Below are positions 1-29,665 of a DNA stretch of 29,665 nt, piece after piece; within the stretch, counting starts at the first letter, position 1; every line of letters starts with the position of its first letter. The stretch lies in the IMG/VR virus record IMGVR_UViG_3300046616_000309, positions 1 through 29,665 of that record; one strand, written 5' to 3'. Source of the DNA: a virus. The notes under the pieces are model-generated. The model was given only the letters and a program-made list of their open reading frames with translations, made no database searches and had not been told where the DNA came from. The translations under genes and the position numbers were made by a program.

Positions 1-14
1 CAGCGATGCAGAGG

Positions 15-37
15 GGGGTCCGATTTTCGCGGACCCC
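15..37. terminator. GC-rich stem-loop at the left edge
   Basis: Perfect 8-bp arms GGGGTCCG (15-22) and CGGACCCC (30-37) enclose a 7-nt loop. There is no clear U-tract on either strand, so this would be an unusual terminator. It lies about 130 nt beyond the last stop codon of the leftward operon, which is the expected place for transcription to end. It could instead be an RNA-processing structure. Confidence 0.45.
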
Positions 38-108
38 TCCCCCCATCTTGAATTTCAAACGAAACTGAAGTTCGCCTTGAGCAGAGAGTCGTGGAACTCT
101 CGGTTCTC

Positions 109-161
109 CTTCGCAATCTCACAGATCATTATACGTTGTGATACTCTGTGAGATTGCGAAG
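109..161 (-). other. 17-bp perfect inverted repeat after the last gene
   Basis: Arms 109-125 and 145-161 are perfectly complementary and are separated by a 19-nt loop. The structure starts 3 nt beyond the stop codon of the gene ending at 164. No U-tract follows on the minus strand. The loop carries TATAAT in minus-strand sense (128-133), so it could hold a -10 element for genes beyond the window. It may be a terminator, an mRNA-stabilising hairpin or an operator. Confidence 0.6.
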
Positions 162-163
162 TG

Positions 164-421
164 TTAGGAAGCTTGAGTTGAGAACGAGTTTGCTCTGACC
201 TTCGTATGTACTCCAGAAACATTCTCGGTAACGATCTCATCAATCGCATCCTGAATTGCTTGTTCCTGATCTGCATCAGACAGTTCAGGAGATGTACGAA
301 CTACTCGAGCCAACAGAGAATTCGAGTAGTACCCATGTGCCATGTCCCATGCCATCCACTCATCGTACTGGGTAACGGGACTGAATGGATTGTCAGTTGT
401 AGTAAGCATGAAGAAGTCCAT
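164..421 (-). CDS. Small conserved actinophage protein of unknown function
   Basis: 85 residues, acidic, with a conserved-looking N-terminal block LTTTDNPFSPVTQYDEW followed by a predicted helical region rich in D, E and Q. I recognise this pattern (LTT-DNP-F-P-TQ-DEW) as a family common in phages of Gram-positive bacteria, but its function is not known to me. The ATG overlaps the stop codon of the RNA polymerase-like gene (ATGA), and a GGAGA Shine-Dalgarno lies just upstream, so the two are probably translationally coupled. No membrane segment or signal peptide is visible. Confidence 0.8.
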   Translation of the reverse strand: MDFFMLTTTDNPFSPVTQYDEWMAWDMAHGYYSNSLLARVVRTSPELSDADQEQAIQDAIDEIVTENVSGVHTKVRANSFSTQAS

Positions 422-3177
422 CAGTCTCCTTCCCCTTTGAGTGCGGCCTGAACGGTAGACACAGAGACGCCCAGAGAGTCAGCGATCTCAGCCCACGTGT
501 ACCCTTGTGCGTGTAGGGACCGAGCCTTGCTCTCCTTGGCAGTTGTCATCTTCACAACAGCCCTTGGTGTAGCCAGTTCCTTAACCCTGTCAAGATCGGC
601 ATGATTGAGGATCTGGTCGAGTTTATGGGCCGTGATGGCACCTGCCTGAATGGCTGCCCATTCGGAGTCGGTGATATCGAACTTCTGCTTCTCTGCACCT
701 GTTCGAGCACGGGCTGCAGAAAGAGCCTGCGATTTCACTCGCTTAAGCTCTGCTTTGTTCTCCTTCTCCCGAAGCGATGGGTTCGCCTGGATCTTAAGGC
801 GAACAGTAGCATTCGCAAAGACCTGGGCTTGCCTTTCGAGGGGGGCGTTTCTGAGAGCCAGGGACAGTTTAGCATTGAGGGTCTCAACCGCTGAAGCATG
901 GGTCCTTTTTGCCGATGGTGAATACGGCTTGGACTTAATGGAGACAAGCTCTTTACGAGCCGCGTTTGCCAATGACTTCAGTTTATTGGAGTGGTCTGCG
1001 TAGACCTTCTCGATGACCGTTCCAGAAGACAGAGTATGGGCGTTGTCTGCTTCTGCCAACTTGGTGGTCTCGGTTTTGAACGGGATGACGTGCGTCTTGC
1101 CTTTTTCATCGACCCACGATTTCATTCTTCCAGTGGGTTCAAAGACTTTCTTTCCCGTCTTGGGGTCTATCGGACCGCCCTTGGATGCTGAGCGAGGTTT
1201 TCTCTGATCGACTTTCTCAGGTGAGGTTGCTCTCGAAATAAGAGTTCGAGCACCACCCAAACTCCTACCCTGGTATCTCTTCATGAGAGCAGGAATACCA
1301 TTGTCGTCACGAGAGCGACGCCAGTCGAGATTGTGTTTCTCGGCGTCGATCACCACCATCGAGTGCCGGACAGCTCGAGCTATCTCTTCTGTGCTGGCAC
1401 GTTGAATGGTCATGTCAGTGATGAGGTTGGAAACCAACCCCATCTGATAACCCTTCTCTCGATCCGTCATCCTCTTCATACCCTCATATGGCGGATACGA
1501 AGATTTAGGATCGAAGTTCCTCAGACCCTCCAGAGGCGACGTCGACTTGATCTTGCCTAAGTTGTTAGGGATGACAAGAACATTATCCCCGTCGAAGTCA
1601 GCTCCCGATAGACGTTCGGCAACCTTACTGTGTATGCCGATAGCGTCTTTCGAATCTCCCAGCAACTTCTTTGCTGCGGGATTACGGTTGTTCACCGTCA
1701 GCTCCGGAATCTCGAACGTCCCTCCGTGAGGGAAACGCACGAGAGCAACACGCTCGCCATCTCGAAAATTGGGAGCGTAAACCTCAGTTGGCTTCATGTC
1801 ATTGACTGGCATGATGACTTGAGTCTTCTGTCGAGGGAGATGCGCCGCCTTCAGATGTACTGCGGACGAATCTACACCATCAGCGTAGGACTCAAGAAGC
1901 TTCTTCTTCACCGAGGGATTAGTCAAAGCCAGGATGGAATCAAGCTCAGTCTTCTTCTTGGTGTATGTCAGATCGAGCTGTTCCTTGGCGAGTGTGGGTC
2001 GCTGCTTCGAAAGGAACTGTGACGACAAACTCTTCGACCACTCGTCCCACTTACCCTCCTCGTTGACAACGTTCATCGCCGAGGTGAGCTTGGTGATCTT
2101 TCCCGTCTGGTCGCGTTCACCGATCTGTCGAACAGTCGAACCGAACGGATTGTCCTGATCGACGTTTCCTTCTTTGTCTTTCTTAAGTTCCTTCATGGCG
2201 TCAAGCTTGTTGCCAGTGGAGTTCTTGTTCGTGTTGAAGAGGATGTCCACGCCATCTGGCAAGTCACGACCGTCAACCTTGATAGCCATACCCTTGAGAT
2301 AGTGCGAATCATCCACCATCACACGTACCTGCGCGTAGCGTGAACGGCCCAGAGAGAGGTCAGATACACCATCACGAACATACATGACCCCATCAGCTTC
2401 TGCGCCACCCTGATCGGCGTAGCGCACGCCAATGCGCTTAGAGCTGACAGACAGCGGAGGAACCATACCGAGAGAGGTCAGACCGCCATTCTCGGAGTAC
2501 TCCTGCAGTTGCTGAATGTTGTGACGATTACGTTGTACGTCACCCCATTCATTTTCGGGTTTGGTCAACACTTTCATGTTGGTCTGATTCCCGGTACCCA
2601 ACTGCTCGACCTTGACCTCGAAGACGTTGTAACCCTCGTTCTTCAGATTCTGCAGAGCACTGCGCAGCTTCGTGCTGGTGATGTTGAGTTGGTACTCAAC
2701 ACCGGCACCGACGTCAAGGAATTCCTTCTTGTTGACAGCATCACGAAGGGTGGTCGTGACGTTATCCAGAACTCTAACCTTGCGGGCCTGACTCGGCTGC
2801 AACAGAGCACGAACCTGAGATTCGCCGTTCACCTTGTAGCCGGCTTCGCGCATACGAATCGCGATAGCGCCGTTCGACAGGCCCTTGTCTTTCAGCTTCT
2901 GGGCCATGTGAATCTGATCTTGCTGCCGTTCGTTGCGAACGATGGTGCGAAGGTCGCGAAGCTGGGTGGTTGTGATACCCAACCCAGTAGCAATGTCTTT
3001 CTCACTCAGACCTTGCTTCTTCATCGAATCGGCTTCGTCCAGCAAGGAACGATTACGCTGGCTGGATTCGTCGTCCCCGCCAGATCCCCACGGGTACCGA
3101 CCCGAGTGCCGAGGAGTTCCGTAGTGGGAGATGACGCCTTGACTGGCTAGGTACTCATCTTCAGGGATGGTAACCAC
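421..3177 (-). CDS. Single-chain two-barrel RNA polymerase-like protein (YonO-like, DFDGD motif)
   Basis: 918 residues. Residues 522-538 contain SGADFDGDNVLVIP; DFDGD (527-531) is the metal-binding signature of the beta-prime-type double-psi beta-barrel of cellular RNA polymerases and of the single-chain YonO/QDE-1 group. A basic segment before it (YAPNFRDGERVALVRFPHGG, about 467-486) fits the barrel. Helix-turn-helix-like segments lie near residues 46-85, 90-128 and 885-915. The N terminus has HYGTPRHSGRYPWGSG, a block I have seen in large phage proteins of this type. The GTG start at 3177 has a strong GGAGGA site. The inferred role is DNA-directed transcription of phage genes; polymerase activity is predicted, not shown. 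It is the largest gene of the left operon. Confidence 0.75.
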   Translation of the reverse strand: MVTIPEDEYLASQGVISHYGTPRHSGRYPWGSGGDDESSQRNRSLLDEADSMKKQGLSEKDIATGLGITTTQLRDLRTIVRNERQQDQIHMAQKLKDKGLSNGAIAIRMREAGYKVNGESQVRALLQPSQARKVRVLDNVTTTLRDAVNKKEFLDVGAGVEYQLNITSTKLRSALQNLKNEGYNVFEVKVEQLGTGNQTNMKVLTKPENEWGDVQRNRHNIQQLQEYSENGGLTSLGMVPPLSVSSKRIGVRYADQGGAEADGVMYVRDGVSDLSLGRSRYAQVRVMVDDSHYLKGMAIKVDGRDLPDGVDILFNTNKNSTGNKLDAMKELKKDKEGNVDQDNPFGSTVRQIGERDQTGKITKLTSAMNVVNEEGKWDEWSKSLSSQFLSKQRPTLAKEQLDLTYTKKKTELDSILALTNPSVKKKLLESYADGVDSSAVHLKAAHLPRQKTQVIMPVNDMKPTEVYAPNFRDGERVALVRFPHGGTFEIPELTVNNRNPAAKKLLGDSKDAIGIHSKVAERLSGADFDGDNVLVIPNNLGKIKSTSPLEGLRNFDPKSSYPPYEGMKRMTDREKGYQMGLVSNLITDMTIQRASTEEIARAVRHSMVVIDAEKHNLDWRRSRDDNGIPALMKRYQGRSLGGARTLISRATSPEKVDQRKPRSASKGGPIDPKTGKKVFEPTGRMKSWVDEKGKTHVIPFKTETTKLAEADNAHTLSSGTVIEKVYADHSNKLKSLANAARKELVSIKSKPYSPSAKRTHASAVETLNAKLSLALRNAPLERQAQVFANATVRLKIQANPSLREKENKAELKRVKSQALSAARARTGAEKQKFDITDSEWAAIQAGAITAHKLDQILNHADLDRVKELATPRAVVKMTTAKESKARSLHAQGYTWAEIADSLGVSVSTVQAALKGEGD

Positions 3178-3180
3178 TAC

Positions 3181-3735
3181 TTAGTCCTCCTCTCGCAAAT
3201 ATGCAACCAGGGCAGCCTGAGTCTTGATCCGACTCATCACCATGACAATGTCAGAGGGATCCGGGATCAATTCCTCAACCGCATCGTTTTGATAGATCCG
3301 TAAGATGATGCGGATGTCGTTAGGGTTCTGAGACCATTCCCAACAGAAGATACCAGCGTAGATCAGCAGCTGCTTCATATCTGCTGGGGTGATCCCCGTT
3401 TTGAGATCAGAGATCCGAAGAGTGTTGTCTCGAAATCCGCAGGCATCTGCGGTACCGAAGCAATCGTCGGAGTAGTACAGCGGAACCTCAGCCTGCATCC
3501 GGAAACCGATGGCGTCGTTGATATACATGCTGAGAGTCGTACCGTTATCAGCCTGTCGCACTTTCAGATCAATGGCCTGTTGCGCGTAGGCGTGGAGACG
3601 ATCGCCGCGGGCGGCTTGTTGTTTGTTGAAGAAGCTGGCGCGAAGCTTGTCCTCGTCGTAGTCCAACCAATGGTAGTTGCTCGGACTAAGGAAGGCGTGC
3701 TGCCCAATGATTCTCGAATTCTTGTTGAAGCTCAT
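3181..3735 (-). CDS. Cas4/RecB-type PD-(D/E)XK nuclease
   Basis: 184 residues from the ATG at 3735 (MSFNKNSRI), which has an AGAGG site about 9 nt upstream; a longer frame runs to 3873 but its extra residues look like a shadow of the neighbouring gene. Motifs: ARGDRLHAYAQ (helical H motif near residue 45), GTADACGF (catalytic Asp) and ISDLKTG (D-x-K), the order expected for RecB/Cas4-like phage exonucleases. No four-cysteine Fe-S cluster set is evident, unlike full Cas4. The start lies 50 nt inside the preceding nuclease gene and the stop is 4 nt from the polymerase-like gene. Likely role: DNA end processing, recombination or degradation. Confidence 0.75.
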   Translation of the reverse strand: MSFNKNSRIIGQHAFLSPSNYHWLDYDEDKLRASFFNKQQAARGDRLHAYAQQAIDLKVRQADNGTTLSMYINDAIGFRMQAEVPLYYSDDCFGTADACGFRDNTLRISDLKTGITPADMKQLLIYAGIFCWEWSQNPNDIRIILRIYQNDAVEELIPDPSDIVMVMSRIKTQAALVAYLREED

Positions 3736-4003
3736 CCAGAACGGCCTCTTCGTTTTCGGGGCAGATAAACCTGGCGAAGCACATCTCATCAAACTTCGCA
3801 ACGTAGTATTCCTGGTTGGGCTGGCGACGAGAGCTCGGTCGCATCTTCGCCTCGAGAACGGCCCAGAAGCCATTCACAAAGAGAACACCCATGTCTGGGA
3901 TACCTTGCTTGAGAGCTGAATCTAGTCGCACCACTTCGCAGAGACCTGGGAAACGATCGTAGATCCTTTTCGTCAGTCGAGTTTTGTACTCGCCCTCAAG
4001 CAA
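3686..4003 (-). CDS. Small VRR-NUC/PD-(D/E)XK nuclease
   Basis: 105 residues from a TTG start with an excellent AAAGGAGG site. The core GIPDMGVLFVNGFWAVLEAK (about 34-53) matches the G-x-PD ... E-x-K arrangement of VRR-NUC-type and phage Holliday-junction-like nucleases, and the length suits a minimal single-domain enzyme. The C terminus overlaps the next nuclease gene by 50 nt in another frame. Two different PD-(D/E)XK enzymes in tandem suggests division of labour in DNA processing, for example structure-specific cutting plus end resection (inference). Confidence 0.75.
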   Translation of the reverse strand: MLEGEYKTRLTKRIYDRFPGLCEVVRLDSALKQGIPDMGVLFVNGFWAVLEAKMRPSSRRQPNQEYYVAKFDEMCFARFICPENEEAVLDELQQEFENHWAARLP

Positions 4004-4070
4004 GGTATCCTCCTTTCTCAGTCAGACCATGGGGAGCCTCGCAGGAAATACAAGGGTTATCTTATTCCTC

Positions 4071-4094
4071 CTATTATAATCCATGTTTGCGATG
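4071..4094 (-). promoter_or_regulatory. Promoter-like motif, copy d (shortened)
   Basis: Minus-strand sequence TCGCAAACATGGATTATAAT ends in a perfect TATAAT and matches the motif at 29420-29453, 27711-27744 and 11425-11457, except that 5 nt are missing between CGCA and AACATGG and GAGACC is replaced by AGGAGG. It precedes the nuclease-polymerase operon whose first start is at 4003. No good -35 hexamer lies 17 nt upstream of the TATAAT. Confidence 0.6.
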
Positions 4095-4105
4095 CGTTAC
4101 GGTAT

Positions 4106-4630
4106 CTAACGCTCGATGGCCTCCCTGAAGATCTGACCCGTCGGCCAGACGTACGTGTTGTTGAGCATGGAGAGGTAAATCTCTACGTCGAGCACACCAT
4201 TGAATGTAGAAGCATGCATCGAGTTCTTATAGACCTCGCCAGTCTCGACATCCTCGATAGGGCGATCGAAGGTGGTGTGATCATCCTGGAACTGCCTCGT
4301 GTACTTCCGAGCGAACCATAATGGACGCCACATGAGATTCGTGTAGTGGTTGTCCGACCGGTCGCCACTCAAATTGATAGGGGTGTCGAAACTATCGTTG
4401 GATGGTCGAGGAAGAAACGCACTAGCGACCAGCAGGGGGAGTGAGCGCTTGTGCTGAATCGTCCTCGTCATAAGTCCAACCATGAACAGACCGCTGGGCT
4501 TCCTCGTGGGGGTAAGAAGGCAGCCGGTCTGATTGTTCAGTACGTGTCCCCAGTCGCTTACGGAGTATCCGGGGAAGTCGCGTATCTCCGCCCACCGTTC
4601 CGGAGTGGGTGAGAACTGCTCTTGTACCAT
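4106..4630 (-). CDS. NUMOD4/HNH-derived protein lacking the HNH catalytic histidine
   Basis: 174 residues. Residues 11-35 (ERWAEIRDFPGYSVSDWGHV) match the NUMOD4 DNA-binding motif usually attached to homing endonucleases. The following LPLLVASAFLPRP and INLSGDRSDNHYTNLMW align with the HNH fold (VHRLVAEAF and NHIDGD-x-NNH-x-NLEW), but the catalytic His positions are replaced by Pro and Asn. I recall phage relatives with the same Asn, so this is likely a stable non-cleaving family, perhaps a DNA-binding regulator (inference). The start has no strong Shine-Dalgarno; AT-rich sequence with TATACC and TATATA on the minus strand lies 17-40 nt upstream and could be a -10. Confidence 0.65.
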   Translation of the reverse strand: MVQEQFSPTPERWAEIRDFPGYSVSDWGHVLNNQTGCLLTPTRKPSGLFMVGLMTRTIQHKRSLPLLVASAFLPRPSNDSFDTPINLSGDRSDNHYTNLMWRPLWFARKYTRQFQDDHTTFDRPIEDVETGEVYKNSMHASTFNGVLDVEIYLSMLNNTYVWPTGQIFREAIER

Positions 4631-4693
4631 GAGGAACTGCTTTCTATATAGGGTATAGCCTCTTGGAAGGGTGGATGTCCGTTTTGCCGGTTC

Positions 4694-4823
4694 CTGTCAA
4701 AAACAAAAAAAAATCCCAAAAACTTTTTTATTTTTTGCATGTTGGTATCTAATTATTAATATTTAGATACCGTAGAGGGGAGTATTAAAAAAGTTTTTGG
4801 CCTTTTTTTTGCAAAAGTGACAG
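4694..4823. repeat. Concentric imperfect palindrome centred near 4758
   Basis: Three nested inverted repeats share nearly the same centre: CTGTCA/TGACAG (4694-4699 and 4818-4823), CCAAAAACTTTTTTA with its exact complement (4716-4730 and 4786-4800), and a 28-bp palindrome at 4744-4771 with arms GGTATCTAA/TTAGATACC and one mismatched pair. The shared centre means one large cruciform or stem could form. A plain terminator would need only one of these stems. Confidence 0.8.
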
Positions 4824-4853
4824 CGAGATGCCTACAAACTAGGACAACTCCGG

Positions 4854-4879
4854 TAGATACCCACCACCATGGGTATCTA
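4854..4879. promoter_or_regulatory. TAGATACCC/GGGTATCTA dyad, operator-like
   Basis: TAGATACCC (4854-4862) and GGGTATCTA (4871-4879) are exact inverted repeats with an 8-nt spacer. The half-site TAGATACC is also both arms of the 28-bp palindrome at 4744-4771, in the opposite relative orientation, and occurs alone at 4101 and 17029. This is typical of binding sites for a dimeric protein such as an initiator or repressor; the protein is not identified. Confidence 0.5.
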
Positions 4880-4927
4880 ACTCGGAGACATATGGGTACC
4901 AAACCGGACATACCCGGACCGGGGGTT

Positions 4928-4967
4928 GCCAATTAGGACAACAATTGGCTCGGGTGCCCTAATTGGC
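4928..4967. repeat. Inverted repeat GCCAATTAGG/CCTAATTGGC
   Basis: Exact 10-bp arms at 4928-4937 and 4958-4967, with a further AATTGGC at 4943-4949 between them. It is part of the dyad cluster in the long non-coding region. Confidence 0.6.
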
Positions 4968-5067
4968 TATACCTTTTCACAGATCGCCCGATTTGGTACC
5001 AGTTTGTAGCCATTCTATCGCTGATTTTGTATCACCCCTTTTCAAAACTGACAGAAAAGTGACAGCC

Positions 5068-7314
5068 TCAATCACGAAACAGACCGGCATATTTGGCTTC
5101 GTTGAAGGTTTCTTTCGCCCTCAACGACCGTCCAATCGCCCTGTCGATCCACGAATCCGAGGTGAAATCGTAGTACCACAGGTCAGTGAACGGACTATTC
5201 AAACGGTCGATTCGCCCTTTCGCCTGCTCGCAAACCTTCCAAGAGTAGTTGCGAGAGAACATGATCTCCGCATCCGTCTCGATGCAGTTCCACCCTTCCG
5301 CTCCAGCGGTGTACTGGACTAGGTAGAGCCATCGATCCGTTCGCGGGACGGGCTGGTGCTTGTGACCGTTCCATTCCGCTATCGTCGCGGAGCACTCGGA
5401 TCCAGTACTTTTCCTTCCAGACTCGTCTATCACGAGCTCGCTGGATGCGTTGAATGGTGCCACAATCGAGCTCGAGAGGTTCTCCGGTATCGTTTCCGAT
5501 AACGGTTTCCCTGATGGGTCCAGTAAGCCATCCTTCGTAGCGTGGGTCGAAGTCATCGTTGAGGATGTGAAGTTTCTCGAGCCGCATTTTGTCGATGAAG
5601 AACCATTCGTCGGACATGATGCATCCCTCTTACTTGACTCGGCGATCTCGCATGGTGACGGTATACGTGATGAGTTTGTCGCCTTGACTGAGGTCGCCAC
5701 CGTCTTCGATTTCAGCGACGAGCCATGGTTCTTTGATGTCGCTGGGTTCAGCAAGAGCTCGAGTGGCTGTTCTGATCCATTCGCCGATGCTGTTATGGAG
5801 TTGATCCCACAACTCTGCGCTAAGCTTCTCAAACTCTCCAACTCGTAGTTGAAGTTGTAGAACACGATCAGCTTCGGATGGTTCTTCCATAGTTCTTTCA
5901 CCATCTCCAATCGACTAGGATCGCTGTTGACAACCTTCCTCGAAACAGAACACATCTCCGCGATATCTCGCAAAGGTCTGTCCTCATACACATGCCAGCG
6001 CTGCTTCAGAACCGCGTCGAGCAGCTCTTTGTCGTACTGCAGGGGTACCTCAACCTCTCGTCGGCGGGTATGCCGCACGAACGACATCTCGACAAGGAGC
6101 TGATGTCTCTGTCTCGCAAGGCGTCCGACATTGATGTAGCGGTCGACCTTGGGGAACTTGGTGAAGGTGTTGTAGACGACATGTTCGCGCTTGAAGTGTG
6201 TGCGATTCTTGTAGAAATTATTCGCCACAAAGACCGGAACGTAGTCCATCCACGTATCGCCGGGAGTAGCCGTCAGCAAGATCCAGTGGTTATGCTTCGC
6301 TATTCGCAGGAACTTTCGAGACCAGTCTCCAGAACCAACCAGTCTCTGCTCGTCAAATATGAAGAACGCTCCCGCCACATCAGCGTACTTGGCGATGTTG
6401 TTCCAGGAGTCGACGGTGAAGACGTAGGGATAGGCTCCGTTGGAATGTTTTCCGGCTTCAATTGCTCCTTCCAGTACTCCAACGTTCCGAATTCGGGATC
6501 CTGGCTCGCCACAGGATGTCGTGGGTTCCCCCAGCGAATCCCACCCCTCAAACTTGTCGTTGCCGGGATCTCCTCCCGCTTCGGCAAACCCGCGAGTCTC
6601 CGAACGTAGTTCGTGTCCAGTTCTCCGCGTTGGTACAGCTCGAATATCCGACTCCAGTTGAGTGGTTCCTCGTAGATTCCCTTCAGCTCGTTCTGGAGAT
6701 CTGCCGTCATGGCAGGTCCGCGACTCTGCCATATCCCCATGAAGGAATACTCCATCTCCAGAGCTCTCCACATGAGATCTGAGGGAACTTGACTGAAGAG
6801 TCTGAGCTCCTCCTGCCGATCGAATTTTAACGGCTGCGTCATGCTGTCTCGATACAGCTTGTTGAGATCTTGTAGAGCTTTGTTCGACGCGGAACGCTCC
6901 GGTTCCAGCACTTGAGTGAGAAAGCTCGTCAAGACTTTCTCTCCTGGATACTTCGGGTTCTCCGAGATCAGTCGAAGCTGCTGATCCATCTTCCAAGCTT
7001 CGAACAGCGTGATTTCTCCCCGCCACCAAAGATCCCGCATCGCCGGATACAGGTCCAGTTCGGGGTCCGATCCCGACTCGATAGAACTCATCCTGCCAGT
7101 CGAAGCTGTCTCGTTTTTTGGCGGTGGTGATGACGTAGACGTCACGGGGTGCCTCTCTCAATTTATAGTATTCAACGGCCACCCGGGTTTTACCCGATCC
7201 CACACCTCCCCAGAGGATCTTACCGTTCGCGAGCTTCCTCAGGGCTATTTTCTGATGCGGGTAGAGCTCATCACTCCCGAAGGTCATGACACTTGCATCG
7301 ACAGACAGCATCAC
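5068..7314 (-). CDS. SNF2-type (SF2) DNA helicase interrupted by two frame-preserving insertions
   Basis: 748 residues. Helicase motifs in order: LYPHQ (17-21), Walker A GGVGSGKT (36-43), FFIFDEQR (motif II, 317-324), LTATPGDT (motif III, 347-354), LIVFYNF (motif IV, near 485), YTAGAEGWNC (motif V, 668-677) and EQAKGRIDRLN (motif VI, 696-706). This matches the small phage SNF2-like helicases that I recall at roughly 450-500 aa. Residues about 84-293 and 501-642 do not look like helicase: they are rich in S, T, R and G, read like off-frame translation, and sit where relatives have short loops. Good protein-like sequence lies in other frames of the same DNA. The GTG at 7314 lacks a clear Shine-Dalgarno and overlaps the previous gene; ATG 7287 is an alternative. 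Whether the product is active is open. Confidence 0.8.
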   Translation of the reverse strand: MMLSVDASVMTFGSDELYPHQKIALRKLANGKILWGGVGSGKTRVAVEYYKLREAPRDVYVITTAKKRDSFDWQDEFYRVGIGPRTGPVSGDAGSLVAGRNHAVRSLEDGSAASTDLGEPEVSRRESLDELSHSSAGTGAFRVEQSSTRSQQAVSRQHDAAVKIRSAGGAQTLQSSSLRSHVESSGDGVFLHGDMAESRTCHDGRSPERAEGNLRGTTQLESDIRAVPTRRTGHELRSETRGFAEAGGDPGNDKFEGWDSLGEPTTSCGEPGSRIRNVGVLEGAIEAGKHSNGAYPYVFTVDSWNNIAKYADVAGAFFIFDEQRLVGSGDWSRKFLRIAKHNHWILLTATPGDTWMDYVPVFVANNFYKNRTHFKREHVVYNTFTKFPKVDRYINVGRLARQRHQLLVEMSFVRHTRRREVEVPLQYDKELLDAVLKQRWHVYEDRPLRDIAEMCSVSRKVVNSDPSRLEMVKELWKNHPKLIVFYNFNYELESLRSLAQSCGINSITASANGSEQPLELLLNPATSKNHGSSLKSKTVATSVKATNSSRIPSPCEIAESSKRDASCPTNGSSSTKCGSRNFTSSTMTSTHATKDGLLDPSGKPLSETIPENLSSSIVAPFNASSELVIDESGRKSTGSECSATIAEWNGHKHQPVPRTDRWLYLVQYTAGAEGWNCIETDAEIMFSRNYSWKVCEQAKGRIDRLNSPFTDLWYYDFTSDSWIDRAIGRSLRAKETFNEAKYAGLFRD
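5195..5617 (-). CDS. Nested ORF in helicase insertion 2 (b), unknown function
   Basis: 140 residues in the -1 frame relative to the helicase. The ATG at 5617 has a good AAGAGGG site about 7 nt upstream, which supports real translation. Residues 1-78 (MSDEWFFIDKMRLEK to YWIRVLRD) look like a genuine small charged protein; the remaining 62 residues are an off-frame shadow of helicase motifs V-VI. The protein-like part ends where the helicase frame becomes recognisable again (near 5391). I do not recognise the family. It may be a cargo gene carried by an insertion, with a tail added by reading into helicase sequence. Confidence 0.5.
   Translation of the reverse strand: MSDEWFFIDKMRLEKLHILNDDFDPRYEGWLTGPIRETVIGNDTGEPLELDCGTIQRIQRARDRRVWKEKYWIRVLRDDSGMERSQAPARPANGSMALPSPVHRWSGRVELHRDGCGDHVLSQLLLEGLRAGERANRPFE
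5630..5890 (-). CDS. Nested ORF in helicase insertion 2 (a), unknown function
   Basis: 86 residues in the -1 frame relative to the helicase. The first 25 or so residues are a shadow of helicase motif IV; from ELWDQLHNSIGEW onward it looks like a real amphipathic, acidic protein ending in YTVTMRDRRVK. The ATG at 5890 has only a weak GAAAGAA site, so the true start is uncertain and it may have lost its own 5' end when inserted. The stop is 12 nt before the next nested start. No known domain is recognised. Confidence 0.4.
   Translation of the reverse strand: MEEPSEADRVLQLQLRVGEFEKLSAELWDQLHNSIGEWIRTATRALAEPSDIKEPWLVAEIEDGGDLSQGDKLITYTVTMRDRRVK
6300..7091 (-). CDS. Nested ORF in helicase insertion 1, unknown helical protein
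   Basis: 263 residues from ATG 7091 in the +1 frame relative to the helicase. The stretch from DPELDLYPAMRDLWWRG to KPENIPTE (about 7065-6436, 210 residues) has the composition of a real globular, mostly helical protein rich in W, L and E; the helicase frame over the same DNA reads as low-complexity sequence. Both flanks of this ORF are shadows of helicase sequence, so the protein-like part coincides with the extra segment. No strong Shine-Dalgarno precedes 7091. It is either a nested gene, or a domain joined to the helicase through two compensating frameshifts. I do not recognise the family. Confidence 0.5.
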   Translation of the reverse strand: MSSIESGSDPELDLYPAMRDLWWRGEITLFEAWKMDQQLRLISENPKYPGEKVLTSFLTQVLEPERSASNKALQDLNKLYRDSMTQPLKFDRQEELRLFSQVPSDLMWRALEMEYSFMGIWQSRGPAMTADLQNELKGIYEEPLNWSRIFELYQRGELDTNYVRRLAGLPKREEIPATTSLRGGIRWGNPRHPVASQDPEFGTLEYWKEQLKPENIPTEPIPTSSPSTPGTTSPSTLMWRERSSYLTSRDWLVLETGLESSCE

Positions 7315-7465
7315 ACCACTTACATAATGCCGGCGTCTTCGCCCCCATCAATCCCGTGGCATTTTGACAGTAGGAGTGCTCGTCATGCAAACAGGAGGTT
7401 GAGTAGTAGTGAAAGAGACGGTGTGCGGCCCTCGATAAGAACCGCATCAACCCGACAAACCGCAT
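7271..7465 (-). CDS. Small Cys/His-rich zinc-binding protein
   Basis: 64 residues. The pattern CLHDEHSYC followed by ALCKWCDAVCRCKCHD gives seven Cys plus His in two clusters, typical of small actinophage zinc proteins. The ATG at 7465 has a strong AAAGGAG site. The 3' end overlaps the helicase start by 44 nt. It is the last of the run of small zinc proteins that begins near 11 kb. No enzymatic motif is visible; binding nucleic acid or protein is a guess. Confidence 0.7.
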   Translation of the reverse strand: MRFVGLMRFLSRAAHRLFHYYSTSCLHDEHSYCQNATGLMGAKTPALCKWCDAVCRCKCHDLRE

Positions 7466-7466
7466 A

Positions 7467-7673
7467 TCACTCCTTTTTCAGCATTGCCTCGGTGTCGATC
7501 TCCAGGGCAAGCCCGTAGTCCGAGTTCCACGTCCACATGATCGTGACGTGCTGGTCGGGACATTCTTTCATGGTCGCCTCGGGATCGTCGGTCTTCTGCG
7601 TGATCACCAGTTCCTTGGCACAGACGGGACAGAACTTCATCGAGTCCATGATGGAGAATGCTACTCTGACCAT
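7467..7673 (-). CDS. Zinc-ribbon protein of the local family
   Basis: 68 residues from ATG 7673, chosen for the GGAGA site 7 nt upstream; the frame is open further upstream but that part has no coding look. FCPVCAKEL and KECPDQH give a C-x2-C plus C-x3-H ribbon, followed by a beta-rich tail (VTIMWTW ... GLALEID). The plan CPxC-xxL, 15-25 residues, C-x(2-3)-H/C, then strands is shared with neighbours at 7690, 8089, 8355 and 9562 and the tail of the thymidylate kinase. It abuts the next gene. Confidence 0.75.
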   Translation of the reverse strand: MVRVAFSIMDSMKFCPVCAKELVITQKTDDPEATMKECPDQHVTIMWTWNSDYGLALEIDTEAMLKKE

Positions 7674-7689
7674 GGGGGTCTCCAGTGAA

Positions 7690-7911
7690 TTACCGATTAC
7701 TAGGACGAGGAAGAGAGAATGTGATATGCCAATTACTACCGGTATCGAACCATCCGAAGGCGCTGAAGCGTGCGTGGTTGTGCTCGCAGATCTTGGCACC
7801 CTCAAATTGATGAGCGTCAGGTTGTGTGCTGGGAACGAACACCAGCTTGGTTCCGCAGATGATGCATCTGTTGATCAGTTTCCACGGATTGTTCTTGATA
7901 CCGCGGGGCAT
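7690..7911 (-). CDS. Zinc-ribbon protein of the local family
   Basis: 73 residues. RCIICGTKL and ICEHNH form a C-x2-C plus C-x2-N-H pair, followed by aromatic strands (ARFSAFGWFDTGSNWHITF). The ATG at 7911 has a weak site (GGTGAA) and lies inside the 3' part of the gene at 7817-8092, which it overlaps by 95 nt, so translation may depend on coupling. Function unknown. Confidence 0.65.
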   Translation of the reverse strand: MPRGIKNNPWKLINRCIICGTKLVFVPSTQPDAHQFEGAKICEHNHARFSAFGWFDTGSNWHITFSLPRPSNR

Positions 7912-8092
7912 TGTTCACCGCCATTCTGCGCTCATTCCACTCACGACGACTGCGCGTGTCGAGGGCCAGCTTCTCTGCCAGCCCTCGAGCTCCCGCGGCG
8001 TTGACGTATCCGTCTTCTATGAGATTCTCGATTTGGTCGAGAGCATCGCTGGTGCGCGGACGGAGGAGATACTCATACCCTTCTAGCATCAT
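7817..8092 (-). CDS. Small unknown protein overlapping a zinc-ribbon gene
   Basis: 91 residues from ATG 8092, which overlaps the previous stop (ATGA). Residues 1-60 (MMLEGYEYLLRPRTSDALDQIENLIEDGYVN and on) look like a genuine helical charged protein. The last 30 or so (from NAPRYQEQ) are the shadow of the zinc-ribbon gene at 7690-7911, so the ORF may have lost its natural stop. A frameshift joining it to the ribbon is an alternative. No family recognised. Confidence 0.6.
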   Translation of the reverse strand: MMLEGYEYLLRPRTSDALDQIENLIEDGYVNAAGARGLAEKLALDTRSRREWNERRMAVNNAPRYQEQSVETDQQMHHLRNQAGVRSQHTT

Positions 8093-8358
8093 GGCTCGAA
8101 GAGATCTTTCACGATCGGAACGTACTCGCACTTCCAGTCGTCCTCGAATGACTCCTGATTTACACGAGAGATACGGAATTCACCGCACGTCTGATTTGTT
8201 CCCGTGTCGTCGAGACACACGTACGTGAACACAGTGGTCGGCGGGATGCGATTGATGTCGGGCTCACCAACGTAGGGGTTGTTGCTCGTGATGAAGATCT
8301 CTTCGCCGCACATCGGGCACGTGTCGATGTTCATCAAGAACTGTCGAAGTTTGATCAC
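8089..8358 (-). CDS. Zinc-ribbon protein of the local family
   Basis: 89 residues from a GTG start with a good AGGAG site; the start overlaps the previous stop (GTGA). TCPMCGEEIF, then VCLDDTGTNQTCGEF, forms a ribbon with a longer second knuckle than its neighbours, followed by an acidic tail with EYVPIVKDL. It is translationally coupled on both sides. Probably a member of the same small ribbon family; role unknown. Confidence 0.75.
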   Translation of the reverse strand: MIKLRQFLMNIDTCPMCGEEIFITSNNPYVGEPDINRIPPTTVFTYVCLDDTGTNQTCGEFRISRVNQESFEDDWKCEYVPIVKDLFEP

Positions 8359-8693
8359 TTCGCTATCTCCTTCTCGTTCTCGATCGTCTCGACATTCACC
8401 GCGAACATCTTGAACTCGAACGTCACATCACCGTCGAGCCACACCTCGGTCACGGTGAATTCGCCGCATTCGCAGTAACGGATGGCAGGGTGGTCAGGGT
8501 TGCTCTCCAACTCATGACCGCAAACGGGGCACACGCGGAGACGGTCCAGCGCGTCTTGAATATTCACTTTCATCACCAGCTCCTTTCGGGGGGTTGTGAG
8601 TGGTGGCTTGTTCATCACGAGCTCGCACATCAGATCGTTCGCAAGTCGTTGGTAGAAATACGATCGGGGGAGTCCCACGGTGACGTTGGTCAT
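8355..8693 (-). CDS. Zinc-ribbon protein with N-terminal extension
   Basis: 112 residues from ATG 8693. The ribbon VCPVCGHELE ... RYCECGEFTV (C-x2-C plus C-x-C) and a beta tail (DVTFEFKMFAV) lie in the second half. A very strong AAAGGAG site precedes an internal ATG at 8573 (MKVNIQDALDRL), which would give a 72-residue ribbon-only protein. The upstream 40 residues have normal codon third positions and close the gap to the next gene, so both forms may be made. Confidence 0.7.
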   Translation of the reverse strand: MTNVTVGLPRSYFYQRLANDLMCELVMNKPPLTTPRKELVMKVNIQDALDRLRVCPVCGHELESNPDHPAIRYCECGEFTVTEVWLDGDVTFEFKMFAVNVETIENEKEIAK

Positions 8694-8703
8694 GGGTCGA
8701 GCT

Positions 8704-9063
8704 CTATTCCTCGCTAGGAGGTGTGGTCATTTCTTCGGCGTTGAGGTACACAGCATTCTGTTCCGTGACGAATACCCCGCAGTATTGACACAGACCACGA
8801 ACGATAATGGTTGGTCCCTCTTCTGCGTAGAACATGCACCATGTGCCGTGACCCTTGTCCTCACATCCACATGTGCGAGTGTGGAGATTGCCGTGCTTGC
8901 CGTCAGGTCCAAGAGGACGATGCTTGTCCAGATCGTTAATGAGAGCCTGCAGTCGTGCGATGTGGACGTCATAATTATTCGGCATCCACATCGTCAGCAA
9001 CGCCTGTGCCTCACACAAGGTCTCACGAAGCATCTTGGGTGAACCGGGATAATGGATTTCCAT
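8704..9063 (-). CDS. Conserved actinophage protein with zinc-binding Cys/His clusters
   Basis: 119 residues. The helical N-terminal half ends in DKHRPLGPDGKHGNLHTRTCGC, a block I recognise from many actinophage small proteins. A further WCMFY and GLCQYCGVF add Cys pairs, giving a ribbon-like C-terminal half. The ATG at 9063 has an AGGGAG site. The function of the family is unknown to me. Its position inside the zinc-ribbon run suggests a shared role or repeated acquisition. Confidence 0.75.
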   Translation of the reverse strand: MEIHYPGSPKMLRETLCEAQALLTMWMPNNYDVHIARLQALINDLDKHRPLGPDGKHGNLHTRTCGCEDKGHGTWCMFYAEEGPTIIVRGLCQYCGVFVTEQNAVYLNAEEMTTPPSEE

Positions 9064-9068
9064 CGCGT

Positions 9069-9326
9069 CTACTCCCTCGCTGAATCCATGTAGAGCTGAT
9101 GCCAGACCTTGTAGGGGACGGTGGCGTGAGCTTGCACCCTCTTGACGACCAACTCGACGTCGTGGATCTCGTCCAAGCTACAGCCGATCCGGAGGATATC
9201 CCGGCCTTCGTCGTCTTCATCCTTGGTCGTGTCGATCACGTGGGCGAAGTAACTTCGCAGAATGCGATCCCACCCGATAACAACCTCTTCCGTCGGCTGG
9301 AACGGCTCCAAGTCGTATCTGCTCAT
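9069..9326 (-). CDS. Small acidic conserved protein
   Basis: 85 residues from ATG 9326 (MSRYDLEPFQPTEEVVIGWD); the longer frame to 9383 is a shadow of the previous gene. The start overlaps the previous stop (TGATG) with an AAGGA site 9-10 nt upstream. The block EEVVIGWDRILRSYFAHVID resembles a small family seen in Streptomyces plasmids and phages that I recall only as hypothetical. No Cys, no membrane segment. Confidence 0.7.
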   Translation of the reverse strand: MSRYDLEPFQPTEEVVIGWDRILRSYFAHVIDTTKDEDDEGRDILRIGCSLDEIHDVELVVKRVQAHATVPYKVWHQLYMDSARE

Positions 9327-9565
9327 CAGTGAGGATCCTTCCGATGCTTCGCCGAGATCTGGCTCGACAGCTGTTTCTCGCACGAGACCCGCCGGAGATA
9401 CTCAGCAGTGAGTTGCTTCTCCTGCTTGTCGACGGTAAAGCTCAGACTCTTGACCTGACGCTTGAGCCGGTCATTCTGGATGCCCAGGATGCTCGAGACG
9501 ACGAGCAGCAGAATGAAGGCCAGTACGATGCCCGAGAACACCAGCCAATCGGTAGCGCCACTCAT
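9326..9565 (-). CDS. Single-span membrane protein with coiled-coil tail
   Basis: 79 residues from ATG 9565 with a GAGAGGA site; ATGA overlap with the previous stop. A hydrophobic span at about residues 8-27 (LVFSGIVLAFILLLVVSSIL) is followed by a charged helical tail (NDRLKRQVKSLSFTVDKQEKQL) typical of a coiled coil. The short N terminus and basic tail suggest N-out, C-in topology. An Rz-like or other envelope role cannot be assigned. Confidence 0.75.
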   Translation of the reverse strand: MSGATDWLVFSGIVLAFILLLVVSSILGIQNDRLKRQVKSLSFTVDKQEKQLTAEYLRRVSCEKQLSSQISAKHRKDPH

Positions 9566-9942
9566 GGGGTATTCCTCTCCAGCGGCTCGAACGTGATGAC
9601 CGGTAAACCCTGGGCGTTCTCCGTGGTGAAGACGCGACCACATCCGTGAGGGCATTCTTTGATGTCGAGGACGAGAGACTCCAGCTTGGCCCGACACAGT
9701 ACACAGTAGAGCATCTGCTCATACAAGGTCTGTCGTGAGTCGATCTTGACAACAGGAGGTGGTGGAATCTCGAAGAGATTGATCATGCTTCCCGTCGCCT
9801 CGACCTTCTTCATCACCTCCACCATGGATCGCCACGCTTCATGATTGGCGAGCGTCACAGCGATCGTGGGTGAGAAGAAGATGCTTCCCTGCTTGGGTCG
9901 CATACCCATCGCATAGACGATCTTACGAATCTGATGCAGCAT
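9562..9942 (-). CDS. Zinc-ribbon protein with N-terminal helical domain
   Basis: 126 residues from ATG 9942, which has a strong TAAGGAG site and lies 20 nt inside the thymidylate kinase gene. Residues 1-70 are a mixed domain unknown to me (MLHQIRKIVYAMGMRPK and on). The C-terminal part YCVLCRAKL ... ECPHGCGRVFTTE ... GLPVITFEPL forms a C-x2-C plus C-x3-C ribbon and beta tail. This part closely resembles the C terminus of the neighbouring kinase (CPECNFEL ... CPDGHGEIY ... GFVTFEK), which indicates common descent. Confidence 0.75.
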   Translation of the reverse strand: MLHQIRKIVYAMGMRPKQGSIFFSPTIAVTLANHEAWRSMVEVMKKVEATGSMINLFEIPPPPVVKIDSRQTLYEQMLYCVLCRAKLESLVLDIKECPHGCGRVFTTENAQGLPVITFEPLERNTP

Positions 9943-10816
9943 GCTTCTCCTTACCGGGCATAACATCCTTCTCGAATGTCACGAAGCCATCGCGAGTACT
10001 ACCCAGAGGCGGAATGTAGATCTCTCCATGACCGTCCGGGCAGTAGTAGTGATTCGGATCCGCGAGCATTTGTCGAAGCTCGAAATTGCACTCAGGGCAT
10101 CGATACTGATACCTCATCGACGGAGGAGGAACAATTCCCGGGTTCAATCGTTCGTACCTCATCTGTTTCATCGCTGACATGACGCCGAGAACGTAATGGA
10201 GAATCTTGCTGTGCACCACCTCAGCCGATTCCATCCCGTCCATGGTCACCCAGGTCTGATCACGCTGCTCGAGGAAACCACGATGAACAGCGTGATGATA
10301 ACTCAGATCTTTGTCCTCGAAGCGGGTGGTCTTGACCTTCATCGCCCTCTCGAGACCGATCACAGGATCCACGTCGAGGAAGAACGTCAAGTCGGGGTAC
10401 AGGTCCGACGACGCCCAATCCGACACCGTACGAAGCACGGGTGCGTCCAGGCCGCTGGCATATCCCTGATACGCGATCGTCGAGGCGATATAGCGATCAC
10501 AGATCACCATCACTCCACGGTTCAGAGTCGGCCTGATGACCTTTTCCACGTGCTCAGCGCGATCTGCAGCGAACAGAAGAGCCTCAGCCTTCTTGGATAT
10601 AGGCTCGCCTCCACGATCCAGCAGAAGAGCTCTCAGGTTGGCTCCCAGGCGGGTATCGCCGGGCTCCCGTGTGAGGTGGTGATCGACGTTGTGGATCTTC
10701 AGGGCATCCGACAACATCTTCGCCTGGGTGGTCTTGCCTGACCCATCACCGCCCTCCAGAACGATGAAGAGACCTCGTCCTTCTTCATTGACGTTTCTCA
10801 CTGTTTTGCCCTTCAT
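9923..10816 (-). CDS. tmk: Thymidylate kinase with C-terminal zinc ribbon
   Basis: 297 residues; dTMP kinases are usually about 200-215. The P-loop LEGGDGSGKTTQ (about 20-31), the DR motif REPGDT, CDRYIASTIAYQG and LDVDP-x-GLER are the hallmarks of dTMP kinase, which makes dTDP for phage DNA synthesis. The lid segment and substrate arginines appear intact. Residues about 235-285 add a zinc ribbon (YRCPECNFELRQ ... YYCPDGHGEIY) and a beta tail, the same module as in the next gene. The ATG at 10816 overlaps the previous stop (ATGA) and has no strong Shine-Dalgarno, so it is likely coupled. The kinase call is firm; the role of the ribbon is unknown. Confidence 0.9.
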   Translation of the reverse strand: MKGKTVRNVNEEGRGLFIVLEGGDGSGKTTQAKMLSDALKIHNVDHHLTREPGDTRLGANLRALLLDRGGEPISKKAEALLFAADRAEHVEKVIRPTLNRGVMVICDRYIASTIAYQGYASGLDAPVLRTVSDWASSDLYPDLTFFLDVDPVIGLERAMKVKTTRFEDKDLSYHHAVHRGFLEQRDQTWVTMDGMESAEVVHSKILHYVLGVMSAMKQMRYERLNPGIVPPPSMRYQYRCPECNFELRQMLADPNHYYCPDGHGEIYIPPLGSTRDGFVTFEKDVMPGKEKHAASDS

Positions 10817-11055
10817 CGTACGATCGTGTGGGACGCATAGCGGCGATGCTGACTATTGCCCTGACAGACGTTGCCGTTGCAGTGGATACCGTTGTAGGTT
10901 AGGTGGTCTATCCGAAGACCACCACGATCATCAAAACGAACCACGCGATGGGTGTGCGTCTTACAAGGCGTAGAAACCAACCCCGGGGGAAAATCGATGA
11001 AACCGTATCCCGTCGTCCGCACAAATCCACGACGAACTTTATGCGAGGTTTTCAC
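10813..11055 (-). CDS. Small Cys/His protein upstream of thymidylate kinase
   Basis: 80 residues from a GTG start at 11055 with an AAGGA site; the longer frame to 11118 lacks a site. GYGFIDFPPGLV is followed by PCKTHTHRVVRFDDRGG and NGIHCNGNVCQGN, which could bind one zinc through Cys and His. I recall similar small actinophage proteins with a TYNGIHCNG block, function unknown. It is the first gene after the terminator at 11125-11153. Confidence 0.65.
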   Translation of the reverse strand: MKTSHKVRRGFVRTTGYGFIDFPPGLVSTPCKTHTHRVVRFDDRGGLRIDHLTYNGIHCNGNVCQGNSQHRRYASHTIVR

Positions 11056-11090
11056 CTTAGTGTCCTTTTGTTGATCTTGGCGAAAAATGT

Positions 11091-11118
11091 ATGGTATGTA
11101 ATTGTCGCCATGACACAA
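11091..11118 (-). promoter_or_regulatory. Possible sigma70-like promoter
   Basis: Minus-strand TTGTGT (11113-11118) and TACCAT (11091-11096) are 16 nt apart, immediately after a terminator hairpin and 36 nt before the GTG of the next gene. The match to consensus is moderate. Confidence 0.35.
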
Positions 11119-11124
11119 AGCGAA

Positions 11125-11153
11125 AATGCAATGCCGTGTGAAGGCATTGCATT
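11125..11153 (-). terminator. Intrinsic terminator-like hairpin
   Basis: Perfect 11-bp arms AATGCAATGCC/GGCATTGCATT (11125-11135, 11143-11153) with a 7-nt loop; on the minus strand the stem is followed by TTCGCTTTG, a weak U-rich tail. It lies just after the stop at 11167. Confidence 0.75.
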
Positions 11154-11166
11154 ATCTGGAGATGTA

Positions 11167-11403
11167 CTAGCGTTGTGCGGGTATCAGTTGAGTGTCGATC
11201 CTTGACATCCGCTTCTTCCTGGCGGTGCGCTCGATTTCGTTGCGCATGTAACCCGCCTCGAACGAGTCTTGGGCCTGCTTGGCAAGAGCGTCGACGATGT
11301 CGGCTCTCATCTGCTGGATGATCTCGTTGTGGTGGATTCGCATGGTGAAGTATATGAATACTCCGCCGAGGAAGAAGGAGAAGATGATCATGGCGATGGT
11401 CAT
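11167..11403 (-). CDS. Single-span membrane protein
   Basis: 78 residues from ATG 11403 with an AAGGAA site; the longer frame to 11673 is a shadow. The N-terminal span IAMIIFSFFLGGVFIYFTM (residues 3-21) has no charged residue before it and is followed by a His/Glu-rich helical tail and a basic C terminus (RTARKKRMSR). It is the only gene between the promoter-like motif at 11425-11457 and the terminator at 11125-11153, so it may be expressed as a single unit. Confidence 0.75.
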   Translation of the reverse strand: MTIAMIIFSFFLGGVFIYFTMRIHHNEIIQQMRADIVDALAKQAQDSFEAGYMRNEIERTARKKRMSRIDTQLIPAQR

Positions 11404-11424
11404 TATGATTCCTTGGGACGTAGT

Positions 11425-11457
11425 GGTCTCATAATAACCCATGTTTTTCATGCGAAT
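11425..11457 (-). promoter_or_regulatory. Promoter-like motif, copy c
   Basis: On the minus strand: TTCGCATG, AAAAACATGGG, TTATTATGAGACC. It matches the other copies in CGCA, AAAAACATGG and ATGAGACC with the same 13-nt spacing, and differs in the -10 (TATTAT). It lies 22 nt from the next start and directly after a terminator. Confidence 0.65.
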
Positions 11458-11483
11458 AAAAGAGAAAGCCCGTGTTACCGGGC
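11457..11483 (-). terminator. Intrinsic terminator
   Basis: On the minus strand a GCCCG/CGGGC stem (arms 11468-11472 and 11479-11483, 6-nt loop) is followed by TTTCTCTTTTATT, a convincing U-rich tail. It ends the operon whose last gene stops at 11498, immediately before the promoter-like motif. Confidence 0.8.
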
Positions 11484-11497
11484 CTTCCCTCTCGTCG

Positions 11498-11686
11498 TCA
11501 GTGGCGCTTGGTCTGGACCTCGAGATACTCCACGGTCCACCCGCTACCCAACTCAGCCGCCCGGGTTTTCGCGTCTTCCTCGTCGAGCCAGGTTGAGTCG
11601 ACCGGTCGCTCCATGTCCTCCGACAGGATGACCTGGTAGACGCCGAACTCGCCTTTGTCATCAACCTCGACAAATATCTTTTCCAT
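11498..11686 (-). CDS. Small acidic protein, unknown
   Basis: 62 residues with an AAGGAG site. Strand-rich N terminus (KIFVEVDDKGEFGVYQVIL) followed by a helix with EEDAKTRAAELGSG, reminiscent of a small alpha/beta fold of the kind that adds side-chain helices to a short sheet. No motif allows a function. Last gene of its operon, before the terminator at 11457-11483. Confidence 0.7.
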   Translation of the reverse strand: MEKIFVEVDDKGEFGVYQVILSEDMERPVDSTWLDEEDAKTRAAELGSGWTVEYLEVQTKRH

Positions 11687-11696
11687 GCGCTTCTCC

Positions 11697-12020
11697 TTAA
11701 CCCTTGTTGCTCGTTATGGTGGTCAGCTTTACTTCAGGCGGAAGATTTTTGCGAGTCGACACCTCGACGAGAAGTGCTTCCGTCTCCTCGAGGTAGTCAT
11801 CCCATGTCGAGTGCTTGACCTTTCGCAGATACGAGAGTATTTCACGCTGAAGCTCCTCGTCGGGGATGGGATCCCGGTCGACGATCTGCTCCAGAGCCAC
11901 GAAGAAGCCCACTCGGACGACGGGGTGATCGAGCAACCCCTGCGAGGTGATGTAGGTTTCGTACGCGTCGTTGTAATCCTCGACCATCCGATAGAGGAGC
12001 GTCTTCTTACGCTCATCCAT
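11697..12020 (-). CDS. Helical protein of unknown function
   Basis: 107 residues with a GGGGAGGG site. Mostly amphipathic helix with many D, E, Y and L residues (MDERKKTLLYRMVEDYNDAYETY). Together with the genes at 12051 and 12469 it forms a set of small helical proteins with similar length and composition, which may be distant paralogs (inference). No Cys, no membrane span. Confidence 0.7.
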   Translation of the reverse strand: MDERKKTLLYRMVEDYNDAYETYITSQGLLDHPVVRVGFFVALEQIVDRDPIPDEELQREILSYLRKVKHSTWDDYLEETEALLVEVSTRKNLPPEVKLTTITSNKG

Positions 12021-12050
12021 GTAGTCCCTCCCCGAGGGTCATTGTCGACG

Positions 12051-12305
12051 TCAGGTCAAACGATCCACGATCTTTTTGTACTCTTCATCTCTGAGTTCGG
12101 TGTAGTACTTGACCAACCGCGCTTGCACGAGCGACGAACGCATGCGAGGGCCGTCACGGACAATTCTCAGACACGCACCATAGAATGCCGCCCGAGCCAT
12201 GGAAGAATCCCCCGGGAGATTGTCGCGCTCCCTTTCTTGCTGGTATTCCTCCTCGAAACCGTCGATGACCGATTGAAACATGTGATCTCGCTGGGCACTG
12301 TTCAT
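12051..12305 (-). CDS. Helical protein of unknown function
   Basis: 84 residues. ATG 12305 overlaps the previous stop (ATGA) with a GAAGGGG site. Charged helical sequence (FEEEYQQERERDN, RDEEYKKIVDRLT). The plan of a short helix, a hydrophobic MARAAFYGACLRIV segment and a final charged helix resembles the upstream and downstream neighbours. No family recognised. Confidence 0.7.
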   Translation of the reverse strand: MNSAQRDHMFQSVIDGFEEEYQQERERDNLPGDSSMARAAFYGACLRIVRDGPRMRSSLVQARLVKYYTELRDEEYKKIVDRLT

Positions 12306-12472
12306 GACGGCCCCTTCACCTCCCCACTACCACTGCAAGCATCACACGTATCGGCGATGTATCCCGCGTTCCAGCACTCGTCACAATGCCCAACCTCGAC
12401 GATCACACCGTTGCACTTAGGACATTTACGAGCAGGTTTGGTTCCGGATCCTTTGCACGTCGGACATTTCAC
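12302..12472 (-). CDS. Small DnaJ-type zinc-finger protein
   Basis: 56 residues from a GTG start overlapping the previous stop (GTGA); AAGAGA lies 6 nt upstream. Four Cys pairs: CPTCKGSG, CPKCNG, CDECWNAG and CDACSGSG, the repeating CxxCxGxG plan of the DnaJ cysteine-rich domain, which binds two zincs. There is no J domain. It ends in ATGA overlap with the next gene. In host proteins such a domain binds unfolded or partner proteins; here the partner is unknown. Confidence 0.75.
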   Translation of the reverse strand: MKCPTCKGSGTKPARKCPKCNGVIVEVGHCDECWNAGYIADTCDACSGSGEVKGPS

Positions 12473-12783
12473 GATGATCTCTTGTACGTCTCGATCTCGG
12501 CGAAGAAGGACTGGAAGGTGTCGAGATATTCCGCGACATTCTCATCGCTCTTATTGGTGTTGTCCGTGACGATCTCCAGAACAGTCTTCAAGACGCGATC
12601 AATCAGGAGCCCGAGAGCTGCCATGTGGAAGACGACGTTATCCATGTCACTTCTCGCCATGATGAAATACTGGTGTGCTGGGAACTGATCGAGTTCTCCC
12701 TGGAATTCTTTCTTCAAGACCAGTGCTGTGTCAGAGATCTCGTTGATGTACTCTGCCAACTTTATCGCATCATCGACAGACAT
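12469..12783 (-). CDS. Helical protein of unknown function
   Basis: 104 residues from ATG 12783 (MSVDDAIKLAEY) with an AGGA site; the longer frame to 12858 is a shadow. Predicted long amphipathic helices with a hydrophobic middle (VVFHMAALGLLIDRVLKTVLEIV) that is amphipathic rather than a clear membrane span. The stop is coupled to the DnaJ-type zinc finger gene. Confidence 0.7.
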   Translation of the reverse strand: MSVDDAIKLAEYINEISDTALVLKKEFQGELDQFPAHQYFIMARSDMDNVVFHMAALGLLIDRVLKTVLEIVTDNTNKSDENVAEYLDTFQSFFAEIETYKRSS

Positions 12784-12791
12784 GCGTCGTC

Positions 12792-13175
12792 CTAGCGCTT
12801 GTTGAAGAATCCGTGAAGAGCCCCGCCGAGTACAGCAATGCCGATCGCTCGATCCCACTGCCCTCCGGCGGCCGCGGCGGCTGTGACGATGTTCTTGATG
12901 AGGAAGTCGTCCATGATGTCGTTGGCGTGGTAGTCGCCCTGATCGGCCGTCTTCTTGAAGACCTTGGCAAAGTCATTCCACGCTTTGCGCTGCTTGCGAG
13001 TCCACCGGATCTGAATGGGGTCGGTCAAAGGATCCCACTGACGGCCGAACTTCTGATTGAAACGCCTTTGTGCGTTGAAGAACTGCTCGACGGCCTCGTT
13101 GTAGTACTTGGCCAGTTTGTCGGAGATCTCGAACTTGAGCGGACTGTCTTCGCCGAAGGAATACACGGACGTCAT
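12792..13175 (-). CDS. Protein with C-terminal hydrophobic segment, unknown
   Basis: 127 residues from ATG 13175 (MTSVYSFGEDSPLKF) with a GGGGAAGG site; the long upstream extension to 13409 is a shadow. A basic aromatic middle (FNAQRRFNQKFGRQWDPL, RWTRKQRKAWNDF) is followed by an Ala/Gly-rich C terminus (IVTAAAAAGGQWDRAIGIAVLGGALHGFF) that could be a membrane hairpin or amphipathic helix. Function unknown. Confidence 0.7.
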   Translation of the reverse strand: MTSVYSFGEDSPLKFEISDKLAKYYNEAVEQFFNAQRRFNQKFGRQWDPLTDPIQIRWTRKQRKAWNDFAKVFKKTADQGDYHANDIMDDFLIKNIVTAAAAAGGQWDRAIGIAVLGGALHGFFNKR

Positions 13176-13189
13176 GTCTGACCTTCCCC

Positions 13190-13483
13190 TCAGGACTGGT
13201 GCTTGGCGAGAATTCCCTTGATGCGCATGAGCATCGGATTGGTGATCCTCTCCGAGGCCTCGTCCACCTTCTTCTCCAGGAAGTCGATGACCGCCAGACG
13301 GACGTAATCGTCCTGGAACAGTTCCTTCTCGCTCACCATCCGCATCGCGGTGAGGTAGTAGATCACGGTGGTGCTCGGGCTGGAGAACGCGTCGTTGTTC
13401 ATCGTCCACAAGGCTTCGCTGCCGACGAACGCGTCGCAGATCTCCTTGATCATGTCGTCTTTGCTGACGGTCGTGTCGCTCAT
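13190..13483 (-). CDS. Small helical protein, unknown
   Basis: 97 residues from ATG 13483, overlapping the previous stop (ATGA) with GGGAG very close upstream. Acidic helical sequence with FLEKKVDEASERI and MRIKGILAKHQS near the end. The layout is similar to the other ~100-aa helical proteins at 11697-12783. No domain recognised. Confidence 0.7.
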   Translation of the reverse strand: MSDTTVSKDDMIKEICDAFVGSEALWTMNNDAFSSPSTTVIYYLTAMRMVSEKELFQDDYVRLAVIDFLEKKVDEASERITNPMLMRIKGILAKHQS

Positions 13484-13689
13484 ACTCCCAGGAACCTCCG
13501 CAGTCCGTTGGTGTGGATCAGGGGTGTTGGATTCGTGCGCTCCGGCATGTTGAGCTGCTCCCACATCGCCGTGACATCCTGGTCGACGATGGTGAGCTTC
13601 CGCCAGGCGATCGCCGCTCCGACGGGAATCAGCACCAGATATGACAGGGCCACGATGCCGTAGACCTTCTCAGGTCTTAGCTTGGGCAT
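13480..13689 (-). CDS. Single-span membrane protein
   Basis: 69 residues from ATG 13689 with an excellent AAAGGAG site. Basic start (MPKLRPEK), then the span VYGIVALSYLVLIPVGAAIAW (about 9-29), then a soluble tail. Basic residues before the span suggest N-in, C-out topology. The start lies 20 nt inside the upstream Cys-rich ORF. Confidence 0.75.
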   Translation of the reverse strand: MPKLRPEKVYGIVALSYLVLIPVGAAIAWRKLTIVDQDVTAMWEQLNMPERTNPTPLIHTNGLRRFLGV

Positions 13690-13888
13690 TGCACTCCTTT
13701 GATGGATCATCGTGTTTCAAACAGCTGCAGTGTTCGGTGGGTATCACCGGTTGACATGCGCCATAGCAGAATTCAGAATCGCATGAGACATAAATTCGGC
13801 CTTTGACGCAATAGTAATTGTCCGCCTCGTAGCAGGTATGTTCAGCGGATGATGGATCGGATGACGATGGCGGCAATAGCACCGACAA
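13670..13888 (-). CDS. Cys-rich small protein
   Basis: 72 residues in the frame from TTG 13888. The first 15 or so residues overlap the tiny gene at 13842-13940 and are probably not translated as part of it; the true start is unclear and no good Shine-Dalgarno is visible. The rest has seven Cys (HTCYEADNYYC, SCDSEFCYGAC, HCSC, KEC), arranged as in small metal-binding or disulfide-rich phage proteins. Composition argues for coding; the start is weak. Confidence 0.5.
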   Translation of the reverse strand: MSVLLPPSSSDPSSAEHTCYEADNYYCVKGRIYVSCDSEFCYGACQPVIPTEHCSCLKHDDPSKECNAQAKT

Positions 13889-13940
13889 TCAGACCCTTCT
13901 TGTTGTCGAGAATCCACTGCTTGATTTCCTCGACAGTCAT
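13842..13940 (-). CDS. 32-aa membrane peptide
   Basis: MTVEEIKQWILDNKK followed by the short span GLIVGAIAAIVIRSIIR. The ATG at 13940 has a GAGAGGA site 8-9 nt upstream. A charged helix and then a hydrophobic segment of about 14 residues is typical of very small phage membrane peptides. Function unknown. Confidence 0.65.
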   Translation of the reverse strand: MTVEEIKQWILDNKKGLIVGAIAAIVIRSIIR

Positions 13941-13981
13941 GAATGATTCCTCTCTGAATGGTCATGATGAAGACTCAGATA

Positions 13982-14035
13982 GACATCTCCGAGACGGGGA
14001 CGAGCACACCGTCTCATCCCCCAGTCGCAGATGTC
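13982..14035 (-). other. Two-tier stem-loop between genes
   Basis: Inner arms GAGACGG/CCGTCTC (13991-13997, 14009-14015) and outer arms GACATCT/AGATGTC (13982-13988, 14029-14035) are both exact. It lies right after the stop at 14037 and before the peptide gene at 13940. No U-tract follows, so it may attenuate or protect the transcript rather than end it. Confidence 0.55.
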
Positions 14036-14036
14036 A

Positions 14037-14219
14037 TCAGACCTTCGTCAGCTGCAGGTACTCGTCCGCCGTGACGACCGACATGGTCTTGCCGATGCAG
14101 ACCAGTCGCTTGACCTGACGAGAAGGATTGTCACGCAACCACTGCACGGTCTCCTTCGGGGTTCCGTTGAAGATGGGCTTGCAGGTGGTGTCCAGAACCG
14201 CGTCGAAATAGGTGCTCAT
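14037..14219 (-). CDS. Small protein of unknown function
   Basis: 60 residues with a GGAGG site 8-9 nt upstream of ATG 14219. The sequence MSTYFDAVLDTTCKPIFNG ... RQVKRLVCIGKTMSVVTADEYLQLTKV reads as a compact alpha/beta domain with a final strand-helix (VVTADEYLQL). It is bounded by structured non-coding DNA on both sides. Confidence 0.75.
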   Translation of the reverse strand: MSTYFDAVLDTTCKPIFNGTPKETVQWLRDNPSRQVKRLVCIGKTMSVVTADEYLQLTKV

Positions 14220-14428
14220 TACTATTCACCTCCGTTCTCAAGAAATGATGAAGAAGATGTTGGGCGTTTACTGTTGACTTTCAAACGCTCAACCTTACCG
14301 CCGTCGCTAGACACCATCCCACCCCTGAGACGAAAGTGCCTAACGATTTGTACAGTTGCGTTACCCAACATCTCCGGAAAGGGAGCCGACCCCAAGACCA
14401 GCTCCCATCCGCAAACGTCGGAAGAACG
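14220..14428 (-). other. Non-coding gap with long-range inverted repeat
   Basis: 209 nt without a supportable gene. AGATGTTGGG (14255-14264) and CCCAACATCT (14364-14373) are exact inverted repeats 99 nt apart, and GCGTTT/AAACGC (minus sense, about 14265-14289) gives a local stem inside. The enclosed RNA could fold as a closed domain. I see no match to a known riboswitch or tRNA; a leader RNA or a small phage RNA is possible. Confidence 0.45.
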
Positions 14429-14695
14429 TTATCCTCCGAAATAGAACCACGCCAGTGCGATGATGGCCAGGATGAAGAACCACACGACTTGGCCACCCAC
14501 CGCCTGGCGATCTTTTACTGTGATACGAGCATAAGCCGTACCGTTGGCGAACTGCTCGACGCGAAGCTCCCAGTGAAAATTCTCGTACTCGGGATGGTTC
14601 TGGATTTCCTGACGGAGAAGATCCGTCGCTGTCTGGTAGATGTTTTCGTCGAGTCGCGGATATAGGGTTGTAGAGGACTCGAACACAGTGATCAT
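14429..14695 (-). CDS. Protein with C-terminal membrane anchor
   Basis: 88 residues with a GGGAGA site. The N-terminal 65 residues are soluble with alternating strand and helix (MITVFESSTTLYPRLDENIYQTATDLLRQE; WELRVEQFANGTAYARITV). A C-terminal span VVWFFILAIIALAWFYF (about 70-86) ends at the C terminus, so the domain would be tail-anchored facing the cytoplasm. No family recognised. Confidence 0.7.
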   Translation of the reverse strand: MITVFESSTTLYPRLDENIYQTATDLLRQEIQNHPEYENFHWELRVEQFANGTAYARITVKDRQAVGGQVVWFFILAIIALAWFYFGG

Positions 14696-14724
14696 GTATT
14701 TCTCCCGGGGGTGTATTACTGCTT

Positions 14725-14751
14725 TTTATGGGGAGCGAGGGGTCCCATAAA
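14725..14751 (-). terminator. Stem-loop after the gene at 14756
   Basis: Exact 8-bp arms TTTATGGG/CCCATAAA (14725-14732, 14744-14751) lie 4 nt beyond the stop. No U-tract follows on the minus strand, so termination would be weak or factor-assisted. Confidence 0.4.
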
Positions 14752-14755
14752 TCAG

Positions 14756-15208
14756 TTAGCGGGCGGGTCGGAAATTCATCGTACGTGGGTCGCTTTGCGT
14801 GGGGAGGAGTCGTAGGTTCGCCGCGATGCGGTTCTCCTCGACCGCCTCACTCTCTGCTTCTCCCTCCTCGTTCTCCTCCTGGATCTCGTCGTCGCCCAGT
14901 ATCCCCCGGGCAACCTCGTTCATCGCGCCGTCGGTGACCTTGACGAACTGCTTCTCCAACCACTCGGTCGAGTACACCTTGAAGGTTCTCTCGTTACGGT
15001 CGTTGAGGGACAGCAACACCCACGAGTCGACGTAAGCTTTGGTTTGCCGGACACTGCTGGGACGGTCCACGGGTACCCGAATGAATCGCGCCTTACCGTC
15101 AACGATGATGTGCCCCTGACACCACGTCGCGATCGACTCCATGTTCTCTTCGGTAACCTGGTAACCCGTTACGAAGAACGGTTGACGCATGAACCGGGTG
15201 GCCTTCAC
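14756..15208 (-). CDS. Conserved phage protein (MRQPFFVTGYQVT family), unknown
   Basis: 150 residues from a GTG start with a GAGAGGA site, overlapping the previous stop (GTGA). The block MRQPFFVTGYQVTEENMESIATWCQGHII and VDRP ... AYVDSWVLLSLND ... FKVYSTEWLEKQF matches a small domain widespread in actinophages that I know only as hypothetical. The C-terminal 45 residues are acidic low complexity (EENEEGEAESEAVEEN), likely disordered. It is adjacent to replication genes. Confidence 0.8.
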   Translation of the reverse strand: MKATRFMRQPFFVTGYQVTEENMESIATWCQGHIIVDGKARFIRVPVDRPSSVRQTKAYVDSWVLLSLNDRNERTFKVYSTEWLEKQFVKVTDGAMNEVARGILGDDEIQEENEEGEAESEAVEENRIAANLRLLPTQSDPRTMNFRPAR

Positions 15209-15486
15209 AGTTGTTTCCTCTCGCGGAAAAGGATGCCGTTGTCTTCTAGGACTTTTATGGCATTCTCAGCTATCTCTGTCGTTGCGCCGGCCTCGCGCAG
15301 GAGTTGATAGACTCGAGACATCGTTTTCTCGTCATATTTTTCTTCGCGGTAATAGACGAGTTTAGTGATTGCCGCCGCCTCCAGCATGCAATCAGGACAT
15401 CGTCTCACGCCACCACAGGGCCGAGGCATGGGACTTGCTTGCCCAAGCCTCGTACCCGGTATGTGGTATCCATGAGTCGTGTACAT
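15205..15486 (-). CDS. Small conserved phage protein with CxxC
   Basis: 93 residues from ATG 15486 (MYTTHGYHIPGT), an N-terminal block I recognise from many actinophages; GGGGGT serves as a modest ribosome site. CGGVRRCPDC is a three-Cys cluster typical of that family, followed by a helical part (AAITKLVYYREEKYDEKTM). It is coupled to the next gene by GTGA. Likely a small regulatory or adaptor protein of unknown role. Confidence 0.75.
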   Translation of the reverse strand: MYTTHGYHIPGTRLGQASPMPRPCGGVRRCPDCMLEAAAITKLVYYREEKYDEKTMSRVYQLLREAGATTEIAENAIKVLEDNGILFRERKQL

Positions 15487-15544
15487 ATAGGTCAGACCCC
15501 CAGATGGGTTACTTACCTGGTACAGACAAAAGAATATGAGCGCG

Positions 15545-16102
15545 TTACCGCTCGTCGTCCTCCACGACCTCACCCTCGAAGTCGTACCCCAGTCGAGAAC
15601 CTGGCTCCAGTTCCCGAGGACCCTCGCCAGCAGCCGACAGCTGCGGCATGTCGGCGTACTCGAGCTCGAGCTCGTCCTCGTACATGTGGAAGAAGAAGCT
15701 CTGAAGATAGGCCTTCCGGCCCGAGGTTCCCGAGTCGAGCTTCCAGTCGTACGGTGTGATCGTCAGGTCGACCTTGACCGAGTCGAGCTGGTCGAACATG
15801 CCGACCATGCCCTCGCCGATCATCGTCCTGCCGCCCGAGGAGATGAGCCAGCAGCGCGGCGGACGGTTGGAGAAATTGACCGCCACCTTGAGGTGGTAGT
15901 ACTGCTCGTCATCCTCCTCGCGTCGCCTCAGAGGCTTCACGTTCCAGCCCTGACGCTCGAGATCTGCGGCCTGCTGTTCGCCGATCATGATGCTGAAGTT
16001 GCGAGTGCCCTCGGGGTTGAACTTCCTGGACTCGCCGGCGAAATTCTTGAAGATGATGGCCGCGTCTCGGAAAGTCACGGTCTCACGGTTGGGCAGCGCC
16101 AT
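15545..16102 (-). CDS. Phage ssDNA-binding protein (OB-fold)
   Basis: 185 residues with an AAAGGA site. The start MALPNRETVTFRDAAIIFKNFAGE and the following RKFNPEGTRNFSIMI and PPRCWLISSGGRTMIGE match the family annotated in many actinophages as ssDNA-binding protein, as far as I recall. The C terminus is strongly acidic (EGEVVEDDER), as in SSBs that recruit partners through an acidic tail. It lies downstream of the replicase in the same orientation and would coat single strands during replication. Confidence 0.7.
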   Translation of the reverse strand: MALPNRETVTFRDAAIIFKNFAGESRKFNPEGTRNFSIMIGEQQAADLERQGWNVKPLRRREEDDEQYYHLKVAVNFSNRPPRCWLISSGGRTMIGEGMVGMFDQLDSVKVDLTITPYDWKLDSGTSGRKAYLQSFFFHMYEDELELEYADMPQLSAAGEGPRELEPGSRLGYDFEGEVVEDDER

Positions 16103-16286
16103 CGTGTATTCCTTTTGTATTGAGGCGTTTGAGTTTTTGAAGCTTGTTCTTTCTAGCCGTGTGCCATCGGGATAACGGTATCTGCTTGAGCCAGACCGGG
16201 GATCCCACTCTCCCTATGACACACGGATGTGTTCCGCCCCACCCGCACGTATCACAGGCGAAGTCAGTGTATTTCGTTTTGGGCAT
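16083..16286 (-). CDS. Small zinc-binding protein, basic
   Basis: 67 residues. CDTCGWGGTHPC near the N terminus (10-22) is a compact Cys/His metal site; the rest is basic (RWHTARKNKLQKLKRL), compatible with nucleic acid binding. The stop lies 20 nt inside the ssDNA-binding protein gene. The Shine-Dalgarno is poor, so coupling to the upstream gene is likely. Confidence 0.6.
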   Translation of the reverse strand: MPKTKYTDFACDTCGWGGTHPCVIGRVGSPVWLKQIPLSRWHTARKNKLQKLKRLNTKGIHDGAAQP

Positions 16287-16294
16287 GGTGAATG

Positions 16295-16564
16295 TTACTT
16301 GGTGAAACCGAAGAAGTCATCCACGACATCACGAATACGCCGATCGTCCTGCAACATGCTAGGTCGCGCGGGGATCATTGTCGGCGAGATCGATACGCCA
16401 TCGCAGAATCCCTGACTGATGGATCGTAAGAGATCCTTGGTAAGTTCGTTGCGAGAATAGAGTGCTAACTCCACACTCCCATCCTCGTCGATCTGGGCCG
16501 TTCCGATCACTTCGCCGTGATGCTTGACCGGAACGCTTGCGTGTGTGATGTGGGTCATCTCCAT
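16295..16564 (-). CDS. Small beta-rich protein, paralog set member 1
   Basis: 89 residues beginning directly after the previous stop (TAG-ATG). VPVKHHGEVIGTAQIDEDGSVELAL is the shared block of a local paralog set: compare IPVKMYGVEVGSAAINDDGSVVMHV in the next gene upstream and VIIGASVVGSFTIDDDRKISITM at 17128. The plan is a strand, G-x-x-V/I-G turn, strand, DDG turn, strand. The C-terminal half differs and is helical. No function known. Confidence 0.7.
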   Translation of the reverse strand: MEMTHITHASVPVKHHGEVIGTAQIDEDGSVELALYSRNELTKDLLRSISQGFCDGVSISPTMIPARPSMLQDDRRIRDVVDDFFGFTK

Positions 16565-16762
16565 CTACACCGGATCGGGCGTCACGGGCTGACCGGACGG
16601 GACGATGGTGAGACTGTCGTACTGACCGTTGTCGAACTCGGTCAGCCAGTCCACGCCGAAGCCGTTGGGGTTGACGTGCATCACCACGGACCCGTCATCG
16701 TTGATTGCGGCGCTTCCGACCTCGACGCCGTACATCTTGACGGGAATGTCATACAGGGCCAT
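16565..16762 (-). CDS. Small beta-rich protein, paralog set member 2
   Basis: 65 residues with an AAGGAG site. IPVKMYGVEVGSAAINDDGSVVMHV carries the shared block almost from the start; the tail is short. It is the shortest member and may be close to the minimal domain. Tandem arrangement and block similarity point to duplication. Confidence 0.75.
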   Translation of the reverse strand: MALYDIPVKMYGVEVGSAAINDDGSVVMHVNPNGFGVDWLTEFDNGQYDSLTIVPSGQPVTPDPV

Positions 16763-16775
16763 GCTGTATTACTCC

Positions 16776-17024
16776 TTATTCAGCAGGGATCTCCGGTTCC
16801 TCCAGCAGCACCAAGGCCGCTCCCGTTTCCCTCGCGAGCTCGAGAATGTTGTCGCTGTTCTTGATCTTTTCGAAATTGATGAGGATCGTGCCAGCCGTCA
16901 GAGCAGCGAGGATGTCACTAACCAACGTCTTGTCGCCCTCGAAGTTGAACGCCACACCGTCGATCTCTGCAGAACCTTTGCCGATGACCTCATCGCTTTG
17001 GGCCACGTTATCGTTGTCGGACAT
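16776..17024 (-). CDS. Small protein, possible divergent member of the paralog set
   Basis: 82 residues from ATG 17024 (MSDNDNVAQSDEV) with a GGGAGGG site about 10 nt upstream; the longer frame to 17114 looks non-coding. IGKGSAEIDGVAFNFEGDKTLVSDILAALTAG has a G-x-A-x-I-D pattern like its neighbours but lacks the DDG turn. The C-terminal half is a hydrophobic alpha/beta segment (ALVLLEEPEIPAE). Paralogy is tentative. A TAGATACC half-site overlaps its ribosome site (17029). Confidence 0.65.
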   Translation of the reverse strand: MSDNDNVAQSDEVIGKGSAEIDGVAFNFEGDKTLVSDILAALTAGTILINFEKIKNSDNILELARETGAALVLLEEPEIPAE

Positions 17025-17127
17025 GGTTAGATACCCTCCCCTTCTCTGACTCTTCCCCACCCTAATAAAGGGCGGCTGCGCCGGAACCCGGGAAGGTACC
17101 AGCGCATACCGCACACCACACCAACTC

Positions 17128-17496
17128 TCAAAGCAGTTTGTCTCTTCCTCGCCGACTTCCCTGGAACCTTTCGTCGTCCTTGTCGAAATGGGGCGGGAAG
17201 CTCAGACCTACCACCCAACCACGCTTGCTGGCCTTGGCGATAGCGTCCTCGACGTCCGTCCCATCCTGCATCGTGATGGAGATTTTCCGGTCATCGTCGA
17301 TCGTGAACGAACCGACGACACTTGCTCCGATGATCACCCGACCTTTGGTGTTTTCCGACATGACTTCTCCGATCGACGATGTCGGTATTCTTGATTTCCA
17401 GGCGTGAATGGTTAATGGCTCTGTCAATATCATGCCCAAGACGAATACCGTGAGCGCCCCCAAGATACAACAGAAAATGTACTCAACCAGAATCAC
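17128..17496 (-). CDS. Membrane-anchored beta-rich protein, paralog set member 3
   Basis: 122 residues from GTG 17496, which overlaps the replicase stop (GTGA). An N-terminal span IFCCILGALTVFVLGMIL (about 7-24) is followed by the paralog block GRVIIGASVVGSFTIDDDRKISITM. An internal ATG at 17361 (MSENTKG) has a strong GGAGA site and would give a soluble 76-residue form without the span. Two products, anchored and soluble, may be made from one frame. The tail is basic (RFQGSRRGRDKLL). Confidence 0.65.
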   Translation of the reverse strand: MILVEYIFCCILGALTVFVLGMILTEPLTIHAWKSRIPTSSIGEVMSENTKGRVIIGASVVGSFTIDDDRKISITMQDGTDVEDAIAKASKRGWVVGLSFPPHFDKDDERFQGSRRGRDKLL

Positions 17497-20400
17497 GAGA
17501 GGAACTCGTCAACAGTAGCGAAGCCACTACCCACGAGAAACTGATCGAGGTCGTTCCGAGCCTCCTCGATCTTCTTCTCGAAGAAGTCGTAGTCGATCGC
17601 ATCGCCCGGAAGATCCATGGCGATGTTGGAGTCGACCCAGAGGTGACCCTTGGTGCCAGCAATGGCGTAGTGCTTACCATCCTTGATACGGTAGAGATAT
17701 CCGCCACCGTAGCCCGGCTTGACCGGAGTGAAGCGACCGGTCTTACCCACGTGGATCAACTTGTCCAGAGCGTTCTGGTACAGAGCCGCCATCTCCGCCT
17801 CGGCCGCTACAGGATCGCGACCTTCCTTCTTCACGGCCTTGGCGATCTCCTTCATCTCACCAAGAGCCTCGTCAAGCCAGCCGGGCTGATCGGCGTTGTC
17901 GACGATACCGCTCCCGTACTTGCCGAAGTCCATGTAGATCGCACCCTGCTGGACGTGCTTCGTCTCGCAGAGGTCGAGGAAATGGATGTCGTCATCGTGC
18001 CCGAACAGCTTCTTGAACACGTACGGGTTGGTTTGGGGAAGAAATTGGGTACCTGTGGCCGTCCAGCAGTTGCTGACGCAGTTGTCCTTCTTCGCGACGT
18101 AGACGGCGTCGTTGAGAAGAGCGATCTTGGAGTACTGGTCCTCGTCCGGCTTGTACTCGAAAGTGTAGCCGTACTTCTTCCCGAAGGCCTTGACATCCTC
18201 GATGATCTCCGGCGTTGCTCCAGGGATCTTCACCGAGTCCGTCTTGATGTGGATGACCTTGAAGCCCTTCTCCTGGATGAAGTGCTTGAGATCGATCATG
18301 AACAGAGCACCGCGCTTGGCGACGATATTGTCCACGTTGCGCCGGTCCATGAACGGGTTGTCGAACTTGGCCGAGGTCAGACCGTATACGATATTGACCG
18401 CGATCTTAAGACCCCAGCGCAGATCCATAGCTGCTTTCTTCGCCGCGGCGGGATCTTGCTGTTGGAGATTCTCGATCTCCTGGATGTACGGTCGCAGCTT
18501 CCCACCAAGGAGTTCCTTGGCATCAGCGTAAAGACCGTTCTTGAGCGCCAACTGTGCCTCGACGAGCGCCATGAAACGCGGCGTGTACTCACCGAACAGG
18601 TTGAGTTGACCGATGCTCGTAGGGTGCATAGAAGCGACATCCAAGAGCGCGACATCTCGGTAAATACCAGGCTCAGCGTAGACGTAGCCTCCCTCACCGA
18701 CAATCTCGCCTCGGTAGGTGCTCTGTACACCCTTTCCTGCAATCGACTCGAAGACATAACCGGGGAACTCCTTCGAGAGATCCGTGTAGACGAAGTTGTT
18801 CTGAGGGTTCTTTTCCTTTCCGAAGACGATCGCCGCGGTCAACTTCGCCGTGGTGTCGTTGGGTTTCATACCGGCCAGATCTGCCAGGATCAGACGGGCC
18901 GTGTAGTCGCCTTGCAAATGCCTGTGGACCATCTCTTCCGAGACCACGTCATTGGCGCAGTACTCGACCACATCCATGATGCGATCCTGCGGGACGGGCT
19001 GATCCCACGGTAGATCCATCTCACGGTGCTCGAGACCCAGTTCAATCTGCCACTTCTTCAGCCCCTTTTTGTCGGTGCTGTAGTCGTAGATGTCCGTGTA
19101 CGACAGACCGTATGCCTCACCGAACTTGGCGCCGGCCACGCCGTTGATGATCTTCATCGAGAGGTTGTACAGCTGCTGGTTATTGAATCCCATCGCAGCG
19201 CCCCACATGATGTGGTTGTCGTAGTTGCGAACGTTGAAGCCGACCAGCTTGAAGCGCATGAGCGCCTCCACCTCGTGCGGCTTGGGGTTGATCATTCGCA
19301 CGACACTGTCTGCGGAGGGCTTGTCTTCCTCGAACTTCCAGCAAATCACCAGAAGGTTGGGGTACACCTCCATGTCGTAGAAGACCAGACGTTCCTCCGT
19401 GACCTCGATCGGGGTCTCGGGAAGGTCTTCGTGAGACTTCCATCGCATTGACTGCACGATCTTCAGGCACTCGAGCGACTTGTTGGAGCTGTTGTTGGCG
19501 AATGCCGTGATCTTCTGCTTCAGATCACTGACGTCGAACTCGAGACCGTCTTCGTAGGCGTCGTCGAGGATCTTCTTGATGAAGTCGATCGACGGCTTGG
19601 TGCCCGGGTGAATCTCCTTCCGGAGGTTACGGGCGATCAGGTCCCGAAGGGCCTTCTGACTCTTCAGTTTCCCGGGGTCCAGCACCCGCTTCTTCTCCTT
19701 GAAGGCTAGTCCGCTGCTAATCGTAGCAATCGGCACGTTGTTGCACTTCGACAACCGACGACGCAAGGCGCTATTCCCCGAGTACACCTTGACTTCAATT
19801 CCATCATCAAAATATGAGTCAAGTTGGGAGACGTCTCCGTCGTATAGGTAATGCAGATGGACGCCTTCGCCGGATTTGCTGAGCTCTCCGTAGGTGGGGG
19901 GCCATTCTGCAGCTGCGGCGAGGTTTCGTTCGAGTGATTTGTTTCCATCCTCGTCCTTCAAGTCGAAGTCGATGACGATGTGGTTCTCGGGAACCTTAAC
20001 GTAATGCTCGCGCGTCGTGTCCAGATCTCTGAGATGCGTGTCCACGACCTGAGAGGGTCGCGGTTTCTGCAACTTACCGCCGATGATGCGCTCGTGGTCA
20101 TCCCAAAACTTTGAGGGAGTACCGTCGGCCTTGGCGTATTGAGCCGCGTAATCCGCGAGCTCCATGTTCAGCAGAGAGGTGGTTTCATCCATGCGAAGGG
20201 TGAACGTCTTGACGTCATCGTCGACAGGCTGCTTGAACGGTTCGGCCTTGAAGCCGGAGTAGTAACTCCGGATGGTCACCCCATCAATCACGATCCTGTC
20301 GTGGAACTCCTCGAAGTAATTCCCGAGCTCCGACTTGAACGCGTACATCGAGAACGGCTTTTCGATCGCCGCTTCCTGACAATATTCCTTGTACAGATTC

Positions 20401-21527
20401 CACGCTTGCTTGGCGCTGACTCCGCCCTGCTTCTCGAAGACGTCATAGTGCGCCTCGATGAAGTTGAAGAAGGCGTTCGTCTTGAACATCATCTCCAGGG
20501 GCTGGTAGTTGCTGTAGAAGTTCTTCCCCATCGCCTTGTAGACCTCGAGGCAGTGATGAGCAATGGCTCCCAGCTCGAACTCGATCCGCGCCTTCAGTCG
20601 GTGATACTCCGTGGGTGGAAGCTTGACTCCCGACGGATGCACGTCGATCAAGCGACGGATAAGACCTGACTGAGCGTCTGTGATCTTGACCGGCTTGTTC
20701 GTTCCCATGATCAGCGCCGCGTTGATACGAGCGTCGAATGAAGGCTTGTACTTCTGGTTCACCTTCATGATCTCGTGAGACACGATGGAATTGAGTGTGG
20801 TGTTGTCCTCCACCCTGGACAAGTCTCCATCGTGCTGGATTGCCACCAGGGGGTTGTTCTCGAATGCGGCCGAAGCGAACTGGTTCCCGCTCGATCCGAG
20901 AGCCTTGGCATCGAACGTCGTGATATAGCCGGGGAAGAGACTCATCACGATGTCGATCATGGTTCCCTTGCCTGCTCCCGGAGGACCATGCAAGACGAGG
21001 AATTTCTGAATGGTTTTCGAGTCCCCCGATACGATAGACCCGATGAACCACTCAATCTTGGCACGCTCGTCAGGCTTGTAGAGGGTGCCGATCATGACAT
21101 CCCAGGCTGAGATATCTCCGGGGGCGAGGTCGTAGGGAAGTCTCTTGCTGACGTAGTCTTTCTTCTCGACCTTGGTCGTGAGGAACGTCAGCTTCTCGTC
21201 CAGTACGTGGGCGTTGTCTCCGATCTGGCTCATGAATTTGCGAAACGTGCTTTGCGCATTCGAACCAAAGCTTCGGATGGTCTTTACGCTGACAACGTCC
21301 TTGTTTTCTTTCTGGTACGAGTGCAGTTTGTCGTCCACGATCCGCTGTACGTCGTATTCGTCGGTGGACCAAAGACCCTTGTCGGGACCTTCCGCATTCG
21401 GATTCCAGACGGCGTAGAAGTTTTTCGCTCGGACCATAAGGTCCTCGGAGCGCCCGACAACGAAGTCCGGATACGCTTCGAATCCTCCGCCTTTTTTTTC
21501 TTTTACTGCGATCTGAAAGAAATCCAT
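17493..21527 (-). CDS. Replicase: SF3-type helicase, AEP primase, 3'-5' exonuclease and family-B polymerase in one chain
   Basis: 1344 residues with a strong GGAGGAGG site. An N-terminal D5-like region is followed by Walker A GPPGAGKG (181-188), a Walker B-like VAIQHDGD (228-235) and MGTNKP (274-279) of a viral SF3-type helicase. Next is an archaeo-eukaryotic primase-like domain: VIDFDLKDED (518-527), SGEGVHLHY (552-560), IEVKVY (577-582). Then a proofreading exonuclease: DME (718-720), NVRNYD (765-770), YCAND (856-860). The polymerase follows: DVASMHPTS motif A (963-971), KIAVNIVYG motif B (1041-1049) and IKTDS motif C (1094-1098). Motif C has Lys in the first position of the usual DTDS but keeps the Asp that is essential in family B. 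The order helicase then primase is the reverse of the common PrimPol-helicase fusion. Confidence 0.85.
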   Translation of the reverse strand: MDFFQIAVKEKKGGGFEAYPDFVVGRSEDLMVRAKNFYAVWNPNAEGPDKGLWSTDEYDVQRIVDDKLHSYQKENKDVVSVKTIRSFGSNAQSTFRKFMSQIGDNAHVLDEKLTFLTTKVEKKDYVSKRLPYDLAPGDISAWDVMIGTLYKPDERAKIEWFIGSIVSGDSKTIQKFLVLHGPPGAGKGTMIDIVMSLFPGYITTFDAKALGSSGNQFASAAFENNPLVAIQHDGDLSRVEDNTTLNSIVSHEIMKVNQKYKPSFDARINAALIMGTNKPVKITDAQSGLIRRLIDVHPSGVKLPPTEYHRLKARIEFELGAIAHHCLEVYKAMGKNFYSNYQPLEMMFKTNAFFNFIEAHYDVFEKQGGVSAKQAWNLYKEYCQEAAIEKPFSMYAFKSELGNYFEEFHDRIVIDGVTIRSYYSGFKAEPFKQPVDDDVKTFTLRMDETTSLLNMELADYAAQYAKADGTPSKFWDDHERIIGGKLQKPRPSQVVDTHLRDLDTTREHYVKVPENHIVIDFDLKDEDGNKSLERNLAAAAEWPPTYGELSKSGEGVHLHYLYDGDVSQLDSYFDDGIEVKVYSGNSALRRRLSKCNNVPIATISSGLAFKEKKRVLDPGKLKSQKALRDLIARNLRKEIHPGTKPSIDFIKKILDDAYEDGLEFDVSDLKQKITAFANNSSNKSLECLKIVQSMRWKSHEDLPETPIEVTEERLVFYDMEVYPNLLVICWKFEEDKPSADSVVRMINPKPHEVEALMRFKLVGFNVRNYDNHIMWGAAMGFNNQQLYNLSMKIINGVAGAKFGEAYGLSYTDIYDYSTDKKGLKKWQIELGLEHREMDLPWDQPVPQDRIMDVVEYCANDVVSEEMVHRHLQGDYTARLILADLAGMKPNDTTAKLTAAIVFGKEKNPQNNFVYTDLSKEFPGYVFESIAGKGVQSTYRGEIVGEGGYVYAEPGIYRDVALLDVASMHPTSIGQLNLFGEYTPRFMALVEAQLALKNGLYADAKELLGGKLRPYIQEIENLQQQDPAAAKKAAMDLRWGLKIAVNIVYGLTSAKFDNPFMDRRNVDNIVAKRGALFMIDLKHFIQEKGFKVIHIKTDSVKIPGATPEIIEDVKAFGKKYGYTFEYKPDEDQYSKIALLNDAVYVAKKDNCVSNCWTATGTQFLPQTNPYVFKKLFGHDDDIHFLDLCETKHVQQGAIYMDFGKYGSGIVDNADQPGWLDEALGEMKEIAKAVKKEGRDPVAAEAEMAALYQNALDKLIHVGKTGRFTPVKPGYGGGYLYRIKDGKHYAIAGTKGHLWVDSNIAMDLPGDAIDYDFFEKKIEEARNDLDQFLVGSGFATVDEFLS

Positions 21528-21547
21528 CTACCCCTCCTCCCGGATGG

Positions 21548-22072
21548 TTAGAGACGTTCCAGGAGGTAAGCGTTAGCCTGGTACCACAGCTCAACTCTCC
21601 GTTGGTCTTCGCTGGTTCTCTGCAAGGGGAAGAGACCACCCGCTCCATCTGGCGAGTAGTCTCGGTTGATCACCTTGTTGAGAATATGGTCGACGATCGC
21701 TTCGTCTGGCGGATGAGCGTCAGTGCAGTCGAGAAGACCGAGGTTGTCGATCATCTCCCAGAAACGCTCATGTTGCTCGCCTCCCCCCTCGAAGGCGAGT
21801 TGCCATGCCAAAGCGATCATCATCTCGAGGAAGGAGCAGCCCATCTCGAGCCATCCTTCCTCGTCCACGACAGTGTTGGTCTCTCGCAAGAATTGCACGC
21901 GGAGATCCTTACCGTCTTGTGCTCGGTTTCCGTCCTTCTCGATGCCCTGCCAGGTGAACTCCTTCTGAAATAGGAGCCTCAGCAACTTCCAGTAGGTCTT
22001 GGAGCGGTTACGCAGTTTCACCGAGCCGACTTGACTGTACAACCACACGAAATATGCCTCGTCAAGCGGCAT
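21548..22072 (-). CDS. Conserved protein upstream of the replicase, unknown
   Basis: 174 residues from ATG 22072 (MPLDEAYFVWLYSQVG), chosen over GTG 22081 because the GAAAGGAAG site is then about 8 nt away and MPLDE-YF-WLYSQV is the N terminus I recall for relatives. SVKLRNRSKTYWKLLRLLF and GCSFLEMMIALAWQLAFEGG are conserved-looking helical blocks. Relatives often lie beside phage DNA polymerase genes, as here (20 nt upstream), so a replication accessory role is possible but unproven. Confidence 0.75.
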   Translation of the reverse strand: MPLDEAYFVWLYSQVGSVKLRNRSKTYWKLLRLLFQKEFTWQGIEKDGNRAQDGKDLRVQFLRETNTVVDEEGWLEMGCSFLEMMIALAWQLAFEGGGEQHERFWEMIDNLGLLDCTDAHPPDEAIVDHILNKVINRDYSPDGAGGLFPLQRTSEDQRRVELWYQANAYLLERL

Positions 22073-22089
22073 GCTCATCACTTCCTTTC

Positions 22090-22866
22090 TTAATCCTCAC
22101 CGAGACCCAAGTAATCGGTGAGCTCGTCGTCGGTACGCTGGATCTCGTAGTCCTCACTGAGACCCTCGTTGCGGACGCAGATGATGCTGGCCTCACCCTC
22201 CGGAACGTCGGGGAACAGAGTGAGGTTGACCTCGCCGATGCGATCGTTGTCGATGATCTCACGGTCGTAGATCCTCAACACCGTCTTGTCGCCGACGAAG
22301 TAGAGACAGTTCTCCTGATCGTGCTCCGGCTCGTTCTCCAGGAACTGCTCAGACGTGATCAGGTACGGCGTGAGTTCGGGCTGGGGGACGTTGGACGGAA
22401 CCCTGGGACGATCGGCGAAGTCGGCCTTCGGCTTGGACGCGACGAAGAGGCCCGTCTTGGGATCGCGAGGGGGAAGCGTCTGCTTCTTGAGAGAAGCTCG
22501 CTTGTCCTCGTCCATGAAGATGTTTTTGGTGAGGGACTCGAGCGGGGGCTTTTCCGCGAAACCCTGATAGTTCGTCAGGGCCTGCTTGGCGTTCTCCTCG
22601 AGCTCAGGATCGACGGGTTCGTCGTCCTCTTCCTCTTCGTCCTCCTGAGGATTTGCCTCCTCGTCGAGGGGGTCGATGATCTTGTCGGTCTCCAGAAACG
22701 TCTCGGTCAGCCCCGCGTAGTACTTCATGATCTTGTCGATCTCGACCGAGAGGCTCAGATCGAACTGCTCGTCGAACTTCTTCTTGGCGAGGAGATATCC
22801 GCCGGCTGCTCCGACCGCCAGAGACGCCACGGAGGCGCCGCCCACGATCAGATATGTCTTGTTCAT
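22090..22866 (-). CDS. Membrane-anchored acidic phage protein
   Basis: 258 residues with a GGAGGGG site; the ATG overlaps the previous stop (TAATG). An N-terminal span LIVGGASVASLAVGAAGGYLLA (6-27) is followed by a basic stop-transfer KKK and a long acidic linker (EDEEEEDDEPVDPE). The C-terminal domain YLITSEQFLENEPEHDQ ... YFVGDKTVL ... SIICVRNEGLSEDYEIQRTDDE is a block I recognise from many phages of Gram-positive hosts, where it is hypothetical. Topology N-out, C-in is likely from the positive residues after the span. Confidence 0.8.
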   Translation of the reverse strand: MNKTYLIVGGASVASLAVGAAGGYLLAKKKFDEQFDLSLSVEIDKIMKYYAGLTETFLETDKIIDPLDEEANPQEDEEEEDDEPVDPELEENAKQALTNYQGFAEKPPLESLTKNIFMDEDKRASLKKQTLPPRDPKTGLFVASKPKADFADRPRVPSNVPQPELTPYLITSEQFLENEPEHDQENCLYFVGDKTVLRIYDREIIDNDRIGEVNLTLFPDVPEGEASIICVRNEGLSEDYEIQRTDDELTDYLGLGED

Positions 22867-22967
22867 TACTTGAGCCCCTCCAAGCTCTTCTTGGTGAAGT
22901 AGACAAGAGCTACTACACCGATCGCCGCGACCGAGAAGGCCGCATAGGAATATGCGTAATACTTCAT
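22866..22967 (-). CDS. 33-aa membrane peptide
   Basis: MKYYAYSYAAFSVAAIGVVALVYFTKKSLEGLK: one span (about 7-24) and a basic tail. The start overlaps the previous stop (ATGA) and the stop overlaps the next start (TAATG), so it is coupled on both sides. Too short for a conventional gene caller, but the packing supports it. Confidence 0.7.
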   Translation of the reverse strand: MKYYAYSYAAFSVAAIGVVALVYFTKKSLEGLK

Positions 22968-23317
22968 CACGGACGGGCCGCGTTCTCGCTCATGAGGATG
23001 TCGAGAATCTCACCCTCGGTCTTGATCGTGAGCGTGATGGGGCCGATGTGGTCACGCTCGATCAGCTCCTCGAGACCGAAGCTGATGTAGCTCTGAGGGC
23101 CCTTGTAGATCCACCCGACGAGTTGACCGTCCCGGGTCCGATTGAAGCCCAGCATGTCGTAGACCTCGTTGAGGAACAGGTGACCCCGAACCGAGAGCTT
23201 CTCGTTCGCGAAGGCCTGCTTGGTCACCAGCTGGTGGGTGTTCGCTACCGGATTCTGCGAGTAGTAGCGGTTGCTCTCGTCGAAGATGACGGTGTAGGTG
23301 TTGTTCTGATCGGTCAT
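22967..23317 (-). CDS. Free-standing DUF6353-like C-terminal domain
   Basis: 116 residues. YTVIFDESNRYYSQNP ... GHLFLNEVYDMLG ... GWIYKG ... YISFGLE ... ITLTIKTEGEILDIL corresponds nearly throughout to the C-terminal half of the next gene upstream (VLFDESSRFF ... GHLFLNEVYDMLG ... GWVYRR ... YVSFGVF ... LDFNVDGMILDLI). No membrane segment is present. A 39-nt identical DNA stretch (23147-23185 and 23517-23555) indicates recent duplication or gene conversion. Function unknown. Confidence 0.8.
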   Translation of the reverse strand: MTDQNNTYTVIFDESNRYYSQNPVANTHQLVTKQAFANEKLSVRGHLFLNEVYDMLGFNRTRDGQLVGWIYKGPQSYISFGLEELIERDHIGPITLTIKTEGEILDILMSENAARP

Positions 23318-23318
23318 C

Positions 23319-24236
23319 TCAGATCAGATCCAGAATCATGCCGTCGACGTTGAAGTCGAGCCAGATCCCGTGCTTGTACTCGCCGTCCAGGAAGGCTTCT
23401 ACCAGGTCGGGATCGCCCTCGAAGACGCCGAAGCTGACGTAGTTGTCACCGTTCTTCGGCTCGTTGTCCCGACGGTAGACCCAGCCCACGCAGGCGCCGG
23501 CCTTGGTCCGGGGCACGCCCAGCATGTCGTAGACCTCGTTGAGGAACAGGTGACCGTGCGCACGGAGTTTGTCGTTCGCCCAGGACTGACGGGTTTCGAT
23601 GAAGAGCTGGTTCCCGCCTGGCTGCTTGGTGAAGAAGCGGGAGGACTCGTCGAAGAGAACCGCGTAGGGCGAACCGCCACCCTTGTCATCCTTGGTCTGC
23701 ACCACGTGCGTCTTGGTCTTCCCGTCGGCCGTCTTCTCCTCGACCACCGTGTCGCCCGTACCCATGGCGAACTTGCGATCGGTGTCAGCGCCGAATTCAT
23801 TCGTGACGCGCTGACGGTACTCCTTGTAGGCCCGATCGAGACCGGCGTAGGCGGCCATGACGGCGGTGTTGCGCTTGGTGAGGATCACGTGGGAGCCGGT
23901 GAGAGCCGTGATCGAGACGATGCCCAGACCCATAGCCGGCACGTACAGTTTGGCGATCTCGAGAGCAGTCTTGAGCTTGATCTTCGCGATTCGCTTGTTG
24001 GCATCTTCGTGAGAGATCTGCTCGGTGCCAGCTTCCTCGGAGATGAAATCGACGTGCTTCTCAGTCGTTTCCAGAACGTCGCCGATCTTGAGCGTGGCAC
24101 GGCAGGCCAGAACGACGGTACCGATGACGCCGATCGTCCCCGCGGCGAAGAGGATCTTGGGAGAGTGCTTCTGAGTGATGAGGACCTGACGAGCGAATTT
24201 ACTGGTCGCCGCGGCCTTCAGAGCTTCGAGGTTCAT
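23319..24236 (-). CDS. DUF6353-like membrane protein
   Basis: 305 residues with an AAGGA site. Two N-terminal membrane spans (about 28-47 ILFAAGTIGVIGTVVLACRA and 96-118 LYVPAMGLGIVSITALTGSHVIL) form a hairpin with a helical insert, followed by a soluble C-terminal domain with the DES-R-F and LFLNEVYDMLG signature. I associate this architecture with DUF6353, found in phages of Gram-positive bacteria; the role is unknown but the membrane location is clear. A paralog is at 27969-28742. Confidence 0.8.
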   Translation of the reverse strand: MNLEALKAAATSKFARQVLITQKHSPKILFAAGTIGVIGTVVLACRATLKIGDVLETTEKHVDFISEEAGTEQISHEDANKRIAKIKLKTALEIAKLYVPAMGLGIVSITALTGSHVILTKRNTAVMAAYAGLDRAYKEYRQRVTNEFGADTDRKFAMGTGDTVVEEKTADGKTKTHVVQTKDDKGGGSPYAVLFDESSRFFTKQPGGNQLFIETRQSWANDKLRAHGHLFLNEVYDMLGVPRTKAGACVGWVYRRDNEPKNGDNYVSFGVFEGDPDLVEAFLDGEYKHGIWLDFNVDGMILDLI

Positions 24237-24607
24237 GCGAGGTTGGTTCCTTCGAGATCGTAGACCTGCAAGTGGGCAGGGGCCAGGGAAACGAGAGGGT
24301 TGTAGTGCGCCATCCGACCGTTGAGAATAGCGCGAAGAGCGTTCTGTGCGGATTCCTGTGAGTACATCTGACCGGGAAGATCGTCCAGATTGATGTACAT
24401 GAGGAACGCCTTACGCTCAGGAGCGTTGGTGTTCTTGGCGATGCCCACCTCAATGCTTTCCGGCGCGTAGTGCACGCCGGGGTCATACTGCGGGATCGTG
24501 TCGAAGAAGATCTCTTGCAGGATCTGCAGAGCCGATTCCTCGGTGTACATCTCTCCCGGCATCGGATCCAAGTTGACGTACACGATATACGCCTTGCGAG
24601 TAGTCAT
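24233..24607 (-). CDS. Protein with two tandem copies of a ~55-aa domain
   Basis: 124 residues from ATG 24607 with an AAGGGAGA site; the upstream extension to 24682 belongs to another frame. Copy 1: RKAYIVYVNLDPMPGEMYTEESALQILQEI ... HYAPESIEV. Copy 2: RKAFLMYINLDDLPGQMYSQESAQNALRAI ... SLAPAHLQV. Two copies of one strand-loop-helix-strand unit make an internal dimer. ATGA overlaps join it to the genes on both sides. No function known. Confidence 0.8.
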   Translation of the reverse strand: MTTRKAYIVYVNLDPMPGEMYTEESALQILQEIFFDTIPQYDPGVHYAPESIEVGIAKNTNAPERKAFLMYINLDDLPGQMYSQESAQNALRAILNGRMAHYNPLVSLAPAHLQVYDLEGTNLA

Positions 24608-24726
24608 AGCTTGATTCTCCCTTGCGATTGTAGACGCCGATATATAGCGATTATTTGTGCGTCCGTCTTCCTGGCTACCCATGTAGAAGAATATATCTCA
24701 GCCAGGGTCATTCGCATGTTGTTCAT
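24604..24726 (-). CDS. 40-aa small protein
   Basis: MNNMRMTLAEIYSSTWVARKTDAQIIAIYRRLQSQGRIKL. A basic helical peptide whose stop overlaps the next start (ATGA). The Shine-Dalgarno is weak; the 12 nt after the previous stop would allow reinitiation. Its first 12 nt lie inside the 38-bp direct repeat, whose other copy has MNNM followed at once by a stop. Confidence 0.5.
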   Translation of the reverse strand: MNNMRMTLAEIYSSTWVARKTDAQIIAIYRRLQSQGRIKL

Positions 24727-24752
24727 GATGCCGGAGAATTACCTGACGTCGA
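24715..24752. repeat. 38-bp direct repeat, copy 1
   Basis: Identical to 25009-25046 over 38 nt. On the minus strand it contains the end of one gene (reading DVR and stop) and the start ATG-AAC-AAC-ATG of a small ORF. Position 24753 onward differs from copy 2. Confidence 0.9.
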
Positions 24753-24828
24753 ACGCTTTGGTGAGGCGGTTCTTGGCGAACAAATATCCGCCCGCCGCGC
24801 CTCCGGCGACGATGATGTTATTGTTCAT
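24739..24828 (-). CDS. 29-aa membrane peptide
   Basis: MNNNIIVAGGAAGGYLFAKNRLTKAFDVR. A Gly/Ala-rich hydrophobic segment (IIVAGGAAGGYLF) and a basic tail, with a GGTGGAG site. It resembles the N-terminal anchor of the protein at 22090 (GGASVASLAVGAAGGYLLAKK). It ends in DVR inside the 38-bp repeat, as does the gene at 25033. It may be a remnant or a functional membrane peptide. Confidence 0.55.
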   Translation of the reverse strand: MNNNIIVAGGAAGGYLFAKNRLTKAFDVR

Positions 24829-24962
24829 CGACTCCACCTGCGCACAACCCGATCCAGCTTGTTGGCCTTGTGGAGATCGACCTTAGCTATGAATCGATCG
24901 GCCACAACATATCCCACCGCGGCGCCGATGAGGATGAATGCTACTTTCGACTTCGTTGTCAC
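24825..24962 (-). CDS. 45-aa membrane peptide
   Basis: GTG start at 24962 with a strong GGAGG site. KVAFILIGAAVGYVVADRF forms one short span, followed by a basic helix (KANKLDRVVRRWSR). Its stop overlaps the next start (ATGA). Membrane location with the basic tail inside is likely. Unknown function. Confidence 0.65.
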   Translation of the reverse strand: MTTKSKVAFILIGAAVGYVVADRFIAKVDLHKANKLDRVVRRWSR

Positions 24963-25008
24963 TCCTGAACCTCCATGAGTACTCGGTAGACGGTCAGCAA
25001 ACCAATTA

Positions 25009-25046
25009 CATGTTGTTCATGATGCCGGAGAATTACCTGACGTCGA
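25009..25046. repeat. 38-bp direct repeat, copy 2
   Basis: Identical to 24715-24752, 294 bp away. It covers the C terminus of the gene at 25033-25677 (IDVR and stop) and a start ATG-AAC-AAC-ATG that is followed by TAA, so no protein extends from it. Confidence 0.9.
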
Positions 25047-25677
25047 TCGGGTAAGGAAGGACGAGAAGCCATCCCTCACGCACTCGCTTGATCTCCAGCG
25101 TCTCGAGATTGGTCCAGCCGAAGCGGTGATCGGTTTGCACCGGGGTCTGACCGATCAATTCGTAGAGATGTCCGACCGTGGTAACACCGTATTCCTCGAC
25201 GGTCTCGAACAGCTTCTCCGCGACCAGCTGGGCCTCGATCTTGGTGTCGAGAATGATCTCGCCGATGTCCAGAGAATTGGGCTGCGTGATCGCTCGTCGT
25301 ACAGGAGCGGTCGGCGGATTCGGCCTCTGCGGAGAGGCGTACCTGTCGTAGCTGATCCGAGTACCCGCCGTGGACCCACCACGATACGACGGACGATTGG
25401 TGCGTACCTCACCGTAGACGGCCTTCTCGATGCCCTGGGTCACGAAATCGGTGATGAGGTTCTGCAGGGCCGGGAGAAGAACCTCCTTGCCGAGATATCC
25501 CACCACGCTGTTGGAATCTCCGCTGAAGAACATCTCCCTGATGCGACGCCCGAGCGGCTTCTTGCGCTTGATCACCTTGCCGGTGACGACACTGTCGAGC
25601 TTGACACTGTCGGAGGAAACCACCTTGTGGTTCTCCGGGGTAGTGGGTCTGCGCGAATTGCCGGGAAACTCTTCCAT
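25033..25677 (-). CDS. Conserved phage protein with basic linker, unknown
   Basis: 214 residues with a TGAGG site. Residues 30-75 (VVTGKVIKRKKPLGRRIREMFFSGDSNSVVGYLGKEVLLPALQNLITDF) and the EEYGVTTVGHLYELIG block with FGWTNLETLEIKRVREGW near the end match a family I have seen in many phages of Gram-positive bacteria. The middle is a Ser/Arg/Tyr-rich disordered linker (SYRGGSTAGTRISYDRY). Function unknown. Confidence 0.75.
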   Translation of the reverse strand: MEEFPGNSRRPTTPENHKVVSSDSVKLDSVVTGKVIKRKKPLGRRIREMFFSGDSNSVVGYLGKEVLLPALQNLITDFVTQGIEKAVYGEVRTNRPSYRGGSTAGTRISYDRYASPQRPNPPTAPVRRAITQPNSLDIGEIILDTKIEAQLVAEKLFETVEEYGVTTVGHLYELIGQTPVQTDHRFGWTNLETLEIKRVREGWLLVLPYPIDVR

Positions 25678-25719
25678 GTATATGCCTCAATCCGCAGATA
25701 TGTGGTCGTGCTTTGGTGA

Positions 25720-26133
25720 TTAGTTGTCGGTCTTCTTCGGGTTGGTCACGATCTCGAGGGACTCCTTCTCCTCATCGCCGATAGGAGCCCAGCGGCCCTT
25801 CTCGTTCTTGCGGAACTGCGACGGGTCGAGCCCCTCCTTCTCGAAGGTGGTGTGCCCGTCGCTGATGTTGTTCAGCTTGGTGTTGAGCTTGATCTTCCCG
25901 ACACCGGTCGTCACCATCTCCACGACCTCGTCGATCGTCTCCTCGGTGTACTGCTTGGTCGCCTTCGTTACCACGGCGCTGATCACCCACGCGGCAGCCG
26001 TGACAGTGACCTTGTCGATGAGGGTCTCGGGCTTCACGTGATCCTTGATGATCTTCCCGACGATCTTGCCAGTGCCGATACCGACGATGCCAGCGGCAAC
26101 GAACTTGGTGATGGACAGGGCGTTGATGTTCAT
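25720..26133 (-). CDS. Membrane-associated helical protein
   Basis: 137 residues from ATG 26133 (MNINALSITKF); GTG 26154 is an alternative without a site. GGAAGGA lies 12 nt upstream, a rather long spacing. FVAAGIVGIGTGKIVGKII and VTVTAAAWVISAVVTKA are Gly/Ala-rich hydrophobic segments that may be short spans. The C-terminal half is acidic with a disordered-looking tail (EESLEIVTNPKKTDN). No family recognised. Confidence 0.65.
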   Translation of the reverse strand: MNINALSITKFVAAGIVGIGTGKIVGKIIKDHVKPETLIDKVTVTAAAWVISAVVTKATKQYTEETIDEVVEMVTTGVGKIKLNTKLNNISDGHTTFEKEGLDPSQFRKNEKGRWAPIGDEEKESLEIVTNPKKTDN

Positions 26134-26224
26134 GAGTGGGGGATATCCTTCCACATGAGTTTCATGTCAAGATCGTGCACAACGATGGATAGGGCGCCTG
26201 TTCGCGATTGTCGGAGCCCACTTC

Positions 26225-26250
26225 GGCGGTCTTTTATAATCAAGCATCCG
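26225..26250 (-). promoter_or_regulatory. Possible promoter, degenerate relative of the repeated motif
   Basis: Minus-strand GGATGCTTGATTATAAAAGACC shares GATTATAA and AGACC with the repeated motif but lacks CGCA and AAAAACATGG. It lies about 100 nt upstream of the ATG at 26133, in a 198-nt non-coding gap (26134-26331) in which I see no gene. Confidence 0.35.
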
Positions 26251-26331
26251 GAATAGAGATCCACAGTTGAGACCCGTCAGAGGACCGTGGTTTCCCTTGC
26301 TGATGCCCAATCCGTCGTATGTGTTTATGCC

Positions 26332-26538
26332 TTAGGAGCCCTCGTCACGAAGAAAAGTCTTCGTGTAATCAGCGATGTCTTCGGTGAAGTCTGTCATCAC
26401 CGAGTCGACGATGGACGCCATTCCCTTGCTTTTGCTGGCGATCGCTACTTCTCTGATAATCGAGTAACTTCCGATTATTTCGCGATCCTCATCGATAATG
26501 TGAATCGACGATCGAAACTCAACGACACGTCGCGGCAT
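26332..26538 (-). CDS. Small protein of unknown function
   Basis: 68 residues with a modest GAGG site 6 nt upstream. VVEFRSSIHIIDEDREIIGSYSIIREVAIASKS is strand-rich, followed by a helix with VMTDFTEDIADYTKTFL. It follows the tail-chaperone-like gene after 2 nt. In siphophages a frameshifted extension of the chaperone often follows, but no slippery sequence is visible at the junction, so this appears to be a separate gene. Confidence 0.6.
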   Translation of the reverse strand: MPRRVVEFRSSIHIIDEDREIIGSYSIIREVAIASKSKGMASIVDSVMTDFTEDIADYTKTFLRDEGS

Positions 26539-26540
26539 GG

Positions 26541-27050
26541 TTAGGCCTCGACGGCCTCATTCGCCGGAGCCTTCTCCTGGAGCTTCGCCTGCATCAGAGC
26601 GACGAGCTCCTCCTTGCTCATCTCCGCCAGACTCTTCTTGCCGGTGCTGGCCTTCTCCATCTCCTCGGCCTGCTGCGCGAGACGCTCCGGCATGATGCCC
26701 AGCCAGAACTTCTCGGCGTTTTTGGGGTCGAGGACGAGCCACAGGAAGAACTCCTCGTAGGCCCGCGTCTGCATGAAGCTCTTCGTGAAAGCCGGGTCCT
26801 TGATGAACTCGGAACCGTCCGCGCTCCGCCGACCATAAGAGCTGACGATCATGAGCTTGAAGAAGGTGTAGATCTTCTGACCGTCACCGGACTTCATCGT
26901 CTCGCGGATGAAGTCGCCCATCCCGCCATCGCCTTGGAAGTCGGTGCTGAACTCGAGGTCCACCAGCTCGGGCGCCAGGAGGTGGAAGTAGAGCTCCTCG
27001 GTGTGCTGCTTGTCGTTGAAGTCCTTGTAGGTGACCTGAGTCCTGAACAC
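26541..27050 (-). CDS. Tail-assembly-chaperone-like protein
   Basis: 169 residues from a GTG start with an AAAGG site; the frame extends to 27110 but the terminator overlaps that part. VTYKDFNDKQHTEELYFHL at the N terminus, a helical middle, YGRRSADGSEFIKDPAF and FLWLVLDPKNAEKFWLGIMPERL match the small tail-assembly chaperone family of siphophages (compare YTDYNGVERTEDFYFNL in relatives as I recall them). No tape-measure gene follows, so it is separated from the tail module or has been reused. Confidence 0.7.
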   Translation of the reverse strand: MFRTQVTYKDFNDKQHTEELYFHLLAPELVDLEFSTDFQGDGGMGDFIRETMKSGDGQKIYTFFKLMIVSSYGRRSADGSEFIKDPAFTKSFMQTRAYEEFFLWLVLDPKNAEKFWLGIMPERLAQQAEEMEKASTGKKSLAEMSKEELVALMQAKLQEKAPANEAVEA

Positions 27051-27089
27051 GTTGTGCCTTTTCTGAGTGTAGAGGTATAGAGAAAATTG

Positions 27090-27121
27090 AAAAGCTCCGT
27101 GTATTTTCAACAGGGCTTTTT
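27090..27121 (-). terminator. Imperfect terminator hairpin
   Basis: Arms AAAAGCTCCGTG and CAACAGGGCTTTT pair with two mismatches; on the minus strand the stem ends in TTTTC and an AATTTTC tract. It follows the stop at 27132 by 10 nt. Confidence 0.65.
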
Positions 27122-27131
27122 CGTTGGTTAT

Positions 27132-27374
27132 TTACGAAACTTCATTCGTAACTTTTTTCCCAGTGTTTCCGCATTCTTCGCAACGAGGATACGGATGATT
27201 CTTTGACACTCGGGGATGTTCGCATCGGGGATTACGAATTGCTGTGTAACAGGCGACGGAACGTCCACCATGATCGAGACAGCGATCGCCAGGGATCATC
27301 CGGACCGGACGTCCGGAATCGACACAGTATCGTTCCTGATACACCTTGGTCCAGACGATCCTTGGCGAACTCAT
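27132..27374 (-). CDS. Cys-rich zinc-binding protein
   Basis: 80 residues from ATG 27374 (MSSPRIVWTKVYQ) with an AAGGC site. YCVDSGRPVRMIPGDRCLDHGG, then ACYTAIRNPRCEHP and RCEECGNTG: six Cys and several His fit one or two zinc sites. It follows the membrane gene after 2 nt and is the last gene before the terminator. Confidence 0.7.
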   Translation of the reverse strand: MSSPRIVWTKVYQERYCVDSGRPVRMIPGDRCLDHGGRSVACYTAIRNPRCEHPRVSKNHPYPRCEECGNTGKKVTNEVS

Positions 27375-27376
27375 CG

Positions 27377-27658
27377 CTAGGCCTTCTTGGCCTCGTCGTC
27401 CAGCGAGCTGATGTCGTCCGGGACGTCGACCTGCTCGTCCTTGCGGGCACGCCACTTGTTGACGGCCCACAGTCCGCCGGCACCCAGCGCGGCGCCGCCG
27501 AGGACCGAGACGACCACGATCAGGGGAGTCTTGACGGCCAGCTTGGCCGGCACCTCCAGGGCGACCTCGACCGTCTCGACGACGGCGGGGATGTTCTCGA
27601 CGACCTTCTCGGCAGCCTTGGAGGACTTCGTGGAAGCGGTGGTGATGGTGTCGGACAC
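27377..27658 (-). CDS. Single-span membrane protein
   Basis: 93 residues from a GTG start with a GAAAGG site. The N-terminal 43 residues are helical and Val/Ala/Glu-rich (VVENIPAVVETVEVALEVPAKLAV). The span PLIVVVSVLGGAALGAGGLWAV (about 45-66) is followed by KWRARK and an acidic C terminus (DDISSLDDEAKKA). Positive residues after the span suggest C-in. It is preceded by promoter-like motif copy b. Confidence 0.7.
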   Translation of the reverse strand: MSDTITTASTKSSKAAEKVVENIPAVVETVEVALEVPAKLAVKTPLIVVVSVLGGAALGAGGLWAVNKWRARKDEQVDVPDDISSLDDEAKKA

Positions 27659-27710
27659 GAGGGTAAACCTTTCAGTAAAAGTGTGATCCCATGTAGCATC
27701 GACGATGCCG

Positions 27711-27744
27711 GGGTCTCATTACAAACCGTGTTTTTGTTGCGAGA
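27711..27744 (-). promoter_or_regulatory. Promoter-like motif, copy b
   Basis: Minus strand: CTCGCAAC, AAAAACACGG, TTTGTAATGAGACC. It differs from copy a by a few bases (ACACGG, TGTAAT) but has the same spacing. Its CGCA edge overlaps by 3 nt the right arm (in transcription order) of the long inverted repeat at 27742-27873. The GTG of the membrane gene is about 50 nt downstream. Confidence 0.6.
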
Positions 27745-27873
27745 CCCAAGCCTCAAGGGATTAGACGAGTCCGTATGTCGATATTCATAACTCTAAACCG
27801 CGCAAGGCATAGGGTCATAGGAATAAGGATCACATGCGCGTCGATCTCGTCTAATCTCTAGAGGCTTGGGTCT
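27742..27873 (-). repeat. 28-nt inverted repeat with 76-nt loop, possible structured RNA
   Basis: Arms 27742-27769 and 27846-27873 pair at 24 of 28 positions: 13 bp (AGACCCAAGCCTC), a 4-nt internal mismatch and 11 bp (GATTAGACGAG). The loop holds further GCGC complements. Nothing codes here. It sits between the DUF6353-like gene and promoter-like copy b, so it may be a terminator region or an RNA. Confidence 0.6.
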
Positions 27874-27877
27874 TGTA

Positions 27878-27949
27878 TCATTCGCAGTAGTCGTAGCCTT
27901 CAGCAAGACCGCGGGCCGTGGGGCATCCTCCACTCAGGAGAATATGCAC
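27878..27949 (-). CDS. Possible 23-aa peptide
   Basis: From GTG 27949: VHILLSGGCPTARGLAEGYDYCE. The AGAAGG immediately before the GTG is too close for an ideal ribosome site; an in-frame TTG lies three codons earlier. The two Cys and the GLAEGYDYCE ending resemble the tail of a small zinc protein. Existence is uncertain. Confidence 0.25.
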   Translation of the reverse strand: MHILLSGGCPTARGLAEGYDYCE

Positions 27950-27968
27950 CCTTCTCAAGACGTTGCGG

Positions 27969-28742
27969 TCACCGGCCCCGAAATCGACCGTAGTCGGGCT
28001 CCGGTTCGTTGCGGAAGTCCATGACGATCACGGGTTTGCTGCCGTGCGCGAGCGTCGACGAGAAGTTGATCGCGAGAAGGCGATCCGAATTCCAGCCGAT
28101 CTGCTCCGAGTATCCCGGCGCCTCGATCTCGAGAAGGCGATAGAAATCCGCCAGCGCCGCGTACCCGTCGTGATTCATCGCGTTGTTGAGAGCGTTGACC
28201 GCGGAATTGATGCCTTCGATGCTGCCGAGGAAGAACCGATCACTGAACTTGTCGTAGCAGAGCTCGCCCTCGCTGACGCCGAAGAGCTTGGCATCCTCGC
28301 CATAGGACGTATCGATACGATCCTGAGCGATCTCGTCTCGTACCGCCTGCTCCTTCCTCTCACCGAGCTTCTCGACAACCTTCGCCTTGTACTCCTCGAA
28401 GGTCTTCTCGGTGATGGTGTAGGCCGCGGCAAGGCCGGCTGCTCGACGGGCGCCCACGCGATTGGCGCCGATGATGCAAGTGACGGTGGCGACACCCATC
28501 ACGGCTGGGGGGATATACAGCTTCCAGACGAGATTGAATCGCTCTTTCAACTTCTCTCGAGGATTGCGAAGCTGACCTTCCGTCCCTTCCTTGAGGCGGA
28601 TAATATCCGCGGCTTCGAATGACGCCTTCCCCGCAAGATATGCGGTGGTGATCGTTCCGACGACGCCGATCGACGTCAGAATGGTGGGGGAGTGATCTAT
28701 GGCGAGTTTAGAGGCCCGCCGAGCCAGATCTGCGAACGTCAT
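27969..28742 (-). CDS. DUF6353-like membrane protein, second paralog
   Basis: 257 residues with an AAGGA site directly after the previous stop. Two N-terminal spans (about 20-38 ILTSIGVVGTITTAYLAGK and 74-96 LYIPPAVMGVATVTCIIGANRVG) and a C-terminal domain (CYDKFSDRFFLGS ... VIVMDFRNEPEP). The LFLNEVYDMLG signature is replaced by an ALADFYRLLEIEAPGYSEQIGWN block. The architecture equals the protein at 23319 but the sequence is far more diverged, so this duplication is older. Confidence 0.75.
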   Translation of the reverse strand: MTFADLARRASKLAIDHSPTILTSIGVVGTITTAYLAGKASFEAADIIRLKEGTEGQLRNPREKLKERFNLVWKLYIPPAVMGVATVTCIIGANRVGARRAAGLAAAYTITEKTFEEYKAKVVEKLGERKEQAVRDEIAQDRIDTSYGEDAKLFGVSEGELCYDKFSDRFFLGSIEGINSAVNALNNAMNHDGYAALADFYRLLEIEAPGYSEQIGWNSDRLLAINFSSTLAHGSKPVIVMDFRNEPEPDYGRFRGR

Positions 28743-29117
28743 TTAGATGTCCTTGGTGTTCACGAAGATTTCGTTGTCGGCAAGCTCGTCCATGATCTTG
28801 TAGAAGTTCAGATCATTCTCAGGAGAGACCTTGGCGCCCCGGTAGAACATCTCTCCCGACGTGTTGAATCCCCAGGAAGCAGTATCGAAGAATGTCCCCG
28901 CGGCGGCAGCCTCTTCTTCCTTGCGCTGCAACTGCTTTGCTTTCTCCTCTGCAACATATTTCGGCGTGTGCCTCCCCTTCGAAGTCGGTGTCTTGACGCT
29001 GTTGGGTTTATGGGCCGTGAAGATCATCATGTCCACGGCGATCAGTACGATAGCGAAGACAGCAACAACTTCGACGGTCTTGAGAAAGACGATCAAAATC
29101 GTCAGAAACGTGATCAT
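28743..29117 (-). CDS. Membrane-anchored protein, unknown
   Basis: 124 residues. N-terminal hydrophobic stretch (ITFLTILIVFLKTVEVVAVFAIVLIAVDMMIF, about 2-33) forms one long or two short spans. A basic linker, a coiled-coil-like KQLQRKEEEAAAAG segment and a C-terminal domain follow (FFDTASWGFNTSGEMFYRGAKVS ... FYKIMDELADNEIFVN). It is coupled to the DUF6353-like gene with no gap, so the two may act together at the membrane (inference). An AT-rich TATATAAGG on the minus strand upstream may be a -10. Confidence 0.7.
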   Translation of the reverse strand: MITFLTILIVFLKTVEVVAVFAIVLIAVDMMIFTAHKPNSVKTPTSKGRHTPKYVAEEKAKQLQRKEEEAAAAGTFFDTASWGFNTSGEMFYRGAKVSPENDLNFYKIMDELADNEIFVNTKDI

Positions 29118-29154
29118 GGAAGCATCCGCCTTATATATGATGTATAGGGGCGCG

Positions 29155-29196
29155 GAAGAAAGAGAAAACTCTAAATCCGTGTAAGTGGATTTAGAG
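29155..29196 (-). terminator. Intrinsic terminator
   Basis: Exact 10-bp arms CTCTAAATCC/GGATTTAGAG (29169-29178, 29187-29196), 8-nt loop, followed on the minus strand by TTTTCTCTTTCTTCC. It lies 14 nt after the stop at 29211 and is the best-formed terminator in the window. Confidence 0.85.
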
Positions 29197-29210
29197 TAGT
29201 GAGTTGGTGA

Positions 29211-29396
29211 TCAGGACTCAGGGGTCTTGTAGAACTCGTCGGTGAGGCCCTTCGAGTCCAGGAACTGGTTGAACTGCTTCTGGTTGCGGTAGATGATCAC
29301 GGCGGCCGCGGTGGCGGTGGCGGTGACTGCTACGGCAGTCCGGTGCTGAACAACGAAGTTCTTGGTCTTCGAGAGAACTTTCTTGACGGTGTCCAT
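29211..29396 (-). CDS. Small membrane protein
   Basis: 61 residues from ATG 29396 with an AGGAG site 6 nt upstream; the longer frame to 29438 would run into the promoter. Basic N terminus (MDTVKKVLSKTKNF), a span AVAVTATATAAAVIIY (about 20-36) and a soluble C-terminal tail. It forms its own unit between promoter-like copy a and the terminator, like the gene at 11167. Confidence 0.75.
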   Translation of the reverse strand: MDTVKKVLSKTKNFVVQHRTAVAVTATATAAAVIIYRNQKQFNQFLDSKGLTDEFYKTPES

Positions 29397-29419
29397 AATT
29401 GCTCCTAAACATGGGTCAC

Positions 29420-29453
29420 GGGTCTCATTATAATCCATGTTTTTCTTGCGAGC
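29420..29453 (-). promoter_or_regulatory. Promoter-like motif, copy a (best match)
   Basis: Minus strand: GCTCGCAAG, AAAAACATGG, ATTATAATGAGACCC. Perfect TATAAT at 29427-29432, with no -35 hexamer at 17 nt. The ATG of the next gene is about 24 nt beyond. Together with copies b-d it defines a recurrent site: CGCA, 5 nt, AACATGG, 1-2 nt, TTATAATGAGACC. Confidence 0.7.
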
Positions 29454-29464
29454 AGCTATGAATG

Positions 29465-29653
29465 CTACTTGACGGGGAGAGCCTCAATCCGAAATCGACC
29501 CACGTGTTCGACCGAAAGAACTCGCGGCTTTCCAAGCTCGTAAAGCTGTTGCAGTTCCCTAGCAAGGATTCGTACGGTCCCATCATCGAAGAGACCGGTT
29601 TCTCCCTCCGTCAGAAACGTAGGCTCTTTTTTGTGGAACACGGTCCACGTCAA
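29465..29653 (-). CDS. Small protein, possibly 5'-truncated by the window edge
   Basis: 62 residues from TTG 29653 (TWTVFHKKEPTFLTEGETG). The frame stays open to the right edge of the window (29665), so the true start may lie outside. Strands with an ILARELQQLYELGKPRVLSVEHV helix-strand segment suggest a small alpha/beta fold. No clear Shine-Dalgarno is visible before the TTG. Confidence 0.5.
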   Translation of the reverse strand: MTWTVFHKKEPTFLTEGETGLFDDGTVRILARELQQLYELGKPRVLSVEHVGRFRIEALPVK

Positions 29654-29665
29654 ACCGACCGCTGC

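Follow-up and report, generated by a model that had tools for sequence, protein, structure and literature searches.

Does a viral helicase gene that is open from end to end also encode other proteins in shifted frames, or is part of it skipped or removed before the helicase is made? The question arises from IMG/VR record IMGVR_UViG_3300046616_000309, a virus DNA of 29,665 bases that was analyzed over its whole length (hereafter, the window). Its SNF2-type DNA helicase gene (positions 5068..7314, minus strand) comprises 748 codons with no stop, matched the PHROG 62 DNA helicases in a profile search (E=5.5e-45), and contains the SF2 motifs in order. The top PDB matches of its AlphaFold model were the SNF2 structures Ino80, ISWI, and Chd1. 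The insert-free SNF2 helicases of PHROG 62 in Streptomyces, Arthrobacter, and Gordonia phages have the same core, motifs, and spacing, and they lie in the same neighborhood, with an HNH gene, an exonuclease gene, and an HTH/polymerase-like gene downstream; however, they are only about 390 aa long (as in Streptomyces phages) and have no large insert at either of the two sites described below.

When the window helicase was aligned to the insert-free homologs, three parts of the core were recovered on the minus strand: an N-terminal part with motifs I and Ia (7063..7314), a middle part from motif II (VDSW..DEQR) to motif IV (YNFNYELE; 5824..6437), and a C-terminal part from AEWNGHKH onwards, with motifs V and VI (5068..5381). 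The distance from TTAKKR to VDSW was 238 codons in the window, against about 33 in insert-free genes, and that from YNFxYE to EWNG was 161 codons, against about 20–22, indicating that the gene contains two inserts, designated site 1 and site 2. Both have lengths divisible by three and fixed positions, and the core between them spans 185 codons in nearly all loci having both motifs. Between the window and L005 (L-numbers denote the other contig loci compared), the mid core differed by 31, 23, and 90 changes at codon positions 1, 2, and 3, respectively; with its motifs retained and its changes biased to third positions, the helicase core is evidently maintained. In the AlphaFold model, the pLDDT of the core was mostly >80, and both inserts scored 30–40 and had no secondary structure. 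Third-position GC and codon usage gave a gene-like codon phase of +0/+1/+0/+2/+0 along the gene. The first-pass annotation, made from the sequence alone, had described a single segment of about 630 nt coding in the +1 frame with the helicase frame open. That segment was confirmed as site 1, with a shift of codon phase at ~7062–6438 and zero stops, and its length is a multiple of three, as had been stated; the second insert (~5823–5382), which reads in the +2 frame and holds two tandem ORFs, had been missed.

Site 1 lies between helicase motifs Ia and II (~6438..7062, minus strand) and adds about 205 codons, with edges that the alignment fixes to within a few codons. The low-complexity S/T/R/G-rich reading previously noticed in its helicase frame was borne out by the alignment and by disorder prediction, and this frame has no stops. 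In the +1 frame, GC by codon position was 0.58/0.40/0.65 and the codon-usage score was +0.11 bits/codon, compared with −0.33 in the helicase frame; the third frame holds 8 stops. Therefore, of all three frames, it is the +1 frame that has the gene-like phase within the segment. The nested +1 ORF, n1 (6300..7145, minus strand), starts with a GTG at 7145. The annotation had let the +1 protein end where the helicase sequence resumes, but n1 runs into both flanks, sharing ~83 nt with the conserved core ahead of the insert and ~138 nt after it. The protein was also expected to be helical and 210 residues long; its N-terminal region is indeed predicted to be helical, but the ORF has 281 codons, and its structure model, with a mean pLDDT of 55, is weak except at residues ~33–80. 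A Shine-Dalgarno-like sequence, GAGAGAGG (7152..7159, minus strand), is located 6 nt ahead of the GTG, has a predicted anti-SD pairing of −8.4 kcal/mol, and overlaps conserved helicase codons (LREAPRD). The N-terminal domain of n1 carries the motif IxxLYxxGxITLxEAYKM, which also occurs in free-standing genes of ~66 aa. A PDB sequence search and a BFVD fold search with the weak n1 model gave no significant match.

Site 2 lies between motifs IV and V (~5382..5823, minus strand; ~141 extra codons, edges accurate to a few codons), and its helicase frame is S/T-rich, free of stops, and predicted to be disordered. It contains two nested ORFs in the +2 frame. ORF 2a (5630..5890, minus strand) has 86 codons, begins with an ATG within the helicase core, and ends with TAA; a Shine-Dalgarno-like sequence, GGAGATGGTGA (5898..5908, minus strand; −8.3 kcal/mol), lies in conserved helicase codons 7 nt ahead of its ATG. 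ORF 2b (5195..5617, minus strand; 140 codons) begins with an ATG 12 nt past the 2a stop and extends ~190 nt into the helicase core. Its Shine-Dalgarno-like AAGAGGG (5625..5631, minus strand) overlaps the 2a stop, 7 nt ahead of the 2b ATG, with a predicted anti-SD pairing of −6.3 kcal/mol. Both n1 and 2b continue past the inserts into the core, with low-complexity tails at their ends. The nested ORFs reach into the conserved flanks through whichever alternate frame the flank leaves open: stops are usual in the +2 frame of the site 1 flanks and in the +1 frame of the site 2 flanks. The choice of frame (+1 at site 1, +2 at site 2) is largely explained by this, because the other frame of the flank usually has stops.

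Inserts at these two points were also present in about 30 further contigs of uncultivated phages. In the first three scans, viral contigs searched with helicase queries yielded 17 site 2 carriers including the window, plus L006, which has site 1 only; among these, site 1 was filled in the window, L004, L005, L006, and L010. A later scan with another query added L315 and 13 new carriers with nested site 2 ORFs; of these 13, L244 has site 1 as well. In a tree based on the core only, the first five site 1 carriers formed one clade (support 99), requiring one change, while the presence of site 2 was patchy and required about nine changes, with sister pairs of a carrier and an insert-free gene (L009/L011 and L026/L103). 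When the short site 2 inserts of these pairs were compared with the empty sites, no obvious target duplication or repeats were seen, and a search for direct or inverted repeats at the insert edges gave nothing convincing. Upstream of site 2, all 17 carriers (17/17) had a +2 frame that is not interrupted and contains an in-frame ATG, compared with 10/83 insert-free genes. The ATG at −139 was considered as a carrier-specific mark and rejected, since it is also present in 38/83 insert-free genes; therefore, only the open frame behind the ATG is informative.

At site 2 of L315 (243–1670), a DUF4326 domain occurs in the helicase frame (E 2e-27), and L244 (5001–7217) has the same domain in the helicase frame in the middle of its site 2 insert (E 2e-25). 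These in-frame domains indicate that the point accepts translated insertions and that the helicase can be read through the loop. In L244, nested +2-frame ORFs lie on either side of the DUF4326 domain, so that fused and nested cargo occur in one insert. Among phages, the best 60 of 373 matches to the core helicase were each ~1.1–1.3 kb, with no large insert, and no match among 67 loci in genome contigs spanned enough to contain one; among the records covered by these searches, no sequenced isolate carried the inserts. An assembly error or an indel was rejected as the cause of the arrangement because independent contigs show the same layout, which also disposes of the edge indels that the first-pass annotation had named as a possible refutation.

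Maintenance of the helicase frame through the inserts was examined by keeping the nested amino acids, redrawing their codons, and counting helicase-frame stops in 2,000 simulations; the carriers are not fully independent of one another. In the 2,474 codons of 21 inserts, no stop was seen, against 64.9 expected (simulation minimum, 43). With the inserts' own codon usage, ~25 stops were expected per site, with a minimum of 12 each, and again none was seen. In a held-out set, consisting of contigs fetched once the test had been set up, there were 0 stops against 47.3 expected (minimum, 32). The window by itself showed the same tendency: with the nested amino acids fixed, 8.5 stops were expected at site 1 and 4.3 at site 2, and 0 were seen at either (P(0)=0.0005 and P(0)=0.0055, respectively), so the helicase frame is open beyond chance already in this one gene. 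The third frame, used as a control, was also low (75 stops seen against 119 expected); the codon null is therefore approximate, but this shortfall is far too small to account for zero stops. Thus, the host frame is open beyond chance, as required of an overlapping gene. The helicase reading at site 2 was also enriched in Ser/Thr (0.40 vs 0.30 expected from core codon usage) and poor in hydrophobic residues (0.14 vs 0.24 expected, likewise), as a soluble loop would be.

The nested frames were likewise preserved. When the helicase amino acids were kept instead, 12 nested-frame stops were seen against ~98 expected, and most of the 12 have a new ATG soon after; in the held-out set, there were 3 against 72 expected. 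Between the 2a ORFs of L008 and L019, there were 23 base changes. In the nested frame, 16 were silent and 6 replacing (17.8 replacing expected, P<0.0005), whereas in the helicase frame, 5 were silent and 18 replacing (16.0 replacing expected). These changes spare the nested protein and strike the helicase frame at random. Nested proteins were similar between the window and L010 at site 1 (z=14), between the window and L004 at site 2 (z=16), and between L008 and L019 (z=87). Together with the L008/L019 pattern, this homology shows a nested frame that is conserved as protein, and the contigs conserve it in place of the helicase-frame residues whose conservation would have spoken against the annotation. 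No similarity was detectable between the site 1 nested proteins of the window and L006, indicating that the site 1 cargo is only partly one family. Anti-SD pairing was stronger at the nested starts than at other ATGs of the same genes (n1, p=0.02; 2a, p=5e-7; 2b and later ORFs, p=6e-5), although the 2a starts are mutually homologous and their p-value overstates independence; the n1 start of L005 has nearly no Shine-Dalgarno pairing.

Some of the cargo also exists outside the helicase. L005 has two tandem free-standing genes of ~66 aa for the n1 domain (4601–4801 and 4786–4983) directly upstream of its helicase, and the nested proteins of L035 and L007 have free-standing relatives beside the helicase, at L019:4578–4856 and L018:2129–2494, respectively; by eye, a nested ORF of L311 resembles the L035/L019 family. 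The nested ORFs tested against Pfam, PHROGs, and NCBIfam showed no significant family and no endonuclease match, and the nested proteins with their free-standing relatives had no match in 50,697 phage records. Hence, a search with the +1-frame protein alone, as had been suggested, found no database family, and its relatives came from the other contigs, including the free-standing 66-aa genes.

If the inserts were removed before the helicase is made, as a self-splicing intron, an intein, or a bypassed segment would be, the nested ORFs would be the element's own genes. Two inserts at fixed points with lengths divisible by three would fit such removal, and ORFs within introns are common. However, no Rfam family of any kind was found in the window, including group I or II intron cores at the gathering score, and coding occupies the whole insert, leaving no room for a group I intron core, as the first-pass annotation had argued; no Pfam domain, of inteins or otherwise, matched the inserts, whose helicase frame is predicted to be disordered. 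A removed segment needs no open host frame, so the absence of stops in every carrier, where about 65 and, in the held-out set, 47 were expected, contradicts removal, as does the in-frame DUF4326 at the same site, and we regard it as very improbable. Two programmed frameshifts, into the nested frame and back, would instead yield one helicase with folded inserted domains. The nested frame at site 1 is open across both insert edges in the window, L010, and L006, and the N-terminal region of the nested protein is predicted to be helical, both of which would fit such a product; at site 2, however, the nested frame meets stops followed by new ATGs in seven loci (the window, L004, L005, L007, L008, L019, and L035), the nested ORFs have Shine-Dalgarno-like starts and free-standing homologs of their own, and the avoidance of stops in the unshifted helicase frame would be left unexplained. 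Double frameshifting thus has very little to recommend it. It is just as hard to believe that only one reading is real, with the helicase destroyed by nested genes or the nested ORFs being chance frames. Chance ORFs of ~200 aa are indeed present on the same strand of the window, but the core retains its motifs and its third-position-biased change, and purifying selection acts on the nested frame, which is homologous from one contig to another. Of the three options that had been offered for site 1, compensating frameshifts and an unknown removal mechanism are therefore contradicted, and a nested gene within a helicase that tolerates a nonsense loop is supported by stop avoidance and nested conservation.

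The closest precedent is the out-of-frame HNH insertion of the ShiLan domain (2025), in which an HNH endonuclease lies out of frame in a phage methylase whose own frame is open and disordered (PMC11855218). ShiLan-type inserts each encode one HNH endonuclease or DNA-binding protein, with no intron or intein detected; ShiLan has its start and stop inside the insert and no detectable ribosome-binding site, and in a second case, Pacc40, sister phages have a free-standing relative of the cargo immediately upstream of the host gene (PMC11855218). The helicase inserts share with ShiLan an insertion in a phage DNA-metabolism gene, a stop-free disordered host frame, and a real protein in an alternate frame, and with Pacc40 a free-standing cargo relative beside the host gene. 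Unlike ShiLan, they occupy two loops of one helicase, often hold two to four tandem ORFs with no recognizable endonuclease, start and stop in the conserved host flanks, and have Shine-Dalgarno-like starts; moreover, ~30 contigs permit a statistical test of dual coding. That they are themselves selfish out-of-frame homing endonucleases of this type, spreading by copying themselves into the helicase and sparing its frame to avoid harm, is suggested by the published layout (PMC11855218), the ~9 changes of site 2 on the core tree with its insert and insert-free sisters (L009/L011, L026/L103), and a free-standing NUMOD4/HNH-type gene downstream of the helicase (4106–4630). On the other hand, none of the nested proteins tested had an endonuclease match in Pfam, PHROGs, or NCBIfam, and the cargo at the same site varies between phages, whereas a homing element brings its own nuclease. 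We therefore consider this origin unlikely. Since the stop-free host frame and the real ORF in another frame were found but the defining endonuclease was sought and not found, we do not file the inserts as a ShiLan element; they are a ShiLan-like variant with another host gene, two sites, and non-nuclease, often tandem cargo.

Overprinted genes, such as phiX174 E within D, have long been known, and there the nested gene is normally the new one (PMC8227390). As in the helicase, a single stretch of DNA encodes two proteins in different frames, one nested in the other, and disorder relaxes the constraint; the difference is that classically the new protein arises de novo in the alternate frame of an old gene. 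The nested helicase cargo has free-standing relatives, and thus what is new is the way the host reads the insert. Rickettsia palindromic elements, repeated elements of ~150 bp, are also translated as in-frame insertions (review PMC10969869) and resemble the present inserts as foreign sequence read through in the host frame, but the helicase insert is not a repeated element, and it encodes in another frame a second protein that is conserved in its own right.

Dual coding, with the helicase read straight through and the nested genes read from their own starts, is in our judgment the very probable explanation. The two inserts, the avoidance of stops in both frames, the conservation of the nested frame, and the free-standing relatives are properties of the sequences, and we infer from them that both products are translated, that the loops are tolerated, and that the nested proteins are functional and coupled in their synthesis. 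DNA that encodes other small phage proteins, in a frame shifted from that of the helicase, would have entered two loops of the enzyme. Ribosomes reading the helicase would cross the inserts and produce long loops, hydrophilic and disordered, which the enzyme would tolerate, while others on the same mRNA would initiate at an out-of-frame ATG or GTG behind a Shine-Dalgarno-like sequence partly encoded by the helicase's own conserved codons. Downstream nested ORFs would start at stop-ATG junctions, perhaps by re-initiation, like translationally coupled genes. Selection on the nested frame would act on its protein, and that on the helicase frame would demand only that it stay free of stops and hydrophilic. 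Because the genome is longer with the inserts, space saving is not an obvious reason for nesting; the most likely candidates are linkage to a gene that cannot be lost and expression tied to that of the helicase. As a tentative extension that is quite possible, the helicase loops may serve as cargo bays, with out-of-frame starts and stops provided by the conserved flanks; into these bays phages would swap small-gene cassettes, some of them multi-gene, in a fixed alternate frame, with the helicase reading the cassettes as disordered loops. If so, the helicase would offer a standing means of housing accessory genes within a core gene, rather than a one-off overlap.

Several neighboring genes of the window, all on the minus strand, were also noted. 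A NUMOD4/HNH-type endonuclease gene (4106..4630) lies just downstream of the helicase, where Streptomyces phages also have an HNH gene, and is a possible agent of insert mobility. Upstream of the helicase is a run of small genes (7467..9966), several with CPxC zinc-ribbon-like pairs, and L005 has similar small genes there; these are a possible source of the nested cargo. A 918-aa protein (421..3177) with a helix-turn-helix at its end matches a PHROG labelled RNA-dependent RNA polymerase and contains GADFDGD, the motif of double-psi-beta-barrel RNA polymerases; the Streptomyces phage gene at the matching position is annotated only as an HTH protein. A 1,344-aa primase/DNA polymerase fusion (17493..21527) belongs to PHROG 4210.

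A gene caller that allows each stretch just one long ORF would call only the helicase here and miss the inner genes. One gene can apparently carry other genes inside it without being broken, and the usual story of overlapping genes would be reversed: a gene that already existed moves into a host gene, and what arises as new protein sequence is the host's reading of it. With about 30 carriers, insert-free sisters, and free copies of the cargo in hand, it becomes testable how long foreign loops under frame constraint are tolerated, and whether a small gene, once nested, is less easily lost or has its expression coupled to that of the helicase. Stop-free, S/T-rich inserts in other phage enzymes may therefore deserve re-reading in their other frames.

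Follow-up and report, generated by a model that had tools for sequence, protein, structure and literature searches.

A fast-evolving zinc-ribbon module present in six copies on an actinophage-type contig, possibly a docking domain for nucleotide kinases and early proteins

The Pfam zinc ribbons (e.g. Zn_ribbon_8, PF09723; DNA_ligase_ZBD, PF03119; Zn_Ribbon_1) have the two-knuckle CPxCG plan in common with the module described here, although the proteins of the window (i.e. the whole stretch of DNA that was analysed, an IMG/VR contig, 29.7 kb long, from a virus of actinophage type) score below their curated cut-offs. The YfgJ-type zinc ribbon (PDB 2jrp, 2jne), with which we group the small CPxCG proteins (8q5b, LysW), resembles the module in that 2jrp has C-x2-C-x3-L and C-x3-HG knuckles (profile E 3.7e-4), but these proteins are cellular and the matches depend on the knuckles. 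The zinc ribbon of NudC gave the best zinc-ribbon structural match to a model of the window copy Z4 (Z 3.5, rmsd 2.1, 41 residues), yet it belongs to a hydrolase and the likeness is weak. Phage Mu Com is known as a single gene, and the SHOCT domain is not known to be a zinc ribbon. Com is likewise described as a small phage zinc finger protein, and SHOCT (PMC3581485) is, like the module, short, mostly C-terminal and found alongside many different domains, but it is widespread in bacteria whereas the module belongs to one phage clade. For the Rhodococcus phages ReqiPepy6 and ReqiPoco6, the record notes give small genes that resemble one another and lie in the same genome region (gp079-gp088 of ReqiPepy6), but ReqiPoco6 yielded no match to the module profile. 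No account of the module family was found in the literature, as judged by the titles and abstract openings of mostly open papers, which does not by itself establish that there is none.

The window holds six places with one zinc-ribbon plan, all on the minus strand, namely four genes (Z1 to Z4) and two C termini (Z5 and Z6; Table 1). The module, which is predicted to bind zinc, has a length of about 45-60 aa and consists of C-x2-C-x3-[L/I], then C-x1-4-[C/H], then strands. Among the modules listed from the window and its relatives, the first knuckle C-x2-C is present in 30 of 30, and the position following C-x2-C-x3 is hydrophobic in all 30 (Leu in 26); one row, x72, was assigned by eye, its upstream CKFC not being counted as the first knuckle. 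The second knuckle, Cys followed by Cys or His within 1-4 residues, is found in 27 of 29 modules (Z3 left out), the fourth ligand being neither Cys nor His in the other two (t89 and w194). An earlier note on this DNA had proposed a common plan for five genes and the C terminus of the thymidylate kinase, and the shuffles and the cross-phage profile described below bear this out (for Z3 the pairwise comparison only); the motif given there, CxxC-xxL, rightly had the CxxC knuckle with a Leu after it, but the spacing has to be corrected to C-x2-C-x3-[LI]. The motif count is seven in the window, which includes a DnaJ-like ORF at 12302, against three at most in any of the other 84 loci.

Table 1. Module copies and other ORFs in the stretch
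Feature	Coordinates	Strand	Remarks
Z1, stand-alone module	7467..7649	-	60 aa from ATG 7649; CPVC...CPDQH; non-window profile E 1.7e-6
Z2, stand-alone module	7690..7911	-	73 aa; non-window profile E 1e-7
Z3, stand-alone module, long linker between knuckles	8089..8358	-	89 aa, GTG start; assigned by Z3-Z4 shuffles
Z4, short N-terminal region and module	8355..8693	-	112 aa from ATG 8693; orthologues in three relatives
Z5, phrog_13867 domain and C-terminal module	9562..9966	-	phrog_13867 at residues 9-47, E 3.2e-6; non-window profile E 3.8e-6
Thymidylate kinase with Z6 tail	9923..10816; Z6 at ~9926-10141	-	PF02223 E 4.2e-48; Z6 non-window profile E 1.4e-5
Cys-rich short ORF, plan other than that of the module	7271..7465	-	against Z1-Z6 never better than 95/500 shuffles
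Cys/His protein of another plan	8704..9063	-	no module match; homologue L087 22906-23361 by eye
Small non-zinc gene between Z2 and Z3	7817..8089	-	by-eye similarity to L170 7480-7809
ORF from the first reading, doubtful gene	10813..11118	-	codon-position GC 0.55/0.43/0.52

Similarity between copies was evaluated for 45 pairs by comparing local alignments with those of 500 full shuffles and 500 shuffles in which Cys and His were kept fixed. The numbers of shuffles reaching the observed score (full/fixed) were 0/0 for Z1-Z4 and for Z4-Z6, 1/0 for Z3-Z4, 0/3 for Z5-Z6, 0/5 for Z1-Z6 and 3/2 for Z1-Z3. Z2 is weak inside the window (Z1-Z2 3/25, Z2-Z3 5/13, Z2-Z6 309/359), and the values for unrelated Cys-rich controls were sometimes low too (Z1-C10 6/3, Z5-C10 5/6, Z6-C9 7/13). 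A profile of 23 non-window modules, searched against 52,606 stop-to-stop ORFs, recovered five of the six window copies (Z4 at E 1.6e-14, the others as in Table 1), while outside the clade of five phages described below no ORF did better than E 3.1e-4; as these 23 modules had been chosen by earlier profiles and by eye, the profile test is not wholly independent. Z3 was not recovered from the same ORFs at E 0.5. At the level of sequence there is a strong case that the window copies share common descent as one module family, to which Z3 likely belongs on pairwise similarity alone. With respect to the individual copies, Z1 has a codon-position GC of 0.49/0.36/0.82, Z2 shares 46% identity across 63 aa with L170 7305-7619 of phage G002 (E 4e-26), the Z4 orthologues of the three relatives are 37-44% identical with the N-terminal region included, and a protein of similar build to the one bearing Z5 is found at L189 5623-6015.

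Structure prediction, carried out for Z4 and the thymidylate kinase, yielded for Z4 a small domain rich in beta strands and modelled with confidence (mean pLDDT 83; helix 5-11; strands 23-25, 28-33, 37-44 and 50-56), but the model of the whole kinase gave no usable tail (pLDDT <50 from residue 269), the alignment rows being without such tails. A Foldseek search with the Z4 model returned nothing at E <= 0.001 in PDB or BFVD (best PDB E 0.8), and the module profile retrieves generic zinc fingers from PDB. Z1 to Z5 exceed no Pfam cut-off (Z4 scores 17.9 bits against a Pfam zinc ribbon cut-off of 25.8), Zn_ribbon_8 scores 21.1 bits on the kinase tail Z6 against a cut-off of 34.4, and 28 modules together weakly match 47 Pfam families at E <= 1. 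There was no convincing match in PHROGs, phrog_13559 being hit by 5 of 28 modules (best E 0.005) and phrog_4875 by one (E 0.0048).

The module family expanded within one clade of 1706-like actinophages. Whether relatives differ in copy number had been raised in the earlier note, and they do: there are 6 copies in the window, 8 in G001, 6 in G002 and 9 in G026, which makes the clade a set of natural replicates, and 1 in the outgroup G003. In a 40-row polymerase tree these five module-bearing phages form one clade (starred branch, 98/96), as do the four expanded ones (100/100). The profile matched at E <= 1e-4 in 5 of 79 related records (29 and 50 searched) and was without such a match in the other 74; within these records the module is thus confined to the clade, with one possible lone member outside. 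When the stretch was compared with 50,697 phage records by distant blastn, the best 20 of 42 matches lay only at the helicase end; Z4 and Z6 had no tblastn match in phages under E 0.2; viral contigs searched with the thymidylate kinase alone gave no relative and with a kinase alignment G003 as the only close one, and of 97 pattern hits obtained in GTDB genomes with a Z4 alignment none was confirmed.

Two modules are found in single proteins at L087 19880-20704, L189 4212-4979 and L189 6012-6362, where duplication within a protein is seen directly. In the module tree the copies are not grouped by phage (15 label changes, where shuffling gives a mean of 16.0), and two orthologous sets span more than one phage, i.e. 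Z4/v89/m87/h86 (fork 96/85, f86 falling among them) and Z2/n87 (98/100), which implies that part of the duplication predates the split of the phages. The serial duplication proposed earlier holds as far as one duplicated module with divergent second knuckles is concerned, but part of that duplication is older than this phage. Single duplications are not dated, since the forks of the tree are mostly weak (2 of 25 starred). The orthologues of Z4 and Z2 are 37-46% identical, compared with 73-78% for the polymerase in the same phages, so that the module is fast-evolving.

The module is found on its own, in pairs, next to a NUMOD-like domain, and as a fusion with nucleotide kinases of two unrelated kinds. 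As a tail it is found on the thymidylate kinase in the window (163.9 bits with PF02223, cut-off 27) and on a DUF3310 protein in G001, G002 and G026, the latter being a gp1.7-like predicted kinase (48.1 and 53.1 bits for the L087 and L086 proteins, cut-off 24; over the cut-off in G026 as well); there is one module per kinase tail in the window and in G001, and there are two in G002 and G026. The tail of the window kinase had been noticed before, whereas the wider use of the module as a C-terminal addition to several proteins unrelated to one another had not. Among 33 records, PF02223 is present in two (the window and G003) and PF11753 in six (G001, G002, G026 and three others), and none has both, although the window and G001 are fragments and the missing other kinase is weak evidence there. 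The thymidylate kinase of G003 has a zinc-like tail (CPTC...CQTC) that the module profile does not recognise, so that the argument for a kinase swap rests on four phages.

We tentatively favour, as a serious possibility rather than a probability, the reading that the six window copies represent one fast-evolving docking zinc ribbon, through which nucleotide kinases and other early proteins would be linked to a common partner; the module would act by binding this partner and not by catalysis. On the thymidylate kinase of the window, or on the DUF3310 protein of the three relatives, it would anchor the enzyme either to a host target or to the replication machinery of the phage, while the free copies could be loose adaptors or competitors, diversifying quickly like early host-takeover proteins. 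That two unrelated kinases carry the same tail suggests that they have one target in common, which offers a way into the search for the partner. Most small phage proteins are orphans, and the present set can be assigned to a single domain family whose position is known, i.e. the tail of a nucleotide kinase. It is unlikely, in our estimate, that the clade carries the module as a transferable docking tag, retained while one dTMP/nucleotide kinase was exchanged for an unrelated one, and fills the infected cell with free, diversified copies of this tag that tune or compete for the docking site.

The net charge of the modules bears on the choice between docking and an unlikely alternative that is nevertheless worth weighing, namely a zinc ribbon that binds nucleic acid (an mRNA or DNA regulator like phage Mu Com), the fusions bringing enzymes to nucleic acid. 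The modules are acidic on average (mean -2.2 over 29 modules; 19 negative, 5 zero and 5 positive), the four Z4 orthologues ranging from -5 to -10, a charge more in keeping with docking to proteins than with binding to nucleic acids in general; the Com family is absent among the 25 listed of the 47 Pfam families matched by the modules, which by itself decides little. What points to nucleic acids, and against the docking reading, are I-HmuI NUMOD-like DNA-binding domains beside the module in two proteins of two phages (L087 22525-22905, E 1.2e-6; L194 559-1227, E 4.9e-7). The alternative is also favoured by the L087 homologue of the 8704 protein, the C-terminal end of which is a NUMOD-like domain in place of the Cys-rich stretch of the window protein.

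The free copies might also be diversifying host-takeover or anti-defence proteins, and the kinase fusions by-products of the merging of neighbouring genes, an explanation that we place on the improbable side. High turnover, low identity, variable copy number and the run of small co-oriented genes all agree with it, and G024 has a DUF3310 gene (L116 20426-20671) closely followed downstream by a single module gene (L116 20877-21035), so that a fusion is one deletion away. However, the kinase fusion is retained in four phages despite the changed kinase type, and PADLOC, the models of which describe defence proteins and not counter-defence, gave no convincing match to the free copies (best E 0.017). 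Convergence, i.e. short Cys-rich ORFs that are alike through their zinc knuckles only, is barely credible, for although the core is short, Z3 is missed by the profile and some controls are low in the shuffles, it is rejected by the Cys/His-fixed shuffles for Z1-Z4, Z3-Z4 and Z4-Z6, by the profile recovery across phages and by the orthologous sets.

The ORFs at 7271, 8704 and 10813, which the earlier note had counted with the set, drop out: the first two do not have the module plan, and the third, judging from its flat codon-position GC, is probably not a gene. The small gene at 7817 resembles, by eye, a nested frame of the G001 helicase too. ReqiPoco6 gp099, taken as a helicase from its position, failed to align as one and was dropped. 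No Rfam family matched the window at gathering scores, so that the helicase inserts are not explained by any listed intron family. The helicase neighbouring the modules contains predicted out-of-frame nested genes in its inserts, its own frame being uninterrupted.

The phage represented by the 29,665-base IMG/VR virus record encodes a primase-polymerase that shares approximately 54% identity with its counterparts in Arthrobacter, Gordonia and Rhodococcus phages, among them ReqiPoco6, whose record notes refer to Lactococcus phage 1706. Its closest viral contigs are G001 (loci L086/L169), G002 (L087/L170) and G026 (L189, L194, L195), with polymerase identities to the window of 73%, 73% and 78%, respectively; G003 (L088/L171/L172; 63%) is a more distant relative. 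The stretch of predicted zinc-ribbon modules lies on the minus strand, with polymerase and ssDNA-binding genes on one side and the helicase on the other. By eye, the large protein encoded at 421-3177 (-) contains a DFDGD motif; the gene at this position is annotated as an RNA-dependent RNA polymerase in Secretariat and ReqiPoco6 and as a DNA binding protein in Egad.

Module copies, helicase and nested frames in the window
Feature	Position	Strand	Remarks
Helicase	5068-7314	-	adjoins module stretch
Nested ORFs in helicase	6300-7145, 5630-5890, 5195-5617		same arrangement in L169, L170, L189
Z1	7467-7649	-	single gene
Z2	7690-7911	-	single gene
Z3	8089-8358	-	single gene
Z4	8355-8693	-	single gene
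Z5	C terminus of 9562-9966	-	N terminus matches phrog_13867 (E 3.2e-6)
Z6	C terminus of 9923-10816	-	thymidylate kinase (PF02223, E 4.2e-48)

The copies, for which Pfam and PHROGs yielded weak matches only, constitute one family that takes a tail position on two kinase types. The module is the C-terminal tail of thymidylate kinase in the window, of DUF3310 proteins in G001 (one module), G002 (two) and G026 (two), and of a phrog_13867-type protein in the window and G026 (the latter by eye). Thymidylate kinase occurs in 2/33 records and DUF3310 in 6/33, and none of the 33 contains both; the two types presumably both act on dTMP. The modules would share a common docking role, a reading that we place first, if at somewhat less than even chances. 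Because the mean charge of the modules is acidic, a protein partner is favoured, whereas nucleic acid is favoured by the pairing of modules with NUMOD-like domains: L087 22525-22905 (E 1.2e-6) and L194 559-1227 (E 4.9e-7) each have a module ahead of an I-HmuI NUMOD-like domain. We rank nucleic-acid binding after docking and consider it unlikely, level with the equally doubtful proposal that the modules are takeover proteins. A NUMOD4-like protein at 4106-4630 (-) scores under the cut-off (E 5.9e-4) and has look-alikes in L169, L170, L171 and L189. Judged by eye, a DUF3310 protein from a phage outside the clade (L051 3670-4893) carries C2H2-like zinc fingers at its C terminus; zinc tails may recur on this kinase family.

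Other cysteine-rich proteins were also observed. The 56-aa product of 12302-12472 (-) has several CxxC knuckles resembling the DnaJ central domain (E 9.2e-6; Anti-TRAP E 6e-5; both under the Pfam cut-off), and a second small family (YCVDSG...YPxCxECG, by eye; Pfam matches weak or absent) is common to these phages at differing genome positions (window 27132-27470 (-), L086 13750-13971, L189 5194-5427).

Module counts are 6 in the window (Z3 being included on pairwise similarity only), 8 in G001, 6 in G002, 9 in G026 and 1 in G003, where those of the window and G001 are lower bounds because both records are fragments. Module-profile matches at E <= 1e-4 were found in 5 of 79 whole records (29 searched at threshold 0.1 and 50 at 0.01), and G022, G024 and G025 gave one match each at E 0.002 to 0.009. 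The match in G024, a 52-aa ORF (L116 20877-21035) immediately downstream of a DUF3310 gene and separated from the helicase by two small ORFs, is also recovered by a profile built from 23 non-window modules (E 3.1e-4) and could be a single family member lying beyond the five-phage clade; if so, the family predates the clade and only the expansion is clade-specific.

A polymerase tree of 40 rows has a 98/96 branch that separates the five module phages from the rest and a 100/100 branch that does so for the four expanded phages. The modules themselves do not group by phage in the module tree, and orthologous sets span four phages for Z4 (N-terminal region included) and two for Z2, implying that duplication began before these phages separated; it then continued in each line, probably accompanied by losses. 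Orthologous modules (Z4, Z2) are 37-46% identical, versus 73-78% for the polymerases. Z5 with s89, and k87 with q89 (modules of relatives), would likewise be orthologous sets, judged on order, partner domain and sequence, the module tree being weak or undecided here.

The expanded phages also share helicase insertions. Insert 1, in the stretch from the Walker A region to DSWNN, measures 210 codons in the window, 60 in G001, 165 in G002 and 252 in G026; among 90 distinct helicases it was seen only in these four, the corresponding spacing being 116 to 308 residues against a median of 63 and a next longest of 85. Insert 2, before AEWNGHKH, measures 146 codons in the window and 212 in G001, and is present by reading in G026. 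Codon-position GC indicates +1 as the coding frame of insert 1 and +2 as that of insert 2. The helicase frame is nevertheless stop-free in all six measured inserts (both of the window and of G001, and insert 1 of G002 and G026), a state that synonymous shuffles of the nested frame retain in 1/4000 and 205/4000 cases for window inserts 1 and 2, 33/4000 and 66/4000 for those of G001, 5/4000 for G002 and 0/4000 for G026. That so few shuffles match suggests selection on both frames. The inserts look like small genes captured within the helicase with its frame preserved; the protein nested in the window helicase at 6300-7145 is similar to a small protein that G001 encodes as a gene of its own (L086 15571-15768, E 1e-6 for this one comparison).
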